A DNA stretch of 61,982 nucleotides from an uncultured Elusimicrobia bacterium (GTDB lineage Bacteria > Elusimicrobiota > Elusimicrobia > Elusimicrobiales > Elusimicrobiaceae). The stretch is from positions 1-61,982 of the forward strand of contig CAMECJ010000009.1 of NCBI GenBank assembly GCA_945913025.1. Direction: 5' to 3'. Positions 1 through 61,982 of this stretch are shown one piece after another. The first letter of the stretch is position 1; the number at the start of each line of letters is the position of its first letter. Both the position numbers and the translations under genes were made by a program. The notes under the pieces are model-generated. The model saw only the letters and a list, made by a program, of their open reading frames with translations, was not told the DNA's origin and searched no databases.

Positions 1-153
1 AACCAAGTTAAGGGTACATAGTGGGCTAACAGCAAAACATAGGGATAAACTTATTTAAATATCAACTTTTTTGGCAATTAGGCTGTTTTTTCCCTCTTCC
101 CAGACGGCCTAAAATAAGCTATCCTATTATATATATTCTCCATTGGAGGGCTT

Positions 154-681
154 ATGCCTGAAAATCCGGTTTTAGAACGTGTATTATTTTCTGAAGAACA
201 ACTCGCTAAAAGAGTGGCCGAACTGGGCCGCCAAATTTCTGCCGATTACCGCGGCAAACAGCCGCTGTTTGTCGGTATTTTGCGCGGATGTATTTTGTTT
301 TATTCTGACTTAATGAAAAACATCAGCGTGGACTGCAATATGGATTTTATGTGTTTGTCGTCTTATTCCGGCACGTCTAGCACCGGCCAGGTGCGCACCA
401 TGCTCGATTTGCGCGAGAGCATTAAAGGCCGCCACGTTGTGGTGGTGGAGGATATTGTGGATACGGGGCTGACGCTTGAGTATCTGCTGGGTAATTTAAG
501 AAACCGCGGAGCGGCCAGTATCGAAATTTGCTGTCTGTTGGACAAACCCTGCAACCGTAAAGCCGAAGTGCATCCCAAATACGTCGGTTTTACCGTGGAG
601 AACGAATTTGTTATTGGGTACGGCTTGGATTATAACGAGCTTTACCGCAACCTTCCTTATATCGGAGTATTTAGAAAATAA
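154..681 (+). CDS. hpt: Hypoxanthine phosphoribosyltransferase
   Basis: Purine salvage enzyme that joins hypoxanthine or guanine to PRPP to give IMP or GMP in the cytoplasm. The 175 residues match the family length. The PRPP-binding signature VVVVEDIVDTG lies near residues 94-104, and the N-terminal FVGILRGC segment is the usual loop I region. The start is ATG 154, eight bases after a GGAGGG Shine-Dalgarno site. The stop overlaps the ftsH start by one base (TAATG), so the two genes are translationally coupled, the same hpt-ftsH order seen in many bacteria. Confidence 0.96.
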   Translation: MPENPVLERVLFSEEQLAKRVAELGRQISADYRGKQPLFVGILRGCILFYSDLMKNISVDCNMDFMCLSSYSGTSSTGQVRTMLDLRESIKGRHVVVVEDIVDTGLTLEYLLGNLRNRGAASIEICCLLDKPCNRKAEVHPKYVGFTVENEFVIGYGLDYNELYRNLPYIGVFRK

Positions 682-2612
682 TGAAGAACAAGAATCCGAA
701 CAGCCGCAGAATCATTTCTTTTGGCCAAATCGCCGCGTGGATTGCGGTGTTTGCGGCGGCCGTATTTTTATTTAATAAACCGTCGGCAAAACAAGCCGTA
801 TTGGATTATTCCGCTTTTAAACAGAAAGTAGCATTGGCAGAGGTGTCGGATTTAACGGTGTCGTCGGGGGTTATCTCCGGTATGTACAAAAACGAACAGG
901 GCCAGTTCGCCCCGTTTAAAACCGTACGTATGGAGGACCCGTCTCTGGTGCAGGAACTCTCGGCGGCCAAAATCGCTTACAAAGCCGAAGCGGATAAAAG
1001 TTGGATTGGCAATATCCTGTTTAATATCCTGTGGATTGTTCTGCTCATCGGGTTGTGGTGGTTCATCTTTTTGCGCCCGCAGCGAAGCGACGGCAAAAGT
1101 GCAATGAATTTTGCCCGTTCCAAGGCCAAAATGCAGGACCCGTCTAAAAACACCGTTACGTTTAAAGATGTGGCCGGCTGCGAAGAAGCCAAAGAAGAAT
1201 TGCAGGATGTTATCAAATTCTTGAAAAATCCGAAAAAATTTCAAAAGCTCGGCGGCAAGCTGCCCAAAGGCGTGCTTTTGTACGGCGCCCCCGGGACGGG
1301 TAAAACCCTTTTGGCCAAAGCTGTAGCGGGCGAAGCCGGAGTGGCGTTTTTCTCGGCTTCCGCTTCCGAGTTTGTGGAAATGTTCGTGGGCGTGGGCGCG
1401 GCGCGCGTGCGCGACTTGTTCGACCAAGCCAAAAAGAATTCTCCCGCCATTATTTTTATCGACGAATTGGACGCCGTCGGCAGACGCCGCTTTGCCGGTA
1501 TCGGCGGCGGGCATGACGAACGCGAACAAACCTTAAACCAGCTACTGATTGAACTGGACGGTTTTGAAAGTAAACAAGGCATTATTTTGATGGCGTCCAC
1601 CAACCGCCCTGATGTATTAGACCCCGCATTAATCCGCCCGGGCCGTTTTGACCGCCACATTTCCGTACCTGCGCCGGATTTAAAGGGCCGCGAAGATATT
1701 TTGAAAGTGCACGCCAAAAAAGTAAAATTGGCGGATGATGTAGATTTGAAAGTGGTTGCTAAAGGCACCCCCGGGTTTGTGGGGGCAGACCTTGCCAACG
1801 TGATCAATGAAGCCGCCATTTTGGCTGCCCGCGCCGATAAAGAAGCGGTGGAGAAAATTGATATGGACGAAGCGGTAGAACGCGTTATCGCGGGGCCGCA
1901 GAAAAAAAGCCGCATTATTTCCAAGCACGAGCGCGAAGTCATCGCCGCGCACGAAGTGGGCCATACCGTAGTCGCGCGGCTGACGAACCATTCGGATCCG
2001 GTGCATAAAGTAACCATTATTCCCCGCGGGCAGGCGCTGGGGTATACGCTTCAGCTGCCGCTTGAGGATAAATTTTTAACGAGCAAATCCGAACTGTTGG
2101 ACAAATTGTGTATTCTTTTGGCGGGCCGCGCGGCGGAAGAAATCGTGTTCGGGGAAATTACCTCCGGCGCGAGCGACGATTTGAACAAAACCATGGCTTA
2201 CGCCCGCAAGATGGTGGTGGAGCTCGGAATGAGTGAAAAACTCGGGCCGATTGCACTGCCCAGCGGCGAAGAAAGCGAAGTGTTTTTGGGGCGCGATTTA
2301 TCCCGCCACACCACGTATTCGGAAGAACTCGCCCGCACGATTGACGAAGAAATTATGAATTTGATTAAGTCGTCCTACGCACGCGCAAAGGAAATTATTG
2401 TTTCCCACCGCGCCGCGTTCGATAAATTGGTGGCCGTACTGCTTGAGAAAGAAGTAGTGGACGCTGCCGAAATTAACGACATTTTGGGCTTAAAACCCGC
2501 GGTGAAAGAGGACGCTTCGCCCGAGCCCGAAACGGCAGAACCCGCCAAAGAGGAACCGAAGGCGCCGAAGGACGTCCGTCCGGAAGCTAAACAAGCGGAA
2601 CTTTTTGACTGA
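681..2612 (+). CDS. ftsH: ATP-dependent zinc metalloprotease FtsH
   Basis: Membrane-anchored AAA+ protease for quality control of membrane and regulatory proteins. Two membrane segments (about residues 15-32 and 108-131) flank a short periplasmic domain. The AAA module has Walker A GAPGTGKT (202-209), Walker [13 protein letters not shown] and the second region of homology ([18 protein letters not shown]). The protease site is HEVGH (424-428), where the more common form is HEAGH; both zinc histidines and the catalytic glutamate are kept. An acidic, proline-rich tail follows residue ~600. Length (643) is normal. It is coupled to hpt by a one-base overlap. Confidence 0.97.
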
Positions 2613-2692
2613 GTTTCACCGCTCTTGCGGGAAACTACCGCACGCCCGTTTGGGGCTGTTTTGCCAAACCCGCGCGCAAAAGGAAGTGCAAC

Positions 2693-4045
2693 ATGGGAAA
2701 ATACTTCGGAACCGACGGAGTACGCGCCGTAGCGGGCGAGTTTCCGTTGGTGGATGATTTCATCCAAAAATTGGGGTATGCTGCATTAAAGCAACTGCAA
2801 AAATACGCCCAAAGCGGGCATCTAAAACCCCAGGTTATCATCGCGCAGGATTCCCGCGCGTCCGGCCCCGCCATTTTGGCGGCGCTTGAAAAAGGCATCC
2901 GCGCCAGCGGCGCAAACGTCGTGAGCGTAGGCATTGCTCCTACTCCGGCCGTGGCGTACCTTGTTAAACAAACGGGCAGTTTGTGCGGCGTCGTTATTTC
3001 CGCCAGCCATAATCCCGCCGAATTTAACGGCATCAAATTTTTTACCAACACCGGTACCAAATTGCCGGAGGAATTAGAAAATTCCATTGAAGCCGAAATC
3101 GAATTATTAACCTCCGTTCCTGCCCCCAAGGGAACTTTTTCTACAGATGAGTCCCTCATCAAATTGTACGAACAATTTTTAATATCCACTGTAGACGCGG
3201 ATTTGTTAAAAGGTACCAAAGTGGTGCTGGACTGTGCCAACGGCGCCAGTTATAAAGTGGCCGTGAACGTGTTTGCCGGGCTGGGAATGAATGTGACCGT
3301 TACCGCCGCCAAGCCGGACGGCGCGAATATCAATAAAAACGTCGGTGCATTGCATACCGAATTTATGCGTTCTTTGACGGTAAAAGAAAACGCGTTTGTC
3401 GGGTTTAGTTTCGACGGCGACGCGGACCGTGTAATAGCGTCCGATGAAAAAGGCCGCCAGTTGGATGGGGATAACATCATCGCTTCGTCCGCGTTATGTA
3501 TGAAAGAATCCGGCCGTCTGCGCGGCAATAAAGCTGTGCTGACTATTATGGCCAATTTGGGGTGCATTAATTATTTAAAAGAACACGGGGTGGAGGTAGA
3601 ACTGACTACCGTGGGCGACAAGTATGTGTCCGAAGCGCTTGAAAAAGGCGGCTTGTCCATCGGCGGGGAAACTTCCGGCCATATTATTTTTCGGGAATTT
3701 GCCAATACGGGCGACGGTATTTTGTCCGCCCTGCAATTTTTGCAATTTGTGAAGCGTTCGGGCAAACCCGTCAGTTGGTTTTTTGACCAGTGGACGCGCT
3801 ATCCGAGCAAATTAAAAGCCGTTGCCGTTACTCAAAAACCGCCGCTGGAATCGTTGGCCGGTTTTCTGCCGGAAGTGGCGGAAATTGAAAAGCAGATGAA
3901 CGGCAAGGGCCGCGTCATTGTGCGCTACAGCGGCACCGAACCGAAACTGCGTATTTTAGTGGAAGGGGAAGAAGAAAAACTGGTGGACCGTGTAATGACG
4001 GAAGTGGAAACGTTGTACCGGCAAAAAACGGAGGTTTTAAAATGA
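2693..4045 (+). CDS. glmM: Phosphoglucosamine mutase
   Basis: Converts glucosamine-6-phosphate to glucosamine-1-phosphate for UDP-GlcNAc, feeding peptidoglycan and LPS. The 450-residue protein has the phosphoserine motif SASHNP (active Ser about 105), the metal-binding loop DGDADR (241-246) and the phosphate-binding RYSGTEPKLR near the C-terminus. This is the GlmM subtype rather than a general hexomutase; a separate hexomutase lies at 24874. Start ATG 2693 follows AGGAAG. It ends in an ATGA overlap with pdxJ. glmS, the previous step in the pathway, is two genes downstream. Confidence 0.95.
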   Translation: MGKYFGTDGVRAVAGEFPLVDDFIQKLGYAALKQLQKYAQSGHLKPQVIIAQDSRASGPAILAALEKGIRASGANVVSVGIAPTPAVAYLVKQTGSLCGVVISASHNPAEFNGIKFFTNTGTKLPEELENSIEAEIELLTSVPAPKGTFSTDESLIKLYEQFLISTVDADLLKGTKVVLDCANGASYKVAVNVFAGLGMNVTVTAAKPDGANINKNVGALHTEFMRSLTVKENAFVGFSFDGDADRVIASDEKGRQLDGDNIIASSALCMKESGRLRGNKAVLTIMANLGCINYLKEHGVEVELTTVGDKYVSEALEKGGLSIGGETSGHIIFREFANTGDGILSALQFLQFVKRSGKPVSWFFDQWTRYPSKLKAVAVTQKPPLESLAGFLPEVAEIEKQMNGKGRVIVRYSGTEPKLRILVEGEEEKLVDRVMTEVETLYRQKTEVLK

Positions 4046-4758
4046 CTTTAAAATTAGGCGTTAATATCGACCATATTGCCACTTTGCGCCAGGCGCGCCG
4101 CGCTCCGTACCCGGATCCGGTGGACGCTGCGGCCGTGTGCCTCAGCACGGGAGCGGATTACATCGTCGTCCATTTGCGCAAAGACCAGCGCCACATCAAC
4201 GAAAAAGACGTGGCCCGCCTGTGCAAAACCTTCCCCGGCAAAATCCATTTGGAATGTTCCTACACGCCGGAACTGGAAAAAGCCGCACTTAAATACAAAC
4301 CGTTTTCCGTCTGCATCGTACCGGAAGAACCCGGCGAAGTAACCACCACAGGCGGCCTTAAATTTACGCCCAAAGTGCAACAACGCTTAATGGAGATGAT
4401 TGAAAAACTCCACAAAAAGAAAATTTTAGTCAGCCTGTTTGTCAGCCCCTCGGCGGCGGATATCCGCACGGCGGCCAAACTGGGGGCGGACATTGTAGAA
4501 CTGTGCACGCGCGATTACAGCGAAGCGGCAACGGCCAAAGTTTCCCGCAAACTTTTGCAGGATTTGGCGCTGTCGGCCTTGCTCGCCAAAGAGCTGGGGC
4601 TTGAAGTCCACGCCGGGCACGGACTGGATTACCACAACGTGCTGGCGGTGGCGGACATCGGCGGTATGGCGTGTATGAACATCGGGTTTTCCGTTATTAC
4701 GCGCGCGGTATTTGCGGGGCTGCCCGCGGCTGTAAGCGAAATGAAAGGCTTATTATAA
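4042..4758 (+). CDS. pdxJ: Pyridoxine 5'-phosphate synthase
   Basis: Last ring-forming step of the DXP-dependent vitamin B6 pathway: condenses 3-amino-2-oxopropyl phosphate with deoxyxylulose 5-phosphate to make PNP. The 238-residue TIM barrel opens with the PdxJ hallmark GVNIDHIATLRQAR and carries HLECSYTPELE in the middle and GHGLDYHNV near the end. It overlaps glmM by four bases (ATGA) and is followed nine bases later by glmS. PdxJ therefore sits between the two amino-sugar genes and is presumably co-expressed with them. Confidence 0.96.
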   Translation: MTLKLGVNIDHIATLRQARRAPYPDPVDAAAVCLSTGADYIVVHLRKDQRHINEKDVARLCKTFPGKIHLECSYTPELEKAALKYKPFSVCIVPEEPGEVTTTGGLKFTPKVQQRLMEMIEKLHKKKILVSLFVSPSAADIRTAAKLGADIVELCTRDYSEAATAKVSRKLLQDLALSALLAKELGLEVHAGHGLDYHNVLAVADIGGMACMNIGFSVITRAVFAGLPAAVSEMKGLL

Positions 4759-4767
4759 GGAGCGTCT

Positions 4768-6609
4768 ATGTGCGGAATTATCGGATATGTAGGAAACAAT
4801 AACAGCGTTCCTTACATCATAGACGGTCTTAAAAAATTGGAATACCGCGGGTATGATTCCGCCGGTATTTCCATTTTGCAAAACGGGCGGTTGGTAACGG
4901 TGCGCGCCGTAGGCAAGGTGGCGGAGCTGGAAAAAGCTGCGCTTCTGGCCAACCCCAAAGGTTCGACGGGTATCGGCCATACGCGCTGGGCTACGCACGG
5001 AAAACCGAGCGAGGAAAACTCCCACCCGCATACCGATTGCACGGGCGACATTGTCGTTGTGCATAACGGTATCATCGAAAATTATCTTATCCTGCGCGAC
5101 AAACTCCAGTCCTTGGGCCACCGCTTCAAAAGCGAAACGGATACCGAGGTCATCGCGCATTTAATCGAAGAAAATTTAAAACACGTTTCCGCCGCAACTG
5201 ACGCGGACCTGCTGATTAAAGCCGTGCGAAAAACGAATGCGGAAATTTCCGGCGCGTTTGCGTACGGCGTACTATGGGCGCGCACGCCAGGGCTGCTCGT
5301 CGGCGTGAAAAACCAGAGCCCGATGGTGGTGGGCCTCGGCGAAAATGAAAACTTTTTGGCATCCGATGTTCCCGCTTTCTTAAAACATACGAACAAAGTG
5401 TTGTTTCTGGAAGACGGCGAAATTGCCGTGCTGCGCGTGGACGGCGCAACGGTGCTTGGCAAGGACGGCAAAGCCAAAAAGCCAAAACCCGTTAAAATTT
5501 CTTGGGATCAGCAAACCGCCGAAAAAGGCGGATATCCGCATTTTATGCTGAAAGAAATTTACGACCAGCCCCAAGCCATTGAAGACACCCTGCGCACCGC
5601 GCGGACCGACTTTGGCAAAATCCTGGGGCTGAATACGGAAGCGCTGCGCGGGCTTCAGAATATCCATATTATTGCCTGCGGTACGGCGTATCATGCGGGG
5701 CTTGTCGGCAAGTATTATATCGAACAGTTTGCCGGAATCCCCGTCAGCGTGGACCTGGCGAGCGAATACAAATACCGCACTGTTCCGCACCGCGTGGATA
5801 CGCTGGCAATTGCCATCAGCCAGTCGGGCGAAACGGCCGACACTATCGGCGCGGTAAAGAAAGCCAAGTCGCTCGGGTTTCGTACGCTTGCCATTTGCAA
5901 CGTGCTGGGGTCTACGCTTACGCGCACGTGCGACAGCACATTCTTTACCCACTGCGGGCCGGAAATCAGCGTGGCGTCCACCAAGGCGTTTACCAGCCAG
6001 ATTACGTCGATGTATGCGCTTGCGATTTTTTTGGGCAACGCCAACGGAAACCTCAGCCAAACCGTATTTGACAAACTTTATAAAGAGCTGATGGCTCTTC
6101 CCAAAGCCATGAGCGAAGCGGTAAAAGACGAATATACCGTCCGCCACTTAACGCGTAAAATTTACAAAGCGGACCGCTTTATATTCTTGGGCCGCAACGT
6201 CAATTTCCCAATCGCGTTGGAAGGCGCGCTTAAATTAAAAGAAGTTTCTTACCGCAGTGCGGAAGGTTTTGCGGCGGGAGAAATCAAACACGGGCCGATT
6301 TCGATTATCGATAAAGGCACCCCTGTGTTTATGCTCATGCCGTACGACAGCCTGTTTGAAAAAATGCTTTCCGCCTGCCAGGAATGCCGCGCTCGCGGCG
6401 CGTTTGTGGTGGCCGTTACCACAGAGCAGGGAGCCAAGCAGGCCAAAGATGTGGCGGATAAAGTTATCCTCGTCCCGCAGGCGAGCGAGTTTTTACAGCC
6501 CGTACTTAACGTGGTGCCCTTGCAATTTTTGGCGTATTGGATTGCTAAACGGCTGGGGTGCGATATTGACCAGCCGCGCAACCTGGCCAAGAGCGTAACG
6601 GTGGAATAA
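4768..6609 (+). CDS. glmS: Glutamine-fructose-6-phosphate aminotransferase (isomerizing)
   Basis: Makes glucosamine-6-phosphate from fructose-6-phosphate and glutamine, the entry step to UDP-GlcNAc. The N-terminal glutaminase domain begins MCGIIGYVG with the catalytic Cys2. Two SIS sugar-isomerase domains follow (roughly 290-430, with SQSGETADT and STKAFTSQ, and 460-600). It ends LAKSVTVE, the typical C-tail. Length 613 is normal. Start ATG 4768 follows AAGGAG. The leader upstream is only nine bases, so there is no room for a glmS ribozyme. Confidence 0.97.
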   Translation: MCGIIGYVGNNNSVPYIIDGLKKLEYRGYDSAGISILQNGRLVTVRAVGKVAELEKAALLANPKGSTGIGHTRWATHGKPSEENSHPHTDCTGDIVVVHNGIIENYLILRDKLQSLGHRFKSETDTEVIAHLIEENLKHVSAATDADLLIKAVRKTNAEISGAFAYGVLWARTPGLLVGVKNQSPMVVGLGENENFLASDVPAFLKHTNKVLFLEDGEIAVLRVDGATVLGKDGKAKKPKPVKISWDQQTAEKGGYPHFMLKEIYDQPQAIEDTLRTARTDFGKILGLNTEALRGLQNIHIIACGTAYHAGLVGKYYIEQFAGIPVSVDLASEYKYRTVPHRVDTLAIAISQSGETADTIGAVKKAKSLGFRTLAICNVLGSTLTRTCDSTFFTHCGPEISVASTKAFTSQITSMYALAIFLGNANGNLSQTVFDKLYKELMALPKAMSEAVKDEYTVRHLTRKIYKADRFIFLGRNVNFPIALEGALKLKEVSYRSAEGFAAGEIKHGPISIIDKGTPVFMLMPYDSLFEKMLSACQECRARGAFVVAVTTEQGAKQAKDVADKVILVPQASEFLQPVLNVVPLQFLAYWIAKRLGCDIDQPRNLAKSVTVE

Positions 6610-6610
6610 T

Positions 6611-6961
6611 ATGGAAATCATCGGCTTGGGAACGGATTTAATCGAAGTGGAACGCATTAAAGCGTTTGCCGAAAAACAGGGCGCGCTTGAGCGGATTTTT
6701 TCGGAAGAAGAAATCGCCTACTGTTTAGCGCGCAAAAACCGTTACCAACACTTGGCCGTCCGGTTTGCGGCTAAAGAAGCCGTTTATAAAGCTTTGCCTT
6801 TTGACGGAGTATCGTTTAAAAGTATTTCCGTTATCAATTTGGAAAGCGGCCGTCCCAAGGTACATGTAAACGACCGCCGTTTTGACGGTCTTTGTGTTTT
6901 AATTTCGCTGTCGCACACCGAACATTACGCGACGGCTTCGGCGGTGGTATACCGTGATTAA
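6611..6961 (+). CDS. acpS: Holo-[acyl-carrier-protein] synthase
   Basis: Transfers 4'-phosphopantetheine from CoA to ACP, activating fatty-acid synthesis. The 116-residue protein shows the two family motifs GTDLIEVERI (Mg-binding Asp8) and FAAKEAVYKAL (catalytic Glu near 58). It begins one base after the glmS stop and overlaps nnrD by eight bases, so it sits in a tightly coupled operon. The acpS-yjeF neighbourhood is common in bacteria. Confidence 0.95.
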   Translation: MEIIGLGTDLIEVERIKAFAEKQGALERIFSEEEIAYCLARKNRYQHLAVRFAAKEAVYKALPFDGVSFKSISVINLESGRPKVHVNDRRFDGLCVLISLSHTEHYATASAVVYRD

Positions 6962-7853
6962 AAAAATAACGCGTGAAGAAGTCCGCTCCCGTTGGCCCGT
7001 CCGTCCGCAAGAGGCCAACAAAGGCTCGTTCGGCCGCGTGCTGGTGGTGGCAGGATCGCGCACGATGTGCGGCGCGGGTTTTTTATGTGCCAAAAGCGCG
7101 CTGCTATCCGGCGCGGGGCTTGTATTTTGGGCGCTTCCCCAAAGTATGCAGCCCGCATTTGCCGCCGCGCTGCCGGAAGTCATCACGCTGCCGCTGCCGG
7201 AAACGGATTCGGGGGAGCTGGCCGCGGAAGCGTTTGACGAGATGCAGTCTTTTTGCGCCGATAGAAAACCGTCGGTGGCCGTTATCGGCCCTGGTATGGG
7301 CAAAAGCCCGTTGTTCTCCCGCTTATTGACGGAGCTGGATTTGCCGCAAATTGTGGATGCCGATGCGCTAAATTTTATGGCGGCCGAAAACGGCACCGTT
7401 TGGTTGCATAATACCCCCGTCATTTATACGCCCCACGCGGGGGAAATGGCGCGGCTCTTAAAAACGGATATCGCGCGGGATGAAAATGCCCGGCTCTCGC
7501 AAGTGCGGGAACTGGCCCGCCAAACGGGCGGCGTTTGTTTGTTAAAAGGCGCGGGGACGTTGGTTTGTGCGGAGGAGGAACTTCCCGCCGTGTGGCAAAA
7601 TACCACGGGCAGCCCCGCACTGGCTAAAGCAGGCTCGGGCGATGTTTTATCTGGTGTGATTGGCGGTTTGTGGGCACAGCTTGGAAAGACGGCCGGATTT
7701 GATTTGCAGTCTGCATTTTCTGCGGCGCTGTGCGGCGTATACGTCCACGGCCTGGCGGGCGATTTGGCCGCCCAGGCGCGTACGGATTACGGCGTTTTGG
7801 CGGGAGATACCGCCCTTCAAATTCCGGCGGCCATAAAAGAAATTTTAAACTGA
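6954..7853 (+). CDS. nnrD: ADP-dependent NAD(P)H-hydrate dehydratase
   Basis: Repairs hydrated NAD(P)HX back to NAD(P)H with ADP or ATP. The 299 residues correspond only to the C-terminal carbohydrate-kinase domain of YjeF proteins; the usual N-terminal epimerase half (NnrE) is absent and must be encoded elsewhere if present. Visible motifs are GPGMGKS and the nucleotide-site segment GSPALAKAGSGDVLSG. The start is GTG 6954, inside the end of acpS. Confidence 0.93.
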   Translation: MIKKITREEVRSRWPVRPQEANKGSFGRVLVVAGSRTMCGAGFLCAKSALLSGAGLVFWALPQSMQPAFAAALPEVITLPLPETDSGELAAEAFDEMQSFCADRKPSVAVIGPGMGKSPLFSRLLTELDLPQIVDADALNFMAAENGTVWLHNTPVIYTPHAGEMARLLKTDIARDENARLSQVRELARQTGGVCLLKGAGTLVCAEEELPAVWQNTTGSPALAKAGSGDVLSGVIGGLWAQLGKTAGFDLQSAFSAALCGVYVHGLAGDLAAQARTDYGVLAGDTALQIPAAIKEILN

Positions 7854-7872
7854 TTTTGTACGGGAGGAATTT

Positions 7873-8772
7873 ATGAACTCGGTACTTTACGTCGCGTTGA
7901 TTTTGCTGGGCGCACTGGGGATTATTTCTCTGCTGACCGTATGGTTTTGCATGCGCGCGGCCAAAAATGTGCTTCACCCCGTTTCCAAACGCAAGCCGCT
8001 TGACGCGTGGCCGGACCAGTTTGGCCTGCCTTACGAAAATGTATGTTTTAAAACCGAGGACAAGGTTCAGCTGAAAGGTTGGTTTATCACCAGTGAATCA
8101 GACTCAAATAAAACGATTATTCTGATGCACGGCTGGGGGATGAACCGCGCCGATATTTTAAAGAATACACATTTCTTGCGCGATTTGGGTTTTAACTTGT
8201 TTTACTTTGATTTCCGCGCTCTCGGCGAAAGCGGCGGAAAGACGAGTTCGATAGGATATTTGGAACTCAAAGACGTGGCGGCTGCTGTGCGTTTTTTAAA
8301 AGAAACGCGTCCGCAATTTTGCGAAAAAATCGGTCTGTACGGTCTTTCTATGGGGGGGATGGTGGCTATTTGCGAAGCCGCGCGCAATCCGGAAATTTTG
8401 TGTGTGGCGGCGGAAGCGTCGTATTATTCGTTTAGGCGCGTTGTATCGCGTTGGGCGTGGGTGCATCATCACGTGCCGTATTTCCCGCTGATTCCGATTA
8501 TTCTGCACTATATCCGTAAATATTTGGGCGTCAATCCCGAACGCTACAGCCCGAAATACAACATTCCCAAGATTGCTCCGCGGCCGGTGTTTATTATTCA
8601 CGGACGGTACGATAATTTAGTGCCTGCCGCACAGGCAAAACTGCTTTACAAGAATGCCGGACAACCCAAGAACATCTGGTTGGTGCCCGGGGCAAAACAT
8701 AATAAATGTGCCGAAGTGGGCGGGTTTGAATACAAACAGCGGTTGGCGGATTTCTTCCGGCAGAATTTATAA
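7873..8772 (+). CDS. Membrane-anchored alpha/beta hydrolase
   Basis: A serine hydrolase of the YfhR/Bem46-like group with an N-terminal membrane anchor (about residues 3-26). The nucleophile elbow is GLSMGG, the oxyanion region HGWGMN, the acid probably lies in GRYDNLVP, and the histidine in GAKHNKC. The substrate cannot be told from sequence; related proteins are esterases or peptidases of unknown role. It starts 19 bases after nnrD behind GGGAGGA and is closed by an intrinsic terminator at 8780. Confidence 0.85.
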   Translation: MNSVLYVALILLGALGIISLLTVWFCMRAAKNVLHPVSKRKPLDAWPDQFGLPYENVCFKTEDKVQLKGWFITSESDSNKTIILMHGWGMNRADILKNTHFLRDLGFNLFYFDFRALGESGGKTSSIGYLELKDVAAAVRFLKETRPQFCEKIGLYGLSMGGMVAICEAARNPEILCVAAEASYYSFRRVVSRWAWVHHHVPYFPLIPIILHYIRKYLGVNPERYSPKYNIPKIAPRPVFIIHGRYDNLVPAAQAKLLYKNAGQPKNIWLVPGAKHNKCAEVGGFEYKQRLADFFRQNL

Positions 8773-8779
8773 ATAGTAC

Positions 8780-8804
8780 GCCCGCCGAACCGCGGGCATT
8801 TTTT
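8780..8804 (+). terminator. Intrinsic terminator after the hydrolase gene
   Basis: Six-base-pair GC stem (GCCCGC/GCGGGC) followed by six T. It ends directly in the AGGAGA ribosome-binding site of the next gene. Confidence 0.75.
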
Positions 8805-8813
8805 AGGAGAAAT

Positions 8814-9458
8814 ATGAAAATCGCTATTTTTGATTTGGACGGAACCCTTTTAAATACCATCGCCGATTTGGCCGCTGCGGCCAACCACGCGTTGGAAGCG
8901 CTGGGCTTCCCCCGCCGCGCGGAAGAAGAGTGTGTACAATTTGTGGGCAACGGCGTAACCAAATTATTGGAGCGCGCCTTGCCGGACGGCGATAAAACCG
9001 CCGAGAATATAGAGCGGATGCGCGGGGCGTTTTTTAAGTATTACGATGAACATTTATGGGATAAAACGACCGTTTACTCCGGCGTGACGGAACTGTTGGA
9101 AATGTTGCAATCCCGCGGCGTTTTACTGGCGGTGGCGTCCAACAAATACCAAAGTGCGACGCAGCGGCTTGTAAAACATTTTTTCCCGCAAATTAACTTT
9201 CTGGAAGTGTTGGGACAGCGCGAAGGATTCCCCGTAAAGCCGGATCCGGATATTGTAAACGAAATTATGCTCTCTGCCGGTGTGCGCAAAGAAGCGGTTT
9301 TGTATGTCGGAGATTCGGACGTGGATATGCAAACGGCTAAAAACGCAGGCGTGCGCGTGTGTGCGGTTACGTGGGGGTTCCGTTCGCGGGAGTTATTAGA
9401 AAGTTTCCGTCCGGATTTTATTGCAGATACCGCGTGTGAAATTTTGACAATGATTTAG
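8814..9458 (+). CDS. gph: HAD-family phosphatase, phosphoglycolate phosphatase type
   Basis: HAD superfamily hydrolase of 214 residues. Motif I is FDLDGTLLNT, with the two catalytic aspartates; the motif III region is KPDPDIVNEI; motif IV is VGDSDVDMQTAKNAG. The small helical cap between motifs I and II fits the Gph/PgmB branch. Phosphoglycolate phosphatase is the best guess, but other small phosphoesters or beta-phosphoglucose are possible. Start ATG 8814 follows TTAGGAGA. Confidence 0.85.
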   Translation: MKIAIFDLDGTLLNTIADLAAAANHALEALGFPRRAEEECVQFVGNGVTKLLERALPDGDKTAENIERMRGAFFKYYDEHLWDKTTVYSGVTELLEMLQSRGVLLAVASNKYQSATQRLVKHFFPQINFLEVLGQREGFPVKPDPDIVNEIMLSAGVRKEAVLYVGDSDVDMQTAKNAGVRVCAVTWGFRSRELLESFRPDFIADTACEILTMI

Positions 9459-9572
9459 CCGTATACAAAACGGGAACGGGGCAAGTGTTTTTGCCTTTTG
9501 TCCTTATTTCATTATTTTAAGAGTCCGATTTTGGGTGTTGCGCGGAAAATGATTGCATTTGTTTGTCTAAAC

Positions 9573-9587
9573 TGCTATAATAAAGTG
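9573..9587 (+). promoter_or_regulatory. Stable-RNA promoter of the initiator tRNA
   Basis: TATAAT at 9576-9581 with a weak -35 (TTGCAT, 9553-9558) at 17 bp. The 15-base string TGCTATAATAAAGTG recurs exactly on the minus strand at 57049-57063 in front of the structured RNA. The -10 box ends only four bases before the mature tRNA 5' end, so the primary transcript would have almost no 5' leader. Confidence 0.7.
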
Positions 9588-9659
9588 CGGGGTAGAGAAG
9601 CCTGGTATCTCGCAAGGCCCATAACCTTGAGATCACTGGTTCAAATCCAGTCCCCGCAA
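9586..9659 (+). tRNA. Initiator tRNA-fMet (CAT)
   Basis: A full cloverleaf can be folded: acceptor 9586-9592/9652-9658, D stem GAGA/TCTC with loop AGCCTGGTA, anticodon stem CAAGG/CCTTG with loop CCCATAA, T stem ACTGG/CCAGT with loop TTCAAAT, discriminator A. Initiator identity rests on the purine-pyrimidine pair A11-U24, the weak U1-A72 pair and the fMet-like D loop. Three oddities: base 33 is C instead of the near-universal U; the anticodon stem has A29-U41 in place of one of the three conserved G-C pairs; and CCA is not encoded. An elongator Met or Ile2 tRNA would normally have G1-C72 and a pyrimidine at 11. Confidence 0.92.
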
Positions 9660-9672
9660 GATTTTAATACTT

Positions 9673-9696
9673 ACCGCCCGAACGGGCGGTTTTTTT
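9673..9696 (+). terminator. tRNA-fMet terminator
   Basis: Perfect eight-pair stem ACCGCCCG/CGGGCGGT with a two-base loop and a run of seven T. Confidence 0.9.
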
Positions 9697-9708
9697 ATGC
9701 CTTTCCAC

Positions 9709-9764
9709 TTGGGAGACGGCGTATTATTATGTACAATACCATATAGCGGACGGGAACGTCCGCT
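9709..9764 (+). promoter_or_regulatory. Promoter and 5' hairpin of the glycan operon
   Basis: TTGGGA (9709-9714), 17 bp, TACAAT (9732-9737). The predicted start near 9744 coincides with a perfect eight-pair hairpin (9745-9764, loop GGAA). The mRNA would thus begin with a stem-loop just before its AGGGAGGA ribosome site, a layout known to protect 5' ends from decay. Confidence 0.55.
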
Positions 9765-9780
9765 CAGGGAGGATAAGAGG

Positions 9781-10788
9781 ATGAAAATAGCAGTATTTAT
9801 CGGGGGAAATAAAGAATTTACCGCTTCGCGCCTGGGTGTAAAACTGGCCGAAGAATTGCAACACGCGGGGCACGAAGTAACTGTGCGCTCCGTGAAAGGG
9901 AAAGTAAAATGCGCGTCCGGCGTAACGCTCAAAGAATATGCCGCGGCGGCCAAACCCAAAACATTGGCCGCAACGCTTGTAAAAGAGGGCGTGGAGTTTG
10001 TTATCTCGCTGATGAATTTAGCCGCGTGTGAATGTGCTGCGGAAGCTAAAATCCCGTTCGTCTATGCGGAAGAAGAGAATTTTAAAGAGGACAAAGCCGT
10101 TAAAACCAAAAAAGCCCTGCTGAAAAAAGCCAAACAAGTGCTTGTTATTAAAACGGCGGATAAACCTCTCAACAAGAAAAATTACACGGGTTTAAAAGTA
10201 ACCGAAGTGTCCGCGCCCGCCGTGTGGGTGGAGCATTACAACTACAACAAACCCGCCTGCTTTAAAAAAGAAAACAACATTGTGGCCGTCGGCAAGCTGG
10301 CCAAAGATAGCGGTTTTGACATGCTGTTAAAAACATGGGCGCGGTTGGCGCCTGCCCATACGTCTTGGCATTTAACCATTGTGGGTGACGGAACGGCTAA
10401 AACCGCACTTAAAAAATTTATCGCAAAGCACGGGCTGGAAGCCAGTACGGAAATCGTGCCGGAATCCGCCGACGCGTACAGTTTATTGCGTAACGCCGAC
10501 ATTTTCGCCTATCCGGCGGTAAACCCCTCCCGTACAGATATTTTGCTGGACGCTATGGCCAGCAAATTGCCATGCGTGGTGTGTGAATCTGCCCCTGTTA
10601 CGGAACTGATTATTAACGGTGTAAACGGCGTGATTGTAAATGCGGGAGAAGAAGAACCGTTTACTATCGCGCTTGACGAAATGATGGTAAACTGGGGCCG
10701 CCGCGTGGGTATTGCGGTGGAAGCCGGAAAACTCAAAGACAAATTTCCGTTTGCGGAGTTTGTCCGCGCGTTTTTACGTTTTATTTAA
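9781..10788 (+). CDS. Glycosyltransferase, GT4-like
   Basis: 335-residue GT-B glycosyltransferase. The N-terminal Rossmann half starts MKIAVFIGG. The C-terminal half has VGDGTAKTALKKFI (group 1 nucleotide-sugar fold) and a weak donor-site segment DILLDAMASKLPCVV in place of the usual EGFP...EAMA. The start is ATG 9781 behind GGGAGGATAAGAGG; an in-frame ATG at 9697 lies inside the tRNA terminator and is not used. It opens a three-gene run of transferases. Donor and acceptor are unknown; a role in LPS core or surface glycan is inferred from neighbours. Confidence 0.8.
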   Translation: MKIAVFIGGNKEFTASRLGVKLAEELQHAGHEVTVRSVKGKVKCASGVTLKEYAAAAKPKTLAATLVKEGVEFVISLMNLAACECAAEAKIPFVYAEEENFKEDKAVKTKKALLKKAKQVLVIKTADKPLNKKNYTGLKVTEVSAPAVWVEHYNYNKPACFKKENNIVAVGKLAKDSGFDMLLKTWARLAPAHTSWHLTIVGDGTAKTALKKFIAKHGLEASTEIVPESADAYSLLRNADIFAYPAVNPSRTDILLDAMASKLPCVVCESAPVTELIINGVNGVIVNAGEEEPFTIALDEMMVNWGRRVGIAVEAGKLKDKFPFAEFVRAFLRFI

Positions 10789-10802
10789 ATGGGAGTAATT
10801 GC

Positions 10803-11885
10803 GTGCGCATTACATGTGTAATCGGAACCTTGGGCGGCGGCGGCGCGGAACGCGTGATGACGTATTTGTCCGGCGGACTTGTGCGCCGCGGCCACACCGT
10901 AACGCTCCTTACGATGGATGATTCGGTACCGGATTTTTATGAGGTACCCGAAGGCGTAACCCGCGCGCGTATCAATTTGCCCGCATTTAAAAAAGCGGGG
11001 TTCTTCGGCGGGTTTGTACGGTTATGGAAAATGACGCGCGCGGTGCGCCAAACACGGCCTGACGTTGTCATCAGCTTTATGACGGTCAGCATAGCCGTTT
11101 CGTGCCTTCTCCTGCGCGTGCCGTATATTTACGCCGACCATTTGGACGTACGGCATTTTCAGTTTTCCAAAAAGTGGCAGATTTTGAGTAATTTCTTGCT
11201 CGCCCGTGCACATACCGTTACGGTTTTATCGGAACGGGACCGTAAATTTATTGAGCTTTACCATTCCAAATGGACCCCGCAGGTCATTTATAATCCCGCT
11301 TTGCCGCCAAAACAAGGTTTTTTGCCGCGTCCGGAGTTTATGCCGGAGCGTTATCAATATGTGGCGGCGGTGGGGCGTTTGGTGCACCAAAAAGGTTTTG
11401 ACCGTTTGCTGAAAGCGTGGCAGCGCGTGTGCAACGGATTCCCAAATTGGAAACTGCTTATCATCGGCGCAGGGCCGGAAGAAAGCCGTTTAAAAAGCTT
11501 GGCAGATACCTTAGATATACTGCATGGTGTGCAGTTTGTGCCGCCCGTAAAGGGGGTGGAGGCGGTCTACCGCTGTGCACAGATTTATGCAATGTCATCC
11601 CGTGCGGAAGGCTTCCCAATGGTGCTTTTGGAAGCGATGTCCGCGGGGGTGCCCGCCGTCAGTTTTTCCTGTACGGGTCCGGATGTAATTATTAGAGACG
11701 GGGTGGACGGTTTTTTGGTTACGCCAGATAATACCGATGAGCTTGCCGAAAAATTAGCCGAACTGATGACAAACGAGCCGCTTCGTGCAGAATTTGCCAA
11801 AAATGCGCGGCAGGTAATCAAACGCTTTTCGTTGAAAGATTATATTGACGCGTACGAAAATTTATGTAAGGATGCCGTCAAATGA
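10803..11885 (+). CDS. Glycosyltransferase family 4
   Basis: 360-residue group 1 transferase. It has the N-terminal GGGGAERVM loop typical of retaining GT4 enzymes, and the EX7E donor motif in the segment EGFPMVLLEAMSAGVP. The start is GTG 10803, following GGGAG. It is linked to the next gene by an ATGA overlap. It probably adds a hexose or N-acetylhexosamine to a lipid-linked glycan or LPS core; the sugar cannot be read from sequence. Confidence 0.9.
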   Translation: MRITCVIGTLGGGGAERVMTYLSGGLVRRGHTVTLLTMDDSVPDFYEVPEGVTRARINLPAFKKAGFFGGFVRLWKMTRAVRQTRPDVVISFMTVSIAVSCLLLRVPYIYADHLDVRHFQFSKKWQILSNFLLARAHTVTVLSERDRKFIELYHSKWTPQVIYNPALPPKQGFLPRPEFMPERYQYVAAVGRLVHQKGFDRLLKAWQRVCNGFPNWKLLIIGAGPEESRLKSLADTLDILHGVQFVPPVKGVEAVYRCAQIYAMSSRAEGFPMVLLEAMSAGVPAVSFSCTGPDVIIRDGVDGFLVTPDNTDELAEKLAELMTNEPLRAEFAKNARQVIKRFSLKDYIDAYENLCKDAVK

Positions 11886-13060
11886 ACTGGAACAGCCCCG
11901 CTATGAAGCAGAGTTTGCAGGATTTGCGCGAAACCCTGGCGCTGCAAGGGCGCGACAGCCGCGTCGTGCGTGGGGCGTACGCATACAGCCGTTATAAAAA
12001 ACGCGCTTTATCGGGTTTCCGTCAATTTCTGTACGGATTGGGCGGCAAACGCCCTAAGGATTCCCGCCGTTTACGCGTATTGTTTTATCTGGCCGGCGGA
12101 ATGGGGGATGCTTCTTGCGCGCGCCGTTTGGTGGAAGCCTACAAGACCTTTCTGCCGGAAGCGGATGTTGAAGTATATTCGCCTGTTCCCCTAGCCGTTC
12201 AGACCGTGTTTGGGGATTTGTCGTACATTACGGCTGTGCCGTCGGGCCGTATATATTGGCGGAATTACGATTTGGCGGTTTTTGCGTGTTTGCCCGTTAA
12301 ATTTTTGTATGCGGATGAAGCCCGTTTATCGTTATTGGCGCCTTCGTTTATACCTGTGTTTGAGCGGGCAAAAACGGCGCAAAACGCGTTGGGAAACTTA
12401 TTGGAAGATCCTTTTTTAACTGAGCCTGCGCTAGGCCGGTGGCTTTTGAAAAACGGCGGCCGCCGGTTCGACCTGATGTCGTATACGGGCGGGACGGAAC
12501 TCCCGCACGATGCGGTAACGCACCGTGCTGTAAGCAAAAAAAGTTTCGGCTTGGGCAGTACGCCTTATATTACGTTTCACGACAGTAAAACCCAAAATTG
12601 TTCCCAGTTGCCCACGCGTTTTTGGCCGACCCCGCACTGGCGGAAATGGATTGGTTTATTTAAAGAAAAATTCCCCGATATCAAAGTAGTGCAGTTGGGC
12701 GGGAAAGATAGTCCGGTTTATGCGGAAGCAGACGTTTGTCTGGCGGGGAAAACGGAACTGACGGATTTGCCGGCACTTTTAAATAACGCGCTTTGCCACG
12801 TGGATACGGAAAGCGGGCTTGTACACTTGGCGCAGTTTTTGGACGTCAGAAGCGCGGTGTTGTTCGGACCGTCAGACGTGCGGTTTTTCGGCTACTCCAA
12901 AAATAAAAATTTGTCTGCCGGAAATTGCGGCGGATGTATGTGGATGACTTCCGATTGGATGACGCGCTGTCCGCTCCGTCGCGCGCAGCCCGGCTGTGTA
13001 GCGGAAATTTCGCCGCAACAAGTTTTGTCGGCCGTGGAAGAAATTTTATCTGGACGTTAA
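11882..13060 (+). CDS. Glycosyltransferase family 9 (heptosyltransferase-like)
   Basis: 392 residues with the GT9 C-terminal donor region DTESGLVHLAQFLDVRSAVLFGPSD and an N-terminal Rossmann start (VLFYLAGGMGDASCA). A cysteine-rich tail (CGGCMW...CPLRR...PGC) resembles that of LPS heptosyltransferase relatives. The first ~70 residues are a basic extension. It is translationally coupled to the GT4 gene upstream. Its 3' end overlaps the convergent flippase gene by four bases, so there is no room for a separate terminator. Confidence 0.8.
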   Translation: MNWNSPAMKQSLQDLRETLALQGRDSRVVRGAYAYSRYKKRALSGFRQFLYGLGGKRPKDSRRLRVLFYLAGGMGDASCARRLVEAYKTFLPEADVEVYSPVPLAVQTVFGDLSYITAVPSGRIYWRNYDLAVFACLPVKFLYADEARLSLLAPSFIPVFERAKTAQNALGNLLEDPFLTEPALGRWLLKNGGRRFDLMSYTGGTELPHDAVTHRAVSKKSFGLGSTPYITFHDSKTQNCSQLPTRFWPTPHWRKWIGLFKEKFPDIKVVQLGGKDSPVYAEADVCLAGKTELTDLPALLNNALCHVDTESGLVHLAQFLDVRSAVLFGPSDVRFFGYSKNKNLSAGNCGGCMWMTSDWMTRCPLRRAQPGCVAEISPQQVLSAVEEILSGR

Positions 13061-14571
13061 ATGTGTTTTGTCAGGCGGCGGAAAAATATTTCCCAGTCGC
13101 CGCTTTTGCGCGTCAGCCAAAACAGCCCCGCCAAAAAGATTACTCCGCCGATGAGTACGGTTACAAACGCATTTGTACCCGCCCCGAAAAACGCGTAAAC
13201 GGCTGACGGAAACAGCGCAATTACGTTGACTGCCAGCAGCCGCGCCGCCCTGCGCAGGGACGGCCCGTAAGATATATATGGGCAATACTTGCTAAAGAAT
13301 AAATAATTCAAATACAGCCCCGCAAAACAGCACCCTACTTGTACATACGGAAACGCAAATGCGCCCCACGCGCGCACACTAGGCGGCGTCAGCACAATAA
13401 ACAGTACAATGCCCGAGAGCGCATACGGCAGAAATTCTTTCAGTTTCCGTCCCGCCGCCACAACATTGTTTTGCATCAGGATTGGCCCCATGAACAGCAT
13501 TAGTCCCAACAGCGGGCGCAGGAAAGCGGCGGCCTGACGGACGTCTTGCGCATCAAATTCGCCGCGTTTAAAAAACAGCGTGACGATTTCCGGTGCATAA
13601 AATGCCGTGAAAACCGCCAGCGGGGTTAAGAGAAAAAGCAAAAAGTGCAATGTGGACAAAAAGTCCGCATTTAGTTGGTTCGTGTCGTTTTTAGCTGCGC
13701 TTTCGGTTAGTTGGATTTTTGATACATTGGTTACGCGCAGCGTTAAAATTTCGGTGGGGGATTCCGCCAGTTGTTTGGCATAGTTAAGCGCACTGACAAG
13801 CCCCGCGGAAAGCCCGCTTAATAAATAAAGCGGCAGTACGCCGGCGGCGATGTTGGCTAACTCAATGAGCTGGTTGCTGATGAGGTTTTTGACAAATGCG
13901 CGTGAGGGCCGTTTCGTCCGCAGAAAAAAATTCCATGACAGTTCTTTTTTTAAAATCCATAAAAATACGATGATTTGAACGGCGTTTGCCGCCACAAAAC
14001 CGTATACCATACTGACGATTCCCGCCGTCCGGCCTAACAGTACCAGACACGCCAGCGGCAACAGGGCGTTAAGCGGCGTAAAAAGTGCGGACGCAAACCG
14101 GCGGTACATTTCCAATACCGCAATTAAATACGCCGTTAGCAGCTGGAGTCCGAACATCCAAAAGCTCCACGTCAGCAAATTACGCTCCCGCGCCAGTTCA
14201 TCGGCACTAAACAGGGAAAGCATTTCCATCACTTTTACGGGAAAGAACATCCCCGCCGCGCCTAATGCAAGCGCAATCAGTAAATAAAAATATAAAAATC
14301 CGTTTAAAAGGGGCCTTCCGCCTCCGGCCGTTTGGGCGTCAAGCGTCATTGCTTCGGGAATGACCGCCGCCGCATTCATGCGCTGCAGAAACGTCAGCCC
14401 GAAGCCCGTCGCCATAATCAAGTAAAAATAGACGTCTGTCGCGCGGTCCGCGCCGAAATACAACGCCACCAAGAGGGCGTTGGCGAACGATACCATTTTC
14501 CACGCCAGCGTGGCGCCTACGGCCATTGCCGCGCCGCTGCGGTACGAAGTGGGCTTAAAAAGATGAACCAT
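13057..14571 (-). CDS. MurJ/MVF-family lipid-linked glycan flippase
   Basis: A 504-residue integral membrane protein of the MOP superfamily with about 14 hydrophobic segments. The opening AMAVGATLAWKMVSFANALLV and the charged internal loops fit the MVF (MurJ) branch better than classical Wzx. Being convergent with three glycosyltransferases suggests it flips a lipid-linked saccharide; a second MurJ for lipid II may exist elsewhere. The start ATG 14571 has no Shine-Dalgarno site; a TATAAT lies seven bases upstream, so the mRNA is nearly leaderless. Confidence 0.8.
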   Translation of the reverse strand: MVHLFKPTSYRSGAAMAVGATLAWKMVSFANALLVALYFGADRATDVYFYLIMATGFGLTFLQRMNAAAVIPEAMTLDAQTAGGGRPLLNGFLYFYLLIALALGAAGMFFPVKVMEMLSLFSADELARERNLLTWSFWMFGLQLLTAYLIAVLEMYRRFASALFTPLNALLPLACLVLLGRTAGIVSMVYGFVAANAVQIIVFLWILKKELSWNFFLRTKRPSRAFVKNLISNQLIELANIAAGVLPLYLLSGLSAGLVSALNYAKQLAESPTEILTLRVTNVSKIQLTESAAKNDTNQLNADFLSTLHFLLFLLTPLAVFTAFYAPEIVTLFFKRGEFDAQDVRQAAAFLRPLLGLMLFMGPILMQNNVVAAGRKLKEFLPYALSGIVLFIVLTPPSVRAWGAFAFPYVQVGCCFAGLYLNYLFFSKYCPYISYGPSLRRAARLLAVNVIALFPSAVYAFFGAGTNAFVTVLIGGVIFLAGLFWLTRKSGDWEIFFRRLTKHI

Positions 14572-14578
14572 ATTTGAT

Positions 14579-14586
14579 ATTATAAT
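14579..14586. promoter_or_regulatory. Overlapping divergent -10 elements (flippase/gatB)
   Basis: The eight bases ATTATAAT contain a perfect TATAAT on each strand: 14581-14586 for gatB and 14579-14584 reversed for the flippase. The two promoters share four bases, so polymerase can occupy only one at a time. Confidence 0.65.
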
Positions 14587-14605
14587 AATTTAGGAGAAGA
14601 ATATC

Positions 14606-16051
14606 GTGACAACCCAATTTGAACCCGTTATCGGGCTGGAGATACACGTCCAGCTCGCCAGCAAAACCAAGCTGTTTTGCTCTTGCCCCAACGGTGTGGG
14701 CGAGGATACCAAGCCCAATACCGCCGTCTGCCCCGTCTGCGCGGGACACCCCGGCGTAATGCCGGTGTTAACCGAAGGCGCGCTGGCGCTTGCCGTGCGC
14801 GCGGGACTGAGTATGAACTGTACCGTCAATACCCGTTCCACTTTTTCGCGCAAGCATTATTTCTATCCGGATTTGCCCAAAGGCTACCAGATTACCCAGT
14901 ATGACGAACCGATTAACGGCGCGGGATATATTGAAATTACGTTCGGAGCGAAGGATAACTTGCAGAAGAAAAAAATCGGTATTCACCACGCCCATTTGGA
15001 AGAAGATGCTGCGAAATCCTCGCACTTTGCCGACTATTCTCTGGTGGATTATAACCGCGCCGGAAGCCCGCTGTTGGAAATCGTGTCCATGCCGGACTTG
15101 CGTTCCCCGGACGAAGCCTACGCATATCTGACCGAAATCAAGCGGCTGATGCGCTGGGTGGGCGCGTCCAACTGCGATATGGAAAAAGGCGAACTGCGCG
15201 TGGATGTAAATGTGTCGCTGCGCCCCGTCGGGCAGGAAAAATTCGGTACGCGCGCGGAAATCAAAAATTTGAACTCGTTTAAAGCCGTTAAAGACGCGCT
15301 GACCTACGAAATCAACCGCCAGACGGAAATTTTAAATGCGGGCGGACAAGTCAAACAGGAAACGCGCCTGTGGGATAAAGAAGCACTGGTTACCAAGCCG
15401 ATGCGTTCCAAAGAGGACGCGCTGGATTACCGCTACTTCCCAGAGCCGGATCTGCCCCCTGTAATGTTGGCGGATGAATGGTTGGAAAACCTTAAAAAAG
15501 GTATGCCCGAGCTGCCCGCTTCCAAGGAAGCGCGGTTTGAAAAAGCCGGTCTGTCGGCCTATGACGCAGGCGTATTGACGAGTTCGCGTGAAATTTCGGA
15601 CTATTTTGAAGAAGTGACTCGAAGCGGAAAAGTGTCTTTAAAAACCGCTTCCAACTGGATTCAAACCGATCTTTTGGGTATGCTTAACGCCGAAAAGAAG
15701 GAAATCCAAGACTCGCCCATTCCCGCCGCGCGTTTGGCGGAACTTTTGGAACTGGCCGAAAGCGGCAAAATCAACCGCAAGCAGGCGCGTGAAGTATTTG
15801 ACGAAATTTGGAAAACGGGCGGATCTCCCGCCGCTGTGGTGGAAAAACGCGGTATGGTGCAGGTGAGCGACGAAGGCCAGCTGGAAGAATGGGCCAAAGC
15901 CGCCATTGCCGCCAACCCCAAAGCTGTGGCCGATTACCAAAAAGGCAATAAGGCCGCTATCGGGGCGCTGGTGGGCGGAGTGATGAAAATGAGTAAAGGT
16001 AAAGCCAATCCGCGCATCATCAGCCAAATGCTCGGCAAACTGCTCGGATAA
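14606..16051 (+). CDS. gatB: Asp/Glu-tRNA(Asn/Gln) amidotransferase subunit B
   Basis: Kinase/tRNA-binding subunit of GatCAB, which amidates misacylated Glu-tRNA(Gln) or Asp-tRNA(Asn). It starts MTTQFEPVIGLEIHVQL, with the zinc cysteines CSC...CPVC and the catalytic-domain signature LEEDAAKSSH in the N-terminal half. A YqeY-like tRNA-binding tail runs from about 330 to 481. The start is GTG 14606 after AGGAGAAG. gatA and gatC are not in the window, so the complex is encoded at split loci. Confidence 0.96.
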   Translation: MTTQFEPVIGLEIHVQLASKTKLFCSCPNGVGEDTKPNTAVCPVCAGHPGVMPVLTEGALALAVRAGLSMNCTVNTRSTFSRKHYFYPDLPKGYQITQYDEPINGAGYIEITFGAKDNLQKKKIGIHHAHLEEDAAKSSHFADYSLVDYNRAGSPLLEIVSMPDLRSPDEAYAYLTEIKRLMRWVGASNCDMEKGELRVDVNVSLRPVGQEKFGTRAEIKNLNSFKAVKDALTYEINRQTEILNAGGQVKQETRLWDKEALVTKPMRSKEDALDYRYFPEPDLPPVMLADEWLENLKKGMPELPASKEARFEKAGLSAYDAGVLTSSREISDYFEEVTRSGKVSLKTASNWIQTDLLGMLNAEKKEIQDSPIPAARLAELLELAESGKINRKQAREVFDEIWKTGGSPAAVVEKRGMVQVSDEGQLEEWAKAAIAANPKAVADYQKGNKAAIGALVGGVMKMSKGKANPRIISQMLGKLLG

Positions 16052-16067
16052 TTTGTACGGGAAATTG

Positions 16068-16101
16068 AAAAACGCGGAGCCTTGTCAGGCTCCGCGTTTT
16101 T
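16068..16101. terminator. Bidirectional terminator between gatB and pgeF
   Basis: Eleven-pair stem AACGCGGAGCC/GGCTCCGCGTT with A-tract before and T-tract after, so it can act for both converging genes. Confidence 0.85.
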
Positions 16102-16149
16102 GCATATTGTAAAGATACACAAGGCGTTTCCCCTCAATGTATACCTTTT

Positions 16150-16842
16150 TTAAGGCTTATAAATAAAGGACAGCAAGTTCTGCCGGATGTGGTCCCGCCG
16201 CCAGGAAAAAAAGTTTTCTTTGTCGCCGCAGGTGCAATAGTACGGCGTTTTAATATCCGCAGCATTCAGCCCCGCTAACCGGAGCTGTAAACTGATTTCC
16301 GCGTTCAAATCCACGAAGATTTTGCCCTCTTTATAAATGACACTGCACTCGGAAAACTGGCGTGCTGCGTCTTCCTGCACCTCAAAACAACAGCTTTGAA
16401 TGTGCGGCCCCGCCCACGCATAGATAGCTCCGTGCGCGCCGGCCTCTTTCATTGCCAGTACGGTTTTATAAGGCAGCTGCGCCGCCACGCCGCGCCAGCC
16501 GCAGTGGGCCAGCGCAAAAACATCGGCGGTTTCATCCCACAGAAAAAGCGGTACGCAGTCAGCCGTCTGAATGACGCCGCCCCAGCCTCCGCACGAAAAA
16601 ACCCACGCGTCGGCGTCTTGTTCCGGCCGGCTAATTCGTGAAAGCGCGTCCGCATCGGAAGCGATGCGGATAATCCTGTCCGAATGGGTTTGATGAAAGC
16701 GCAGCATTTTGTCCTGCGGTACATCCAATTTGCCAAAGACATTGTTTTGGTTGGCGGTTTGGCGCATATTCCCCGCGTGACGGGAGACGGTTCCTCCGAT
16801 TAACCCTTTGGAAAGCATCCGGCTGTCGGCATATATATTCAT
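16150..16842 (-). CDS. pgeF: Peptidoglycan editing factor PgeF (YfiH/LACC1 family)
   Basis: 230-residue multicopper-oxidase-like fold protein. E. coli YfiH removes wrongly built UDP-MurNAc-L-Ser, and relatives act as purine nucleoside enzymes. Family motifs are all present: QTHSD, TADCVP, the metal HCGWRG, GPHIQSCCFEV and CTCGDKENFFSWRRD. It overlaps murI by four bases (16839-16842), which places it in a peptidoglycan context and favours the editing role. Confidence 0.9.
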   Translation of the reverse strand: MNIYADSRMLSKGLIGGTVSRHAGNMRQTANQNNVFGKLDVPQDKMLRFHQTHSDRIIRIASDADALSRISRPEQDADAWVFSCGGWGGVIQTADCVPLFLWDETADVFALAHCGWRGVAAQLPYKTVLAMKEAGAHGAIYAWAGPHIQSCCFEVQEDAARQFSECSVIYKEGKIFVDLNAEISLQLRLAGLNAADIKTPYYCTCGDKENFFSWRRDHIRQNLLSFIYKP

Positions 16843-17639
16843 ACGTTTAATTTCTTTAGGCGCACCGCGCCGGTTTTTTCGGACAGCAGACAGCCCGCAA
16901 GACGTTTGAAGCGTTTCGGGTCGTCGCTGGCAAAAACGGTCAGGCGGCCCTTGCGTTTTGGGGCGGCTTGTCCGTTTTGGACCAAAAGATGTTCAACGGC
17001 TTCGGCCAGCGTGTCGGACGAATCTACCATCGTCACTCTTTTACCCAGAATACTGGCGATGACGGGTTTTAAAACAGGGTAATGCGTGCAGCCCAAAATC
17101 ACGGTGTCGGCACCGGATTTGATAACGGACGCCAAATACGTTTTTGCCGTCAGGCGCGCCACGGGCGTTTGTGCCCAGTTCTCTTCCACTAACGGTACAA
17201 AAAGCGGGCAAGCCTGTTGAAAGACCTCTGCCGTTTTATTCCGTTTTAAAACAGCTTTGGGATAAGCGCGGCTTTTGATGGTGGCTTCCGTCCCTAAGAC
17301 GGCGATTTTCCCGTTTTTGGTGGAACGAACGGCTTTTTCCGCGCCGGATTCAATAACACCTATAACGGGGATAGAAATTTGTTTGCGCAGTTCGGCTAAC
17401 GCCAGAGCGGAGGCTGTATTGCACGCTACCACGATGAGCTTTACGCCCTGCTCCTGTAAAAAGCGCGCAATGGCAAGAGAAAAACGCGTTACTGCGGTCT
17501 TGGATTTGGAACCGTAGGGTACGTTGGCCGTATCTCCAAAGTAGATTAGATCTTCATTGGGCAGGCGCTTGTGCAGCGCGCTGAGAATGGTCAGGCCGCC
17601 TAAACCGGAGTCAAAAACGCCGATGGCTTGTTTGTTCAT
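16839..17639 (-). CDS. murI: Glutamate racemase
   Basis: Makes D-glutamate for peptidoglycan. 266 residues with the opening GVFDSGLGGLTIL, catalytic Cys in ACNTASA and the second catalytic Cys in LGCTHYP. The ATG has no Shine-Dalgarno site. A perfect TATAAT ends exactly six bases upstream (17646-17651), so a leaderless mRNA is predicted. The gene is divergent from the kinase at 17723, which has the same arrangement. Confidence 0.95.
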   Translation of the reverse strand: MNKQAIGVFDSGLGGLTILSALHKRLPNEDLIYFGDTANVPYGSKSKTAVTRFSLAIARFLQEQGVKLIVVACNTASALALAELRKQISIPVIGVIESGAEKAVRSTKNGKIAVLGTEATIKSRAYPKAVLKRNKTAEVFQQACPLFVPLVEENWAQTPVARLTAKTYLASVIKSGADTVILGCTHYPVLKPVIASILGKRVTMVDSSDTLAEAVEHLLVQNGQAAPKRKGRLTVFASDDPKRFKRLAGCLLSEKTGAVRLKKLNV

Positions 17640-17645
17640 ATTTTA

Positions 17646-17651
17646 ATTATA
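17646..17651 (-). promoter_or_regulatory. -10 box of murI (leaderless)
   Basis: TATAAT on the minus strand, six bases before the ATG; no convincing -35 element is visible. Confidence 0.6.
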
Positions 17652-17710
17652 GTAATTATCGGGCGGCGCGTGCAGGATAGAAAACCTTTTTCTGTTGCGC
17701 TAGTTTGTGC

Positions 17711-17716
17711 TAGAAT
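17711..17716 (+). promoter_or_regulatory. Extended -10 box of the Ser/Thr kinase gene (leaderless)
   Basis: TAGAAT preceded by TGC (extended -10) and followed by six bases, then ATG 17723. No Shine-Dalgarno sequence. Confidence 0.6.
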
Positions 17717-17722
17717 ATCTGT

Positions 17723-19213
17723 ATGCTTAAAAAAGGAACTTTGTTGTTGGCGGGAGCTTTATTATTGGTGTGCGGCGGCTGGGCTGCCGCGGCCGAGTCC
17801 TCCACGCCGCTGATTGTGGAGGGGAATTTTTCCACGCAAACCAACACGCCTTCCAAAGCGCAGGTGTTTAACCAAAAAGCCCGCGATGCTGAAATCGCTT
17901 CCTTAAACGAAAAACTTAAACTTCGCCGGAATGAAGAAGTGATTAAGCGGATTGAACAGCTTATCTCGCATAATTTTTTGGATAATCGTTTTTATCTTAC
18001 CTTAGCTCTTGCTTACGAGGGACTGGGCAAATACGATGATGTTATTTACTACGCTGCTCAGGCGATTGCCGTCGCGCCGCAGGATTCACGTGCGTATATT
18101 TTACGTGCGGGAGCCTATTTAAAACAAGGTCAGTACGAGCGCTGTCAGATGGATTTGGATACTGCGCTTAAATTGAATCCGAAATCCGCTTTGGCGCAAC
18201 AATATCAGGCCGAATTGGATAAGGAGACTTTCGTCGTGCGTACTCCGGAAGCGCCGGTTTCCGCTCCGCAGAAAAAATCATCTCCTACGTGGTTTATTAT
18301 GTATTTTATGGTGGTATTTGCGGCGATTTTGCTGTATGTCTATTGGCGTTACGAGGATGTTTTCCGAAGGCCGAAAAACGCTTTTTCCCGCAGAGAAGTG
18401 GAAGTAAAAGAACAGTACGATTTTATCCGCCAAATCGGCGAAGGCGGTATGGGCAAAGTGTATGAGGCGTATGACAAAGTGCTTAAGCGCAAAGCCGCTA
18501 TCAAGCGCGTACGGCCGGAACTGGTGCGCAGTGCATACGTGCGCGAACAGTTTTTGTCGGAAGCACGTATGGTGGCGCTTTTACGGCACCCGTGTATTGT
18601 GGAAATTTACACGGTTATTGAGTCCGAAAGTGCTCTTTATTTGGTGTTTGAATATGTGGACGGACAAACGCTTGAGACCCGTTTAGATATTGACGGACGG
18701 TTGCCGTTCTCCAAAGCCAAACAGATTTTTGAATATGTCTGCCGCGGGCTTCATTATGCCCATTCACAGGATATTATTCACTGTGACTTAAAACCCGGAA
18801 ACATTATGATTTACGGTAATGACCAGGCCAAAGTAATGGATTTCGGCGTGGCGAAAAAATCTGTTGACCACGAAACCGGCGCGCGCACGGTGGCGGGTAC
18901 CCCAGCTTATATGGCCCCCGAACAGCAGAAAGGATTTATGCGTAAGCAGTCGGACGTATACTCACTGGCGCTTTGTTTGTATGAGGCGCTTGTCGGGCAA
19001 GTGCCGTGGACAGTAAAAGGGTTTGATATCGCGAATAAAAAAATTGTTCCCGCGTCCAAATTGGCTCCCCATATTCCGCCGGCCGTGGACGGTTTATTGG
19101 CGGATGCGCTGAAGGAGGATCCGAAAGAGCGTATCCAGTCTATTGACGAATTTTGGAGTCGTTTGGAAGCGATTGATCCGTTGGAAGATGAACTGGAAGA
19201 AACCCATTATTAA
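17723..19213 (+). CDS. Membrane Ser/Thr protein kinase with N-terminal TPR domain
   Basis: 496 residues. A signal sequence (1-25) leads into a region with about three TPR-like repeats (70-175). One membrane helix follows (about 187-211), then a complete Hanks-type kinase (232-490): Gly loop GEGGMG (240-245), AIKR lysine, HCDLKPGN (353-360), DFG (373) and GTPAYMAPEQ. The predicted topology is periplasmic TPR sensor and cytoplasmic kinase, the reverse domain order of PknB, whose kinase is N-terminal. The catalytic loop has Cys where most kinases have Arg (HRD), making it a non-RD kinase. Substrates are unknown. The start is leaderless. Confidence 0.9.
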   Translation: MLKKGTLLLAGALLLVCGGWAAAAESSTPLIVEGNFSTQTNTPSKAQVFNQKARDAEIASLNEKLKLRRNEEVIKRIEQLISHNFLDNRFYLTLALAYEGLGKYDDVIYYAAQAIAVAPQDSRAYILRAGAYLKQGQYERCQMDLDTALKLNPKSALAQQYQAELDKETFVVRTPEAPVSAPQKKSSPTWFIMYFMVVFAAILLYVYWRYEDVFRRPKNAFSRREVEVKEQYDFIRQIGEGGMGKVYEAYDKVLKRKAAIKRVRPELVRSAYVREQFLSEARMVALLRHPCIVEIYTVIESESALYLVFEYVDGQTLETRLDIDGRLPFSKAKQIFEYVCRGLHYAHSQDIIHCDLKPGNIMIYGNDQAKVMDFGVAKKSVDHETGARTVAGTPAYMAPEQQKGFMRKQSDVYSLALCLYEALVGQVPWTVKGFDIANKKIVPASKLAPHIPPAVDGLLADALKEDPKERIQSIDEFWSRLEAIDPLEDELEETHY

Positions 19214-19236
19214 GTTTGGTTTAACCGGCGAATTTA

Positions 19237-19270
19237 AGAGAGAAGAGTTTTATTCTTCTCTCTCTTTTTT
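19237..19270 (+). terminator. Kinase gene terminator
   Basis: Ten-pair stem AGAGAGAAGA/TCTTCTCTCT followed by C and six T. Confidence 0.8.
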
Positions 19271-19316
19271 GTCCGCAGACAGCACGCCCCGGCGGTTTGG
19301 CAGGACTTTTGTATGT

Positions 19317-20093
19317 TTAGACGGTTTTTCCCGCACTTTTTAAATCCTGTTTACGTGTTTTCAGCGCGGTTTCAAATAATATTTCCAACTGGCGGAAGAT
19401 GCGTTTGTCGCCAAAGTGCGGTTCCCACGTCAAGCGGAAGAGTTCGTCGCTTACCGCGTATGCGGCCGCCGCACGCACCCCGCGTTTTTTAGCCAGCGCA
19501 TATATTGCCGCCGTTTCCATATCCACGGTCAGCACCCCGTGTTTTTGGTAGTGCTTTATTTCGGATTTGGTTTCGCAAAACAACGCGTCCGTGGTCCAGT
19601 TTTTCCCCGAGTGAAAATTTTTTCCATCTTCTTGCATCGTTTTGGCCCAGCTGTTGAACATCGTTTTGTCGGCCTGTACGCATTCCCGCCGCGTGTAACA
19701 CGCGGAAACGCCGTCTCCGCATAGGGCTTCCCGACATAACACAAGGTCCGCCGCCAATACTTCTTCCTGCAAACTGCCGGCCAAGCCGATGAAGAAAATC
19801 TCTTTTACGCCGCACGCGATAAGCATTTCCGCCGCGGCCGCCGCTGCGGGGGCGCCGGAGCCGAATCCGGTTACATAGCAGGCGTTTTTGTCTTCCAGTA
19901 GATAAATATCAGCCAAACAAAAATACTTCTTCCAGCGTGTATGATTTTCCACATATTTGGTCAGCGGGGAAATAGGGCACAATACCGCTTTGGAAGGCAG
20001 TTTTAAATTTCGAGCAAATTGGTGCACGTATGCTTGCGGCGTAATTAACGCGGGCCGCGATATTTTATTTTTTTTGGAGAATAAAAGAGTCAT
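19317..20093 (-). CDS. Nucleoside phosphorylase (uridine phosphorylase/MTAN-like)
   Basis: 258-residue member of the PNP_UDP_1 family: the glycine-rich GFGSGAPAAA and FFIGLAGSL segments are followed by the family signature VDMETAAIYA and a late AVSDEL segment. It likely cleaves a nucleoside with phosphate, but the substrate (uridine, purine or S-adenosylhomocysteine type) cannot be fixed. No Shine-Dalgarno site is visible before ATG 20093; a TATAGT-like box lies ~45 bases upstream. Confidence 0.8.
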   Translation of the reverse strand: MTLLFSKKNKISRPALITPQAYVHQFARNLKLPSKAVLCPISPLTKYVENHTRWKKYFCLADIYLLEDKNACYVTGFGSGAPAAAAAAEMLIACGVKEIFFIGLAGSLQEEVLAADLVLCREALCGDGVSACYTRRECVQADKTMFNSWAKTMQEDGKNFHSGKNWTTDALFCETKSEIKHYQKHGVLTVDMETAAIYALAKKRGVRAAAAYAVSDELFRLTWEPHFGDKRIFRQLEILFETALKTRKQDLKSAGKTV

Positions 20094-20313
20094 ATTCGAT
20101 AAAATCTTCCATTACCGTGTTTTTTATACTATACCAAAAGAGAGCGGAAAGAGAAATATCAGCGGTGTGGCTGTTGCGCACGAAGGTTTTTTCGGATACG
20201 AAATACTTGGCGGGCGAGTTGGCGCAAAAAACACGCCAGGCCGCAAAAAAACTTTACAAGCCTGTTCTTAGGTGGTATCATTTAAATATAACCGCAACAC
20301 GTAAGGCGAAAAT

Positions 20314-21228
20314 ATGCTTAAAAAATACGTTATCTCAAATAAAAAACTCTTGGAAACCGACGCCGCCCAAGCGCAGGTGTACGTGTACACCAACCCGACG
20401 GTGGAAGAACAGCGTTTTTTGGTGGATTCGTATCAAATTGACGAGCATACGCTCGCTTCTGCACTGGATCCGGACGAACTGCCCCGTTTGGAGTTTGAGC
20501 CGGAACATATCGTTACCATTTATAAACGTCCCAAAAATTATTCCGGTAAAGACCAATTGGAATTTAAGGTGGCTTCCGTCGGAATGTTTTTGTTTGAGGA
20601 CAAGCTTATTGTGGTGCTCGCCGAAGATATTCCGCTGTTTGTGGGCAAGCGTTTTTTGGCGGTATCCACGATTAAAGAAATTTTCTTAAAATTGGTGTAC
20701 AATTCGATTTCGCATTATGTGGAACATTTGCGTATTATCCATATGATTTCGGAAGAAATCGAAGATAAAATGACCGAAGCGATGGACAATACATATCTGT
20801 TTAATTTGTTCAGCCTTGAAAAAAGCTTGGTTTATTATGCAGAAGCTATTACTTCCAACGGTTTTGTGTTTGAGAAAATGCGCAACTTGTCTGCGCGTAT
20901 CGGTTTTGAAGAAAAAGACGAAGAAATGCTTGATGATATTATTGTTGAAAATATGCAATGCAAAACGCAGGCGGACATTTACTCCAACATTCTGGCGCAG
21001 CTCTTGGGGGCGCGCGCGTCCATTGTCAGCAATAACTTAAACCTGCTGATTAAAAAGTTAAACGTAATTACCATTTGGATGATGGTGCCGACGCTCGTCG
21101 TAAGCGCATACGGGATGAACGTTGCGCTGCCGATGTCCCAACATCCGCATGCGTTTTGGATGCTGATGGGAATTTGTTTAATTTTGATTTGGCTGGTCAT
21201 GATTTTTTGGCGGCACAAAAACTGGTAA
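20314..21228 (+). CDS. corA: CorA-family magnesium/cobalt transporter
   Basis: 304 residues. A long cytoplasmic alpha/beta domain is followed by two C-terminal membrane helices separated by the ion-selectivity signature YGMNV (GMN) and a short periplasmic loop. The protein ends with a positive cytoplasmic tail. Start ATG 20314 follows AAGGCG. This is the short CorA form typical of many Gram-negatives. It is closed by the 32-base palindrome at 21261. Confidence 0.92.
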   Translation: MLKKYVISNKKLLETDAAQAQVYVYTNPTVEEQRFLVDSYQIDEHTLASALDPDELPRLEFEPEHIVTIYKRPKNYSGKDQLEFKVASVGMFLFEDKLIVVLAEDIPLFVGKRFLAVSTIKEIFLKLVYNSISHYVEHLRIIHMISEEIEDKMTEAMDNTYLFNLFSLEKSLVYYAEAITSNGFVFEKMRNLSARIGFEEKDEEMLDDIIVENMQCKTQADIYSNILAQLLGARASIVSNNLNLLIKKLNVITIWMMVPTLVVSAYGMNVALPMSQHPHAFWMLMGICLILIWLVMIFWRHKNW

Positions 21229-21260
21229 GATAACGGCTGTACTTAACTTCTACAATTCGC

Positions 21261-21292
21261 AGAACGGGCAGAAAATATTTTCTGCCCGTTCT
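21261..21292. terminator. corA terminator / repeat palindrome
   Basis: Perfect 16-base-arm palindrome (AGAACGGGCAGAAAAT and its complement) followed by CTTGCTTATT. Nearly the same hairpin sits at 43152-43182. Confidence 0.75.
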
Positions 21293-21404
21293 TGCTTATT
21301 AGGATAAACAATTTGCTATATTCTTTTTACTTTTTGGCGACTCAAAAAGTAAGAAGAAAGCCTTGATTCGTTTTTTTTTTTTGATAAACTGGAGATAATT
21401 CAAG

Positions 21405-21530
21405 GTTTGGCGGCTTACTTTACTTATGTCATTCCCGAATGTTTCTATCGGGAATCTGTCGTTTCGCAAGGGCGAGATTCCGTACTACAACCTTACGGAA
21501 TGACGCAATGAGATAGCAAAGCCGCCAAAC
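21405..21530. repeat. Nested palindromic element, MITE-like
   Basis: Twelve-base terminal inverted repeats GTTTGGCGGCTT (21405-21416) and its complement (21519-21530). They enclose GTCATTCC...GGAATGAC arms (21428-21504) and two inner hairpins, ATTCCCG...CGGGAAT and ATTCCGT...ACGGAAT. The second inner hairpin reappears inverted at 43213-43237. It looks like a small non-autonomous repeat and encodes nothing. Confidence 0.6.
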
Positions 21531-21548
21531 TTTATAAAGGAGTTAAGG

Positions 21549-22028
21549 ATGAAAGGCTTTACACTTATAGAACTGTTAGTCGTTGTACTAATCATTGGTA
21601 TTTTATCTTCTGTAGCGTTGCCGCAATACCAAAAAGCTGTTAAAAAAACGCGTTTAATGCGTTTGGCTCCGTTAGTAAAGGCTATGGCGGATGCGGAGGA
21701 GGCGTATTATTTGGCCAACGGACAATATACTCCTTTTTCCGGCGAGTTGGACGTTTCGTGGCCGGACGGGAACTTGGCTGGCTCGGCGACAGATGATGGT
21801 TATTTGTAGTTTTCGGACGGAACGGTGGTAGACTTATTGGCTGTATCCAGTTATGTAACGGGCGGCGGAAGTGCTTATGTGAGGGGCACCACAAAGGAAG
21901 GAATTTCTTATATTCATTATTTGGACCATTCTTCCAGGCCCGGCGTACGGTTATGCAAAGGGGATGAAAGTTTATGTAAAAGTTTTGGGGGAGAGCCTTT
22001 TTTGGCCGGCGGTTGGACCATACCTTAA
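21549..22028 (+). pseudogene. Type IV pilin gene interrupted by an in-frame TAG
   Basis: The first 86 codons give a class III signal (MKGFTLIELLVVVLIIGIL), a hydrophobic N-helix and the start of the globular part. Reading stops at TAG 21807-21809. The same frame then continues without a break for 73 more codons with pilin-like sequence (two late Cys, GVRLCKGDESLCKSFGG) to TAA 22026-22028. By comparison with the pilins at 43790 and 56242, the TAG stands where they have Tyr (YC). It may be a nonsense mutation, a tolerated truncation, or a sequencing error. A good ribosome site (AAAGGAG) precedes it. Confidence 0.8.
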
Positions 22029-22047
22029 TTTTAGCTATATCATAAAT

Positions 22048-22079
22048 AAAACCCCCGCTCATAACGATTGGGGGGTTTT
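22048..22079. terminator. Bidirectional terminator, pilin 1 / pssA
   Basis: AAAACCCCC/GGGGGGTTTT stem between two converging genes; works in both directions. Confidence 0.8.
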
Positions 22080-22094
22080 GTATGTCTAAAAAAC

Positions 22095-22889
22095 TTATTT
22101 TTCCACTTTAATGCCGCGGAACGCACGGTAGAGTACGGCTAACAGACCAAATACTACATACAGCGAGAATACAATAAAAATCACGTCCTGCGGGAAGCGG
22201 ATCAGCATTACCACCAAAAACACGATTAAGAGCAGCATCCATACGGACAGGCCTTTTTCGCGTTTGGCTTTAAAAGCGGCGTACGGAACATTGGATACCA
22301 TTAAAAGCGACAAAATCAGCATCGCAAACCATACAAAATTATACAAATGCGGCAGATAAACGGTCAGCAGCTGGATGTTGCGTCCGCCCATATTTCCTTC
22401 CATAATGCTGTAGGAAATAGCAAACGAAGCCAAAATAGCCGCAGCGGCCGGAGTGGGCAGACCGGAGAAGTATTTTTTAGAGCCTTCGCCCGCGTAGGCC
22501 ATCGCGTTGAATTTGGCCAAACGCAGTACGCCGAAGCACGCGTACACACACGCAATAGGCGCTCCCCAAACGGGCTGTGTATGGAGCACAAAAAAGTACA
22601 TAAGTAGCGCAGGGGCGGTGCAGAAAGACACCGCGTCAGCCAGCGAATCCATTTCCACGCCGAAGTTGCTTTCGCTGCCCAAAAGCCGCGCTACGCGGCC
22701 GTCGAACATATCAAACACCATAGCAAATAAAATCAACCAACCGGCATGGGCAAAGTGGCCCTTAGAGGCGGAGATAATCGCAAAAAAACCGCAGGCCAAA
22801 TTTCCTAGCGTAAATAACGAAGGAGCCGTTACTGCGCCGGTGTGTTTAAGTTTGTTTACCACGATGCTCGCTTTTTTTTCGTTTTGCAT
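22095..22889 (-). CDS. pssA: CDP-diacylglycerol-serine O-phosphatidyltransferase
   Basis: Makes phosphatidylserine from CDP-diacylglycerol and serine in the inner membrane. 264 residues with the CDP-alcohol transferase motif DMFDGRVARLLGSESNFG ending in MDSLAD, which carries all the catalytic aspartates, and six to eight hydrophobic segments. The start is ATG 22889 behind AGAGG; a further in-frame ATG at 22913 lies inside psd. It follows psd by seven bases, so the two phosphatidylethanolamine genes form one operon. Confidence 0.93.
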   Translation of the reverse strand: MQNEKKASIVVNKLKHTGAVTAPSLFTLGNLACGFFAIISASKGHFAHAGWLILFAMVFDMFDGRVARLLGSESNFGVEMDSLADAVSFCTAPALLMYFFVLHTQPVWGAPIACVYACFGVLRLAKFNAMAYAGEGSKKYFSGLPTPAAAAILASFAISYSIMEGNMGGRNIQLLTVYLPHLYNFVWFAMLILSLLMVSNVPYAAFKAKREKGLSVWMLLLIVFLVVMLIRFPQDVIFIVFSLYVVFGLLAVLYRAFRGIKVEK

Positions 22890-22896
22890 AAAGCCT

Positions 22897-23565
22897 CTAT
22901 TTCCACAGCGCAAGCACTGTAATACCGCCCTGCACTTTTTGTCCTTCTTTTACCATCACGCGCACTTTGTCTTTCGGCATGTACACGGCTACTTGGGAGC
23001 CGAAGCGCACTAATCCTAAATGTTCCGCGGCTTTAATGTCTTGCTGCGGTTTTACCCAACATTCAATGCGCCGCGCAATTGCACCCGTGATTTGTTCCAC
23101 ATGGGCAAAACGTTCGGGATTGCCGTCTTTAAAAAGTTGGATAAGGTTGCGTTCGTTTTTGTCGGCCGCCGGATTATTGGCAAACAAGAAGGTTCCCTTG
23201 TTGTAGAAAATATCGCCGGTTTTGCCGGTTACGGTCGCGCGCTGGACGTGAATATCAAATACGGACAGAAAAATGCGTACGACGACGGAGTTGGGGTCGT
23301 CCTCTGTTTTAATGGATAAGACGGTACCGCAGGCCGGACAGGCAATTTCGTCGTCGGAAAAGGTAACATTTGTTTTCGGATCGCGGAAGAAATACGCGCA
23401 GAAACAGGCTGCCAGTAAGGCGAGCCCTCCGGCAAAACGCCAGCCGAAAAATAATAAAAGGGCGGACACAACTGCCCCGATAGCAAAAAATTTAAGCCCC
23501 ATAGGCAAAACGGTGGAAACCCAACCAAAACATTTAGCGAAGGTACGGTTAATGTCTTCTAACAT
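22897..23565 (-). CDS. psd: Phosphatidylserine decarboxylase, short type
   Basis: Self-processing pyruvoyl enzyme that converts phosphatidylserine to phosphatidylethanolamine. 222 residues, the compact form found in archaea and many bacteria. Two membrane segments lie near the N-terminus, a histidine in FDIHVQRA, and the self-cleavage Gly-Ser in VRFGSQVAVYM. The reading frame is open upstream to 23679, but that part is a translation of tRNA-Leu, so ATG 23565 is taken as the start. No clear Shine-Dalgarno site. It lies 45 bases behind the tRNA, so both may share one transcript. Confidence 0.92.
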   Translation of the reverse strand: MLEDINRTFAKCFGWVSTVLPMGLKFFAIGAVVSALLLFFGWRFAGGLALLAACFCAYFFRDPKTNVTFSDDEIACPACGTVLSIKTEDDPNSVVVRIFLSVFDIHVQRATVTGKTGDIFYNKGTFLFANNPAADKNERNLIQLFKDGNPERFAHVEQITGAIARRIECWVKPQQDIKAAEHLGLVRFGSQVAVYMPKDKVRVMVKEGQKVQGGITVLALWK

Positions 23566-23610
23566 AATTTTTATACCGGTGGGGTAAATTGAATGGCAGG
23601 AAAATAAGAG

Positions 23611-23693
23611 TGGGCAGGGGGGGACTTGAACCCCCACGACCTTGCGGTCAACAGATTTTAAGTCTGTCGCGTCTGCCATTCCGCCACCAGCCC
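23611..23693 (-). tRNA. tRNA-Leu (TAA)
   Basis: Class II tRNA with a long variable arm (GACC GCAA GGTC). Acceptor GGGCTGG/CCTGCCC has a U5-U68 mismatch; anticodon stem ACAGA/TCTGT with loop CTTAAAA; T stem of five G-C pairs. CCA is not encoded. Reads UUA codons. Confidence 0.95.
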
Positions 23694-23757
23694 TCTTACT
23701 TTTATTTTAACAAAAAACGCGCGCTTTTGCACTAATTTTACAAACGCGCCCGCGGAG

Positions 23758-24174
23758 TTATTTTTCGGGCAGTTTAAGCCCGTTGTAAAACTTGCGGCAA
23801 AATTGGGTTTTTACGCCGAGCTTTTTTAAATCTTCCTGCAGCAGGCGGTCGTCCGTCACCGCGATGACGCGCCGTCCGTTCTGGTGCAAGTAATCTGCGC
23901 GTTCGTAGATGATTTGGTCCGCCGTCGCTTCTTCGGAAAACGAAATATGCACGCCGCCGCGGTACAAGGGGCCGACGGAACGGTAGGCACCGTCAAAAAT
24001 TACTTCGTATTCGTGCATAGCGTATCGTTCGTGTTGGGAAATTTCGGCCAAAAAGTCTAAAAACTCGGCGGTTACGTCCTCTTCCGTTCGGGCAAACTGG
24101 TATAAAAAGCTGCGCACAAGGTTGAGTCCGTCAATCAAATAAATGGTAGGTTTGGTACTAGTATACATTTCCAT
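23758..24174 (-). CDS. YacP-like NYN-domain nuclease
   Basis: 138-residue PIN/NYN-fold protein. The acidic active-site residues are visible in LIDGLNL, VIFDGAYRS, EEATADQIIYERA and VTDDRLLQ. Bacillus YacP (Rae1) relatives are ribosome-associated endoribonucleases; the cellular target here is unknown. It is divergent from ssrA, whose promoter lies directly upstream. A second possible ATG is two codons in (24168). Confidence 0.82.
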   Translation of the reverse strand: MEMYTSTKPTIYLIDGLNLVRSFLYQFARTEEDVTAEFLDFLAEISQHERYAMHEYEVIFDGAYRSVGPLYRGGVHISFSEEATADQIIYERADYLHQNGRRVIAVTDDRLLQEDLKKLGVKTQFCRKFYNGLKLPEK

Positions 24175-24193
24175 TTGCCATTGAAGCTAAAAA

Positions 24194-24221
24194 TTGTTAT
24201 AAGAAAATGATACAATATAAT
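24194..24221 (+). promoter_or_regulatory. ssrA promoter
   Basis: TTGTTA (24194-24199), 16 bp, TATAAT (24216-24221); predicted start near 24228, leaving a 36-base 5' leader to be trimmed by RNase P. Confidence 0.7.
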
Positions 24222-24263
24222 GCTCATTTGAAAAAGCAGCTCTTTGACAATTTCCGTATTTTC

Positions 24264-24607
24264 GGGGGTGTAATAGATTCGACGGGTATCTGTTGCCGCT
24301 CGGGAGCAAGTGCCGGTTGGCCAGGCCGGCTAAAATAGGGCCGCAAAAATAACTAACGACAATCAAGTCGCTTGGGCTAACGCTTAGTCCCACCGCGCTT
24401 TTGGCGTCTTCCATGCGCTGAAAGACCGCGGTTATCACATGGAATGCTGCAAAGCGGGCGCGGTTCGTCCGGCTTTGCCTAAGACCAACGAACCAAACCG
24501 CAAACATGCTGCTTCGCGCTTAGGTTGCGGTTAAACCAGCGAAGCTAAACTTGTAGCGCCTGAGAGGAGAGGATGTTCGGACGGGGGTGCGAATCCCCCC
24601 ACCTCCA
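24264..24607 (+). ncRNA. ssrA: tmRNA (trans-translation RNA)
   Basis: Rescues stalled ribosomes. The tRNA-like domain pairs GGGGGTG (24264-24270) with CACCTCC (24600-24606), with discriminator A and a T stem of five G-C pairs (24583-24599, loop TGCGAAT). The 5' segment has the conserved AGATTCGACGGG. The only open tag frame runs from GCA 24343 to TAG 24387 and reads AKITNDNQVAWANA. The tag ends Ala-Asn-Ala, not the usual Leu-Ala-Ala. CCA is not encoded. Confidence 0.95.
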
Positions 24608-24675
24608 CTTTTTCGGCTGAAAAAGTATAGGAAGCAAAAAGTTTTTTGTTCTTTTTCTGACAGCAGAAAAAGAAC
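24606..24675 (+). terminator. ssrA terminator and following hairpin
   Basis: A weak A/T stem (ACTTTTTC/GAAAAAGT, about 24607-24626) follows the tmRNA, then a perfect twelve-pair hairpin (24648-24675, loop ACAG). The word TTCTTTTTCTGACAG recurs inverted near 43507-43521, so this is another member of the dispersed repeat set. Confidence 0.6.
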
Positions 24676-24873
24676 GAAAAAGACTGGCCGCCAATGCCCA
24701 TAAAACCCAGTTTTGCGCGGGCATTTTACAACTCCTTACAGTCGGACAGGTAAAATGCCTTTTGGTTCCGCGCAAACGGATTTTATAAACGGGCGAAAGA
24801 CGGCGATAGACGGCAGAAATATATTCGTACGGAAATTGGAAAACGGATTTACCTTACAAATCAGGGAGAGAGT

Positions 24874-26283
24874 ATGGCATCTGAAATTAAGTTCGGCACC
24901 GACGGTTGGAGAGGCGTAATTGCGTGGGATTTTACTTTTGGAAACGTCCGCCGCGTCGCACAGGCGCTGGCCGATTACATCAACGAAAACGCTCCTAGCG
25001 ACGAAAAAGGCAAAATGCCTAAAATTTTTGTCGGGTTTGACCGCCGTTTTATGTCCGATTTGTTTGCGGCCGATATTGCCAGTATTTTCCGTTCCAACAA
25101 AATCGACGTTACCCTTTCGGACCGGCCCGTCTCTACGCCGGTGGCCGCGTGCCTGAGTTTAAATAAATTTTGGATGAGTATTATGGTTACCGCCAGCCAT
25201 AATCCGGCCAACTACAACGGCATTAAAATCAAACTGGCGGGCGGTTCGGCTTCCGCGCGCGTGACTAAAGACGTAGAAGCGTTGTTGGACCAAAATTCGA
25301 TTCTCTTTTTATACGGGCAGAAAGCGGTTCAGAAAGATTGTTCCGACGTGTATTTTAAATACGTTGCTTCGCATGTGAATTTGAAAAAAATCAAAACCTT
25401 TAAAGGCAAAGTGGTAATGGATTATATGCACGGGGCGGCGGCGGGATATATGGAAAAATTCCTGCCCGGAAAACAGGTCATCGCGCTGCGGGCTGAACAC
25501 GACCCTACTTTCAGCGGTGTACAGCCCGAACCCGTGGAAAAAAATTTGGTCCTGTTGAAGAAAACCGTCGTAGAGAAAAAAGCCGCCTTGGGCGTAGCTT
25601 TTGACGGCGACGGCGACCGCGTGGCGCTCGTGGACGAAAAAGGAACCTATTTGACGCCGTGTATGATTGCTGCCGTGCTGTGTGATTATTTAATTAAAAA
25701 CAAAAAACTCAAAGGCAAAATCGTGCAGACGGTTTCTATGGGGTATTTGCTTAAACGTATCGCCCGTAAATACGAAATGCTGTTTGAAGAAGTGGGCGTG
25801 GGTTTTAAACATGTGGCCGAACGAATGGCTCTGGAAGATGTGGCGTTCGGCGTGGAGGAATCCGGCGGATTTGCGTGGAAAGGCAATCTGCCCGACCGCG
25901 ACGGTTTGACCGTGGCGCTTGCTTTTTTGGAAGTGATGGCCGTTACGGGCAAGAAAGCCGGCGAGCTGTGCGCGTCGGTGGCGCAGGAGTACGGCGCGTC
26001 CGTTTATTTGCGTAAAGATTTACCGCTTTCTAAACCGGCGGATAAAGCCGCACTGACGGAAAAACTCCGCAAAAAACTGCCCAAAAAAATCAACGGCCGC
26101 AAGGTGGCGGAACTAGTTGCCTTTGACGGGTTAAAAATCATTTTGGAAAACGATGAATGGCTGCTTCTCCGTCCGTCCGGCACAGAGCCGCTTTTGCGTA
26201 TCTACGCCGAAAGCGCCGCCAAAAAAGATACGCTTGCTTTAATCGAATTTGGGGAAAAACTTGTTTCCGCGTATTTGAAATAG
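24874..26283 (+). CDS. Phosphoglucomutase/phosphomannomutase
   Basis: 469-residue alpha-D-phosphohexomutase: GTDGWRG at the N-terminus, phosphoserine motif TASHNP followed by NYNGIKIK, metal loop DGDGDR and phosphate site RPSGTEPLLRIY. It differs from GlmM (2693) and resembles bacterial PGM/PMM enzymes, so glucose-1-phosphate or mannose-1-phosphate for glycan synthesis is likely. Start ATG 24874 follows AGGGAGAG. The response regulator begins seven bases after its stop. Confidence 0.9.
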   Translation: MASEIKFGTDGWRGVIAWDFTFGNVRRVAQALADYINENAPSDEKGKMPKIFVGFDRRFMSDLFAADIASIFRSNKIDVTLSDRPVSTPVAACLSLNKFWMSIMVTASHNPANYNGIKIKLAGGSASARVTKDVEALLDQNSILFLYGQKAVQKDCSDVYFKYVASHVNLKKIKTFKGKVVMDYMHGAAAGYMEKFLPGKQVIALRAEHDPTFSGVQPEPVEKNLVLLKKTVVEKKAALGVAFDGDGDRVALVDEKGTYLTPCMIAAVLCDYLIKNKKLKGKIVQTVSMGYLLKRIARKYEMLFEEVGVGFKHVAERMALEDVAFGVEESGGFAWKGNLPDRDGLTVALAFLEVMAVTGKKAGELCASVAQEYGASVYLRKDLPLSKPADKAALTEKLRKKLPKKINGRKVAELVAFDGLKIILENDEWLLLRPSGTEPLLRIYAESAAKKDTLALIEFGEKLVSAYLK

Positions 26284-26290
26284 AGGGTGT

Positions 26291-26650
26291 ATGATTAAAA
26301 TTGCGTTGGTGGATGATTCCGTTATTTTGCGGGCTATCCGTAACGTATTGGAATCATCCGGCTTTGAGGTGGCTTTTGAAGCGGGCGGTTCGGCAGAACT
26401 GCGCGCAGGCCTTAAAGAATGCGCGGCGGATGTAGTGCTGCTGGACGTGTTTTTTCCGACGGAAAACGGTTTGGATATTTTGGCGGAATTGAAACGTCAT
26501 TATCCGTATATAAAAGTATTGGTAGTTACCGGTTTGCGGCAGGATACCATTTTGGCCGAATCGCAGCGGTTGGGGGCGGACGGCGTGCTGTATAAGCCGT
26601 TTGATTCCGATGAGTTGTTATCCGCCATACATCACGTCTGCGGTAAATAG
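26291..26650 (+). CDS. Stand-alone response regulator receiver domain
   Basis: 119-residue CheY-like receiver with no output domain. The acidic pair is in LVDDS, the phospho-acceptor Asp in VVLLDVFF (about 52), the Thr in VVTGL and the Lys in LYKPFD. No histidine kinase lies nearby, so its partner is encoded elsewhere. It is probably co-transcribed with the mutase upstream and is closed by a terminator at 26672. Confidence 0.9.
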   Translation: MIKIALVDDSVILRAIRNVLESSGFEVAFEAGGSAELRAGLKECAADVVLLDVFFPTENGLDILAELKRHYPYIKVLVVTGLRQDTILAESQRLGADGVLYKPFDSDELLSAIHHVCGK

Positions 26651-26671
26651 AAAGGCTGTGTTGAAGCCAGG

Positions 26672-26694
26672 AAGACCCTTCACGGGTCTTTTTT
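26672..26694 (+). terminator. Response-regulator terminator
   Basis: AAGACCC/GGGTCTT stem followed by six T. Confidence 0.85.
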
Positions 26695-26764
26695 GCGTCA
26701 AATTTAACTTTCTTCTACAGGCGAAAAGTTTAAAATTTCTTTCGCTAATCAGTATGAAACCGGC

Positions 26765-27856
26765 TTACAGTTTTAACCATTTAAATTCGAAAAATACGAC
26801 GACGGAAAAAAACAGCACCGGCCCCCAGCCGGCAACAAACGGGTTGACGTAGCCGTTCTCGCCAATAGAAGTAAACATAGAAATCAGTGCCCAAAACGAA
26901 AACGCGATGACGAGCGAAGTGATAATGTTTAAAATTTTGCTTTTCCGACGCGTGCTGATGGCAAACGGCATACCGAGCAGGCAGATAAGCACCGTAACGA
27001 AAGGGGTGGCTAATTTTGCTTGGCGCATCGTTTCTGCGGAGTAGTAGGAAAGCCCCGTTTGTTTGTGAAAGCGGATGCGTTTGGTTAAATCGCGCACACT
27101 CATTAAATCTTCGTCTACGCGGCTGATGGACATTTGGTCGGGGCGGATTGCCACTTGGGCGGGTGCGGCGGTAAACTTTTCTTCAGCGGTATTGGTGGCA
27201 TCAGTAAATGTGCGGCGCAAACCGTCCACAAACAGCCAGCTTTCTGTTTCCTTGTCCCACACCATCTGTTCCGCCACAATCTGTTCGGCTATTTCCCACT
27301 GGCTGTTGTAAGTGTCTACGGAAACTTTATTCATGGCGCCTTGTTTCAAGTCCACCTCTTTGGCAAATAACATCTGGGCGGGAGAAATTTTGATAATTAC
27401 GTCCTGTTCCAAAGATTGGTTATAATTGGGATGTGGTTTTAAACGTGTATAATAAATGTAATCAGCTTTTGCGTTTAAAGGCGGAACAATAAATTCCTGT
27501 ATCAGCAGGGTGACTGCGGCTACCAGTAAAATGCACACAATGATCGGTTTAAATAATTGCCGCGGCGAAAACCCCCCTGCTATGCAGGCTGTCCATTCGC
27601 CGTTAGAAACCATTTCGGAAATGACGGAAATTGCTCCGAGCAGGCAGGCTACGGGCATAATAGTAGTAATCCAGTTGGGAAACGTGGCCGTGGAATAGGC
27701 CAAAATATCCCAGATGGTGGTAACGCCGTTACCCAGATTTTTCATCTTTTCAAATGTATCGCCCAATACTACGAGGGTGGCAAACACCCCTAAGGAGAAG
27801 AAAAACGGTCCCCAGAATTTTTTTGAAATATATTTATAAATCAGGTGTGCGCGCAT
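26765..27856 (-). CDS. lptG: LPS export permease LptG-like
   Basis: 363-residue YjgP/YjgQ-family permease with three N-terminal and three C-terminal membrane helices around a periplasmic beta-jellyroll domain. It is part of the LptB2FG machine that extracts LPS from the inner membrane. The start is ATG 27856, overlapping the stop of the lptF-like gene by one base (TGATG); a longer upstream reading frame lies inside that gene. LptG rather than LptF is assigned only from gene order. Confidence 0.85.
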   Translation of the reverse strand: MRAHLIYKYISKKFWGPFFFSLGVFATLVVLGDTFEKMKNLGNGVTTIWDILAYSTATFPNWITTIMPVACLLGAISVISEMVSNGEWTACIAGGFSPRQLFKPIIVCILLVAAVTLLIQEFIVPPLNAKADYIYYTRLKPHPNYNQSLEQDVIIKISPAQMLFAKEVDLKQGAMNKVSVDTYNSQWEIAEQIVAEQMVWDKETESWLFVDGLRRTFTDATNTAEEKFTAAPAQVAIRPDQMSISRVDEDLMSVRDLTKRIRFHKQTGLSYYSAETMRQAKLATPFVTVLICLLGMPFAISTRRKSKILNIITSLVIAFSFWALISMFTSIGENGYVNPFVAGWGPVLFFSVVVFFEFKWLKL

Positions 27857-28950
27857 CAGATGTTCATCCTTTTTTTCCACAGCCAGTACGCCGCCCCGAT
27901 CCCGACAAAAATCGGCAGCCACGGGCCCGGATAGGCGATCCACGTGTATTTTTTACCTAAAGACAAACCGAGCGTCAGCAGCAGGTAAAAGCTGAAAATA
28001 ATAATCACGCTGAACAACATTCCCCACCCTTTATTGGTGCGTTTGCCCAGCGAAAAACCGATCGGACAACTGACAAATAACAAAATAATGGGAGACAGCG
28101 CCAGTACGTTACGCATACTGATGCCGGTGCGGTATTCGTTGGCGGTTTCCGCGTCCAACGGGTTTTTGCGCAAACGGCGCAGCAGTTTGGTGGTGGTCAT
28201 TTCCCCCATACGCGGTGCGCGCCGGTGGGCGCGGAACAGCGAAATACTCATCGTGTAATCGTCAAAATTGGCTGCTATGATTGTGGAAGGATCCTTTTGG
28301 TCTATGCGCTGCATTTGCCCGTCTTTTAACTGCAGACCGATAGCGGTGTCGCTTAAAATCACTTTGCCGGAGGAGGCGTTTACTTTGGTGCTGAGTGCGC
28401 CTGCGTCATTCTTTTTGATTAAATGGATAAGTTCGGCCGCGTTAGTCAGCGGGTTAAGTTTTTCCAGATACAAGTCCCAGTCTCCCAAGTCGATAAAAGT
28501 TTGCGGTTCCAGCGTTACTTTGGTAATTTTGCTGCGCGCTTCGTCGCGGCGGTTTAAAAATTGTTTGTAACTGCGTGGTGTCAGCCAGTTGGCCATAATG
28601 ATTAAGATTACAGATAAAACGATAGCGCATGCAAGCAGCGGGCGGATAATTTCTTTAAAGGAAAATCCTGCCGCGCGCAAGGCAATCATTTCCCCTTGTT
28701 CGCTCATATTGGTCAGCGTCAGCAAAACGGCGATTTGAAAAGCCATTGGCGCGCTTAAACAGAATACATCCGGTAAAATGTTGAGTAAAGACGATACAAT
28801 CCAGCCCAGCCCCGTGCCGTACGTCATTGCCATATCCAGCACGCGGATGAAATGGTTCATAAAAATGACGAACGTCAAAATACCCACCACTCCCGCGAAG
28901 AAAGTGATTAAGCTTTTGGCAATGTAACGGGTAAATATGCTGATATGCAT
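27856..28950 (-). CDS. lptF: LPS export permease LptF-like
   Basis: 364-residue partner permease of the same family: six membrane helices with a central periplasmic domain, and NMSEQGEMIALRAAGFSFKEI, the conserved cytoplasmic coupling segment between helices. It opens the two-gene operon. TAAAAT (28957-28962) lies exactly six bases before the ATG and there is no Shine-Dalgarno site, so the transcript is probably leaderless. LptB is not in the window. Confidence 0.87.
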   Translation of the reverse strand: MHISIFTRYIAKSLITFFAGVVGILTFVIFMNHFIRVLDMAMTYGTGLGWIVSSLLNILPDVFCLSAPMAFQIAVLLTLTNMSEQGEMIALRAAGFSFKEIIRPLLACAIVLSVILIIMANWLTPRSYKQFLNRRDEARSKITKVTLEPQTFIDLGDWDLYLEKLNPLTNAAELIHLIKKNDAGALSTKVNASSGKVILSDTAIGLQLKDGQMQRIDQKDPSTIIAANFDDYTMSISLFRAHRRAPRMGEMTTTKLLRRLRKNPLDAETANEYRTGISMRNVLALSPIILLFVSCPIGFSLGKRTNKGWGMLFSVIIIFSFYLLLTLGLSLGKKYTWIAYPGPWLPIFVGIGAAYWLWKKRMNI

Positions 28951-28956
28951 ATTTTT

Positions 28957-28962
28957 ATTTTA
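28957..28962 (-). promoter_or_regulatory. -10 box of lptF (leaderless)
   Basis: TAAAAT on the minus strand, six bases before ATG 28950; no clear -35. Confidence 0.5.
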
Positions 28963-29193
28963 CAAAATATCGGCTTTTTCGGGGGGAAAACGCGCGCGTA
29001 ACCGTGCCGGCGGCAGAAACGGGCAAAACGGGAGGAGGTGCGGCGGAATTTTTGGTACGGGACATCGTATTTGCCTTTGCGGGAGAGGGCCTCAATGGGT
29101 ACGCGGGCGGTTTGTATAGCGAAAGCGGATTTTACCGATTTTATAGAGGGGGTAAATATTATAAAATGAAACAATGAGGTGTTTTGCGTTGTT

Positions 29194-32100
29194 ATGAGGA
29201 TACTGAGGCTCTCCTTTGCCTTTCTTCTGCTTCTTCAGTTTGTTTTCGCTCCCGCGGCGGGTGCGGAAACGCTGCCGTACAGTTTGGTGGATAAAGAGCA
29301 GTATTCCATTTTTCAGGAAGAACAAGCCGCCAAGCGGGAGGAAGAGTTATCCCTTCAGGACCCTCCGGACGACGCCGATCTCTTGCGCTATTCCGGCGAA
29401 TTTTGGCGTCAGGCCGTTACGGCCGTAGAAGGTGCCTACCGTCTTGATAAAGAGCCGGAACCTATTCCCGATTTAACCCTTTTAAATCCGACGCTTTCCT
29501 TGCCGCTGTACGGTACCAGCATCGCCCTGACGGGTCGTTATGTGCTGGGATTTAAACTTTCCGCCAAAAAATACAAAGAAGATCCCAATAACGATATCGA
29601 GGACCGCAACGAAAGCACGATGGAAATGAACCAAGAAATGCAGCTTAAAATGCAGGGTAAAATTATGGATCGCATTTTCGTGGATATCGATTATGACGAC
29701 CAGCGTGAGGACGAAAAAACCATTTCCGTAGCATACCGCGGGAAAGAGGGGGAATTGGTGCAGCTGGCGGAATTCGGTGATCTGAATCTTTCGCTCCCGC
29801 AGACGGAATTTATCACGTATCAAAAACAGCTGTTCGGCGCCAAAATGCACTTGCAGCACAAAAACGCCAATTTGTATTTAATCGGTTCGCAGACGAAAGG
29901 TTCCAGCAAACAGAAGCAGTTCGTGGGGAGCAGTGTGTCGGAAATTATTTCGCTGGCTGATAAGGATTATATCCGCCGGACGTATTATGATTTAACCTTC
30001 GGCGGAAACATTCATCCGGACGGCCCTTCCGCCTATTCTTTCTGGCGGGATACTGTCGGTAACATATCCCCGGGATCCGAAGAAATTTACTTGGACAGCA
30101 ATACCACCTCGTCCGATTACGTTCCCGTTACCAAAGAAGCCACCGACTACTTGGGTACTGACCGCTACGCCGCCCAATGGCAGCTGCTTACCCGCGGCGT
30201 GGACTATACGGTGGATTATTCGCGCGGCATTATTACGTTTAAGCGTTCTATTTCGGCCGAGAGTGTCATTGCCGTAGACTACCGCAACTCGCGCGGCGAA
30301 TGGCTTAGCGCGGCGGGCGCAACTCCCAATACCATCAAACTGATTAAAACGGAAAACGACAAATCGTGGGGCAGTAATTTGGACGAAAGCGCCAGTAAAC
30401 TGGAAATCAAAACTTTTTATAACATCGGCGCCCAAAAAATCACGCAGGACAACGGCAAAGGAAACTTTATTTTACGCTTGTTGGACGCTAACGGACAAGA
30501 GGTGGGGCAGTCGGCCTCGCCCCGTCAGGTATATCCCAGTACGATAGAGGTGGATTTTAATACGGGTATCTTCGAGCTGCAAAACCGTATGGTGGATGAC
30601 CCTGGACTTTACAACGTAACGCCCGTATCGTCGCGCAACCGCACGTTTCAAATTCAGTACGAGTCTACGGTAAAAACGTATTTTATTGAGTCGGACATCG
30701 TGCTTGAATCCGAAAGCGTCAAGCTAAACGGCCGCCAGCTGGTGCGCAACAACGATTATTACATCGATTATACCTCCGGCTTTATTACGTTCTACAAAGG
30801 CGACGAAATTACCGAAAATTCCGTTATTGATATTACTTATGATACGGTAACGGGTTCCAGTTCCAATAATTCTGTTTTGGGCGGACGCTTGGATTATAAA
30901 TTGTTTGATAAAATCGTAATGGGCGCGACGGTGCTGCAGGAAGGGAGCGACAAACCCTCCTCCGTGCCGCAGGTGGGTGCGTATGCCAAAGAATTGCTTG
31001 TCTACGGGGCGGACGTAAACGGGAAAGACATTAAACTGGCCGAGCCGGTTTCCGTGGATTTCAGCGCAGAGGTGGCCAAGAGCAGAAAGAAACAGAACCT
31101 GTTCGGTTACGCGATGATTGACAGTATGAACGAAACGAACGAGCAGGTCTCCGGTTCGCGCATTTTTCGGGACTGGATTATCGCTTCCAACCCGACAATC
31201 CAGGGCGACTCCAACAGCGGCAAACCGTCCTTTTTAAACGCCGTCCGCTGGGATACGCAAGATTTGCCCGCGTTGGAAATCAACCCGCATTCGATTGCTG
31301 ACTACAATGATAAGCAGCAAGTGCTGGTTTTAAATTATGACTTTTCCCAAGGTATCAATTTTGACGGACGCGATGAAGTTTCCATCGTCTATCCGTTAAG
31401 CACGAGCGGTGTAGACTTGTCGGACAAGACATCTTTTGAGCTGACGATGCTCGGCGAAGAAGGCGGTCCGCAGGTAAACTTTACGTTTGGTAACATTTCA
31501 GAGTATTCCGACAGCTCTTTGGGTATGGACACCCAGTGCGGTATGGGCGTGCCGAAAACGGAGGACGTCGCCTGCCGCAACAGCCTAGCGCCGAATGAGG
31601 ATATCGGCTGGCTGTTTACCAATCCGGACGGCACGGAAGAACGGTATAATCCGTTTGTCAACAACGTCTATAATCCCGAATCCCAGCCGAACGGACGTAT
31701 TGATACGCAGGATTTAAACGGCAACGGAAAGTATGACGCGGAGGATATTCCTTTGCAAGGTAATTTTGGTTTTGCGGGTGCGCCTATTGACGGACTGGCC
31801 GGAAACTTGGCGACAAATACCTCTTGGCAGACGTATACGTCGCCGCTGTTAATTACTTCTGCGGAAAAAAGCCAGTGGACGGCGGTGCGCCACCTGCGTA
31901 TTACGCTGAAAAAAGGCCAAAAAATGAAAGGGCAGATTAAAATCGCCAACGTGTCTCTGTCCGGTACCGCGTGGAACGTAAAAGACGGCACGGACCCCGA
32001 CCAGTTTGCCGTATCCGGTATCAATAACGTGGATAATTCCAATTACGAACCGATTTTCGCTGACCGCGTTGGCGACGGTTTGCGCGTATTTAATTATCTG

Positions 32101-34551
32101 TACGGTTCTGTGAATAATTTCAAAAAAGATAACAATTCCGCCAACGCGCTGGATCAGGCGCTAAATTTAAAGTTTGATACCGCTTTGCTGCCTTTCGTGC
32201 CCGATGATACGGATGAAATTCATCCCGCGGGCGAACTGTACGCCAACCGGAACTTTAGGAGTATGGATTTTTCGCAGCACCGCGAGCTGCGCTTCCTGTT
32301 GCATAGTACGTCGGCCAATGCGGGAACGGAGTTCTTTTTAAAAGTAGGTACGGAAACGAATTTTGACAAAGTCATCGTTCCGGCGGATTTCGACGGTTGG
32401 CGGCTGATTTCGCTGCGGATGGCGGATTCGGACGGAGACGGTATTACCGATACGCTTGAGAACGTGTCCGACCCGTCGTACAATGTGCGCGTTGCCCGTC
32501 ACCGCTCGACGGGGGGGCTGCTCAATTTTCGTGAAATCAGCTTAATTTTGTCCGGCGTGCAAAAAAAAGAAGGCACCGTCGGCAGCCAAGGCGAGGTGTG
32601 GCTAAATGTTATTCACTTGGCCGAAGCCATTACGCTGGAGGGCGAAGCGTACAAAGGCGACGTGGTGGTAAAGTGGGACGGTTGGGGCAGCGCGGGAGCC
32701 AAATACAAATATCAGGACAGCAATTTTGAAACCCCGCTCAGCGTCGCCAAAAACCAAGAGGTGACGGAAGAAGAATACTTTTTGAAAGTGGATAAAATCA
32801 AAGAGTTCCCGATGCAGGCCAATTTAACCCGCAGTACGGTGGTGACGCCGCTGATTACGGACAGTTCGGATTACAACACCGTCAGCCTGCTTGATAAAGG
32901 CAAGGTGGAACGCCAAACCGCCGTCGTGCGCGGGGACTTTATTAAAGCAAATATGCCCAGAGTCGGGCTGGAATATACGCTTGATCAAGTGGACTATGGC
33001 GCGATGAAACGCAAAGATGACGCCCGCACCTATGGCGCGACGCTGACGCACTCCGCAGGCTCGTTTAAAAACATTTCTGCGGGATACTATATTACCGATT
33101 CTTCCGTAGATTACGACCGCGAACGCCACTTGGAATCCGAAAACTACTACAACACCGATGAAAACACGCAAAAAATGAATGTAAAGGTAACGTACCAGCC
33201 CAACAACCGTTTCAGTTTTACCCCCAGTTACAGCTTGAGCAAAAGCAAAGAAGACCGCATGAAGTATGAAACAGACGCGGTCACTTCATCACGTTATCCC
33301 AAAGCCATGACCCAGAATACCGGTTTTAACAGTACGTGGAAAATAAATAAATGGCTGGCTCCGTCGGTCAGTTACAACATCAGCACGGTGGAAAACAATA
33401 ACCTTACCGCCAAAACGATTACATCTTCCGGCGCGCGCGTGAATGTGGGAGTGGGCGACGTAAAAACCGTCAACCGCAATGCCGATGGCGGCGTAACGCT
33501 GGCGCTCAACGGAAACGAACTGCTTCCCAAAAGCAAACTGTTTAATACATTTGTCATTTCGTCCAGTTACCGCATTCAGGATGCGGACTCTTGGGCGGAT
33601 GTGGACAGCGGATTTGATTCGCGCAAAGAACTATGGGTCCGCCGCTCGTTTAAGGACGTGGGTCAGTACGGTTACCGTAAAAGTATGACCCTGCGCGACA
33701 CATTTACTTCTACCCAGCGTTGGAATCCGCTTTCCAAGTACGAATTAAACGGCGCATCGGCTCCGCTGAAAACCATTTCCCTCATCAACAACTTTACCAA
33801 AACTTTTCAAACCAACGAACAAACGGGTACGGCATACGATTCCACCAGTCTTACGCTTCCGGATTTGACGTTTTCCATTTCAGATTTGGAAAAATTCTTT
33901 TATGGCGGGCGCTGGCTGAGTTCGTCCAATTTAAAATTGCGTTACGGCAAGTCGGAGCAGATTAACGAGGGGTCTGACGAGCAATACTCCACCCAGTACG
34001 GCGGGGACTTGCGCTTTATGCTGTTTAATTATTTTGATACGGTGCTGAATTACACGCGCAAAAATTCCGACAAAACCGATATCCGTATGAACGCCAGTTT
34101 GGAAAGAGTACGCGAGGAAAATTTATCCGCACAGACTTCTTTTTACGTCGGCTCTATGCGCGTGACGCCCAAAATTACGCATAATTCGTACGACCGCTGG
34201 CTGGTAAGCGGCAAACTCAGCGAAAGTTCTACCGAAACCGTGCCGAGTGTAAACTTGCGCTGGGACTTTAATCTGCCCCACGGCATTAAACTGCCGTTTA
34301 TCAACAAAATGTACAACGCGTCCAACCGTGTGATTTGGAATACCAACTTCAGCTATACGGACAAACGCTCCCCCGTGGAAGTGAAAGAAAACTATAGAAT
34401 GTACGATTTGAGTTCCTCGCTTGATTACGAATTTTCCCAAAACCTGCGTTTTACGGTGTCGGGCGGGCTGACTATTTTGGATCACGCTTACGTCGCCACG
34501 GAAGATTATACCGCCTATAACGTGGCGGCTAATATTACTGTCCAATTTTAG
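29194..34551 (+). CDS. Giant outer-membrane protein, SprA-like (type IX secretion translocon family)
   Basis: About 1,785 residues. ATG 29194 begins a clean signal peptide (MRILRLSFAFLLLLQF...AGA); GTG 29179 would add five residues. After the signal, the region near residues 140-240 (counting from GTG) resembles the N-terminal block of SprA: a LKMQGKIMDRIFVDIDYD core, then GDLNLSLPQTEFITYQKQLFG and QTKGSSKQK. Two copies of the SprA-type repeat follow: RGVDYTVDYSRGIITF (about 339) and NNDYYIDYTSGFITFY (about 523). The second half is long amphipathic strands ending ITVQF, a C-terminal Phe as in BAM-inserted barrels. SprA forms the T9SS outer-membrane channel in Bacteroidota. Orthology is inferred from motif pattern only. 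comF follows eight bases later. Confidence 0.75.
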   Translation: MRILRLSFAFLLLLQFVFAPAAGAETLPYSLVDKEQYSIFQEEQAAKREEELSLQDPPDDADLLRYSGEFWRQAVTAVEGAYRLDKEPEPIPDLTLLNPTLSLPLYGTSIALTGRYVLGFKLSAKKYKEDPNNDIEDRNESTMEMNQEMQLKMQGKIMDRIFVDIDYDDQREDEKTISVAYRGKEGELVQLAEFGDLNLSLPQTEFITYQKQLFGAKMHLQHKNANLYLIGSQTKGSSKQKQFVGSSVSEIISLADKDYIRRTYYDLTFGGNIHPDGPSAYSFWRDTVGNISPGSEEIYLDSNTTSSDYVPVTKEATDYLGTDRYAAQWQLLTRGVDYTVDYSRGIITFKRSISAESVIAVDYRNSRGEWLSAAGATPNTIKLIKTENDKSWGSNLDESASKLEIKTFYNIGAQKITQDNGKGNFILRLLDANGQEVGQSASPRQVYPSTIEVDFNTGIFELQNRMVDDPGLYNVTPVSSRNRTFQIQYESTVKTYFIESDIVLESESVKLNGRQLVRNNDYYIDYTSGFITFYKGDEITENSVIDITYDTVTGSSSNNSVLGGRLDYKLFDKIVMGATVLQEGSDKPSSVPQVGAYAKELLVYGADVNGKDIKLAEPVSVDFSAEVAKSRKKQNLFGYAMIDSMNETNEQVSGSRIFRDWIIASNPTIQGDSNSGKPSFLNAVRWDTQDLPALEINPHSIADYNDKQQVLVLNYDFSQGINFDGRDEVSIVYPLSTSGVDLSDKTSFELTMLGEEGGPQVNFTFGNISEYSDSSLGMDTQCGMGVPKTEDVACRNSLAPNEDIGWLFTNPDGTEERYNPFVNNVYNPESQPNGRIDTQDLNGNGKYDAEDIPLQGNFGFAGAPIDGLAGNLATNTSWQTYTSPLLITSAEKSQWTAVRHLRITLKKGQKMKGQIKIANVSLSGTAWNVKDGTDPDQFAVSGINNVDNSNYEPIFADRVGDGLRVFNYLYGSVNNFKKDNNSANALDQALNLKFDTALLPFVPDDTDEIHPAGELYANRNFRSMDFSQHRELRFLLHSTSANAGTEFFLKVGTETNFDKVIVPADFDGWRLISLRMADSDGDGITDTLENVSDPSYNVRVARHRSTGGLLNFREISLILSGVQKKEGTVGSQGEVWLNVIHLAEAITLEGEAYKGDVVVKWDGWGSAGAKYKYQDSNFETPLSVAKNQEVTEEEYFLKVDKIKEFPMQANLTRSTVVTPLITDSSDYNTVSLLDKGKVERQTAVVRGDFIKANMPRVGLEYTLDQVDYGAMKRKDDARTYGATLTHSAGSFKNISAGYYITDSSVDYDRERHLESENYYNTDENTQKMNVKVTYQPNNRFSFTPSYSLSKSKEDRMKYETDAVTSSRYPKAMTQNTGFNSTWKINKWLAPSVSYNISTVENNNLTAKTITSSGARVNVGVGDVKTVNRNADGGVTLALNGNELLPKSKLFNTFVISSSYRIQDADSWADVDSGFDSRKELWVRRSFKDVGQYGYRKSMTLRDTFTSTQRWNPLSKYELNGASAPLKTISLINNFTKTFQTNEQTGTAYDSTSLTLPDLTFSISDLEKFFYGGRWLSSSNLKLRYGKSEQINEGSDEQYSTQYGGDLRFMLFNYFDTVLNYTRKNSDKTDIRMNASLERVREENLSAQTSFYVGSMRVTPKITHNSYDRWLVSGKLSESSTETVPSVNLRWDFNLPHGIKLPFINKMYNASNRVIWNTNFSYTDKRSPVEVKENYRMYDLSSSLDYEFSQNLRFTVSGGLTILDHAYVATEDYTAYNVAANITVQF

Positions 34552-34559
34552 GAGAGCGT

Positions 34560-35294
34560 ATGCGTTTTGCCGCGCTTCATTCTTTGGTCAAACATATTTT
34601 GCATTTTTTATTTCCGCGTACGTGTTTTGCGTGTGGGTGTGATTTGCCGCGGGACGCTTGCGTCTTTTTATGTGATTCGTGCCAAAAAGGGATAAAGCCC
34701 ACGGGTCCGCTTATTTGCCGCCGGTGCGGTGTAACGCTTAAATCCGGCGGGGCGCATTGTTATAACTGCCGCGGCGGCAAAGCCAAAACGTACAAATGTT
34801 CCGTTATCCGTTCGTCTTTTGCGTTTAACGCTTCTTCCCGCGGGTTGGTGCACGCACTTAAATACGGAGGGGCCGATTATTTGGCGCGGGAAATGGGCAA
34901 ACGAATGGCCGTAAATTTTTGCAAGTATCCGGAATTGGCTGCTGCCGAAATAGTAATGCCCGTGCCGCTGTTCTCTTCCCGCCTCCGCCAACGCGGATAT
35001 AACCAAAGCGCGCTTTTGGCGCGCGCCTTTGCTAAAGAGACGGGCCTTTGCGTTGATGAAACATCTCTTGTTCGCACGCGTAATACGCGCAGCCAAACCA
35101 AGCTGGGCCGGAAAGACAGACTGGAAAATATGACGGGCGCATTTTTGTGCCGTAAACCAAAGGACGTTAAAGGCAAGGTAATTTTACTGGTCGATGATGT
35201 GGCTACTACGGGGGCTACGCTGGAAGGCTGCGCCGCCGCGCTGAAAGCGGCGGGAGCCAAAAAAGTGTTTGCTTATACGTTTGCGCGGGAATAA
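34560..35294 (+). CDS. comF: ComF-family phosphoribosyltransferase-like protein
   Basis: 244 residues. Zinc-finger-like cysteine pairs lie at the N-terminus (CFACGC, CDSCQ, CRRCG, CYNC), then a PRTase fold with the PRPP loop LLVDDVATTGATL near the end. ComF relatives help take up single-stranded DNA or act in DNA repair. ATG 34560 follows GGAGAG eight bases after the SprA-like gene, so the two are likely co-transcribed although their functions are not obviously linked. Confidence 0.92.
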   Translation: MRFAALHSLVKHILHFLFPRTCFACGCDLPRDACVFLCDSCQKGIKPTGPLICRRCGVTLKSGGAHCYNCRGGKAKTYKCSVIRSSFAFNASSRGLVHALKYGGADYLAREMGKRMAVNFCKYPELAAAEIVMPVPLFSSRLRQRGYNQSALLARAFAKETGLCVDETSLVRTRNTRSQTKLGRKDRLENMTGAFLCRKPKDVKGKVILLVDDVATTGATLEGCAAALKAAGAKKVFAYTFARE

Positions 35295-35317
35295 AAAGTT
35301 GTGGGTGGAGGCTGGCG

Positions 35318-36004
35318 CTACATTTTGCCGTTTGCTTTTAAGCTGTAGTGCGAGCCTTTGGCCACGATAATATGGTCGTGTACCGAAATGCCGAACAGCG
35401 CGGCGGCGCGGATAACCTCGTGCGTAAACGTAATATCTTCTTGCGAAGGAGATGCATCTCCCGACGGGTGGTTATGCACCAAAATAATGGCCGACGCCTT
35501 GGCCAGAAGGGCACATTCCACAATTTTTCGCGGCGTAACAGCTACACGGTCAATCAGGCCCGAGGCGATGATTTCCGTATTGATAATCGTATTACGTACG
35601 GACAGATAAATAATTTCTAAACACTCTTCTTTTTTGCCGGATAAAGATGCTTGGCAATACTCAATGACGTTTTGGGGCGTACGGATAGCGACGCGTCCTT
35701 TTACTTCGTCAAACATATATTTTTTAAAAATTCCCCGTATCAATTTTATAAATAGTGCGGTGCTGCGCCCAACGCCTTGTACGCTTGCCAGTTCTTCCGG
35801 TGTGGCATCCAGTACAGCGGAGATTGAGCCGAAACGCTTTAAAAGCGCCCACGCCATGGGTTTCATATCCCGCCGCGCGACGGCATACGTCAGTAAAAGC
35901 TCCAAGGCTTCGTGATCTAAAAACGAATCCAATCCCGCGGAAGCAAACTTTTCGCGTATGCGTTCACGGTGGCCGGTGTAAGAGGGTTTGCTCGTGTTTG
36001 ACAT
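35318..36004 (-). CDS. radC: RadC-family JAB-domain protein
   Basis: 228 residues. An N-terminal helix-hairpin-helix-like region (VQGVGRSTA) is followed by the MPN/JAB metalloprotease-like domain with HNHPSGDASPSQED, which supplies the zinc ligands. The exact role of RadC is unsettled. Convergent with comF. It has no Shine-Dalgarno site; TAGAAT (36011-36016) lies exactly six bases before the ATG. Confidence 0.94.
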   Translation of the reverse strand: MSNTSKPSYTGHRERIREKFASAGLDSFLDHEALELLLTYAVARRDMKPMAWALLKRFGSISAVLDATPEELASVQGVGRSTALFIKLIRGIFKKYMFDEVKGRVAIRTPQNVIEYCQASLSGKKEECLEIIYLSVRNTIINTEIIASGLIDRVAVTPRKIVECALLAKASAIILVHNHPSGDASPSQEDITFTHEVIRAAALFGISVHDHIIVAKGSHYSLKANGKM

Positions 36005-36010
36005 AGTACA

Positions 36011-36016
36011 ATTCTA
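36011..36016 (-). promoter_or_regulatory. -10 box of radC (leaderless)
   Basis: TAGAAT on the minus strand, six bases before ATG 36004. Confidence 0.55.
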
Positions 36017-36086
36017 TTTTTTTATTATACCGTTTTTAATGCTACAATAGGTATAATCAAAACGCCGTATGGCAAAAGGGGGGTAT

Positions 36087-37442
36087 ATGAAAAACATTGT
36101 AGTTATCGGGGGAGGCCCCGCGGGTTATCCGGCGGCTTTAAAAGCTGCGGCCTTGGGCGCAAAAGTTACGTTAATCGAAAAAAATAAACTGGGCGGCGTG
36201 TGTTTAAATTGCGGGTGCATACCGTCTAAATCGCTTTTGGACGCGGCGCACCGCTTTCAAACCGCGCGCGGGATAAGCGCGTTGTGCACAGCGGAAAGCC
36301 CCGCGTTTGCCGGTACGCCGGATTGGCAAAAAATCAAAGCGCGGGAGCAGGCCGCCGCGCATAAGCTGACGCAAGGCGTTGGCGTGCTGCTCAAAAAAGC
36401 AGGGGTGGAGGTTATTCAGGGAACAGCATCCTTTAAAAATGAACATACGGTTCGTGTGCAAACCGCGGACGGCGAACGCGACCTTGCGTGTGACGGGGTG
36501 ATTCTGGCCGTCGGTTCGGAAGCGTTTTATCCGCCGCCGTTTGACGCGCTAAAAGGCCAAATTTACGACAACTCCAATATCTTTGATATGCCTTCGTTGC
36601 CAAAAACGATGATCATCGTGGGCGGCGGCGTCATCGGCTGCGAATTTGCCGATTTGTTAAGTGCGCTGGGTGTGGAGGTTTCCGTGGTGGAAATGCAGCC
36701 GTGCATTTTGCCTTTGGAAGAAGAAAGTGCGTCGCGCGCGCTCTTTCAGGCCTTGTCTAAACGCGGCGTAAAATTTTATTTGGGCCAAAGCGCGGCCTCG
36801 GCCGAAAAGACGGACGGCGGATTTCAAATCACGCTTTCGGACGGAAAGGTTTTGACGGCCGAAACCGTCCTTGCGGCCATCGGGCGCACGGCGGATTTAA
36901 GCGCGCTTAAAATGGAAAATATCGGCGTGGAATGGACGCGCAGGGGCGTAAGCGTCCATCCGCAAACATTGCAGCTGAAAAACGATATTTACGCTGCCGG
37001 AGACGTGAACGGACTCTTTCAGCTGGCCCACGCCGCCACGCGCCAAGGTGAAACGGCGGCTTCCAATTTGTGCGGTGTTCCCGCTGTTTACGACAATAAC
37101 GCTGTTCCGCGCGCCGTGTATACTTCGCCGGAGATTGCTTCGGCGGGGCTTACCAAATCCGCTGCGGAAGCAAAAGGCATTTCCATAAAAACGCATCGGG
37201 CGTTTCTGCTTGCTAACGGGCGCGCCGTGGCGCAGGAGCAAACGGAAGGCTTTTTTGAAATCGTTGAGGACGCTTCTTCCGGCCTTATTTTGGGCGGGAC
37301 GCTGGTCGGAGCGTGCGCGTCCGAACTGGTGCATATTTTAAGCGTGGCGTTGGCGGCCAAAATGACGGTTTCCCAACTGAAAGAAGTGATTTTCGCCCAC
37401 CCGACGTTTGCCGAATCCATCGGGGAGGCGCTGTCCAGATGA
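36087..37442 (+). CDS. lpdA: Dihydrolipoamide dehydrogenase
   Basis: E3 component of 2-oxoacid dehydrogenase or glycine cleavage complexes. 451 residues: FAD site GGGPAGYPAA, redox disulfide GGVCLNCGCIPSK, NAD site GGGVIGCEFA and the C-terminal active-site pair HPTFAESIGE. The start is ATG 36087 after AAAGGGGGG; an ATG at 36069 in the same frame has no ribosome site. A TATAAT lies at 36052. Its stop overlaps the trmJ start (ATGATG). Butyrate kinase genes follow. Confidence 0.94.
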   Translation: MKNIVVIGGGPAGYPAALKAAALGAKVTLIEKNKLGGVCLNCGCIPSKSLLDAAHRFQTARGISALCTAESPAFAGTPDWQKIKAREQAAAHKLTQGVGVLLKKAGVEVIQGTASFKNEHTVRVQTADGERDLACDGVILAVGSEAFYPPPFDALKGQIYDNSNIFDMPSLPKTMIIVGGGVIGCEFADLLSALGVEVSVVEMQPCILPLEEESASRALFQALSKRGVKFYLGQSAASAEKTDGGFQITLSDGKVLTAETVLAAIGRTADLSALKMENIGVEWTRRGVSVHPQTLQLKNDIYAAGDVNGLFQLAHAATRQGETAASNLCGVPAVYDNNAVPRAVYTSPEIASAGLTKSAAEAKGISIKTHRAFLLANGRAVAQEQTEGFFEIVEDASSGLILGGTLVGACASELVHILSVALAAKMTVSQLKEVIFAHPTFAESIGEALSR

Positions 37443-38170
37443 TGCGGTTTTGCATTGTACTCGTCCGCCCGCGCGACCCCAACAATATCGGGGCCGCGGC
37501 GCGGGCGATGGGGAATTTCGGTCTTTCCGATTTGCGCGTAGTAGAACCCTATGCGCCCGTCTGGCGCGAAGCCGTCAGCGCGGTGGGCGTAAGCGATATT
37601 TTGCAAAACGCCCGTACGTTTGACACGTTAGACGAAGCCTTGGCTGATACGCATTTTTCGCTGGCTTCTACGGCGATAAGAAACCGCCGGATGGATCAAG
37701 AGGTGGTGCCTCTGCCGCATTTAAACGAACGGCTGCAAACGGTCCCGCAAGGGTTAATCGCCTTGGTGTTCGGAAACGAAAAAAGCGGGCTTTCGGGCGA
37801 AGATATTGCACGGTGCGACGCGGTTTTGAATATCCCTACATCAGCCAAACAGCCGTCGGTCAATTTGGCGCAGGCGGTTATTTTGTGTTGTTACGAGCTT
37901 TCCCGCCGTCCGGATTTTAAGCCGCTTCGCAGTGCGGGCGGAGAAGAAGCCCCCGCTACGGACGCGCAACGGGAAATTTTTATCGCGGCGGCCGAAGAAT
38001 TATGCCAAAAAGCAGCCTTGCGTGCGGATTTGACGGTTTCCCAACGCAAAGCGTTTTTGCGCGGCGCGCTTTCGCGTCATCCGCTTACGCGCGACCAGTT
38101 GTTTTTTCTTAAAAAACTGGCGGATAAAATTAACGCGCTTTTACCGGAAATCGGTCAGCCAAAGCCTTGA
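37439..38170 (+). CDS. trmJ: SPOUT-family RNA 2'-O-methyltransferase, TrmJ-like
   Basis: 243 residues with an N-terminal SpoU domain: VLVRPRDPNNIGAAARAMGNFG (motif 1), LVFGNEKSGLS (motif 2) and IPTSAKQPSVNLAQAV (motif 3). The C-terminal helices fit TrmJ, which methylates position 32 of tRNAs. An earlier in-frame start at 37313 lies inside lpdA and is disregarded. TrmH-family rRNA enzymes are an alternative. Confidence 0.88.
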   Translation: MMRFCIVLVRPRDPNNIGAAARAMGNFGLSDLRVVEPYAPVWREAVSAVGVSDILQNARTFDTLDEALADTHFSLASTAIRNRRMDQEVVPLPHLNERLQTVPQGLIALVFGNEKSGLSGEDIARCDAVLNIPTSAKQPSVNLAQAVILCCYELSRRPDFKPLRSAGGEEAPATDAQREIFIAAAEELCQKAALRADLTVSQRKAFLRGALSRHPLTRDQLFFLKKLADKINALLPEIGQPKP

Positions 38171-38209
38171 TATTTTGTTAAAATATAAATATACGCAAAG
38201 GGGGCCGTT

Positions 38210-39328
38210 ATGCGCGTGGACTACAATATTCTCGTCATCAACCCGGGTTCCACCTCGGATGATATCGGCTATTATCGGGGCGAAAAGCCCGTGTTCGAAG
38301 TAACCGTGCGCTATTCCTTAACCGATCTGGAGCCTTACGAAGGCAAAAATGTTACCGAGCAGCTTCCGCTGCGCCGCAAGCTTATTTTAGATTATCTGTT
38401 GGACCATAAAGTCCCGCTTAAAGAAATCGACGCCGTCATCGGCCGCGGCGGGTTTATCCGCTCCGTGGAAGGCGGCGTGTACGCCGTCAACGATAAAATG
38501 ATTCAGGATTTGGAAACCGGCCACTACGGCGGTATCCACCCCAGTAATTTGGGGGGGATTTTGGCGCGTGAAATTGCCCAGTACGCCGGTTGCCCCAGTT
38601 TTATCGCCAATCCGGTGGTAATCGACGAATTGCAGCCTGTAGCCCGTTATTCGGGTATGCCGGAAAACCCGCGCATTTCCATTTTCCACGCGCTCAGCCA
38701 AAAACGTGTGGCGCGTTTAATCGCCGATAAGCTGGGCAAACCGTATGAAGAAGTGAACTGTATTGTCTGCCACGGCGGCGGCGGAATTACGGTAGGCGCC
38801 CACCGCAAAGGCAAAGTGGTGGACGTCAACAACGGCTACGAGGGCGACGGCCCGATGACCCCCCAGCGAAGCGGCGGAGTGCCGTCTTCCGGGTTAGTGC
38901 AGATGTGTTTTTCGGGCAAGTATTCGCTGCGCGATATGCGGTTAAAACTGCGCGGAAAAGGCGGGCTTGTGTCCTATACGGGTACGTCAGACGTGAAAGA
39001 TTTGGAAGAATTTATCCGTACCGGAGAAAAACGCCCGGGGTCGCTGATTACCTGTACGCAGCAGGAAGCCAAACTGGCCGAGGATGCGATGATTTATCAA
39101 ATTTCCAAATATATCGGCTCTATGGCCGTGGTGTTGGAAGGCAAAGTTGATTTTATCGCGCTTACCGGCGGGCTGATGCACAGCAAATATATCCCGCAGG
39201 AAATCGGCCGTTACGTGGGCTGGATTGCGCCGATGTATGTATTCCCGGGTAGTGAGGAAAAAGACGCTCTGCGCGTAGCGGCGCGCCGTGCGCTTATGAA
39301 CCCGAAAATCGTGCAGGAATACGCATAA
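38210..39328 (+). CDS. buk: Butyrate kinase
   Basis: Acetokinase-superfamily enzyme that turns butyryl- or branched-chain acyl-phosphate into the acid plus ATP. 372 residues starting VDYNILVINPGSTSDDIGYY, with the Buk-type insert RGGFIRSVEGGVYAVN and the phosphate segment CHGGGGITVGAH. A good ribosome site (AAAGGGGG) precedes ATG 38210. It pairs with ptb just downstream; together they give substrate-level ATP from acyl-CoA. Confidence 0.94.
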   Translation: MRVDYNILVINPGSTSDDIGYYRGEKPVFEVTVRYSLTDLEPYEGKNVTEQLPLRRKLILDYLLDHKVPLKEIDAVIGRGGFIRSVEGGVYAVNDKMIQDLETGHYGGIHPSNLGGILAREIAQYAGCPSFIANPVVIDELQPVARYSGMPENPRISIFHALSQKRVARLIADKLGKPYEEVNCIVCHGGGGITVGAHRKGKVVDVNNGYEGDGPMTPQRSGGVPSSGLVQMCFSGKYSLRDMRLKLRGKGGLVSYTGTSDVKDLEEFIRTGEKRPGSLITCTQQEAKLAEDAMIYQISKYIGSMAVVLEGKVDFIALTGGLMHSKYIPQEIGRYVGWIAPMYVFPGSEEKDALRVAARRALMNPKIVQEYA

Positions 39329-39364
39329 AATTTATTTTATCATCAGCAGTAAGGAGAAAGAAAA

Positions 39365-40282
39365 ATGAAATTCACGAGTTTTGCGGATTTGATTAACCAA
39401 GTAAAAGGCAAATCCAACCGCGTCGTCGTTCCGGGCGCCAACAATAAAGAAGCCCTGGAAGCCATTAAAATGGCCGACGAAAATGGCCTTATTTCCCATG
39501 GGATTTTAATCGGTCCCGTCGCCGCTGTGAAAGAAATGGTGGCCGCCGCCGGACTGGACGAAAGCAAATTCGAATTTATCGATTGCGACGACGTCCCCAC
39601 GATGTGCAAACTGGCCGTGGACCAAATTCTGGCCGGAAAAGGCGACTTTTTGATTAAGGGCCTCGTTGATACCAAATACTATATGAAAGCGATTCTTAAC
39701 AAGGAAGCCCATCTGGTGCCGGAAGGCGCGCTTTTGTCGCACTTTGTGCTCTTCAGCACGCCCAAATATAAAAAACCGTTTGCCGTAACCGATTCCGCCG
39801 TCGTTATTGCGCCGACTTTGGAGCAGAAAGCCAAAATCATTCAAAACGCGGTCAACACGATGCACAAACTCGGCCTGGAAAACCCGAAAGTGGCCTGCGT
39901 ATGCCCCGTGGAAAAAGTAAACGAAAAAATTCCTTCCACCGTGGATGCCGCCGCTCTCGCGCAAATGAACGCCGAAGGTAAAATTACCGGCTGCACCGTG
40001 GAAGGCCCGTACGATTTGTACATTTCCCTCTCCGCCGAAAAAGCGGCCGAAAAAGGCATTAAGGGCGCGTCCGTGGCCGGCGACGCCGACATCTTGATGC
40101 TGCCGGACTTGGACGCGGCTAACCCGCTCTATAAAGCCCTGGCGTTCTTTGGAGACCGTATGGAAGCCGCGGCTGTTTTGGTGGGACCGAAGATTCCGGT
40201 TATTTTGCCGTCCCGCGCCGACGACCCGAAAGTAAAGCTCAACGCCATCGCGCTCTGTTCGTATTTAAAAGACCAAAAATAG
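39365..40282 (+). CDS. ptb: Phosphate butyryltransferase
   Basis: Converts butyryl- (or isobutyryl-/isovaleryl-) CoA and phosphate to acyl-phosphate for Buk. 305 residues of the PTA/PTB family with VVVPGANNKEALEAI at the N-terminus and GDADILMLPDLDAANPLYKAL, the typical C-terminal signature. It lies 36 bases after buk behind AAGGAGAAAG. A terminator-like hairpin follows at 40291. Confidence 0.94.
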   Translation: MKFTSFADLINQVKGKSNRVVVPGANNKEALEAIKMADENGLISHGILIGPVAAVKEMVAAAGLDESKFEFIDCDDVPTMCKLAVDQILAGKGDFLIKGLVDTKYYMKAILNKEAHLVPEGALLSHFVLFSTPKYKKPFAVTDSAVVIAPTLEQKAKIIQNAVNTMHKLGLENPKVACVCPVEKVNEKIPSTVDAAALAQMNAEGKITGCTVEGPYDLYISLSAEKAAEKGIKGASVAGDADILMLPDLDAANPLYKALAFFGDRMEAAAVLVGPKIPVILPSRADDPKVKLNAIALCSYLKDQK

Positions 40283-40290
40283 TTGTTGCC

Positions 40291-40317
40291 GGGGCGGGTA
40301 AAACCGCCCCGCATTTT
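40291..40317 (+). terminator. ptb terminator-like hairpin
   Basis: GGGGCGG/CCGCCCC stem with a short T4 tract, ending five bases before the start codon of the peptidase gene. Confidence 0.65.
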
Positions 40318-40321
40318 GTGT

Positions 40322-41593
40322 ATGAAAAACCGGATTTTGACGTTTGTAAACCAACATTACCGCCGTTACCACGATATTTTGTTTTACACGCTGACGCTTG
40401 CCGTCATCGCCGTAGCAACCGTGGCGGCGCTTCACATTACGCGCCATAAAAACGAATTGGAGCGCGAAAACCAGCGCACGCGCGAAATTCCGGTACAGGA
40501 ATATACTGTGGGCCAGAAACCCGTTTATGTAGCCTTGCAGGAAGCGGGGCTGTCCAACCAAACCGTGGCGCAAATCGTATCCAAATTATCCTCCGTGGCA
40601 GATACGCGCAAGCTTCAAAAAAACGATGTTTATTCGCTGTCTGTAGAAGGCGGCCAGTTTGTGCTTTTGGTACTGACACAAGGTTTCAAACGGTATTATG
40701 TGGCGAATGTGGAAGGAACGCTGGTGGCGGGAGTAAGCGACGTAGAAATCAAAACGCGCATCAAAACCGCGGCGGGAACTATAAAAAGCTCGTTGTTTAA
40801 TGCGATGCTGGCGGAAGGACTGCAAGTGCCGCTTATTTTGGATTTTACGGACGCTTTTTCTTGGACGATTGATTTTAATACCGATACCCGCACCGGCGAT
40901 GAATACACCGCCCTCTGGGAAGAAAATTATACCGCTTCCGGAGAAATTACCAGCCAAGATTTGTTGGCCGCCAGTTATAAAGGAATATATGGCACCACGT
41001 ACGCGTTTTATTTTGAAGACGATTTTTATGATGAAACGGGCAAGATGAGCAAAAAGATGTTCTTAAAATCGCCCATCAGCTTCCGCAATTACCGCATTTC
41101 GTCGCGTTTTTCATACGGGCGTTTGCATCCGATTTTAAAAATCCGCCGCCCGCATTTGGGCATTGATTATGCCGCCCCAACGGGAACCCCCGTGCAGGCG
41201 GTGGCGGACGGAACCGTCAAATTCGCGGGGAAAAAAGGGGGATTCGGCAACTTTGTGGAACTGAAGCACGCCAACGGATACACCACGATGTACGGCCACT
41301 TAAAAAGTTACGGCAAAGGCGTAAAAACCGGTGCCAAAGTAAAACAGGGACAGACGGTGGGCTATGTGGGCAGTACGGGGCTCTCCACGGGGCCGCACTT
41401 GGATTTCCGTATTAAAGAAAAGAATCAATTTGTAGACTTTTTAAAGATGAAAAACCGCAATTCTGCGGTGCGCGACGTACCGAAAGACAAGCGCGAAGAA
41501 TTTGAAGAATTAAAAGTGCTATACTTAAAGGAATTGGACGCGGCTAAAAAATCATCCCAAGCAGCCGCGCCGGAGGAATCCCATGAAGCATAA
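40322..41593 (+). CDS. M23-family peptidoglycan endopeptidase
   Basis: 423 residues. One N-terminal membrane anchor (about 17-38), a long middle domain of the OapA/LysM-like type (VGQKPVYVALQEAGLSNQ), then the LytM/M23 domain: HLGIDYAAP (zinc His and Asp), MYGHL (catalytic His) and GPHLDF, where the second His of the usual HxH is Asp. That change occurs in other Gram-negative M23 proteins and need not abolish activity. The start is ATG 40322; there is no Shine-Dalgarno site and a GC hairpin sits directly upstream. The end overlaps the next gene by 11 bases. Confidence 0.88.
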   Translation: MKNRILTFVNQHYRRYHDILFYTLTLAVIAVATVAALHITRHKNELERENQRTREIPVQEYTVGQKPVYVALQEAGLSNQTVAQIVSKLSSVADTRKLQKNDVYSLSVEGGQFVLLVLTQGFKRYYVANVEGTLVAGVSDVEIKTRIKTAAGTIKSSLFNAMLAEGLQVPLILDFTDAFSWTIDFNTDTRTGDEYTALWEENYTASGEITSQDLLAASYKGIYGTTYAFYFEDDFYDETGKMSKKMFLKSPISFRNYRISSRFSYGRLHPILKIRRPHLGIDYAAPTGTPVQAVADGTVKFAGKKGGFGNFVELKHANGYTTMYGHLKSYGKGVKTGAKVKQGQTVGYVGSTGLSTGPHLDFRIKEKNQFVDFLKMKNRNSAVRDVPKDKREEFEELKVLYLKELDAAKKSSQAAAPEESHEA

Positions 41594-42152
41594 AAAAATC
41601 GCTCTTACCGGCGGTCCCAACAGCGGTAAGACGACGGCTCTTTCCGTTTTAAAAGAAACGTTCGGCCCGCAAGTGGAACTGGTGCGTGAAGCCGCCACGC
41701 TGATCTTCAGCGGCGGATTCCCGCGCAAGGACAACAGCCGGCCCCACATTGAAGCGGCCCAGCGCATTATCTTTTTTGCCACGAAACAGATGGAAAGTTT
41801 GGCGGAGAAATCGTCCGACGCCCAGCTGATTGTGTGCGACCGCGGCACCGTGGACGCGGCCGTCTATTGGCCCGACGGCGCGGAAGCGTTTTTTGCGCAT
41901 ATGGGCACCACGCTGGACGCGGAATTGGCCCGTTACGATGCGGTACTTCACCTGTCCCCGCCGTCCAATCCGGCTTTTTACCAGTCCACCCACGTGCGTA
42001 CGGAAAATTTGGACGAAGCCTTTGCCATTGACCGCAGAATTCTAAAAATTTGGGAGAAACATCCCAACCGTATGATTATCGGCGGTACAGAACACTTTTT
42101 TGAAAAAGCGGAAGCCATCAAAAATTTTGTAGAAAAAATTATTAGAGGATAA
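41583..42152 (+). CDS. NadR/AAA_28-like P-loop protein A
   Basis: 189-residue P-loop NTPase with Walker A GGPNSGKTTAL, a REAATLIFSGGFPRK segment, Walker B LIVCDRG and a C-terminal tail ending FFEKAEAIKNFVEKII. This fold (AAA_28) includes the ribosylnicotinamide kinase part of NadR and small nucleotide or lipid-phosphate kinases. The substrate is unknown. It lies four bases before a close paralog of the same length. Confidence 0.82.
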   Translation: MKHKKIALTGGPNSGKTTALSVLKETFGPQVELVREAATLIFSGGFPRKDNSRPHIEAAQRIIFFATKQMESLAEKSSDAQLIVCDRGTVDAAVYWPDGAEAFFAHMGTTLDAELARYDAVLHLSPPSNPAFYQSTHVRTENLDEAFAIDRRILKIWEKHPNRMIIGGTEHFFEKAEAIKNFVEKIIRG

Positions 42153-42155
42153 CCT

Positions 42156-42716
42156 ATGAAAAAAATCGTTTTAACCGGCGGCCCCAGCGGCGGCAAAACC
42201 ACGGCTCTTTCCATTTTGAAAGAGACGTTCGGCAACAAAATCGCGCTTGTGCAGGAAGCTGCTACGCTGATTTACAGCGGCGGATTCCCGCGCAAAGACA
42301 ACAGCCCTGTGCATATTGAACACGCGCAGAACATTATTTTCTATACCGTCCACCAACTGGAAGAACTGGCCGAAAGAACTTCTGATGCCAAAGTAATGGT
42401 GTGCGACCGCGGCTCTATTGACGGTGCCGTTTATTGGCCGTACGGGCCGGAGAATTTTTTTGAAGCGATGGAAAGCTCGTTGGAAGCGGAACTGGCCCGC
42501 TACGACGCGGTCATTCACTTGTCTCCGCCGCCCGAAAAAGATTTCTACCAGGCCACCAACGTCCGCACCGAAAACTTGCAGCAGGCGTTTGAAATAGATG
42601 ATAAAATCTTAAAAATTTGGGAAAAACACCCCAACCGCTTGGTGGTTCCGCGTGAAAAACATTATTTTGAAAAAGCGGAAATTATCAAAAATTTTGTGGA
42701 AAAATTAATTTCCTAA
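42156..42716 (+). CDS. NadR/AAA_28-like P-loop protein B (tandem paralog)
   Basis: 186 residues, alignable end to end with the gene before it: GGPSGGKTTALSILKETFG, QEAATLIYSGGFPRKDN, VMVCDRGSIDGAVYWP and an ending FEKAEIIKNFVEKLI. Differences cluster in the middle region (EHAQNIIFYTVHQ versus EAAQRIIFFATKQ), which may mark partner or substrate choice. A recent tandem duplication is the simplest origin; the pair may also work as a heterodimer. Confidence 0.82.
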   Translation: MKKIVLTGGPSGGKTTALSILKETFGNKIALVQEAATLIYSGGFPRKDNSPVHIEHAQNIIFYTVHQLEELAERTSDAKVMVCDRGSIDGAVYWPYGPENFFEAMESSLEAELARYDAVIHLSPPPEKDFYQATNVRTENLQQAFEIDDKILKIWEKHPNRLVVPREKHYFEKAEIIKNFVEKLIS

Positions 42717-42734
42717 TAAGTACAGGAGTTTGAA

Positions 42735-43124
42735 ATGATCTGGAATCCGTTTAAGAAAAAAGACGCCTCCGCTACCCGCGCCGCGGCCGAAAAACCCGCT
42801 AAAAAAGAATCTATCGAGCAGCGTATCGAGCGCGAGCTGGATTCTCTTCCGGCTATAATTAAGGGAAAGTTAAAGGACCCCGAAATTAAAAAACGCTTTA
42901 TCGATATTGCCAAACGCATGGAAAAAGACGGCGTGGATTTTAAAAGTATCCGCCAGATGAAAAAGTGGATGAAAGAGCACGAAGCCGAACTGCGTTCCGA
43001 ACAGGCCGGTGCGCCCGCCAAAGTGGAAACGGTGGTACACGAAGGGCCGAAAATCGGCCGCAACGACCCGTGCCCGTGCGGGAGCGGGAAGAAGTATAAA
43101 AAATGTTGCGGAGCCGGTAAGTAA
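42735..43124 (+). CDS. SEC-C zinc-motif protein
   Basis: 129 residues. A basic, alanine/lysine-rich first part and a helical middle ([19 protein letters not shown]) precede a C-terminal SEC-C motif [18 protein letters not shown], the zinc finger found at the end of SecA. It may bind SecB, ribosomes or another partner through this finger; no enzymatic domain is visible. Start ATG 42735 follows CAGGAG. Confidence 0.8.
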
Positions 43125-43789
43125 GGGCTGGTGTTAACTAACGTAATTTGTAGAACGGGCGAAAATTATTTTCCGCCCGTTCTTGCTATTTTGGCCGCTG
43201 ATACAGTTACGTTATTCCGGAAGGTTGTAATCCGGAATCTGTTGTTTTGTAATCGTCATCTCGTGATGTTTCTGCACGGGAATCTCCCGCTTATTTGTCT
43301 TTATTATTTGGCAGGACTTGACCTGTCTATAAAATCCGTTTTGCCGTATTTTCCCGCCCTTAGTCCTGTTTATAAAAAGCGTCCGAAACGGAAAAGGCGT
43401 TTTATTTGTTTGAGTGAAGCGAGTTGTAAAACGCTCCGTTTCGGACTGCTTTTTATAGAACGAGGGGGCAGTCTTTTTGTTTCTTTTTACCCTCCGGGCC
43501 AGCTACTGTCAGAAAAAGAAGAAAGAAGATTTTTTGCTTACTTTTTGGCGATACAAAAAGTCGTGCATGACTTTGGGGTATGTCTTAAACAGTGTGGCTT
43601 AGCTAATCAAAAGGGTGCGGACAAGAAGGGAGCCCAGACTCTGGGCCTTGACCCGTTTTTTTTTTTTGATAACATAGGGTTGTCCCGAGGTTTTTCTCCT
43701 CGGGGTATTCCGATTAGATGTTGTTTGTTTAAAAATGGCGAATTTCGGACAGAAACTTCTCTGACTGACTTTAATAGGGGAAACAAAAA
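43125..43789 (+). other. Non-coding repeat-rich region upstream of pilin 2
   Basis: 665 bases. It contains the GAACGGGC hairpin (43152-43182), an ATTCCGG...CCGGAAT hairpin (43213-43237), a long hairpin (43371-43457), the CTTACTTTTTGGCGA...CAAAAAGT hairpin (43537-43561), twelve T (43656-43667), and a CCCGAGG/CCTCGGG hairpin (43684-43705). A 220-codon open frame across it has no protein-like character. Three of these elements occur in the same order at 21261-21382. Confidence 0.7.
43371..43457. repeat. 87-base imperfect inverted repeat
   Basis: Left arm starts TATAAAAAGCGTCCGAAACG, and the right arm is its near-complement ending in TTTTTATA. The arms are about 33 and 31 bases with small indels, and the apical loop contains GAGTGAAGCGAG. 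Strong cruciform or RNA hairpin potential, with no coding content. Confidence 0.65.
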
Positions 43790-44245
43790 ATGAAAGGTTT
43801 TACGTTAATAGAATTGTTAGTTGTCGTTTTAATCATTGGCATATTGGCGGCGGTAGCGCTGCCGCAATATGAATTGGCGGTGGAAAAAGCGCGGTTGGCG
43901 GAAGCGTATGCGCTGGGGCGCAGCATCGGGCAAGCGCAAGAGGTGTATAAACTGGCCAACGGCGTGTATACGAATGATTTTTCCCAGCTGGATTTTAATG
44001 CGCCGTGTCGGGTGGAAAATGCTATCATGTACTGTTCTGATTTTCGGTTTTATTTATATTCCGGCAATGGCTTTCATATGCAAATTTCTTCTGTTCGCGG
44101 GGGGTATTGGTTGGATTTGCTATACCCGGACAAATGGGTTTGTGTCCATTTGAAATCGTCGGAAAAAGGCTCCCGTTTATGCCGCAGTTTGGCGGGCGGC
44201 CCAGGGGAGATGTCTTCTACGGAGATGCGTTATCCGTTAAATTAA
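43790..44245 (+). CDS. Type IV pilin-like protein (pilin 2)
   Basis: 151 residues. A class III signal with cleavage after Gly3 (MKG|FTLIELLVVVLIIGIL) and Glu5 leads into a hydrophobic helix and a small globular domain with four cysteines. It is a PilA/PilE-like or pseudopilin subunit needing prepilin peptidase and assembly genes located elsewhere. AGGGGAAA precedes ATG 43790. It stands alone behind a 665-base non-coding region. Confidence 0.9.
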   Translation: MKGFTLIELLVVVLIIGILAAVALPQYELAVEKARLAEAYALGRSIGQAQEVYKLANGVYTNDFSQLDFNAPCRVENAIMYCSDFRFYLYSGNGFHMQISSVRGGYWLDLLYPDKWVCVHLKSSEKGSRLCRSLAGGPGEMSSTEMRYPLN

Positions 44246-44247
44246 AA

Positions 44248-44277
44248 AACCCGCTCTTTTCAGGGCGGGTTTTTAGT
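44248..44277 (+). terminator. Pilin 2 terminator
   Basis: AACCCGC/GCGGGTT stem followed by five T; A-rich on the other side, so it may also serve the converging gene. Confidence 0.8.
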
Positions 44278-44289
44278 TCCGTAAACCTA

Positions 44290-45552
44290 TTATTTCGTCA
44301 ATTTATTTAATCTTCCCTGCGCACGGGAAGAAAGTTTGTCCGTGGGGTAATTGATAATCAGCTTTTTATACGTTTCCACGGCCTGTACATTCTTGCCGGC
44401 CTGTTCATACGCCTGCCCTAAATCAAACATTAATTGGGGGGCATTCGGGCCGGATGGGTGCGCTAACAACGCTTTTTCCAAGGAGTGGATATATTTGGTT
44501 TGGTCGCGCAGTTGTTTTTTTGCGATTTTGGCTGCTGCGCGCAAAGACGATGTTGATTTTTCTTCATCCGTGCCAAATAGCGCGGCCGTTTGGTGGAGCG
44601 TGTTATACGCGGCTTCAAAATTTTTCGTTTTGGCGTAAACGTCAGCTTTGCCGCGGTAAGCTTCGTATGCGGCGGGGGCGGCGCCCAACAGCTCGATGGC
44701 TTTGTCGTAATTGATAATTGCGCCGTCGTACTGTTTGTTGTTTTCGTCTAAAATAGCCATATGTTTGTAGACGATGCCCGTTTCGGCGGAGCCTTCAAAT
44801 TCGCGCAGCACGCGGGTATAGGCCTCTGTGGCGGCGGCGGTGTCCTTCAAATTGTCGGCGTAAATGTCGCCGATTAAACGCAAACTTGCCGCTTTGTAGG
44901 GCGTGTTCGGGTACAGTTCCGCCGCTTTTTTGTATTGGAAAATGGCGGCTAAATGGTTGCCGTTTTCGCGGTGGAGATCGCCGTACCACAGTTCCACTTT
45001 ATCGTTTTCTTCATAAGCGGGATAGCGGACGAAAAAAGCTTCAAACGCCTGTGCGGCGGGAGGGTAAATTTCGCGTCCGGCAAGTTTGGACAGCGCATAC
45101 AACGCTTGCGCTTCGCGCCGGGCCGCGGTTTTTTCTTCGTCAGACAGCGCGGCGGTAAAAAGCTTTTCCGCCTGATCTCTGCGGTTAGATTGAACGGCCT
45201 GAACGGCGTCGGCCAGCAGCGGGGTCAGCAAGTTCATATCCGTTTGCGGAAATAAGTGGCGCAGACGGAACAGCGTAACCGCCGCCTGTCCGTTTTCCTG
45301 CGCACGCAGATAAAGCCGCGCCTGCATCAAAAGGGCATCCTTGACGGCGGGTGAAGTTTGGTTTTGTTCCGTCCACGTATTGAGTCCCTCGGCAAGCGAC
45401 TTGGCGGCCATACGGGTTTCGCGGCTGTTTTGCGCCGTAAAAGAGGAAATTTCCTTCTTATAAAATTCCAAAGCCGCCGCCGCGTCCGCCGCATACAAAC
45501 AAGGCGCGCAAAAAGCGGCCAGCGTAAGTAGAAATACGGTTTTTTTCATCAT
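44290..45552 (-). CDS. Periplasmic TPR-repeat protein
   Basis: 420 residues with a signal peptide (MMKKTVFLLTLAAFCAPCLYA) and about nine TPR-like repeats across the whole protein (for example AIFQYKKAAELYPNTPYKAAS and AVETYKKLIINYPTDKLSSRA). The last repeats resemble YbgF/BamD-type periplasmic scaffolds. No catalytic domain. Two adjacent ATG codons (45552, 45549) are possible starts. The next gene on the strand upstream is yajQ, but the gap is only six bases, so co-transcription is likely. Confidence 0.8.
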   Translation of the reverse strand: MMKKTVFLLTLAAFCAPCLYAADAAAALEFYKKEISSFTAQNSRETRMAAKSLAEGLNTWTEQNQTSPAVKDALLMQARLYLRAQENGQAAVTLFRLRHLFPQTDMNLLTPLLADAVQAVQSNRRDQAEKLFTAALSDEEKTAARREAQALYALSKLAGREIYPPAAQAFEAFFVRYPAYEENDKVELWYGDLHRENGNHLAAIFQYKKAAELYPNTPYKAASLRLIGDIYADNLKDTAAATEAYTRVLREFEGSAETGIVYKHMAILDENNKQYDGAIINYDKAIELLGAAPAAYEAYRGKADVYAKTKNFEAAYNTLHQTAALFGTDEEKSTSSLRAAAKIAKKQLRDQTKYIHSLEKALLAHPSGPNAPQLMFDLGQAYEQAGKNVQAVETYKKLIINYPTDKLSSRAQGRLNKLTK

Positions 45553-45558
45553 TGTATC

Positions 45559-46053
45559 CTAGCGGTAGTTAGTGAATTGGAGTTCCACTCCGTAATCGCC
45601 GTTTCTTAAAAGGGCCATCGTGTTTTGCAGTTCATCCTTGGATTTGGAAGATACGCGCAGCTGGTCGCCCTGAATGGAAGCGGAAACTTTCAGTTTGGCG
45701 TCTTTAATTGCCTTGGAAATTTCCTTGGCTTTGTCTGACGGGATACCCTGTTGGATTTTTACCGTTTGTTTTGCGGTTCCGCCTAGTGCGGATTCGATTT
45801 TCTGCGGCTGCATATTTTTAAGCGGAATACCGCGCTTGGCGATACGGGTAAAAATAATGTCGCGCAGGGTGTTTACCTTGTACTCGTCGCTGGAGGCGAG
45901 TCTTAACTCGTTGTCTTTCTGGTTGAGTTCAATGGACGAGTTGGTGCCTTTGAAATCGTAGCGGTTGGTAATTTCTTTATTAGCCGCGCTGACGGCTTCG
46001 CTGATGACGTTTAAATCCACTTTGGATACGACGTCAAAACTGTAATCTGCCAT
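45559..46053 (-). CDS. yajQ: YajQ-family nucleotide-binding protein
   Basis: 164-residue cytoplasmic protein starting MADYSFDVVSKVDLNVI and containing NRYDFKG, both diagnostic for YajQ. In Xanthomonas and relatives YajQ binds c-di-GMP; elsewhere it binds tRNA or nucleotides. GGAGG precedes ATG 46053. It is directly followed by the TPR gene. Confidence 0.94.
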   Translation of the reverse strand: MADYSFDVVSKVDLNVISEAVSAANKEITNRYDFKGTNSSIELNQKDNELRLASSDEYKVNTLRDIIFTRIAKRGIPLKNMQPQKIESALGGTAKQTVKIQQGIPSDKAKEISKAIKDAKLKVSASIQGDQLRVSSKSKDELQNTMALLRNGDYGVELQFTNYR

Positions 46054-46106
46054 AATATAAAACCTCCGTTGGCTGGATTTATTTACTATTATTATAGCTT
46101 TTTTTG

Positions 46107-46217
46107 TACAATGGTTTTAGCGGCGCGCGGCGTCGCGCTTACCGCACCCGCGCGCTTAATTCCACGGAGGATACTCGTATCGTTTCCGCCGGACGACTCT
46201 CCGGCGCGCTAAAACTT
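46107..46217 (+). promoter_or_regulatory. Structured leader of nupG
   Basis: TACAAT (46107-46112) would start a ~100-base GC-rich leader. It contains an orphan Shine-Dalgarno GGAGG (46166-46170), eight bases before an in-frame ATC (46179), and a hairpin CGCCGG/CCGGCG (46187-46206) just before the ATG. There is no Shine-Dalgarno site at the ATG itself. Confidence 0.4.
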
Positions 46218-47537
46218 ATGAACATTAAAATTCGCTTGACCGTAATGAACTTCCTCCAGTTTGCCGTGTGGGGCGCGTATTTGACGTCTATGGGCGCGTT
46301 TCTGGCCGGGGCTGGACTTGCGGAAAATATCGGCTGGTTTTATGCCGTACAGGGATTTGTTTCCCTCTTTATGCCGGCGGTAATCGGCATTGTGGCGGAT
46401 CGTTGGATTCCCGCACAAAAAATGCTGGGTATTTGTCACTTCCTGGCTGCGGCCGGTATGGCGGCTGCGGCGTATTTCGGTTCGCTTCCTGCGATCAGCC
46501 TGGCGGCGGTATTCGGGTGCTATACGTTTAGCGTGGCTTTTTATATGCCGACGCTGGCCCTTTCCAACTCCGTGGCTTATACGGCGCTGCGCCAATCCGG
46601 ATTGGATACGGTTACTTCGTTCCCGCCGATTCGCGTATTCGGCACCGTGGGTTTTATCTGCGCGATGCTGACCACCAATTTTGCAGGTTTCCAAAATTCC
46701 TATGTACAGTGGTATTTTTCCGCTGTGCTCGGCGTAATTTTGGCCGTTTACTCCTTTACGCTGCCCGCCTGCCCCACCTGTCAGACCAAAGCCCAAACCT
46801 TGGCCGAAGCGATGGGCCTCAAAGCGTTTGCGCTGTTTAAGCAGAAAAAGATGGCGATTTTCTTCATCTTTTCTATGCTTCTCGGTATGTCTTTACAGAT
46901 CACCAACGCCTACGCCAACCCGTTTATCAACGGTTTTAACTCTCTGATGGGGTTTGCCGGATCTTGGGGGGCGAACAACGCCAATGCGCTTATCTCGCTT
47001 TCCCAAATCTCCGAAACTCTGTGCATTTTGCTGATTCCGTTCTTCTTAAAACGCTTTGGGATTAAAAAGGTAATGCTGATCAGCATGCTGGCGTGGGTGC
47101 TGCGCTTTGGCTTCTTTGGCGTGGGCAACCCGTCCACGGGTATGGGAATTGTGCTTTTGATTCTGTCTATGATTGTGTACGGCGTGGCGTTTGATTTCTT
47201 TAACGTGTCCGGCTCGTTGTATGTGGATAAAGAAACCGACCCGTCCATCCGCTCCAGCGCGCAGGGCGTGTTTATGCTGATGACCAACGGTTTCGGCGCG
47301 ATGATCGGCACCTTGGGCGCGCAGTGGGTAATTAACAAACTGGTCAACGTGCATATTAACGCGTATACCGCCGCCAACGGCTTCCTGCCCGCCGGAGAAG
47401 TGTACCCCGCGGACGTGTCCAGCGCGATTATGACGGGGTGGAGCGAATCTTGGTTTATTTTTGCGGGATATTCGCTGGTTGTAGCCGTACTGTTTGCGCT
47501 TATCTTTAAATATAAACACAATCCGGCTGAAAACTAA
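46218..47537 (+). CDS. nupG: Nucleoside:H+ symporter
   Basis: 439-residue MFS transporter with 12 membrane helices, closely similar along its length to E. coli NupG/XapB: MNIKIRLTVMNFLQFAVWGAYL, then FPPIRVFGTVGFI, then KKMAIFFIFSMLLG, then SMIVYGVAFDFFN. It imports nucleosides with protons. The start at ATG 46218 gives the exact N-terminus of the family; the frame is open upstream into a GC-rich leader. The strong match to a proteobacterial family may reflect horizontal transfer. Confidence 0.94.
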   Translation: MNIKIRLTVMNFLQFAVWGAYLTSMGAFLAGAGLAENIGWFYAVQGFVSLFMPAVIGIVADRWIPAQKMLGICHFLAAAGMAAAAYFGSLPAISLAAVFGCYTFSVAFYMPTLALSNSVAYTALRQSGLDTVTSFPPIRVFGTVGFICAMLTTNFAGFQNSYVQWYFSAVLGVILAVYSFTLPACPTCQTKAQTLAEAMGLKAFALFKQKKMAIFFIFSMLLGMSLQITNAYANPFINGFNSLMGFAGSWGANNANALISLSQISETLCILLIPFFLKRFGIKKVMLISMLAWVLRFGFFGVGNPSTGMGIVLLILSMIVYGVAFDFFNVSGSLYVDKETDPSIRSSAQGVFMLMTNGFGAMIGTLGAQWVINKLVNVHINAYTAANGFLPAGEVYPADVSSAIMTGWSESWFIFAGYSLVVAVLFALIFKYKHNPAEN

Positions 47538-47554
47538 AAAATTGGTTTGGTGTA

Positions 47555-47586
47555 AAAAGCGGCGTTCCGTAAAGAACGCCGCTTTT
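47555..47586 (+). terminator. nupG terminator
   Basis: AAAAGCGGCGTTC/GAACGCCGCTTTT perfect 13-pair stem. Confidence 0.85.
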
Positions 47587-47652
47587 GGTATATACGAAAA
47601 GAGTTTGCGTTATACCGTAAAGTCTTTTTCGGTATTTGAAAAAACATAATAA

Positions 47653-47678
47653 AAAACCGCCCCTGCAGGAGCGGTTTT
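47653..47678 (-). terminator. rpsT terminator
   Basis: AAAACCGC/GCGGTTTT stem; on the minus strand it is followed by a T-rich tract. Confidence 0.8.
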
Positions 47679-47697
47679 AAATGGTGTTAGACTTTGG

Positions 47698-47979
47698 TTA
47701 AGCGGCCACAGCTTTGTTGGCGGCTTTGGCCAAGCGGGATTTCTTGCGGGCGGCCGTTTTCCAATGAATCACGTTCTTTTTAGCGGCTTTGTCAATGCAA
47801 GAATCGGCTTTTTTCAAGTCTTCTTTCAGCGTGGCGGCTTTCGTTTTGGCGGAAGCGTTCACGGCTTTGGTGGCCAAGCGGACTTTTTTGATTAAACCTT
47901 TGTTTTCGGAAGTTCTTTTTTCAGCTTGGCGCTGCGCTTTGATGGCGCTTGTGTGTCTACCAGTTTTTAATTTTGCCAT
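47698..47979 (-). CDS. rpsT: 30S ribosomal protein S20
   Basis: 93-residue lysine- and alanine-rich helical protein that binds 16S rRNA. MAKLKTGRHTSAIKAQRQAEKR and the final RKKSRLAKAANKA are typical of S20. GAGGAA precedes ATG 47979. Single gene with its own terminator. Confidence 0.95.
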   Translation of the reverse strand: MAKLKTGRHTSAIKAQRQAEKRTSENKGLIKKVRLATKAVNASAKTKAATLKEDLKKADSCIDKAAKKNVIHWKTAARKKSRLAKAANKAVAA

Positions 47980-48086
47980 TTAATAATTCCTCTATAGAAA
48001 AATCGGGTTACTAATATTTTAACCTATTCCGCGCCCCGCGGTCAACCCGTTTTTAGGCCGCACGATAAGCAGGACGCGGGAAATGT

Positions 48087-48092
48087 TACAAT
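48087..48092 (+). promoter_or_regulatory. Extended -10 box of uvrC (leaderless)
   Basis: TACAAT preceded by TGT and followed by six bases, then ATG 48099; no Shine-Dalgarno site. Confidence 0.55.
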
Positions 48093-48098
48093 ATAACT

Positions 48099-49469
48099 AT
48101 GGATCCTCGTCTTTCTATTTTACCAAATAAAGCCGGCGTGTACATTATGCGCGCCAAAGAGGGTACCATTATTTACATCGGCAAAGCCAAAAATCTGGCT
48201 GACCGCGTGAAACAGTATTTTCAGGAGTCTAACCTCTACTCGCGCGGCTGGAAACTACCCAGCCTGCTGCCGTTGATTGCCAAAATAGATTACGTTACTT
48301 GCGCCAGCGAACGCGACGCGCTGGTCTTGGAAGAAAAACTCATCAAGCAGTACCAACCCTTTTTTAATTCGCTCGGCAAAGACGGCAAAAGCTATCCTTA
48401 TTTGAAATTGACGATGGGCGAGGACTATCCGCGGTTGCAGATGACGCGCCGCGTAATCCGTGGGAAGGACTTATATTTCGGGCCGTATCCCAAATCTAGC
48501 ATCGTGAAAAGTTTAATGCGCTTTTTGTGGAAGAGTAAATACGCGCCGCTGCGGCCGTGCAAGTGGAATTTTTCGCGCGAAAGAGAACTGGACCCGCGCA
48601 AAATAAATACGTGCATCTATTACCATACGGGCCAATGTCCGGCGCCGTGCGCGGGGAAAATTTCGTACGAAGATTACCGCGCGCTCGCACAGCGTATGGC
48701 GGATTTTTTGGAAGGCAATTTTGGTAACATTACCGAAAATATTACGGCATTGATGAAGGCCCATTCGGATAAAATGGAATACGAACAGGCCGCCGTGTTC
48801 CGCAATTTTTTGCACGCGCTTTCGCATATGAAGGAGCGCGTGCTTGTCGGCCGTTTTAAAGACGAAAAAATTACGACGGCTATGGAAAATACCGACAAGC
48901 TTAAACGCTTGGCCGAAGTAATCGGCATGCACAAACTGCCCGCGCATATTGAGGCGTTTGATAACTCCCATTTATTCGGGCGCGAGGCCGTGGGGTGTAT
49001 GGTTTGCTACATTAACGGCGAGAAAAACCACGAACACTACCGCCGTTTTAAAATCCGCTCCAAACTGCCCGAACGCGGCGGAAGCGATTTTACGATGATG
49101 GAAGAAAGCGTCTACCGCCGTCTGCGCCAAATCAAGCGCGACCCTGCCCAAACGCCCGATTTAATTTTGCTTGACGGCGGCAAAAGCCAAATTTCCGCCG
49201 CACTGAATGCCTACGAACGCGCGGGAATGTTTATCCCGTTTATTGCCCTTGCGGAAACACACGAAGGCATTTACCTGCCCGCCGCGCAGGAGAGCATTAA
49301 ACTGCCTATCGGAGATCCCGCGTTAAACTTGCTGATGGAAATCCGCGACGAGGTACACCGCTTTGCAATTACATATCACCGCAAACTAAGGGACAAAGCC
49401 GAAATCCACGGCCACCAAAACCAGGAAGGGCTGATAGACGGCAAAGACCCCGCCGGACGTGATTTGTAA
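48099..49469 (+). CDS. uvrC: UvrC-type excinuclease subunit, short form lacking the HhH domain
   Basis: 456 residues, against about 590-620 for most UvrC. The GIY-YIG nuclease (AGVYIMRAKEGTIIYIGKAK), the cysteine region CIYYHTGQCPAPCAGKIS, the UvrB-binding UVR segment (EYEQAAVFRNFLHAL) and the RNase H-like 5' nuclease (IEAFDNSHLFGREAVG, LILLDGGKSQI) are present. The protein stops just after HRFAITYHRKLRDKA, where the tandem helix-hairpin-helix domain normally begins. No HhH remnant follows in any frame read. Its start is leaderless. Confidence 0.92.
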   Translation: MDPRLSILPNKAGVYIMRAKEGTIIYIGKAKNLADRVKQYFQESNLYSRGWKLPSLLPLIAKIDYVTCASERDALVLEEKLIKQYQPFFNSLGKDGKSYPYLKLTMGEDYPRLQMTRRVIRGKDLYFGPYPKSSIVKSLMRFLWKSKYAPLRPCKWNFSRERELDPRKINTCIYYHTGQCPAPCAGKISYEDYRALAQRMADFLEGNFGNITENITALMKAHSDKMEYEQAAVFRNFLHALSHMKERVLVGRFKDEKITTAMENTDKLKRLAEVIGMHKLPAHIEAFDNSHLFGREAVGCMVCYINGEKNHEHYRRFKIRSKLPERGGSDFTMMEESVYRRLRQIKRDPAQTPDLILLDGGKSQISAALNAYERAGMFIPFIALAETHEGIYLPAAQESIKLPIGDPALNLLMEIRDEVHRFAITYHRKLRDKAEIHGHQNQEGLIDGKDPAGRDL

Positions 49470-49523
49470 ATCCGTTGCTTGGCCGGTATTGACAAGTATT
49501 CCGCGCGGAATTTAACAACAAAA

Positions 49524-49548
49524 AAGGCCGGAGCGTTCCTCCGGCCTT
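49524..49548 (-). terminator. Terminator of the MscS-like gene
   Basis: Ten-pair stem AAGGCCGGAG/CTCCGGCCTT; on the minus strand followed by a T-rich run (TTTTTTTGTTG). Confidence 0.85.
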
Positions 49549-49564
49549 GGCGCAACTGGATAGA

Positions 49565-50248
49565 CTACTCTTTGTCTTTTTTAAACAAATCGCGTAAAAA
49601 GGTTTCCACCATATTTTTGGAACCGAGTCCCACGCCGATTCCAAACGCCAACCCCAAGGACGCCAATACGATAATCACTACGTTGTTGACGAGCTGCGTA
49701 GCAAAGCCCAAATTTTCTACCGCCAGCATCGCGCAGAAAAACACGATAAACGCATACACGGCGCGCGAGATAAACAGGCCGCCTTTTAAATTGTTGGCTT
49801 TGGCGGAATTTTCAATGATGTTGCCCATCAATTTGCCGAACAGCAGGCCCGCAAATAAAATCAGCACCGATGCAAACAGCGTGGGAATAAACTCTAAGAA
49901 ACGGGTAAATAAGTCACGAATGACAAACAGTTTTAACACGTCTGCCGCCAACACGATGGCGTAAAAAATTACCGCCCAAGAAAGGACGAACGAAATAATG
50001 TAGGTGGGGGATTTGCCAAGCCCGAAACGGACGCATAATTCGTTAATGCCGAGTTTGGAGGTTTTTTCGTCAAACGCGATTTTATTTAAAATCTTTTTAA
50101 CCACCGACCCCACAAATCGGGAAAGATACAGCCCGATTACCAAAATCAACACTGCTGCCAACAAGGCGGCGAGAACCTTCAAACTGCTCTGACCCAACTG
50201 CAAAAAGTGCGAACTTACTTGTTGGGAAATTTGTTCAAAATTTATCAT
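49565..50248 (-). CDS. Small MscS-like/TM_helix membrane protein
   Basis: 227 residues with four to five membrane helices. The last (VVIIVLASLGLAFGIGVGLGSKNMVETFLRDLF) resembles the pore-lining TM3 of MscS, but the protein ends right after it and lacks the cytoplasmic beta domain. It resembles the conserved TM-helix (CmpX-like) family, thought to modulate mechanosensitive or envelope-stress responses. AAGGAGAG precedes ATG 50248. Confidence 0.8.
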   Translation of the reverse strand: MINFEQISQQVSSHFLQLGQSSLKVLAALLAAVLILVIGLYLSRFVGSVVKKILNKIAFDEKTSKLGINELCVRFGLGKSPTYIISFVLSWAVIFYAIVLAADVLKLFVIRDLFTRFLEFIPTLFASVLILFAGLLFGKLMGNIIENSAKANNLKGGLFISRAVYAFIVFFCAMLAVENLGFATQLVNNVVIIVLASLGLAFGIGVGLGSKNMVETFLRDLFKKDKE

Positions 50249-50302
50249 AGTCTCTCCTTTTTTTTAATTGTAGCAAATATTATTTGTAAAATAAGAATAG
50301 CT

Positions 50303-52396
50303 ATGACATCTACCCAAATCCAATACTTAAAGGGAATCGGCCCCGCCAAAGCCAAACTGTTTAACCGTTTGGAAATTGCAACGGTGGAAGATTTGCTTCA
50401 TTATTATCCCCGCACATATCAGGACCGCCGCCTCGGTGCGCCGCCTAACGAATATAATTCGGATGCGCTTGTCGTTTTTAAAGGCCGCGTGCTGCGCACA
50501 CAGGAAATTCCGGCCCGCAGCGTGCTGGTTTTTAAAGCTTTTTTAGAGGACGAACGCGGACAGCAGATAGAATGTACGTGGTTCAAAAAACGAATGTACC
50601 GCGGTTTTCGTTTTGATCCGTTCGGTGCGCTTAAAAAAGATTTCCGCATGAACAGCGAGGTTTGGGTAATCGGCCGGCGGGACGACAAAAACAATTTTTT
50701 CGGAAATAAAGTTACCGCCGAAGAACAGTATCCGGCGGACGACGTGTTAACGCAGCTGCATGCGGGGCGTTTAACTCCCGTGTATTCGCTTACCGAAGGG
50801 CTGACGAACAAGCAGTTCCGCCTGTTTGTGCACGAGGCGCTGCAGACGGAATCGTTGGCTCGCGAACCGGAAATTTTGCCGCCGTTTTTGATTTCCAAAC
50901 GCAAACTGTTAAGTGCTCCGCAGGCGTTAAAATCCATTCATTTTCCCAATTCGCTGGCGGAGCTGGAAAGCGCGCGCCGCCGTTTGGCGTACGAGGAGTT
51001 TTTGCTCCTTGCTGCGGCGTGGGGCATTAAGCGTACGCAGACCAAAATTTTGGCCAAAGATTATGCGTACGAAATCAAGAAAACACTGCTTACGCCGTTT
51101 CGGGAAAATTTAGGCTTTGAATTTACAAACAGCCAAAAAAAAGTAATCAACGAAATTTTTAGAGATTTATGTTCGCCCCGCCCGATGAACCGCCTTCTGC
51201 AGGGCGATGTAGGCTCCGGCAAAACGGTGGTGGCGCTGTGCGCGATGCTGCTGGCGGTGGAAAACGGTTATCAGGCCGCCTTAATGGCGCCGACGGAAAT
51301 TTTAGCCGAACAGCATTTTTTGACCTTTAAGCGAATGTTACAAGGGTTAGATGTAAACGCGGCAGTGCTGACTTCCAGCACCAAAGCCGCCGCCAAAAAG
51401 AAAATTTTAAAGGAACTGGCTGACGGAAAAATAAACATTTTAGTGGGTACGCATTCCGTCATTCAGGACGACGTGAAATTTGCCAATCTGCGTTTGGCGG
51501 TAATTGACGAACAGCATCGCTTCGGCGTAAAACAGCGCAGTAAACTGAAGGAAAAAACATCCAAATTGGATTTGCTGACAATGACCGCCACCCCTATCCC
51601 GCGCACGCTTGCGCTTGCCTTTTACGGGGATTTGGACGTGTCTACTTTGTCGGAACTTCCGCCGAACCGCCAGCCGATTCAAACCGAAGCCGCCACGTCC
51701 AAACTGGCGTATGACCGCGTGCGCGAGGAAGTGAAAAAAGGCCGGCAGGCGTATATCGTTTTCCCGCTGATTGAAGAGAGCGAAAAGGTGTCCGCCAAGG
51801 CCGTTACGGAAGAATTTGAAAAATTAAAAGCGGTATTTCCGGAGTTTCGTTTGGCTATTCTGCACGGGCAGATGAGCCAAGCGGAGAAAGAATCGGTAAT
51901 GGCCGATTTCGCCGCGCACAAAACCGATATTTTGGTGGCGACTCCCGTTATTGAGGTGGGCATTGACGTTAAAAACGCCACCGTAATGGTAATTGAAAAT
52001 GCGGAGCGGTTTGGGCTGGCCAGTTTGCACCAGCTGCGCGGACGCGTGGGCCGCGGAGAACACGAGAGTTTTTGTATTTTGGTGCCGCAGCACGCGGGCA
52101 GCGTGGCCAAGGAACGCGTGGATATTATTTGCGCGACGCGCGATGGCTTTAAAATCGGCGAGCGCGATATGCAGCTGCGCGGCCCCGGGGAAATTTTAGG
52201 TACCCGCCAAAGCGGCGAACTGGAATTTAAAGCGGGCGATATTTTTAAAGACCGCGATATTTTATACCAGGCCATTGAAGACCGCGACGAACTTTTGGCG
52301 CAGGACCCCGGCCTTACGAAGCCCGAACACGCTTTATTCCGGCGGAAACTGGCGGAGCTTTATCAAAAAAACTGGCACTTGATAGATTTAAGCTGA
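50303..52396 (+). CDS. recG: ATP-dependent DNA helicase RecG
   Basis: 697 residues. An N-terminal wedge/OB domain (KGIGPAKAKLFNRL) precedes a superfamily 2 helicase: GDVGSGKTVVA (Walker A), DEQHRFGV (DEQH box), TATPIPRTLAL (motif III) and QLRGRVGRGEHESFC (motif VI). It reverses stalled forks and branch-migrates Holliday junctions. ATG 50303 is taken because upstream codons run into the divergent promoter region. No Shine-Dalgarno site; TAAAAT lies ten bases upstream, so the leader is only a few bases. Confidence 0.95.
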   Translation: MTSTQIQYLKGIGPAKAKLFNRLEIATVEDLLHYYPRTYQDRRLGAPPNEYNSDALVVFKGRVLRTQEIPARSVLVFKAFLEDERGQQIECTWFKKRMYRGFRFDPFGALKKDFRMNSEVWVIGRRDDKNNFFGNKVTAEEQYPADDVLTQLHAGRLTPVYSLTEGLTNKQFRLFVHEALQTESLAREPEILPPFLISKRKLLSAPQALKSIHFPNSLAELESARRRLAYEEFLLLAAAWGIKRTQTKILAKDYAYEIKKTLLTPFRENLGFEFTNSQKKVINEIFRDLCSPRPMNRLLQGDVGSGKTVVALCAMLLAVENGYQAALMAPTEILAEQHFLTFKRMLQGLDVNAAVLTSSTKAAAKKKILKELADGKINILVGTHSVIQDDVKFANLRLAVIDEQHRFGVKQRSKLKEKTSKLDLLTMTATPIPRTLALAFYGDLDVSTLSELPPNRQPIQTEAATSKLAYDRVREEVKKGRQAYIVFPLIEESEKVSAKAVTEEFEKLKAVFPEFRLAILHGQMSQAEKESVMADFAAHKTDILVATPVIEVGIDVKNATVMVIENAERFGLASLHQLRGRVGRGEHESFCILVPQHAGSVAKERVDIICATRDGFKIGERDMQLRGPGEILGTRQSGELEFKAGDIFKDRDILYQAIEDRDELLAQDPGLTKPEHALFRRKLAELYQKNWHLIDLS

Positions 52397-52400
52397 CTGA

Positions 52401-52434
52401 TAAAAAAGCCCCGATTAAAATCGGGGCTTTTTCC
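52401..52434. terminator. Bidirectional terminator recG/metG
   Basis: AAAAGCCCCGAT/ATCGGGGCTTTT stem flanked by A- and T-tracts. Confidence 0.88.
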
Positions 52435-52442
52435 AAGCAAAT

Positions 52443-53954
52443 TTATTTTTTGTCCGCTTCCAGGCGGGGGAACAAAGGCGGATATTTTTCGATTTTTCCC
52501 GCTTCCAGCCTGCGCTGCATTTCTTTGGCGACAGTCGGCATAAACGGCTCCAGCCACAAGGCCGCTTTGCGCAAGCACGCCACCAATTCCAACAGCACGG
52601 CTTTTGCGCCTTCGGGGTCCGTTTTGGCCAGTTCCCACGGTTTTTTCTCGTCTACCAGTTTGTTTAAATCGCCCGCAAAGCCGTAGATGTATTCCAGCAC
52701 TTTATCAAAGGCCAGCTCGTCGTAGGCTTTGTCAATGGCGTTTTCTACTTCGGCCGATTTGGCAAGCAGTTTATAGTCGCCCTGAATGTCCTCCGGCAAT
52801 TCGCCGATATTTTTTGCGGCCATATTCAGCGTGCGGGAAAGCAGGTTGCCGATGTTGTTGGCAAGGTCGGAATTATAACGGTTTTTAAAACTTTCCATAG
52901 AAAAATCCCCGTCCTGCCCGAACGGCACCTCGCGGAACAGAAACGCGCGCACCGGATCTACGCCGTATTTGGCGGCCACTTCGGCGGGGTCTACGATGTT
53001 GCCTCGCGACTTGGACATTTTTTCGCCTTCCACCGTCCACCAGCCGTGCGCAAACACTTTTTTGGGAAGAGGCAGCCCCAAGGCCATCAGCACCGCCGGC
53101 CAAATGACCGTGTGGAAACGGAAGATTTCTTTCCCTACCAAGTGCAAATCGGCGGGCCAGAGATCCTCAAATTTTTCGGCGCGGATTTGTTTTAACTGCG
53201 CTTCATGTTCGGCTTTGTCATCGCAAATCAACGTGCCGAAACCCGCGGCGGTAATGTAGTTGATCAGTGCATCAAACCATACGTAAATGGTATGCTGCGG
53301 GTTGCTGGGAACCCGTACGCCCCAGGCTACTTTCGTGCGCGTGACGGACAGGTCCTGCAGGCCGCCTTTTACGAAATTGATGATTTCGTTGGCGCGCGTT
53401 TTAGGGCTTAAAAATTCGGGGTGTTCTTCGTAGTATTTTAGGAGCGGTTTTTCGTAGCGGGAAAGTTTAAAGAAATACGTTTCCTCGTGCACTTCGGTTA
53501 AGGGTTTTTTATGCACGGGGCAGAGGCCTCCTTCCAAAATTTCGCTTTCGTTGTAGTACTGCTCGCAGGACAGACAGTATTTGCCGGAGTAGGAACCCAA
53601 ATAAATATCCCCGCTTTTTAAGAGTTTTTCAAAAATCGCCTGCACAACGTGTTCGTGCTTGGCGTCGGTAGTGCGGATAAAATCGTCGTACGAAATGTTG
53701 AGGGTTTTCCACATTTCTTTGTATTTGGCGGACACTTCGTCCGTCCACACTTTGGGGGAAACGCCTTTGGCGGCGGCGGATTTTTCAATGTTTGCGCCAT
53801 GTTCGTCGGTACCCGTCAAAAAGCGTACGTCAAAGCCTTTTTGGCGTTTGTAGCGGGATAAAATATCCAACGCAATCGTAGTGTACGCGTGGCCGATGTG
53901 CGGCACGGAGTTCACGTAATAAATGGGGGTGGTAACGTAAAATTTATTCTTCAT
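52443..53954 (-). CDS. metG: Methionyl-tRNA synthetase
   Basis: 503-residue class I synthetase: TTPIYYVNSVPHIGHAY (HIGH), a zinc knuckle CLSCEQ...CPVH of the single-knuckle type, and KMSKSRGN (KMSKS). The C-terminal EMAP/beta-CASP-like tRNA-binding extension is absent, as in Thermus-type enzymes. ATG 53954 follows AGGAGAG. It is first after the operon holB-tmk-kdsC on the same strand. Confidence 0.96.
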   Translation of the reverse strand: MKNKFYVTTPIYYVNSVPHIGHAYTTIALDILSRYKRQKGFDVRFLTGTDEHGANIEKSAAAKGVSPKVWTDEVSAKYKEMWKTLNISYDDFIRTTDAKHEHVVQAIFEKLLKSGDIYLGSYSGKYCLSCEQYYNESEILEGGLCPVHKKPLTEVHEETYFFKLSRYEKPLLKYYEEHPEFLSPKTRANEIINFVKGGLQDLSVTRTKVAWGVRVPSNPQHTIYVWFDALINYITAAGFGTLICDDKAEHEAQLKQIRAEKFEDLWPADLHLVGKEIFRFHTVIWPAVLMALGLPLPKKVFAHGWWTVEGEKMSKSRGNIVDPAEVAAKYGVDPVRAFLFREVPFGQDGDFSMESFKNRYNSDLANNIGNLLSRTLNMAAKNIGELPEDIQGDYKLLAKSAEVENAIDKAYDELAFDKVLEYIYGFAGDLNKLVDEKKPWELAKTDPEGAKAVLLELVACLRKAALWLEPFMPTVAKEMQRRLEAGKIEKYPPLFPRLEADKK

Positions 53955-53962
53955 ATACTCTC

Positions 53963-54979
53963 CTAAAAAATCTGTACATTTAGTCCGTCTAGTCCCATAA
54001 GAGCGGTTTCCAATACAAGAGCGGGCGACACGTTGCGCGAAATACTGCGCTTGTAATTTTCAAACCGTTGGAGCGCGTTTTGCAGTGCGCGGCGGACTCG
54101 TTCGTCCGGCGCGTTGTGCCAGGCTTCGTGCAAAGCAGCTATGGTAACGTCGAGCGCGGCCTGCGCCTCTTTGCGCGCGGTAACGAGCGTGCGGCTAAGC
54201 CCCGCCGCCACGGCGGCCGGACCTTGCGGACTGCAGCCGCTCGGGCCGAAGCCCGCTTCCTGCAAAAGGGTTAACGCCCCGTCCGCACGAACGGCGCCGG
54301 AAACGGATCCGCCCGCGTAACGGGCGCATAAATCCAAATTTTCCGTTTCGGTTCCGGTTTGCGTTAAAATTTGTTTGATGATTTCGGGCGGAAGCGGAGC
54401 AAACGCGAGCGGCTGGCAGCGCGACAAAATGGTGCGCAGCATTACGGAGCGTTTATCCGTAATTAAAATCCAAAGCGTTTTTGCGGGCGGTTCTTCAATA
54501 AATTTTAAAAGCGCGTTCGCCGCCGCGCCCTGCATGGTTTGGGCGTGGTCCACAATCAGCACTTTCCAACCGCCCCAGACGGACTTCTGCTGCGATTTGG
54601 CCGTTACGTCGCGGATGGTGTCCACGCTGATGTGCTGCTGTTTGGCAATTTCTTTTTCCAGTTCTTCTTCGTAGCCTTTACTGGTGAAATCTTTTTTCAC
54701 TTCCAGCCGCGCCTGATAGACGAAATCCACAAACGTTACATCGGGGTGGGTGCCTTTTTCAATGGCTTGGCAGCTGGGGCAGCGTCCGCATGCGTCGCCG
54801 TGTTGGCGGGACGCAGGGTCTTGGCAGTTTAAAGCTTTTGCAAATTCCTTGGCGGTTTTAGCCTTACCCACGCCGTCCGGCCCGTAGAACAAGAGGGCCG
54901 CCGGAACTTTTTGGTTCCGGACCAAGTTTTGTAAATACGAGGAGGCTTTTTCCTGCCCGAGGATATCGGCAAACGGCAT
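53963..54979 (-). CDS. holB: DNA polymerase III delta' subunit
   Basis: 338 residues of the clamp-loader AAA+ family: FYGPDGVGKAKTA (P-loop), a zinc module CGRCPSCQ, and ILSRCQPLAFAPLP (SRC motif). It helps load the sliding clamp. Its start overlaps the tmk stop by a base (TAATG). Confidence 0.9.
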   Translation of the reverse strand: MPFADILGQEKASSYLQNLVRNQKVPAALLFYGPDGVGKAKTAKEFAKALNCQDPASRQHGDACGRCPSCQAIEKGTHPDVTFVDFVYQARLEVKKDFTSKGYEEELEKEIAKQQHISVDTIRDVTAKSQQKSVWGGWKVLIVDHAQTMQGAAANALLKFIEEPPAKTLWILITDKRSVMLRTILSRCQPLAFAPLPPEIIKQILTQTGTETENLDLCARYAGGSVSGAVRADGALTLLQEAGFGPSGCSPQGPAAVAAGLSRTLVTARKEAQAALDVTIAALHEAWHNAPDERVRRALQNALQRFENYKRSISRNVSPALVLETALMGLDGLNVQIF

Positions 54980-55596
54980 TAGTCTGTAATGTGATTTTCC
55001 TTTAAAAGTTCTATTACGCGCGCCTGAATTTCAGAAATGTTTTTGTCAGCGTCAATCAAATACGCGTTGGGCGTGCGTTCAATCATTTCCAAATACCCGC
55101 GGCGCATTTTTTGGCGGAAGGCCATGTCTTCCTGTTCCAGACGGTCGGAAAACAGGTACTCGCCGCGTTCGGTAAAATACTTATCCGACATTAAAAATAC
55201 GAGCGTCAAATCGGGCTTCATGTCCAGCGTGGCGATTTGGTTAAGCGTATCAATAATGTTTAAATCAATGCCGCGCCCATAGCCTTGATAGGCGCAGGTG
55301 GACATTGTGTAGCGTTCGCAGATGACGATTTTGCCTTCGTTGAGCGCGGGCAGAATTTTTTCCTGCGTGTGCTGCGCGCGGGAGGCTTCGTACAAAAACA
55401 GTTCCGCCATCGGGCGGATGTCCAACCCGGGCTCCAATACGATTTGGCGGATTTTTTCCGCCGTAGGCGTGCCGCCGGGTTCGCGCGTGAGTACCACCTC
55501 TTTTCCAAGCGCGATCAAATGGTTGACAAGCATTTTGGCTTGGGTAGATTTGCCGCAGCGGTCCGGCCCTTCTAAAACGATAAATTTTCCTTTCAT
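54979..55596 (-). CDS. tmk: Thymidylate kinase
   Basis: 205 residues: FIVLEGPDRCGKSTQAK (P-loop), TREPGGTPTAEKIR (DR-type dTMP site) and a YTMSTCAYQGYGRG lid. Phosphorylates dTMP to dTDP. ATG 55596 is chosen because it sets this family N-terminus; an in-frame upstream extension lies within kdsC. The kdsC stop is one base upstream. Confidence 0.95.
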   Translation of the reverse strand: MKGKFIVLEGPDRCGKSTQAKMLVNHLIALGKEVVLTREPGGTPTAEKIRQIVLEPGLDIRPMAELFLYEASRAQHTQEKILPALNEGKIVICERYTMSTCAYQGYGRGIDLNIIDTLNQIATLDMKPDLTLVFLMSDKYFTERGEYLFSDRLEQEDMAFRQKMRRGYLEMIERTPNAYLIDADKNISEIQARVIELLKENHITD

Positions 55597-55597
55597 A

Positions 55598-56197
55598 TTA
55601 GGCGATGCCTTCCTGCGACGTAATGATTTCCATTTCCGCCTTGGGGCCCGCTTTCCATTCGGAGCGGTCCATCTGCTCAATTTGAGGGGCCAGTTTGCCT
55701 TGGGCGTTTAGGATAAAATCAATAATTTCGCGATATGCGCCGTCTCCTCCCGCGCGTTTGGTAACGTAGTGGGAACATTCTTTTACGCAGTCCAGCGCGT
55801 TGGGCACCGTGGCCGCAAAACCGACGCGTTTTAAAAGCGGCATATCGGTGATATCGTCGCCGATGTACGCCACTTCTTCGGCCGAGAGGCCTTCGCGCGC
55901 TAAAATGTCTTTTAGGGGGCCTGTTTTGGTTAAAAAGCCCTGGTAGATGTATTTGTAGCCTAGGTTGCGCGCGCGCTCCACCGTGGTGGGGTGGCGGCGG
56001 CCCGTGATAATGCCGCAGATAATGCCCGCACCGCGGCAGAGCATAATGGCGATGCCGTCCTGCGTGTTAAAAGATTTAAATTCGTCTATTTTTCCGTCCG
56101 GCGTAACGAAAAAGTTTACTTTCCCGTCCGTTAAAATGCCGTCCACGTCGGTCAGAATGGCTTTGATTTTTTTAGCCCGTTTGATAAGTTCTTCCAT
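55598..56197 (-). CDS. kdsC: 3-deoxy-D-manno-octulosonate 8-phosphate phosphatase
   Basis: C-terminal-less HAD phosphatase that frees Kdo for LPS. DVDGILTDG (motif I, two Asp), ITGRR, and GDDITDMPLL (motif IV) fit KdsC. At 199 residues it is about 25 longer than usual, with an extra tail (QIEQMDRSEWKAGPK...). TATAAT (56206-56211) lies eight bases before the ATG and there is no Shine-Dalgarno site, so the mRNA has at most a two-base leader. Confidence 0.9.
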   Translation of the reverse strand: MEELIKRAKKIKAILTDVDGILTDGKVNFFVTPDGKIDEFKSFNTQDGIAIMLCRGAGIICGIITGRRHPTTVERARNLGYKYIYQGFLTKTGPLKDILAREGLSAEEVAYIGDDITDMPLLKRVGFAATVPNALDCVKECSHYVTKRAGGDGAYREIIDFILNAQGKLAPQIEQMDRSEWKAGPKAEMEIITSQEGIA

Positions 56198-56205
56198 ATA
56201 TAGGT

Positions 56206-56211
56206 ATTATA
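56206..56211 (-). promoter_or_regulatory. Extended -10 box of the kdsC-tmk-holB-metG operon
   Basis: TATAAT preceded by TGG on the minus strand, eight bases before the kdsC ATG. Confidence 0.55.
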
Positions 56212-56241
56212 CCAAATCGGGCGGCGCGGCACGTTCGGCTT

Positions 56242-56760
56242 TTAAGGCAGTTCGTATATGGTGCACCGGCTGCAGTAGGTGTGCGAGACCGCTCCCGTTT
56301 CAACGCCGTTTAAACTGCGGCAAAAAGCACGGGCTTCTTCATCCCCCGTAACGGCCCAGCATTCGCGCCGGCCCGGTTTTTCGGATACGTCCAGCCATTG
56401 TACATAGGCCGCTTTGGTTTTATTGTTAGGGTGATAGAACCCTACTAAATTTTTATTGTGATTATTGTATAAATCGAATGATTTTTTTCTGCAATAAAGG
56501 TAGCCTCCCACCCTCGTGTCCTCCGCCGTGCAGCCGGAGGGCGGTTCCAGGTCCATATCGGTCCAGTAATCGGGGTAGGAGCCGTTGGCCATATAGTATG
56601 TTTCCGCAGCTGTTTTATAAGCGGAGATAATGGTTTGCAGTTCCGAGTAGCGCGCTTTTAATACCGCTCGGTTATATTGCGGCAGAGCGACGGCGGACAA
56701 AATGCCGATAATTAATACGACTACCAATAGTTCAATTAGGGTAAACCCGTTTGTTTTCAT
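56242..56760 (-). CDS. Type IV pilin-like protein (pilin 3)
   Basis: 172 residues. Class III signal MKTNG|FTLIELLVVVLIIGIL with Glu5, then a globular part with six cysteines (GYLYCRKKS, FCRSLNG, YCSRCTIY). The start is ATG 56760 after AGAGGAA; an in-frame ATG at 56790 lacks a ribosome site. The C-terminal half resembles pilin 2. It lies 31 bases after a strong terminator of a structured upstream RNA. Confidence 0.9.
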   Translation of the reverse strand: MKTNGFTLIELLVVVLIIGILSAVALPQYNRAVLKARYSELQTIISAYKTAAETYYMANGSYPDYWTDMDLEPPSGCTAEDTRVGGYLYCRKKSFDLYNNHNKNLVGFYHPNNKTKAAYVQWLDVSEKPGRRECWAVTGDEEARAFCRSLNGVETGAVSHTYCSRCTIYELP

Positions 56761-57172
56761 AATGATTCCTCTTTTTATCGGGCTTAGCATAAAAAACGGC
56801 CGTTATACCAAGCCGCTAAAGGGTAGCTTTTGTATAACAGCCGTGGTTTGCCGCCCTTGCGGGCGACAAACACTCGGCACAAAGCAAACGGGTAATTAGG
56901 CCGCTTGCTTTGTGCCTCCAAACGACTGTTTTTGGCCCTTTAGCGTATGAATTTCATACACACCGCACCCGTGTGCGGTTCCAAAAACAGATGAAATTGT
57001 ATCGTTTCCGCGCTTGGGGCGCGAAAGGAAATCCTCCTGTCGTAAAATCACTTTATTATAGCAAAATCGCGGTTCTTTCTAACCTGATGCGTTGTAATTT
57101 ATTTCCGCCCCGCGCGGGGAAAGTTATTTTTATATAATAAAAGTAATCGTTTTTTATCCAGGGGTATTTTAG
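56761..57172. other. Non-coding region between pilin 3 and clpC
   Basis: 412 bases with no plausible gene. The left two-thirds hold a chain of hairpins (see the ncRNA entry). The right third holds divergent promoters: TATAAT on the minus strand (57055-57060) and TATAAT on the plus strand (57133-57138) for clpC. Confidence 0.7.
56791..57049 (-). ncRNA. Candidate structured RNA / pilin leader
   Basis: On the minus strand a TGCTATAATAAAGTG promoter, identical over 15 bases to that of tRNA-fMet, is followed by about 258 bases with at least five hairpins. In order they are: a GCGCG stem (~57005-57024); CTGTTTTTGG/CCAAAAACAG enclosing two smaller hairpins (56925-56990); twelve pairs GGCACAAAGCAA/TTGCTTTGTGCC (56877-56916); GTTTG-CGCCC/GGGCG-CAAAC (56847-56871); and a terminator, CGGCTGTTATAC/GTATAACGGCCG followed by six T (56791-56843). 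No reading frame spans it. It ends 31 bases before the pilin 3 ATG, so it is either an independent RNA or an attenuator leader. It does not match tmRNA, RNase P, SRP or 6S signatures that I can recognise. Confidence 0.5.
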
Positions 57173-59698
57173 ATGGCAAAGAAATTTACGTCAAACGCGC
57201 AGAAGATTATTCTTATCGCGCAGGAAGAAGCCAAACGGCTGAACCACGATTACGTCGGTACGGAACATATCCTTTTGGGGTTAAGCGCCATTGAAGGGAC
57301 CGTTTCCAATAAAATTTTGTCCAATTTGGGCGTTACGTTTCGCAAGGTGCGCCAAGAAATTGAAAAAATGGTGGGCGTGGGGGATACCATTATGCTTCTG
57401 GGCGAAATCCCGTTCACGCCGCGTGCCAAAAAAGTGCTGGAATTTTCGGTGGAAGAATCCCAGATGTTGGGGACCGAGCACATCGGTACGGAGCATATTT
57501 TGCTGGGCCTTATTCGCGAAGAAGAAGGGATGGCGTGCAAAATTTTGGAAAATTTGGGTTTGAATTTGGATTTGGTGCGCGATACCGTACTCAGTTTTTT
57601 GGGAGACGCCGAGCCGTGCGATTTAAACGAGGATATTTCGGACTTGCCGCAGGAAATCAATTTAAATTCTCTTTCCAAAAATTCCCGCGAGGCCGCCGCC
57701 AAGAAGAAAAGCAAAACGCCGACGCTGGACGAATACACGCGCGACTTAACGCGTTTGGCCGCCCAGAATAAGTTGGACCCCGTCATCGGCCGCGAAGAGG
57801 AAATTGAACGTTTGGTGCAAATTTTGGCGCGCCGTTCCAAAAACAATCCCGTACTCATCGGCGAACCCGGGGTGGGCAAGACGGCTATTGTAGAAGGGCT
57901 TGCGCAAAAAATCGCGCGCGGCGAAATTTCGGACGTGCTCGGCGGCAAACGCTTGTTGGCCTTGGACCTTGCGTCCGTTGTGGCGGGAACCAAGTACCGC
58001 GGCGAATTTGAACAGCGCCTGAAAAACATCATCGATGAAATGGCCTCCGCCCAAGACGCTATTATCTTTATTGACGAACTCCACACCATTATTGGCGCAG
58101 GCGCGGCGGAAGGATCTATTGACGCTTCCAATATGTTAAAACCCGCTCTGGCGCGCGGCGAAGTGCAGTGCATCGGCGCGACTACATTTGACGAATACCG
58201 CAAATACATTGAGGCCGACACCGCCTTGGAACGCCGTTTTCAGCCCGTAGTGGCCGACCCGCCGGACGTGGAAGAAACCGTTACCATTTTAAAAGGCGTG
58301 CGCGGTAAGTACGAAGCACACCATAAAGTAAAATATACGGACGGCGCCGTCCGCGCTGCCGCCGCCATTGCGGACCGCTATATTACTGACCGCGCTATGC
58401 CGGATAAAGCGCTCGACCTGTTTGACGAAGCCGGCGCGCGCGCCCGCTTAAAACACGCGGTTTTGCCGCCTGAAATCAAACAAAAACAGGCCGAGTACAA
58501 TCAAGCCGTGCTGGAAAAGGACGACGCTCTTTCCAAAAAAGAATTTGAAAAAGCCGCCGCCGCCAAGGAAACCGAGGACCGGCTGAAAAATTACATCGAC
58601 CATTTGAAACAACAATGGCAGGAAGAGCGCGGCAAGCAGACGCCCGAAGTGACGGAAGAGGATATTGCGCTCGTGGCTTCTAAATGGACGGGGATTCTGG
58701 TTACGCGGCTGACGCAGAGCGAAACCGATAAAATCCTGAATATGGAAAAAGAACTGCATGAGCGTATCATCGGCCAGGATGATGCGGTAAAAGCCGTTTC
58801 GCAGGCGATTCGCCGCAACCGTACCGGACTGGGCAATCCGCACCGCCCGATTGGGGGATTTTTATTCCTGGGCCCGACGGGTGTGGGTAAGACCGAACTG
58901 GCCAAAAGTTTGGCCACCTTCCTGTTTGGCGACGAGGACGCGATGATTCGGTTGGATATGTCCGAATATATGGAAAAATTTGCGGTTTCCCGCCTTATCG
59001 GCGCGCCTCCCGGGTATGTAGGCTATGAAGAGGGCGGCCAGCTGACCGAAGCCGTCCGCCGCCGCCCGTACAGCGTGGTGGTGTTGGACGAACTGGAAAA
59101 AGCGCACCCGGACATTTACAATATTCTTTTGCAAGTGCTCGACGAAGGGGCATTATCGGACAATTTGGGCCACAAGGTAAGTTTTAAAAACTGCGTGATT
59201 ATTATGACGTCCAACGTCGGCGCGCGCGAAATCACCAACAAAGGCTCGCAGCTTGGGTTTGCGGCCAAACAGTCGGAAGAGGACCAATATAAAGATATGC
59301 GCCAGAACGTGATGGAAGAAGTCAAAAAGACCTTCAACCCCGAATTTATCAACCGTATTGACGAAATCGTGGTGTTCCATTCGCTGTCTAAAGAGCATAT
59401 CGGCCAAATTTTGGACCTTGCGCTGGAAGAAGTGGACGATAAACTGGCCGAAAAAGAACTGGAAATCGAACTCACTCCCGCCGCCAAAGCATTTTTGGTG
59501 GAAAAAGGGTTTGACGTTAAATTCGGCGCGCGGCCTTTATTGCGCACGCTCCAACGTGAGTTGGAGGACCCCTTGGCCGAAAATATTTTGGTTAGCCGCT
59601 ATCCTGCAGGTTCTAAAATTATTGTAGACTGTGATAAAGAAGCCGGAAAACTGACTTTTGCCGGCGCGGCGGCTAAAAAAGAAGCCGTAAAAATTTAA
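57173..59698 (+). CDS. clpC: AAA+ chaperone ClpC
   Basis: 841 residues. N-terminal double Clp repeat (1-145), first AAA with GEPGVGKT, a short coiled-coil M region containing a UVR-like stretch, second AAA with GPTGVGKT and the arginine-finger region. It unfolds substrates for ClpP, which binds a loop in the second AAA. A weak GGGG ribosome site precedes ATG 57173. clpP is not in the window. Confidence 0.95.
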
Positions 59699-59720
59699 AT
59701 CTTACTGGAGGACACTCGTA

Positions 59721-60809
59721 ATGGCGATGGATGCAAATAAACAGAAAGCGTTGGAATTGGCCCTCGGGCAAATTGAAAAGGCTTTCGGAAAAGAAGCGAT
59801 TTGTAAATTAGGCGGCGGAAACGTGCAGAAAGTGGAAGCGATTCCCACGGGTGCGCTGTCGTTGGACTTGGCACTCGGCGTTGGGGGCCTTCCCCGCGGC
59901 CGCGTAATTGAAATTTACGGGCCGGAAGCCGGCGGTAAAACCACGCTGTCTTTGCACGTGGCGGCGCAGACCCAAAAAATGGGCGGCACCGTGGCGTTTA
60001 TCGACGCGGAACACGCGCTCGACCCCGTATACGCCGAACATCTGGGCGTGAATGTAGACGAACTGTTGGTCTCGCAGCCCGACTCCGGCGAACAAGCCTT
60101 GGAAATCGCCGAAAAACTGGTCCGCTCCGGCGCGATTGATTTAATCGTGGTGGACTCCGTGGCCGCGCTCGTGCCGAAAGCCGAGATTGAAGGCGAAATG
60201 GGCGACGCTCACGTCGGCCTGCAGGCGCGCTTGATGAGCCAAGCCCTGCGCAAACTGACGAGCCTGCTCAACAAAACCAAAACGAGCATTATTTTTATTA
60301 ACCAGCTGCGCCAGAAAATCGGCGTGATGTTCGGCAATCCGGAAACCACCCCGGGCGGCCTTGCGCTTAAATTTTACGCGTCGGTGCGTATTGACGTGCG
60401 CCGTATTGAAAATTTGAAAAAAGGCGACGAAGTCATCGGCACCCGTGTGCGCGCCAAAGTAACCAAAAACAAAGTGGCCCCGCCGTACCGCCAAGCCGAA
60501 TTTACGATGATTTTAGGCAAAGGCATTTCGCGCGAAGCATGTATTCTTGACAAAGGCGTGGAAGCCGGATTTATTGAAAAAAGCGGCAGCTGGTTTATTT
60601 ACGGAGAGGAAAAACTGGGCCAAGGTGCGGAAAACGCCCGCCAGTATTTGAAGGATAATCCGGAACTGGCCGCGGAAATTGAAGATAAATTGTACGTCAA
60701 GTATTTGGGGCATCATTATGACGGTAAAAAGTTGACGGACGAAGAGGCCGCGGCGAAGGAAGAGGCGGAAACGAAAGGCACCGCCAAAGGGAAAGCCGCT
60801 AAGAAATAA
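59721..60809 (+). CDS. recA: Recombinase RecA
   Basis: 362 residues: [10 protein letters not shown] (Walker A; E. coli has GPESSGKT), [37 protein letters not shown] (L2 loop) and a lysine/alanine/glutamate-rich acidic tail. Catalyses homologous strand exchange and LexA/UmuD-type cleavage. CTGGAGGACAC precedes ATG 59721. It lies 22 bases behind clpC and may share its transcript. Confidence 0.98.
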
Positions 60810-60845
60810 GATTGGAAAAAGAGATTCTTATCTTACGCTTTACGC

Positions 60846-60890
60846 ACAACGGATACGAAAGGAGTTTCGTATCCGTTGTTGCTTTTTCGG
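60846..60890 (+). terminator. recA terminator
   Basis: Fourteen-pair stem CAACGGATACGAAA/TTTCGTATCCGTTG with loop GGAG, followed by TTGC and five T. Confidence 0.9.
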
Positions 60891-61111
60891 GCAACCATTT
60901 TCCACATTTGGCTAACTTTGCGTTCCCTTGCCTCTCGGCGTACCTGGCAGTACTTCCTCGGGCAACTGACAACGCAAATTTAGCGCAAATCTGAAAAATC
61001 AGCCAAACTTCTACGATGTTATTCTGCACTGCACGGCGTGTATATGGGGTTATACTGAAAAGTTGGCGGAGTGCAGAGAAGGCGGAAACGGAAAAATATT
61101 TTATTTTTTCC

Positions 61112-61117
61112 TATAAT
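61112..61117 (+). promoter_or_regulatory. -10 box of the Xer gene (leaderless)
   Basis: TATAAT followed by six bases then ATG 61124. No Shine-Dalgarno site. Confidence 0.6.
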
Positions 61118-61123
61118 AACGCT

Positions 61124-61982
61124 ATGGACGAACTTTTATTGGAAGATTATAAAAACCATTTAACTTTTGAACGGCAGCTTTCTAAAAATACCGTCCTGTC
61201 TTACGGTTCGGACGTGGAAAGTTTTTTAGAATACTGCGTTGCAAACGAAATCAAGCCCGAAGAGGCCTCGCCCGATTTTTTGGACCGTTACAACTACCAG
61301 CTGCGCGTGGTGGAGGGCTTGGCTTCCTCCAGCGTGTTCCGCAAAATGGAAGCGGTAAAAAGTTTTTACCGTTTTTTAATGGTGGAAGAAAAAATAAAAG
61401 AGGATCCCACCCGTTTTTTAAAATCGCCTAAGTTGACGCAAAAAATCCCTACCCAGCTCACGCGCGAGGAAATGGAGCGGCTTTTATCCTATCCGGCCGA
61501 GACGCTGGCCGAGATGCGTACCGTTACTATTATTGAACTTTTGTATGCGGCGGGCCTGCGCGTGAGTGAACTAATCGGCCTGCGTTTAGAAAACGTCAAT
61601 ACCGAGGAAGGCTGGGTGCTTGCCTTTGGCAAGGGAGGTAAGCAGCGTTTCGTGCCGATTCATCAAGAAGCCTGCGAACGCTTAAGACGCTATTTGGCGA
61701 TGCGCGAAGGATATTTTGCCGATAAAGAGGTTGGCTCCGAAGTATTCTTAAATAAAAACGGCAAGAAAATAAGCCGCGTATCTGTCTGGAAAGACTTGGC
61801 CGATTTAGGCCGCAAAGCGGGGATTTCGCAAAAACTCCATCCGCATTTATTCCGCCACACGTTTGCGAGCCACCTGTTGCAGGGCGGCGCGGACCTGAGG
61901 AGTTTGCAGGAAATGTTGGGACATGCAAATTTAACGACGACGCAGATTTACACGCATTTGGATGTGGCGGACCTTAAAAACA
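61124..61982 (+). CDS. XerC/XerD-type tyrosine recombinase, cut by window end
   Basis: 286 codons are visible and the gene runs off the window. The N-terminal core-binding SAM-like domain (LLLEDYKNHLTFERQLSKNT) and the catalytic domain are complete to the active site: Arg in AAGLRVSELIGL, Lys in GKGGKQRF, HPHLFRHTFASHLL (His and Arg), LGHANLTTTQIYTHL (His and the nucleophile Tyr). It probably resolves chromosome dimers at dif; XerC versus XerD cannot be decided. The start is leaderless. Confidence 0.93.
   Translation, partial: MDELLLEDYKNHLTFERQLSKNTVLSYGSDVESFLEYCVANEIKPEEASPDFLDRYNYQLRVVEGLASSSVFRKMEAVKSFYRFLMVEEKIKEDPTRFLKSPKLTQKIPTQLTREEMERLLSYPAETLAEMRTVTIIELLYAAGLRVSELIGLRLENVNTEEGWVLAFGKGGKQRFVPIHQEACERLRRYLAMREGYFADKEVGSEVFLNKNGKKISRVSVWKDLADLGRKAGISQKLHPHLFRHTFASHLLQGGADLRSLQEMLGHANLTTTQIYTHLDVADLKN

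Follow-up and report, generated by a model that had tools for sequence, protein, structure and literature searches.

Cytosine 33 in the initiator tRNA of an Elusimicrobiota order: a recurrent bacterial substitution, separate from the A29-U41 pair found with it

Bacterial tRNAs are commonly regarded as having a near-invariant uridine at position 33, and three G-C pairs at 29-31/39-41 are commonly cited as highly conserved in bacterial tRNA-fMet. A passage of PMC8080527 describes U33 as bonding phosphate 36 in the U-turn of the anticodon loop and notes C33 in mammalian initiators, and part of PMC4611024 sets out an initiator-specific shape of the anticodon loop in which A37 contacts the G29-C41 pair. 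The initiator gene analysed here departs from the bacterial norm at both of these places. It lies within the window, by which is meant the whole stretch of 61,982 nucleotides that was analysed, and is made up as follows.

9586-9659, + strand: initiator tRNA(CAU) gene with no encoded CCA (ARAGORN; RF00005, 60.6 bits; identical 74-mer in 25 same-genus genomes).
9619, + strand: C33, in the loop CCCAUAA (9618-9624) with the anticodon CAT at 9620-9622 (read from the sequence; U33 in the genome's other 42 tRNAs).
9615-9627, + strand: A29 (9615) opposite U41 (9627) in place of G29-C41, with G30-C40 and G31-C39 retained (read from the sequence; present also in relatives with U33).
9553-9581, + strand: predicted promoter, TTGCAT at 9553-9558, a 17-bp spacer and a TG-extended -10 box TATAAT at 9576-9581 (read from the sequence; relatives share the layout).
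9673-9697, + strand: intrinsic terminator-like site directly 3' of the tRNA, with a stem at 9673-9690 followed by a T run (computed scan).

The single tRNA-CAT called at this place by ARAGORN and Rfam pairs U1-A72, A11-U24, C27-G43, A28-U42, A29-U41, G30-C40 and G31-C39, and its anticodon loop reads C32 C33 C34 A35 U36 A37 A38. A CAU anticodon together with an A11-U24 pair marks a bacterial initiator tRNA-fMet, and both are present, which bears out the identity proposed in an earlier, sequence-only reading. The same reading described a broken three-G-C stem; the replacement of G29-C41 by A29-U41 is there, so that two of the three pairs are kept, but the stem is not broken, as all five of its pairs are Watson-Crick and only 29-41 has been swapped. 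The 29-41 pair does not decide initiator membership here, because A29-U41 is also found in many relatives with U33. The T loop is TTCAAAT and lacks the A54 of eukaryotic C33 initiators, and the weak U1-A72 pair would be lost altogether if the RNA began at G2. With a terminator-like site directly behind it, the gene looks like a unit of its own; 0.6 such sites are expected by chance in the 401-base region. Elsewhere in the window a tmRNA gene was matched at 24264-24610 (RF00023, 130.8 bits), which was not listed by the ARAGORN run over the window.

The window's own genome (27 contigs, 97% complete) gave 43 tRNA matches, and all 42 of the others have U33. The search for further CAT tRNAs found two, both with U33 and elongator-type D arms, and thus no canonical tRNA-fMet and no second initiator among the 43 matches, in an assembly which also gave no match to 16S rRNA or to tRNAs Ile-GAU and Ala-UGC. 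For this reason a further copy in unassembled DNA is conceivable on the evidence of that genome alone. A single-contig relative (G102, 97% complete) gave one C33 match and no U33 match, and the gene at 9586-9659 is probably the cell's working, and probably its only, initiator.

The comparison with related tRNA-fMet genes showed that both substitutions are real and lineage-wide. Among 340 genomes of the phylum, an initiator pattern covering the D and anticodon arms was matched with C33 in 141 and with U33 in 123, both together only in G107, and neither in 77. Relaxed searches of these 77 gave 12 matches at first and later 25 of 72 re-searched, although several of the matches were other tRNAs, pieces or chance, and the remaining genomes stay without a call. 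In the window's order (families f1 and f2), 133 of the 149 genomes carry C33, 129 by the exact pattern and four by relaxed patterns (G081, G104, G105, G124), with 16 lacking a clear match and one (G107) having an added U33 copy. This second tRNA-fMet (L102, on contig C40) has no abutting promoter and differs in its variable loop and in the DNA upstream of it; the genome has a listed contamination of 4%, and the copy is probably foreign, possibly through contamination or transfer. Outside the order, C33 was found in three deeper families of other classes (f19, f28 and f29), and every other family that could be called clearly has U33. In a 16S tree built from 13 relatives and E. coli the C33 rows do not form one clade (AU p 0.0001) and the fewest changes of base 33 come to four; this tree has open forks and leaves f1 and f2 unjoined, though the group codes put both in one order. 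The scattered distribution of C33 in the phylum would reflect several gains, or fewer gains with losses, and even one gain followed by losses is conceivable.

The A29-U41 pair follows a different distribution. A29 is near-universal in the phylum, also with U33, and the exceptions among the matches listed are f3, f5, G205 and extra copies in G107 and G259; in two U33 rows (G214 and G222) it is the partner at 41 that is broken. As A29-U41 accompanies U33 in much of the phylum, and C33 accompanies G29-C41 or U29-A41 elsewhere, a coupling of the two was rejected: they are separate, inherited and unlinked substitutions, and the suggestion that they act together is not supported.

The sequence-only reading had also placed C33 mainly in eukaryotic initiators, a view that does not hold, as C33 in bacterial initiators is a recurrent state across several phyla. 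A pattern scan of the genome contigs for C33 with any pair other than A-U at 29-41 found at least 119 stretches in genomes of named species. Eighty of these loci were read (L186-L224, 39 loci, were left out) and 78 parsed as initiators with intact stems, L138 and L159 being dropped and L127 lacking its 5' end. Among the loci read are Weissella, Leuconostoc, Fructobacillus, Convivina and Fructilactobacillus, and also Phycisphaerales, Sedimentisphaerales, Saccharibacteria, Erysipelotrichaceae and Omnitrophota; culture-collection strains are represented, for example Weissella confusa DSM 20196 and Leuconostoc inhae DSM 15101. When 28 such genomes were searched for initiators with any base 33, 27 had only C33 and one, a Nocardioides MAG, had U33 as well. 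In a sample of the Leuconostoc family 205 of 251 genomes were matched, and the matches listed include 15 C33 genomes in which every listed copy is C33. No earlier report of C33 in bacterial initiators was found in the literature searched.

Viral contigs gave 68 and 56 stretches with C33 initiator patterns and at least 120 with U33 and A29-U41. The 124 C33 stretches (L225-L292 and L294-L349; L250, L266 and L282 were dropped from the 68) include many with an encoded CCA among the 68 that were read, and suggest either phage copies or hosts with C33. A broader pattern for purines at 33 matched one stretch only, a count which comes from viral contigs and not from cellular genomes; set against the 68 and 56, it makes position 33 look held to pyrimidines.

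The reading that we favour, with a probability of roughly 0.72, is that C33 is a recurrent substitution, separate from A29-U41 and tolerated in a tRNA that works only in the P site, in a molecule whose 5' end is probably set by the start of transcription; the tolerance and the start are what we infer, whereas the sequence, the distribution, the absence of linkage, the ordinary P-site positions and the conserved place of the promoter are observed. The initiator would enter the P site directly and be held there by ribosomal contacts, and so could lose the U33 hydrogen bond which elongator tRNAs need in the A site, with C being tolerated at 33 and purines seemingly not. The weaker U-turn may also make a C33 tRNA somewhat poorer in elongation, as in the use that animals would make of C33, and perhaps C33 is a weak mark of this kind.

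Ribosomal compensation for C33 was looked for at the P-site positions of 16S rRNA and in the tails of uS9 and uS13, and none was seen. Matches to 16S were found in 16 of 30 genomes, 13 of them long enough for use (the window's own genome gave none). Thirty-four positions, including the 790 loop, 926, 966-967, 1229-1230, 1338-1341 and 1399-1403, are as in E. coli in 12 of the 13 relatives, and the thirteenth (G047, C33) differs at 693 only. Positions 1335-1336, in the stem beside 1338, vary in both C33 and U33 groups, 1343 differs in G102 (C33), and the anti-Shine-Dalgarno sequence is intact. The uS9 tail ends in SKR or TKR in all 30 genomes, each ending occurring in both C33 and U33 genomes; uS13 was found in 29 of 30, and the 25 tails read (not those of G242, G244, G332 and G160) show by eye no change linked to C33. 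With ordinary P-site positions and an ordinary uS9 tail in both states, a standard ribosome seems to accept C33.

The second part of the favoured reading concerns the promoter. Only 4 nt (9582-9585) separate TATAAT from nucleotide 1 of the tRNA at 9586, an arrangement that a simple promoter scan omitted since TTGCAT fits TTGACA at only three of six places, and which is found again in relatives that differ in the rest of their upstream sequence. Scored with -35/-10 matrices and a cut-off that was chosen post hoc, 73 of 78 distinct initiator genes reached 8 or more, and in all 73 the best -35/-10 pair left a gap of 4-6 nt. These genes come from f1-f3, f5-f7, f9, f11-f16, f18, f28 and f29, after removal of duplicates (L060/L091 and L090/L096) and a piece (L086); in four of the five below the cut-off the best site is TATAAT at gap 5, and in the fifth, L084, it lies elsewhere. 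Controls behaved otherwise: in f21 and f23-f27 seven of ten genes scored, with gaps of 11-25, and in f19 none of three; among C33 initiators from other phyla 71 genes were readable and 31 of them scored, none at gap 4-6; and of the 42 other tRNAs in the window's genome 20 scored, one of them at gap 4-6 (the second gene of a tandem tRNA-Pro pair), while without the cut-off seven of the 42 stand at gap 3-7. The abutting promoter is absent from f19, f21 and f23-f27 and is thus not phylum-wide. A linkage between C33 and the abutting promoter was rejected, as f19 has C33 without it and f14/f15 have it with U33.

In bacteria the start point usually lies some 7 nt downstream of the -10 box, on a purine preceded by a pyrimidine. 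With the box 4-6 nt before nucleotide 1, this spacing points to a start at nucleotide 1 or G2, and the initiator tRNA is probably transcribed from one of these, without an RNase P leader, so that its 5' end would be fixed by where transcription begins instead of by RNase P. The window's genome contains an RNase P RNA (RF00010, 212.8 bits) and most of the other scoring tRNAs have room for a leader, which makes the layout special to the initiator in this genome. If the abutting promoter does set the 5' end, the gene would give a bacterial example of a leaderless tRNA in the presence of RNase P, and initiator identity would be tied to the position of the promoter; no report of a bacterial leaderless tRNA was found in the literature searched.

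A bolder version, in which many families of the phylum transcribe the initiator leaderless from G2, giving a 5'-triphosphate and a permanently unpaired A72 and bypassing RNase P, is put forward as tentative and somewhat doubtful. With such a start the RNA would lack nucleotide 1 and the U1-A72 pair could not form, which would account for the gene's freedom to read U1-A72, a pair able to form in an ordinary initiator; initiator identity would then be set by promoter position. U1-A72 occurs in 63 of the 78 genes from abutting-promoter families, in none of 13 from f19, f21 and f23-f27 and in five of 77 C33 genes from other phyla, although these counts, like those for the promoter, are inflated by relatedness. 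The association is not strict, as U1-A72 is found in L182 behind what looks like a normal leader, and in L175 and L180 at gaps of about 8-9 nt.

Among the alternatives to simple tolerance, the one that survives best, although we consider it rather unlikely, is that C33 is an adaptive mark against elongation, weakening the U-turn, making the tRNA poor in the A site and so offsetting a weak mark such as U1-A72. C33 is confined to the initiator among the genome's tRNAs, many C33 genes in the phylum read U1-A72, and eukaryotic or mammalian initiators have C33 (in passages of PMC9023262 and PMC8080527). However, U1-A72 also occurs with U33 (10 of 14 genes in f14/f15), and the C33 genes of other phyla mostly have a mismatch at 1-72, with T1-A72 in five of 77; a linkage between C33 and the 1-72 pair was rejected on these grounds. 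The persistence of C33 through a whole order is as compatible with selection for a role as with tolerance alone.

Less probable again, and in our opinion improbable, is that C33 shields the gene or the tRNA from parasites, whether group I introns with U33 at their 5' splice site or anticodon-loop nucleases. Group I introns (RF00028, 59-65 bits) do interrupt tRNA-fMet directly after U33 in three genes of the U33 family f5 (L650, L652 and L653), partial fMet genes lie beside other DNA in f2, C33 initiators occur on viral contigs, and phage tRNAs are reported to evade VapC through anticodon-loop changes (in part of PMC10264068). Against this, the introns are in few genomes, the fMet genes of f2 are broken up despite C33, and phages generally avoid encoding tRNA-fMet where its anticodon is the VapC target (same part of PMC10264068). 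Cyanobacteria are known to have group I introns in their fMet genes (a passage of PMC8450103), and L649 (f4) has the same split tRNA-fMet halves with no Rfam match. The partial copies in f2 are L076 (G041, where the piece adjoins an intact copy), L086 (G055), and L087 and L088 (G044); each is a 5' or a 3' half of the gene, broken off within the anticodon loop, and they possibly reflect mobile elements that target this gene.

The earlier proposal that C33 and A29-U41 alter the selection of start codons and favour leaderless mRNAs now looks very improbable. TANAAT is enriched exactly 12 nt before ATG or GTG in f1 (15 against 2.9 expected per offset) and f2 (5 against 0.7), so that some leaderless mRNAs are likely there, and the pooled U33 families are flat at -12 (4 against 3.9). 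However, the other C33 families have a weak peak or none (f29, 5 against 2.1; f28, 1 against 0.4; f19, 0 against 0.4), U33 family f11 has 2 against 0.3, and U33 families f15 and f14 have an excess of TANNNT at -13 (7 against 1.7 and 4 against 0.9); moreover, C33 and A29-U41 are unlinked. A start-codon count, which is crude, small and confounded with GC, for the most part declines as GC rises, with no pattern that follows C33 and with f6 (17 starts) lying off the trend, and lends no support to a change in start-codon choice. What stands of the proposal is that leaderless-looking starts exist in the window's family, where some leaderless mRNAs are likely; what does not is a clean association with C33 across families. 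In the window, candidate ATG starts at 17723 and 48099 (+) and at 28950, 17639 and 36004 (-) show weak Shine-Dalgarno pairing and are preceded by a TANAAT-like box that begins exactly 12 nt before them; they are likely to belong to leaderless mRNAs.

A sequencing error, a pseudogene or C-to-U editing that restores U33 is scarcely credible, given C33 in 141 genomes of the phylum and in culture-collection strains, with intact stems, and C33 is not an error or a chance event, as the same 74-mer stands in 25 same-genus genomes besides the window's own; in the RNA, C33 could be edited or modified.

Set beside known initiators, the gene resembles E. coli-type tRNA-fMet in its CAU anticodon, A11-U24, G30-C40, G31-C39, A37 and A38 and in similar acceptor and T arms, but differs in having C33, A29-U41 instead of G29-C41, U1-A72 instead of a C1xA72 mismatch, and an abutting promoter. 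With the animal cytosolic initiator it shares C33 in the initiator only, whereas its T loop is of the T54 type and its D arm bacterial, and a common origin is not implied. The leaderless tRNA genes of Nanoarchaeum equitans, as described in part of PMC10100707, likewise have the promoter placed for a start at the mature 5' end; here, however, the gene is an initiator, the promoter is of the bacterial -10/-35 kind, the start is predicted from sequence, and the cell is not one without RNase P, as the RF00010 match shows. The C33 initiators of Weissella, Leuconostoc, Phycisphaerales, Saccharibacteria and other bacteria have the same loop CCCAUAA but a G-C or U-A pair at 29-41 (the set searched excluded A-U) and a mostly mismatched 1-72. 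As C33 is fixed in several bacterial lineages, cultured lactic acid bacteria among them, these initiators make it possible to test directly if the U-turn base serves mainly for decoding in the A site.

What the first reader, a model, noticed from the sequence alone, without database searches (positions are those of the whole stretch)
29194..34551. SprA-like giant outer-membrane protein in a probable non-Bacteroidota genome
The protein has a signal peptide, the SprA-like N-terminal block, two 'DYxVDYxxGxI' repeats and a long beta-strand half ending in a C-terminal Phe. SprA is the outer-membrane channel of the type IX secretion system, described in Bacteroidota and related FCB phyla. If this genome belongs to Elusimicrobiota, it would be evidence for a T9SS-like system, or a repurposed SprA, outside that group. 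At about 1,785 residues it is shorter than the 2,300-plus residue SprA of Flavobacterium.
Basis: partly seen in the sequence, partly recalled or inferred. Interest (0 to 1): 0.75.

Follow-up and report, generated by a model that had tools for sequence, protein, structure and literature searches.

The report
Type IX-like secretion core in Elusimicrobiota
Bacteria of the phylum Elusimicrobiota carry a giant outer-membrane channel related to SprA of the Bacteroidota type IX secretion system, together with its carrier proteins and tagged cargo but without the recognised motor and sortase, so this export route seems wider and more varied than thought.

Summary
The ORF is real: 29194-34551 (+), 1,785 aa. 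It is a distant SprA homologue. It matches TIGR04189 at E=6.7e-30 (103 bits, below the 200-bit equivalog cut-off). A phylum profile finds only SprA in the PDB (E=1.4e-32, three collinear stretches). Two AlphaFold fragments covering residues 31-1790 find SprA first in Foldseek (1.6e-47 and 1.5e-19). The genome is Elusimicrobiota. The gene is present in 129 of 150 genomes sampled across the phylum, and 18 of the 20 loci examined keep the order lptG-lptF / sprA(-comF). Partners exist. PorV-family proteins are near universal, often with many paralogues. Many proteins end in type A-like sorting domains (Lys at -6 in 35/39). In 18 of 38 cases the cargo gene is directly followed by a porV gene. The window's own genome keeps one such pair. 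GldM, GldN and the PorU catalytic domain were not detected. In several deep lineages an M6 metalloprotease with HExxH and its own sorting domain lies beside sprA. Best reading: a T9SS-like translocon that hands cargo to dedicated PorV carriers, with an unknown motor and sortase. Held papers describe T9SS only in Bacteroidota/FCB phyla. Barrel closure, secretion and energisation are inferred, not shown.

The parts
29194..34551 (+). SprA-like giant outer-membrane protein, 1,785 aa (ORF opens at GTG 29179; ATG 29194 is the likely start)
   Evidence: TIGR04189 E=6.7e-30; phylum profile hits only SprA in PDB, E=1.4e-32; Foldseek SprA 1.6e-47 and 1.5e-19
29521..29988 (+). SprA N-terminal block (residues 115-270), first barrel strands
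   Evidence: TIGR04189 positions 99-254; aligns to SprA 150-286
30190..30246 (+). first DYxVDYxxGxI repeat (approximate extent)
   Evidence: sequence; invariant D/Y columns 342, 343, 346
30694..31215 (+). central SprA block with the second DYxIDYxxGFI repeat
   Evidence: TIGR04189 positions 603-795, E=1.2e-13; part aligns to SprA 698-779
31786..32586 (+). insert region aligned to SprA 1158-1570, with conserved Asp/Asn-rich segments just upstream
   Evidence: best stretch of the profile match to 6h3i; consensus
32587..34551 (+). C-terminal beta-barrel half: 28 predicted strands of 9 or more residues, ending in Phe
   Evidence: AlphaFold2 pLDDT 84.8; strand tally; Foldseek top four all SprA
27856..28950 (-). 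lptF/lptG permease, divergent neighbour kept across the phylum
   Evidence: PF03739 E=1.4e-66; divergent pair beside sprA in 18 of 20 lineages
26765..27943 (-). second lptF/lptG permease of the pair
   Evidence: PF03739 E=5.9e-68
34560..35294 (+). comF-like phosphoribosyltransferase with double zinc ribbon, directly downstream in most lineages
   Evidence: PF00156 and PF18912; synteny

Best explanation
The protein is the outer-membrane translocon of a T9SS-like export route that is core to Elusimicrobiota. Proposed working: (1) cargo with a Sec signal peptide and a C-terminal type A-like sorting domain reaches the periplasm; (2) it enters the large SprA-like barrel; (3) its sorting domain binds a PorV-family barrel docked at the barrel's side opening; (4) the PorV-cargo complex leaves sideways and stays on the surface or is processed. 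Unlike the Bacteroidota rule of one PorV for all type A cargo, many cargoes here have their own PorV gene next door. Shown here: SprA homology by sequence and fold, PorV-family partners, C-terminal CTDs, cargo-porV gene pairs, and joint absence with PorV. Inferred: closed barrel, side opening, PorV docking, transport, and a motor and protease other than GldM/GldN and PorU.
For: SprA homology. Fold. Phylum-wide gene with lptFG/comF synteny. PorV family in 96/100 genomes, 62 over the curated cut-off; own PorV 92.8 bits against a cut-off of 90. CTD (TIGR04183) in 72/100 genomes; domain at the extreme C-terminus in 39/39 sampled proteins and Lys at -6 in 35/39, the near-invariant Lys of type A CTDs (PMC10994853). 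Next gene downstream of the CTD gene is porV in 18/38, against 6/165 control genes. Own genome: a contig opens with a CTD end 84 nt before its porV, and four relatives have an intact 1,400-1,800 aa cargo in that place. Within genus g24 (reduced genomes), PorV is present in 10/10 genomes with SprA and 0/6 without.
Against: The TIGR04189 equivalog cut-off (200 bits) is not reached by any of 150 genomes. GldM and GldN gave only marginal matches (E 0.004-0.009), and NF033707 hits fell only on its C-terminal part, so energy input and processing are unexplained. The whole 1,785-residue protein could not be folded at once, so barrel closure and size are not shown. VIA-align ranks ordinary barrels level with SprA for the C-terminal half. 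FlgD-like Ig domains resemble CTDs, and TIGR04183 matches 3 of 14 control genomes (1 over the cut-off). The window's own cargo gene is broken across contigs.
Confidence: 0.82

Rival explanations
1. A canonical T9SS is present, but GldK-N, SprE and PorU are too diverged for the profiles used. The motor and sortase exist and work as in Bacteroidota.
For: SprA itself stays below its equivalog cut-off in all 150 genomes while clearly homologous, so other parts could be diverged further. A few GldM-like matches at E 0.005-0.009 occur in the window's genus.
Against: GldM: 3 of 100 genomes, all marginal; GldN: 1 of 60, marginal. For PorU, all listed hits lie beyond position 860 of 1095, in the C-terminal part. 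The weak GldM matches cover only 75-80 residues, two with a stop inside the stretch.
Confidence: 0.3
2. The SprA-like barrel has been repurposed, for example for lipopolysaccharide or outer-membrane assembly, because it nearly always sits beside lptF/lptG, and no longer secretes CTD proteins.
For: Divergent lptFG pair in 18 of 20 sprA loci. In the window's genus TIGR04183 finds almost no cargo.
Against: Co-absence with PorV, cargo-porV gene pairs, and in several lineages an M6-CTD gene and/or a PorV-like gene inside the sprA neighbourhood. The window's genus does keep a CTD cargo that TIGR04183 misses. The fold matches SprA, not LptD, in Foldseek.
Confidence: 0.1
3. The match reflects only generic beta-rich sequence (DYxVDYxxGxI motif and barrel strands), not homology to SprA.
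For: A phage tail-tube model and DUF2460 also match the repeat.
Against: Three collinear profile stretches to SprA and no other PDB sequence at E up to 1. The N-terminal fragment gives SprA at 1.6e-47 with the next entry at 4.2e-5.
Confidence: 0.02

Closest known systems
SprA/Sov, T9SS translocon of Flavobacterium johnsoniae and Porphyromonas gingivalis (TIGR04189; PDB 6h3i, 8gl6, 8gl8)
   Same: Collinear N-terminal, central and insert blocks; long C-terminal strand region; fold match in both halves; PorV-family partners
   Different: About 1,785 aa against 2,403 aa (6h3i chain); 103 bits against a cut-off of 200; gene sits by lptFG and comF; GldM/GldN/PorU not detected
Type B cargo with cognate PorP/SprF shuttle genes in F. 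johnsoniae (PMC12618676)
   Same: Shuttle gene commonly directly downstream of the cargo gene
   Different: Here the cargo tail is type A-like and the shuttle belongs to the PorV family, whereas Bacteroidota type A cargo all share one PorV
Orphan TIGR04183 proteins of Poribacteria (PMC3909097)
   Same: CTD-bearing proteins outside Bacteroidota without the recognised Por structural genes
   Different: Elusimicrobiota also carry a SprA-like translocon and PorV family, giving a plausible route
NCBIfam NF052323/NF052325 (T9SS-dependent M6-like inactivated protease; PorV2)
   Same: M6-like protein with a CTD beside a PorV-like protein, near sprA in several deep Elusimicrobiota
   Different: The Elusimicrobiota M6 proteins keep HExxH; scores are far below those equivalog cut-offs

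Membership tests
SprA/Sov equivalog (TIGR04189) | score over the curated cut-off of 200 bits | tested here: not met
   103.1 bits, E=6.7e-30; 0 of 150 genomes over cut-off
SprA superfamily (homology) | collinear profile match to solved SprA and no other family | tested here: met
   6h3i E=1.4e-32, three stretches
SprA superfamily (homology) | SprA fold | tested here: met
   Foldseek top four all SprA for both fragments
SprA superfamily (homology) | single closed 36-strand barrel with side opening | tested here: inconclusive
   28 strands of 9 or more residues in the C-terminal half plus about 11 candidate barrel strands among 15 longer strands of the N-terminal part; the whole chain exceeds the folding limit
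Type IX secretion system | PorV/PorQ-family carrier | tested here: met
   NF033709 in 96/100 genomes; own 92.8 bits over cut-off 90
Type IX secretion system | cargo with C-terminal sorting domain | tested here: met
   TIGR04183 in 72/100 genomes; extreme C-terminus 39/39; own genome CTD end
Type IX secretion system | GldM/PorM periplasmic motor arm | tested here: not met
   3/100 marginal, none over cut-off; divergent form not excluded
Type IX secretion system | GldN/PorN ring protein | tested here: not met
   1/60 marginal; divergent form not excluded
Type IX secretion system | PorU sortase | tested here: not met
   listed matches only in the C-terminal part of NF033707, none over cut-off in 60 genomes
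Type IX secretion system | GldK, GldL, SprE | not tested
Type IX secretion system | secretion depends on SprA | not testable with these tools
   needs a mutant

The most novel reading that the evidence does not exclude
Elusimicrobiota have a T9SS variant without the GldL/M motor and without PorU. Each cargo carries its own PorV-family carrier, the M6 metalloprotease with a CTD beside sprA acts as the processing enzyme, and energy comes from another source or from cargo folding outside the cell.
Probability: 0.4. Interest if true: 0.9.

Novelty: new variant of a known kind. Interest (0 to 1): 0.77.

Why it matters
A 2016 survey found T9SS only in Bacteroidetes (PMC4793230), and a 2024 paper states T9SS genes are absent from phyla outside FCB (PMC11285876). 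A SprA-PorV-CTD core kept across a separate phylum changes the inferred age and spread of this route. It separates the conserved translocon core from the motor and sortase. It offers cargo-carrier gene pairs to test which residues set carrier specificity, and a candidate route for orphan CTD proteins reported in other phyla.

Tried and rejected
Viral contigs hold no relative. A single-sequence phmmer against the PDB gave only chance matches; the profile was needed. One own-genome PorV-family hit (G000:C1) is a FadL-family protein (PF03349 E=4e-67) and was discarded. M6 hits in the window's own family are short, weak matches around the active-site motif, not the sprA-linked protease. VIA-align did not rank SprA above ordinary porins and TonB barrels for the C-terminal half; this is reported as inconclusive, not as support. 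A tree against FCB SprA could not be made, because no FCB sequences were among the loci returned. Held papers with T9SS and Elusimicrobi terms make no such claim in the passages found.

Full report
Observation. The ORF spans 29179-34551 on +; relatives place the start at ATG 29194. The signal-peptide-like N-terminus, N-block, two repeats, strand-rich C-terminal half and terminal Phe are all present.

Identity. NCBIfam gives TIGR04189 (T9SS translocon Sov/SprA) at E=6.7e-30 in three stretches, 103 bits, below the equivalog cut-off of 200. An alignment of 21 homologues drawn across the phylum (27-74% identity to the window protein) used as a profile against all PDB sequences finds only SprA (E=1.4e-32): profile 140-273 to SprA 150-286, 504-585 to 698-779, 806-1156 to 1158-1570. 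Residues 870-1790 fold at mean pLDDT 84.8 and residues 31-1180 at 79.2. Foldseek puts SprA entries in the first four ranks for both: 1.5e-19 with the next family at 5.4e-6, and 1.6e-47 with the next at 4.2e-5. A second look with VIA-align was not discriminating for the C-terminal half. The strand tally gives 28 strands of 9 or more residues in the C-terminal half and 15 of 8 or more residues in the N-terminal part, of which about 11 sit in the two barrel-like runs. This is compatible with a SprA-size barrel, but the chain exceeds the folding limit and closure is not shown.

Organism and distribution. Near relatives are Elusimicrobiota records, mostly rumen and gut Elusimicrobiaceae and groundwater Elusimicrobia, with a few untitled MAGs. 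SprA-like genes occur in 129 of 150 genomes across the phylum and in none of 14 control genomes; the genomes without a match that are listed are all in one family, f10, many of them small genomes of genus g24. In the 20 loci examined the ORF is 1,725-1,942 aa; divergent lptF/lptG adjoin it in 18, and comF follows in most. This points to vertical inheritance within the phylum.

Partners. PorV-family proteins: 96/100 genomes, 62 over the cut-off, often around 20 or more scored matches per genome. Type A-like CTDs: 72/100 genomes. I took the best CTD hit of each of 40 genomes without regard to neighbours. The domain lies at the extreme C-terminus in 39/39 resolved cases, and Lys is at -6 in 35/39, matching the near-invariant Lys of type A CTDs (PMC10994853). 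The next gene downstream is a PorV-family gene in 18/38, plus 3 with PorV directly upstream, against 6/165 control genes. In Bacteroidota all type A CTDs use one PorV, while type B cargo have cognate downstream PorP/SprF shuttles (PMC12618676); here the paired arrangement is used with PorV. In genus g24, PorV (E<=1e-10) is in 10/10 SprA-positive and 0/6 SprA-negative genomes; across 100 genomes it is 91/91 against 2/9. Relatedness of genomes is not corrected for, and draft genomes may miss genes.

The window's own genome. It has one confident PorV (G000:C7:175-1149; 92.8 bits over 90). The contig begins with the reading frame ...VARGVYFGLVDFKAQNGREHCQKVVKVLVP*, a CTD end, 84 nt before porV. 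In G099, G036, G034 and G067 the same place holds a 1,400-1,800 aa protein with FlgD-like repeats and such an end, then porV, then further genes; in the own genome the genes after porV include Tad-pilus genes (tadE, cpaB, tadA). TIGR04183 misses this CTD, which carries an insertion. Two own contigs hold N-terminal parts of similar cargo, so the gene appears broken in the assembly.

Missing parts. GldM: 3/100 genomes, E 0.005-0.009. GldN: 1/60, E 0.004. NF033707 (PorU): listed hits only beyond position 860. GldK, GldL and SprE were not tested. In deep lineages a TIGR03296 M6 metalloprotease with HExxH and a CTD-like end lies next to the sprA-lptFG block, often with a PorV-like gene. It is a candidate processing enzyme by position and domains only. 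It is not detected as such in the window's family.

Mechanism. By analogy with SprA-PorV structures (PMC10994853), cargo enters the barrel from the periplasm, its CTD binds PorV at the side opening, and the PorV-cargo pair leaves sideways; in F. johnsoniae the energy is needed at release. What supplies energy here is unknown.

Literature. T9SS was found only in Bacteroidetes in a 2016 survey (PMC4793230) and is said to be absent outside FCB phyla (PMC11285876). No held paper found reports it in Elusimicrobiota; subscription papers and preprints are not held, so an earlier report cannot be excluded. Poribacteria have orphan TIGR04183 proteins (PMC3909097).

Verdict. A real SprA homologue and a T9SS-like core in a phylum outside FCB; not a canonical T9SS as tested; new variant of a known kind.

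Noticed in passing
G028:C11:39387-39662, G037:C6:90200-90490, G109:C35:268907-269176, G030:C6:189659-189934: CTD-like matches inside open frames of 13,000-17,600 aa: apparently giant proteins in free-living Elusimicrobiota.
   Followed up: no
G000:C25:1-3175 and G000:C11:28080-31554: Two paralogous large cargo-like genes (about 95% DNA identity over 2.3 kb) both run off contig ends; repeats probably broke the assembly.
   Followed up: partly
sprA loci L076-L080, L082, L083: M6 metalloprotease with intact HExxH and a CTD-like end beside lptFG-sprA, often with a PorV-like or PorV gene.
   Followed up: partly
L081:2971-4629, L085:3380-5014: PorV-like gene of about 550 aa next to lptG in lineages where no M6-CTD gene is seen in the locus.
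   Followed up: no
window 17723-19213: Serine/threonine protein kinase domain fused to TPR repeats.
   Followed up: no

What the first reader, a model, noticed from the sequence alone, without database searches (positions are those of the whole stretch)
56791..57063. Multi-hairpin RNA with a stable-RNA promoter and terminator just upstream of a pilin gene
On the minus strand, 15 bases around the -10 (TGCTATAATAAAGTG) match exactly the promoter of tRNA-fMet at 9573-9587. The transcript would carry at least five hairpins, one with twelve perfect pairs, and end in a terminator with six T. It has no coding content and none of the RNase P, SRP, 6S or tmRNA signatures I can recognise. It ends 31 bases from the pilin 3 start. 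Either it is a new abundant small RNA, or a ligand- or protein-controlled attenuator of pilin expression. Pilins are controlled by c-di-GMP riboswitches in other bacteria, but I cannot match that consensus.
Basis: partly seen in the sequence, partly recalled or inferred. Interest (0 to 1): 0.75.

Follow-up and report, generated by a model that had tools for sequence, protein, structure and literature searches.

The report
Multicopy self-complementary attenuator RNA, Elusimicrobiota
A gut bacterium carries many copies of a previously unlisted RNA in front of genes for its surface (mostly pili), each looking like an on/off transcription switch with its own private pairing code and a self-pairing loop, which may let each gene's leader recognise only itself.

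Summary
The 15-base promoter match, the hairpins, the U6 terminator and the 30-nt gap to the pilin start are all there, and the fold is far beyond chance (z -8). It is not a lone element. It belongs to an RNA family absent from Rfam 15: 18 copies in this genome, 96 in one relative, present in 62 of 66 genomes of its genus and 18 of 18 of a sister genus; all model-confirmed named loci are Elusimicrobiota. Covariation is strong: 34 of 40 pairs change on both sides. Copies sit just upstream of a co-oriented gene, a type IV pilin in 107 of 170, otherwise mostly envelope genes. Best reading: a cis transcription attenuator, in which hairpin P1's 3' half pairs either with P1's 5' arm (terminator forms) or with the terminator's 5' half and loop (antiterminator); 151 of 173 copies show both folds. 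One ~10-bp antiterminator block differs in nearly every copy yet stays complementary. A second hairpin ends in a palindromic loop in 167 of 173 copies, with many different palindromes: the signature of a kissing homodimer. Transcription, effector and dimerization are untested.

The parts
57055..57060 (-). -10 box TATAAT of the leader's own promoter (inside the 15-mer shared with tRNA-Met); -35 weak (TTAGAA-like, 57082-57077, by eye)
   Evidence: exact TATAAT is most frequent 71-80 nt upstream of P1 in other copies
56991..57048 (-). optional 5' leader with AGGAGG and a small hairpin; absent in many copies, whose -10 lies about 25 nt before P1
56981..56990 (-). P1 5' arm CTGTTTTTGG (anti-antiterminator strand)
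   Evidence: helix 1: 10 of 11 pairs with both-side changes
56943..56978 (-). P1a and P1b hairpins inside P1 (variable in sequence; P1b optional)
   Evidence: fold
56936..56945 (-). C1 strand CGCTAAAGGG: copy-specific half of the antiterminator
   Evidence: I11
56926..56935 (-). P1 3' arm CCAAAAACAG, shared between P1 and the antiterminator
56917..56925 (-). linker TCGTTTGGA; TCGT extends the antiterminator block A (ACAGTCGT with ACGGCTGT)
56876..56916 (-). P2 hairpin, 16-bp stem
   Evidence: helix 2: 15 of 15 pairs with both-side changes
56893..56898 (-). palindrome TAATTA at the centre of the 9-nt P2 loop CCTAATTAC (putative kissing/dimer site)
56847..56870 (-). P3 hairpin, GCAA loop
   Evidence: helix 3
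56832..56843 (-). terminator 5' arm CGGCTGTTATAC; alternative partner of P1 3' arm + linker
56814..56823 (-). C2 strand CCCTTTAGCG in the terminator loop, exact complement of C1
56797..56808 (-). terminator 3' arm GTATAACGGCCG
56791..56796 (-). U6 tract
56242..56760 (-). downstream type IV pilin-like gene (MKTNGFTLIELLVVVLIIGIL...), SD-like AGAGGA
   Evidence: PF07963 at 56683-56760

Best explanation
It is a cis-acting transcription attenuator (leader RNA of about 215-260 nt) of a new, multicopy RNA family. As RNA polymerase makes the leader, hairpin P1 forms first. When the terminator's 5' half appears, it can strip P1's 3' arm: the strand C1 + CCAAAAACAG + YCGT pairs over about 20 bp with ACGGCTGTT..TTTGGG..C2. 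This antiterminator encloses P2 and P3 and lets polymerase read into the gene. If instead P1 holds, the complete terminator forms and transcription stops some 30-60 nt before the gene, releasing a short RNA. Block C (C1/C2) is private to each copy, so leaders of the dozens of paralogs do not cross-pair easily. The P2 loop carries a self-complementary palindrome, so two leader molecules with the same palindrome could kiss. Shown by comparison of sequences: the family, its position upstream of genes, the helices, the two exclusive folds, the palindromes. Inferred: that it is transcribed from its own promoter, that the balance of folds sets gene expression, that P2 dimerizes, and that this (or a P2-binding protein) is the input.
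For: Covariation: on 101 aligned rows, 96.1% of cells pair, 34 of 40 pairs change on both sides, covariation score 0.456 against 0.206 shuffled and at most 0.09 when slid. Two folds: transcripts cut before the terminator 3' arm fold with antiterminator block A in 163 of 173 and keep P1 in 10; full length folds with P1 + terminator in 159 of 173; both in 151 of 173. Block C: Watson-Crick run of 8 or more in 156 of 173 cognate strand pairs against 0.64% of non-cognate pairings; 89 distinct C1 sequences in 100 copies. Cognate antiterminator duplex mean -29.8 against -20.0 kcal/mol non-cognate (165 copies). The terminator 5' arm CGGCTGT is near-invariant while its 3' partner drifts by G-U, as expected of a strand with two partners, and block A changes on both sides in L101, L105, L051 and L054. 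Position: an ORF of 50 or more codons, start about 35-43 nt (medians) behind the terminator, follows co-oriented in 162 of 173; 7 had too little room and 4 no such ORF. Palindromic P2 loops: 167 of 173 copies; 34 of 38 distinct loops against 14.5 in shuffles; P3, P1a and terminator loops at chance.
Against: No RNA-seq or termination assay was available. The window's own copy is an exception in the folding test: its cut transcript keeps P1 in the minimum-energy fold (-88.1, and -87.0 with P1's 5' arm forced open), because its inner terminator arm does not match CCAAAA; its block A and C complements are intact. Nine other copies also fail that test. The linker-shuffle control still gave the antiterminator in 99-103 of 165, so the fold rests largely on blocks B and C. 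Copy L043 (before a glycosyltransferase) has lost the C complement. Which state is the default, and what the effector is, cannot be read from sequence. ViennaRNA ignores kinetics and pseudoknots; a pseudoknotted P1 + C1/C2 contact is not strictly excluded.
Confidence: 0.78

Rival explanations
1. A stand-alone small RNA (perhaps a homo-oligomer like OLE, ROOL or GOLLD) that acts in trans, merely parked in front of genes.
For: Own promoter-like element and intrinsic terminator; palindromic P2 loops, the covariation signature used for symmetric kissing loops in OLE and GOLLD.
Against: Nearly all copies sit a short, regular distance upstream of a co-oriented gene, and the antiterminator complement to the terminator is conserved, which a stand-alone RNA does not need.
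Confidence: 0.12
2. A metabolite- or tRNA-sensing riboswitch (c-di-GMP-like or T-box-like) upstream of surface genes.
For: Leader with an upstream folded domain and a terminator/antiterminator choice.
Against: No Rfam family matches any tested copy. The only sequence-conserved unpaired parts are the P2 loop, which keeps only self-complementarity, and short junctions; P1a, P1b and P3 loops are variable.
Confidence: 0.06
3. A DNA element: a repeated palindromic operator or recombination site (attC-like) of pilin cassettes, with no RNA role.
For: Many dispersed copies; P2 with its palindromic loop is almost a perfect DNA palindrome, and R1 even hits the opposite strand there.
Against: P2 contains many G-U pairs (for example 33 U-G at columns 156/201), which hold an RNA stem but not a DNA palindrome; P1, terminator, U-tract and the alternative antiterminator are strand-specific; the association is with the downstream gene, upstream neighbours being in either orientation.
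Confidence: 0.03

Closest known systems
Terminator/antiterminator attenuators (T-box, S-box, pyr and trp leaders; recalled)
   Same: 5' leader, three-strand choice between anti-antiterminator, antiterminator and intrinsic terminator
   Different: No conserved aptamer, specifier loop or leader peptide found; dozens of paralogs per genome; an antiterminator block with a private sequence in each copy; palindromic loop
HIV-1 dimerization initiation site (DIS) kissing loop
   Same: Apical loop with a central 6-nt palindrome; the common P2 loop nC-TAATTA-C has 2 nt before and 1 nt after it (DIS palindrome from passages of PMC7357161; the 2+6+1 geometry of DIS is recalled)
   Different: Bacterial, many alternative palindromes within one genome, some only 4 nt, many AU-rich; flanks are not all purines
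OLE / GOLLD / ROOL homo-oligomeric RNAs
   Same: Symmetric kissing loops supported by switching between palindromes (GGCC, GAUC, AGCU in OLE; passages of PMC12286853); the same three occur here
   Different: Those are large stand-alone RNAs; this one is a short leader ending in a terminator before a gene and matches no Rfam family
c-di-GMP-I/II riboswitches upstream of pilins
   Same: Leader RNA controlling pilin-type genes (recalled; related abstracts in the listing)
   Different: No match to any such model at E<=10 in the window
Antisense-RNA-driven attenuation (pT181, pIP501; recalled, no call)
   Same: RNA-RNA loop contacts deciding termination in a leader
   Different: There the partner is an antisense transcript; here the loop is complementary to itself

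Membership tests
Any Rfam 15 family | score above gathering threshold | tested here: not met
   Searches (window; 18 loci, 63.5 kb): only tRNA, tmRNA and 5S rRNA, none on the element; nothing but chance matches at E<=10
Intrinsic transcription attenuator | intrinsic terminator before the gene | tested here: met
   helix 4 96.1% paired in 101 rows, U-tract, median 35-43 nt to start codon
Intrinsic transcription attenuator | alternative antiterminator that sequesters the terminator 5' arm | tested here: met
   163 of 173 cut transcripts; not for the window's own copy by minimum energy
Intrinsic transcription attenuator | regulated read-through in cells or in vitro | not testable with these tools
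   no transcript data
Metabolite riboswitch | conserved aptamer core | tested here: not met
   variable apical domains, no Rfam match
Symmetric kissing-loop dimer (DIS/OLE L9.3 type) | self-complementary apical loop kept through sequence changes | tested here: met
   167 of 173 copies, 34 of 38 distinct loops, controls at chance; 118 of 226 near pairs (>=80% backbone identity) differ in palindrome
Symmetric kissing-loop dimer (DIS/OLE L9.3 type) | dimer observed | not testable with these tools
   needs native gels or cryo-EM
NusG-paralog (RfaH/LoaP) antitermination | second NusG-like protein in the genome | tested here: not met
   one PF02357 match in the own genome

The most novel reading that the evidence does not exclude
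A gene-specific RNA self-recognition code: each surface gene's leader carries a palindromic P2 loop (dimer class) and a private C1/C2 helix, so terminated leaders homodimerize with nascent leaders of the same locus and set that locus's attenuation, giving each of dozens of pilin and envelope genes its own feedback or mutually exclusive, antigenic-variation-like expression without any dedicated protein.
Probability: 0.3. Interest if true: 0.93.

Novelty: new variant of a known kind. Interest (0 to 1): 0.8.

Why it matters
If right, this is a leader-RNA family of unusual copy number in a little-studied animal-gut phylum, used to control surface genes. Its two hypervariable but self-consistent pairing codes would be a natural system for orthogonal RNA-RNA recognition and a rare case of a bacterial leader RNA built to dimerize. 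It also gives a testable handle on how a 1.76-Mb genome manages more than a hundred pilin-like genes.

Tried and rejected
c-di-GMP and other known riboswitches: rejected by Rfam scans. Pseudoknot: I first read C1/C2 as a pseudoknot between the P1 loop and the terminator loop; dropped in favour of a nested antiterminator when cut transcripts folded that way. Pilin-specific element: rejected, 63 of 170 copies precede other genes. RfaH/LoaP-type antitermination: one NusG only. Mobile-element or phage origin: no phage or plasmid blastn match; the one IMG/VR pattern hit is not a member. Leader peptide: SD-like AGGAG occurs 41-60 nt before P1 in some copies but no conserved ORF was seen by eye. Orthogonality by mean complementarity: not shown, non-cognate C runs average 4.13 both within and between genomes, though runs of 8 or more are rarer within (0.24% of 824 against 0.85% of 2958). 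The palindrome-change count (70 on a tree of 165 rows) rests on a poorly resolved tree and is not used as evidence. One search failed on a parsing error; one search skipped 8 copies and is superseded except for its shuffle control.

Full report
What was checked. Rfam gives nothing above threshold in the window except tmRNA and two tRNAs and only chance matches on the element at E<=10.

It is a family. blastn with the element found 7 further similar places in the own genome that became loci. From seven copies I built a covariance model R1. R1 finds 18 copies in the own genome at E<=6e-12; the weaker rows are mostly opposite-strand shadows. Among 61 genomes (own and relatives), 33 of 37 of the genus match. 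Across 340 genomes of the phylum 94 match: 62 of 66 in the window's genus g1, 18 of 18 in genus g15 of the same family, 12 in family f21, and 2 weak ones (E 4e-5 and 1e-4) in family f2; 8 of 100 genera in all (strict filters and few candidates scored, so lower bounds). With full scoring, copy numbers reach 96 (G026, 1.1 Mb, 72% complete) and 61 (G112) at E<=0.001. A pattern scan of named genomes returned 103 stretches, 80 listed as loci; 74 of the 80 hold an R1 match and all 74 are titled Elusimicrobiota, Elusimicrobia, Elusimicrobiales, Elusimicrobiaceae, Elusimicrobium or Endomicrobium; the 6 without (Planctomycetota, Sphingobacterium and others) are chance pattern hits. The window is therefore from an Elusimicrobiota genome; that genus g1 is Candidatus Avelusimicrobium is my guess and comes from no call (only shows that the name exists).

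Structure. On 101 aligned rows (100 copies and one shadow) 40 model pairs were counted: 96.1% of cells pair, 34 pairs change on both sides, covariation score 0.456 against 0.206 for shuffles and 0.055-0.090 for slid partners. The alignment was fitted to the model, which leans towards it. Other members also match no Rfam family.

The switch. The loop of the terminator is complementary to a strand inside P1. In 173 unique copies the Watson-Crick run is 8 or more in 156; the same search between non-cognate strands gives 0.64%. Nearly every copy has its own sequence: 89 distinct C1 strands in 100 copies. Near relatives show compensatory changes, for example L068, L078 and L153 (TAATTGAGGT, CAATTGAGGT, CAATCGAGGT with matching partners). 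This block continues through CCAAAAACAG and YCGT into the terminator's 5' arm, making one long antiterminator; in the cognate duplexes block A has 5 or more pairs in 172, block B 4 or more in 163 and block C 8 or more in 168 of 173. Cut before the terminator's 3' arm, 163 of 173 transcripts fold as antiterminator; at full length 159 fold as P1 plus terminator; 151 do both. The window's own copy is one of 10 that keep P1 when cut, by about 1 kcal/mol. With the linker shuffled, 99-103 of 165 still formed it, so block A alone does not carry the result. The terminator 5' arm changes together with P1's 3' end in a few copies.

The palindromic loop. P2 ends in a loop that holds a palindrome of 4 or more in 167 of 173 copies and of 6 or more in 120; among 38 distinct loops 34 and 23 do, against 14.5 and 2.1 in shuffles (maxima 22 and 9); loops of P3 (6 of 173), P1a (7 of 173) and the terminator (26 of 165) are at chance. 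The palindromes differ: TAATTA, TTATAA, TCATGA, GATC, AGCT, GGCC, TTCGAA, TTGCAA, CTCGAG, GCGC, TAGCTA, GTAC and TGTACA. Copies with 86-92% identical backbones can carry different palindromes. Switching between palindromes is the very evidence used for a symmetric kissing loop in OLE (passages of PMC12286853). At equal backbone identity, pairs from one genome share the palindrome less often than pairs from different genomes (for identity of 0.85 or more, 7 of 21 against 31 of 38) and rarely share C1. Orthologs are among the between-genome pairs and pairs are not independent, so this suggests, but does not prove, selection for distinct codes within a cell. Exceptions: three copies with a GACG tetraloop and three others without a palindrome of 4 or more.

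Genes. Of 170 copies with enough sequence downstream, 107 have a type IV pilin N-terminus within about 400 nt and 63 do not. Of 49 other downstream proteins scanned (of 62 listed), 7 match an outer-membrane beta-barrel domain, 6 glycosyltransferase 2, 3 glycosyltransferase 8, and one or two each DNA methylase, sulfatase, RgpF, polysaccharide pyruvyltransferase and HsdR-type N terminus; several others start like lipoproteins by eye. So the regulon is mainly the cell surface. In the own genome 12 of 18 copies precede a pilin. The genome has 111 matches to the N-methyl pilin family, all above its cut-off.

Mechanism and limits. The simplest model is attenuation as stated under Best explanation. 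Nothing here shows transcription, the direction of control or the effector. The absence of a conserved aptamer and the palindromic loop make RNA-RNA contact the first candidate for the input; a protein that binds P2 is the next.

Literature. Searches for Elusimicrobi with pilin, riboswitch, noncoding RNA terms, Elusimicrobium minutum pili, phase variation and Avelusimicrobium, for pilin with antiterminator and for candidate structured RNAs with pilin listed no paper whose title or abstract start describes this RNA. Only listings were seen, except passages of PMC7357161 and PMC12286853; subscription papers are not held.

Noticed in passing
window 21363-21386 (+) and 43648-43671 (+), before pilins at 21549 and 43787; 62 places in the genome: A repeated promoter-like element TTGACCCG-T(8-13)-GATA with a poly-T tract of varying length between a -35-like and a -10-like box; 58 of 62 lie within 700 nt upstream of a pilin, 58 of 111 pilins have it, 12 have the attenuator RNA, none has both; the pattern read backwards gives 0. 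Looks like slipped-strand phase-variable pilin promoters.
   Followed up: partly
own genome, 27 contigs: 111 matches to the prepilin N-methylation family in 1.76 Mb, a very large number.
   Followed up: partly
L025, L030, L038, L037, L029; L022, L033, L026, L017, L024 (upstream of pilins): Pilins with poly-T promoters share other 5' regions of about 200 nt in at least two groups, roughly 71-87% alike, with large predicted hairpins.
   Followed up: partly
L101, L109, L110, L113, L115 (genome G026): Pilin leader peptides are interrupted in frame by a stretch encoding LPPGARKT-like peptide before GFTLIELL (seen in some of these), like an inserted repetitive element.
   Followed up: no
own genome C3:199738-199938 (L007, L055) and L167:6884-7049: Degenerate copies of the RNA that lack most of P1 and part of P2 yet keep P3 and the terminator.
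   Followed up: no
57033-57038 (-) and the same place in other copies: SD-like AGGAG 41-60 nt before P1: 49 occurrences in those bins among 161 upstream regions, without a conserved reading frame.
   Followed up: no
L128, L184, L236: Three copies have a GACG tetraloop on P2 instead of a palindrome.
   Followed up: no
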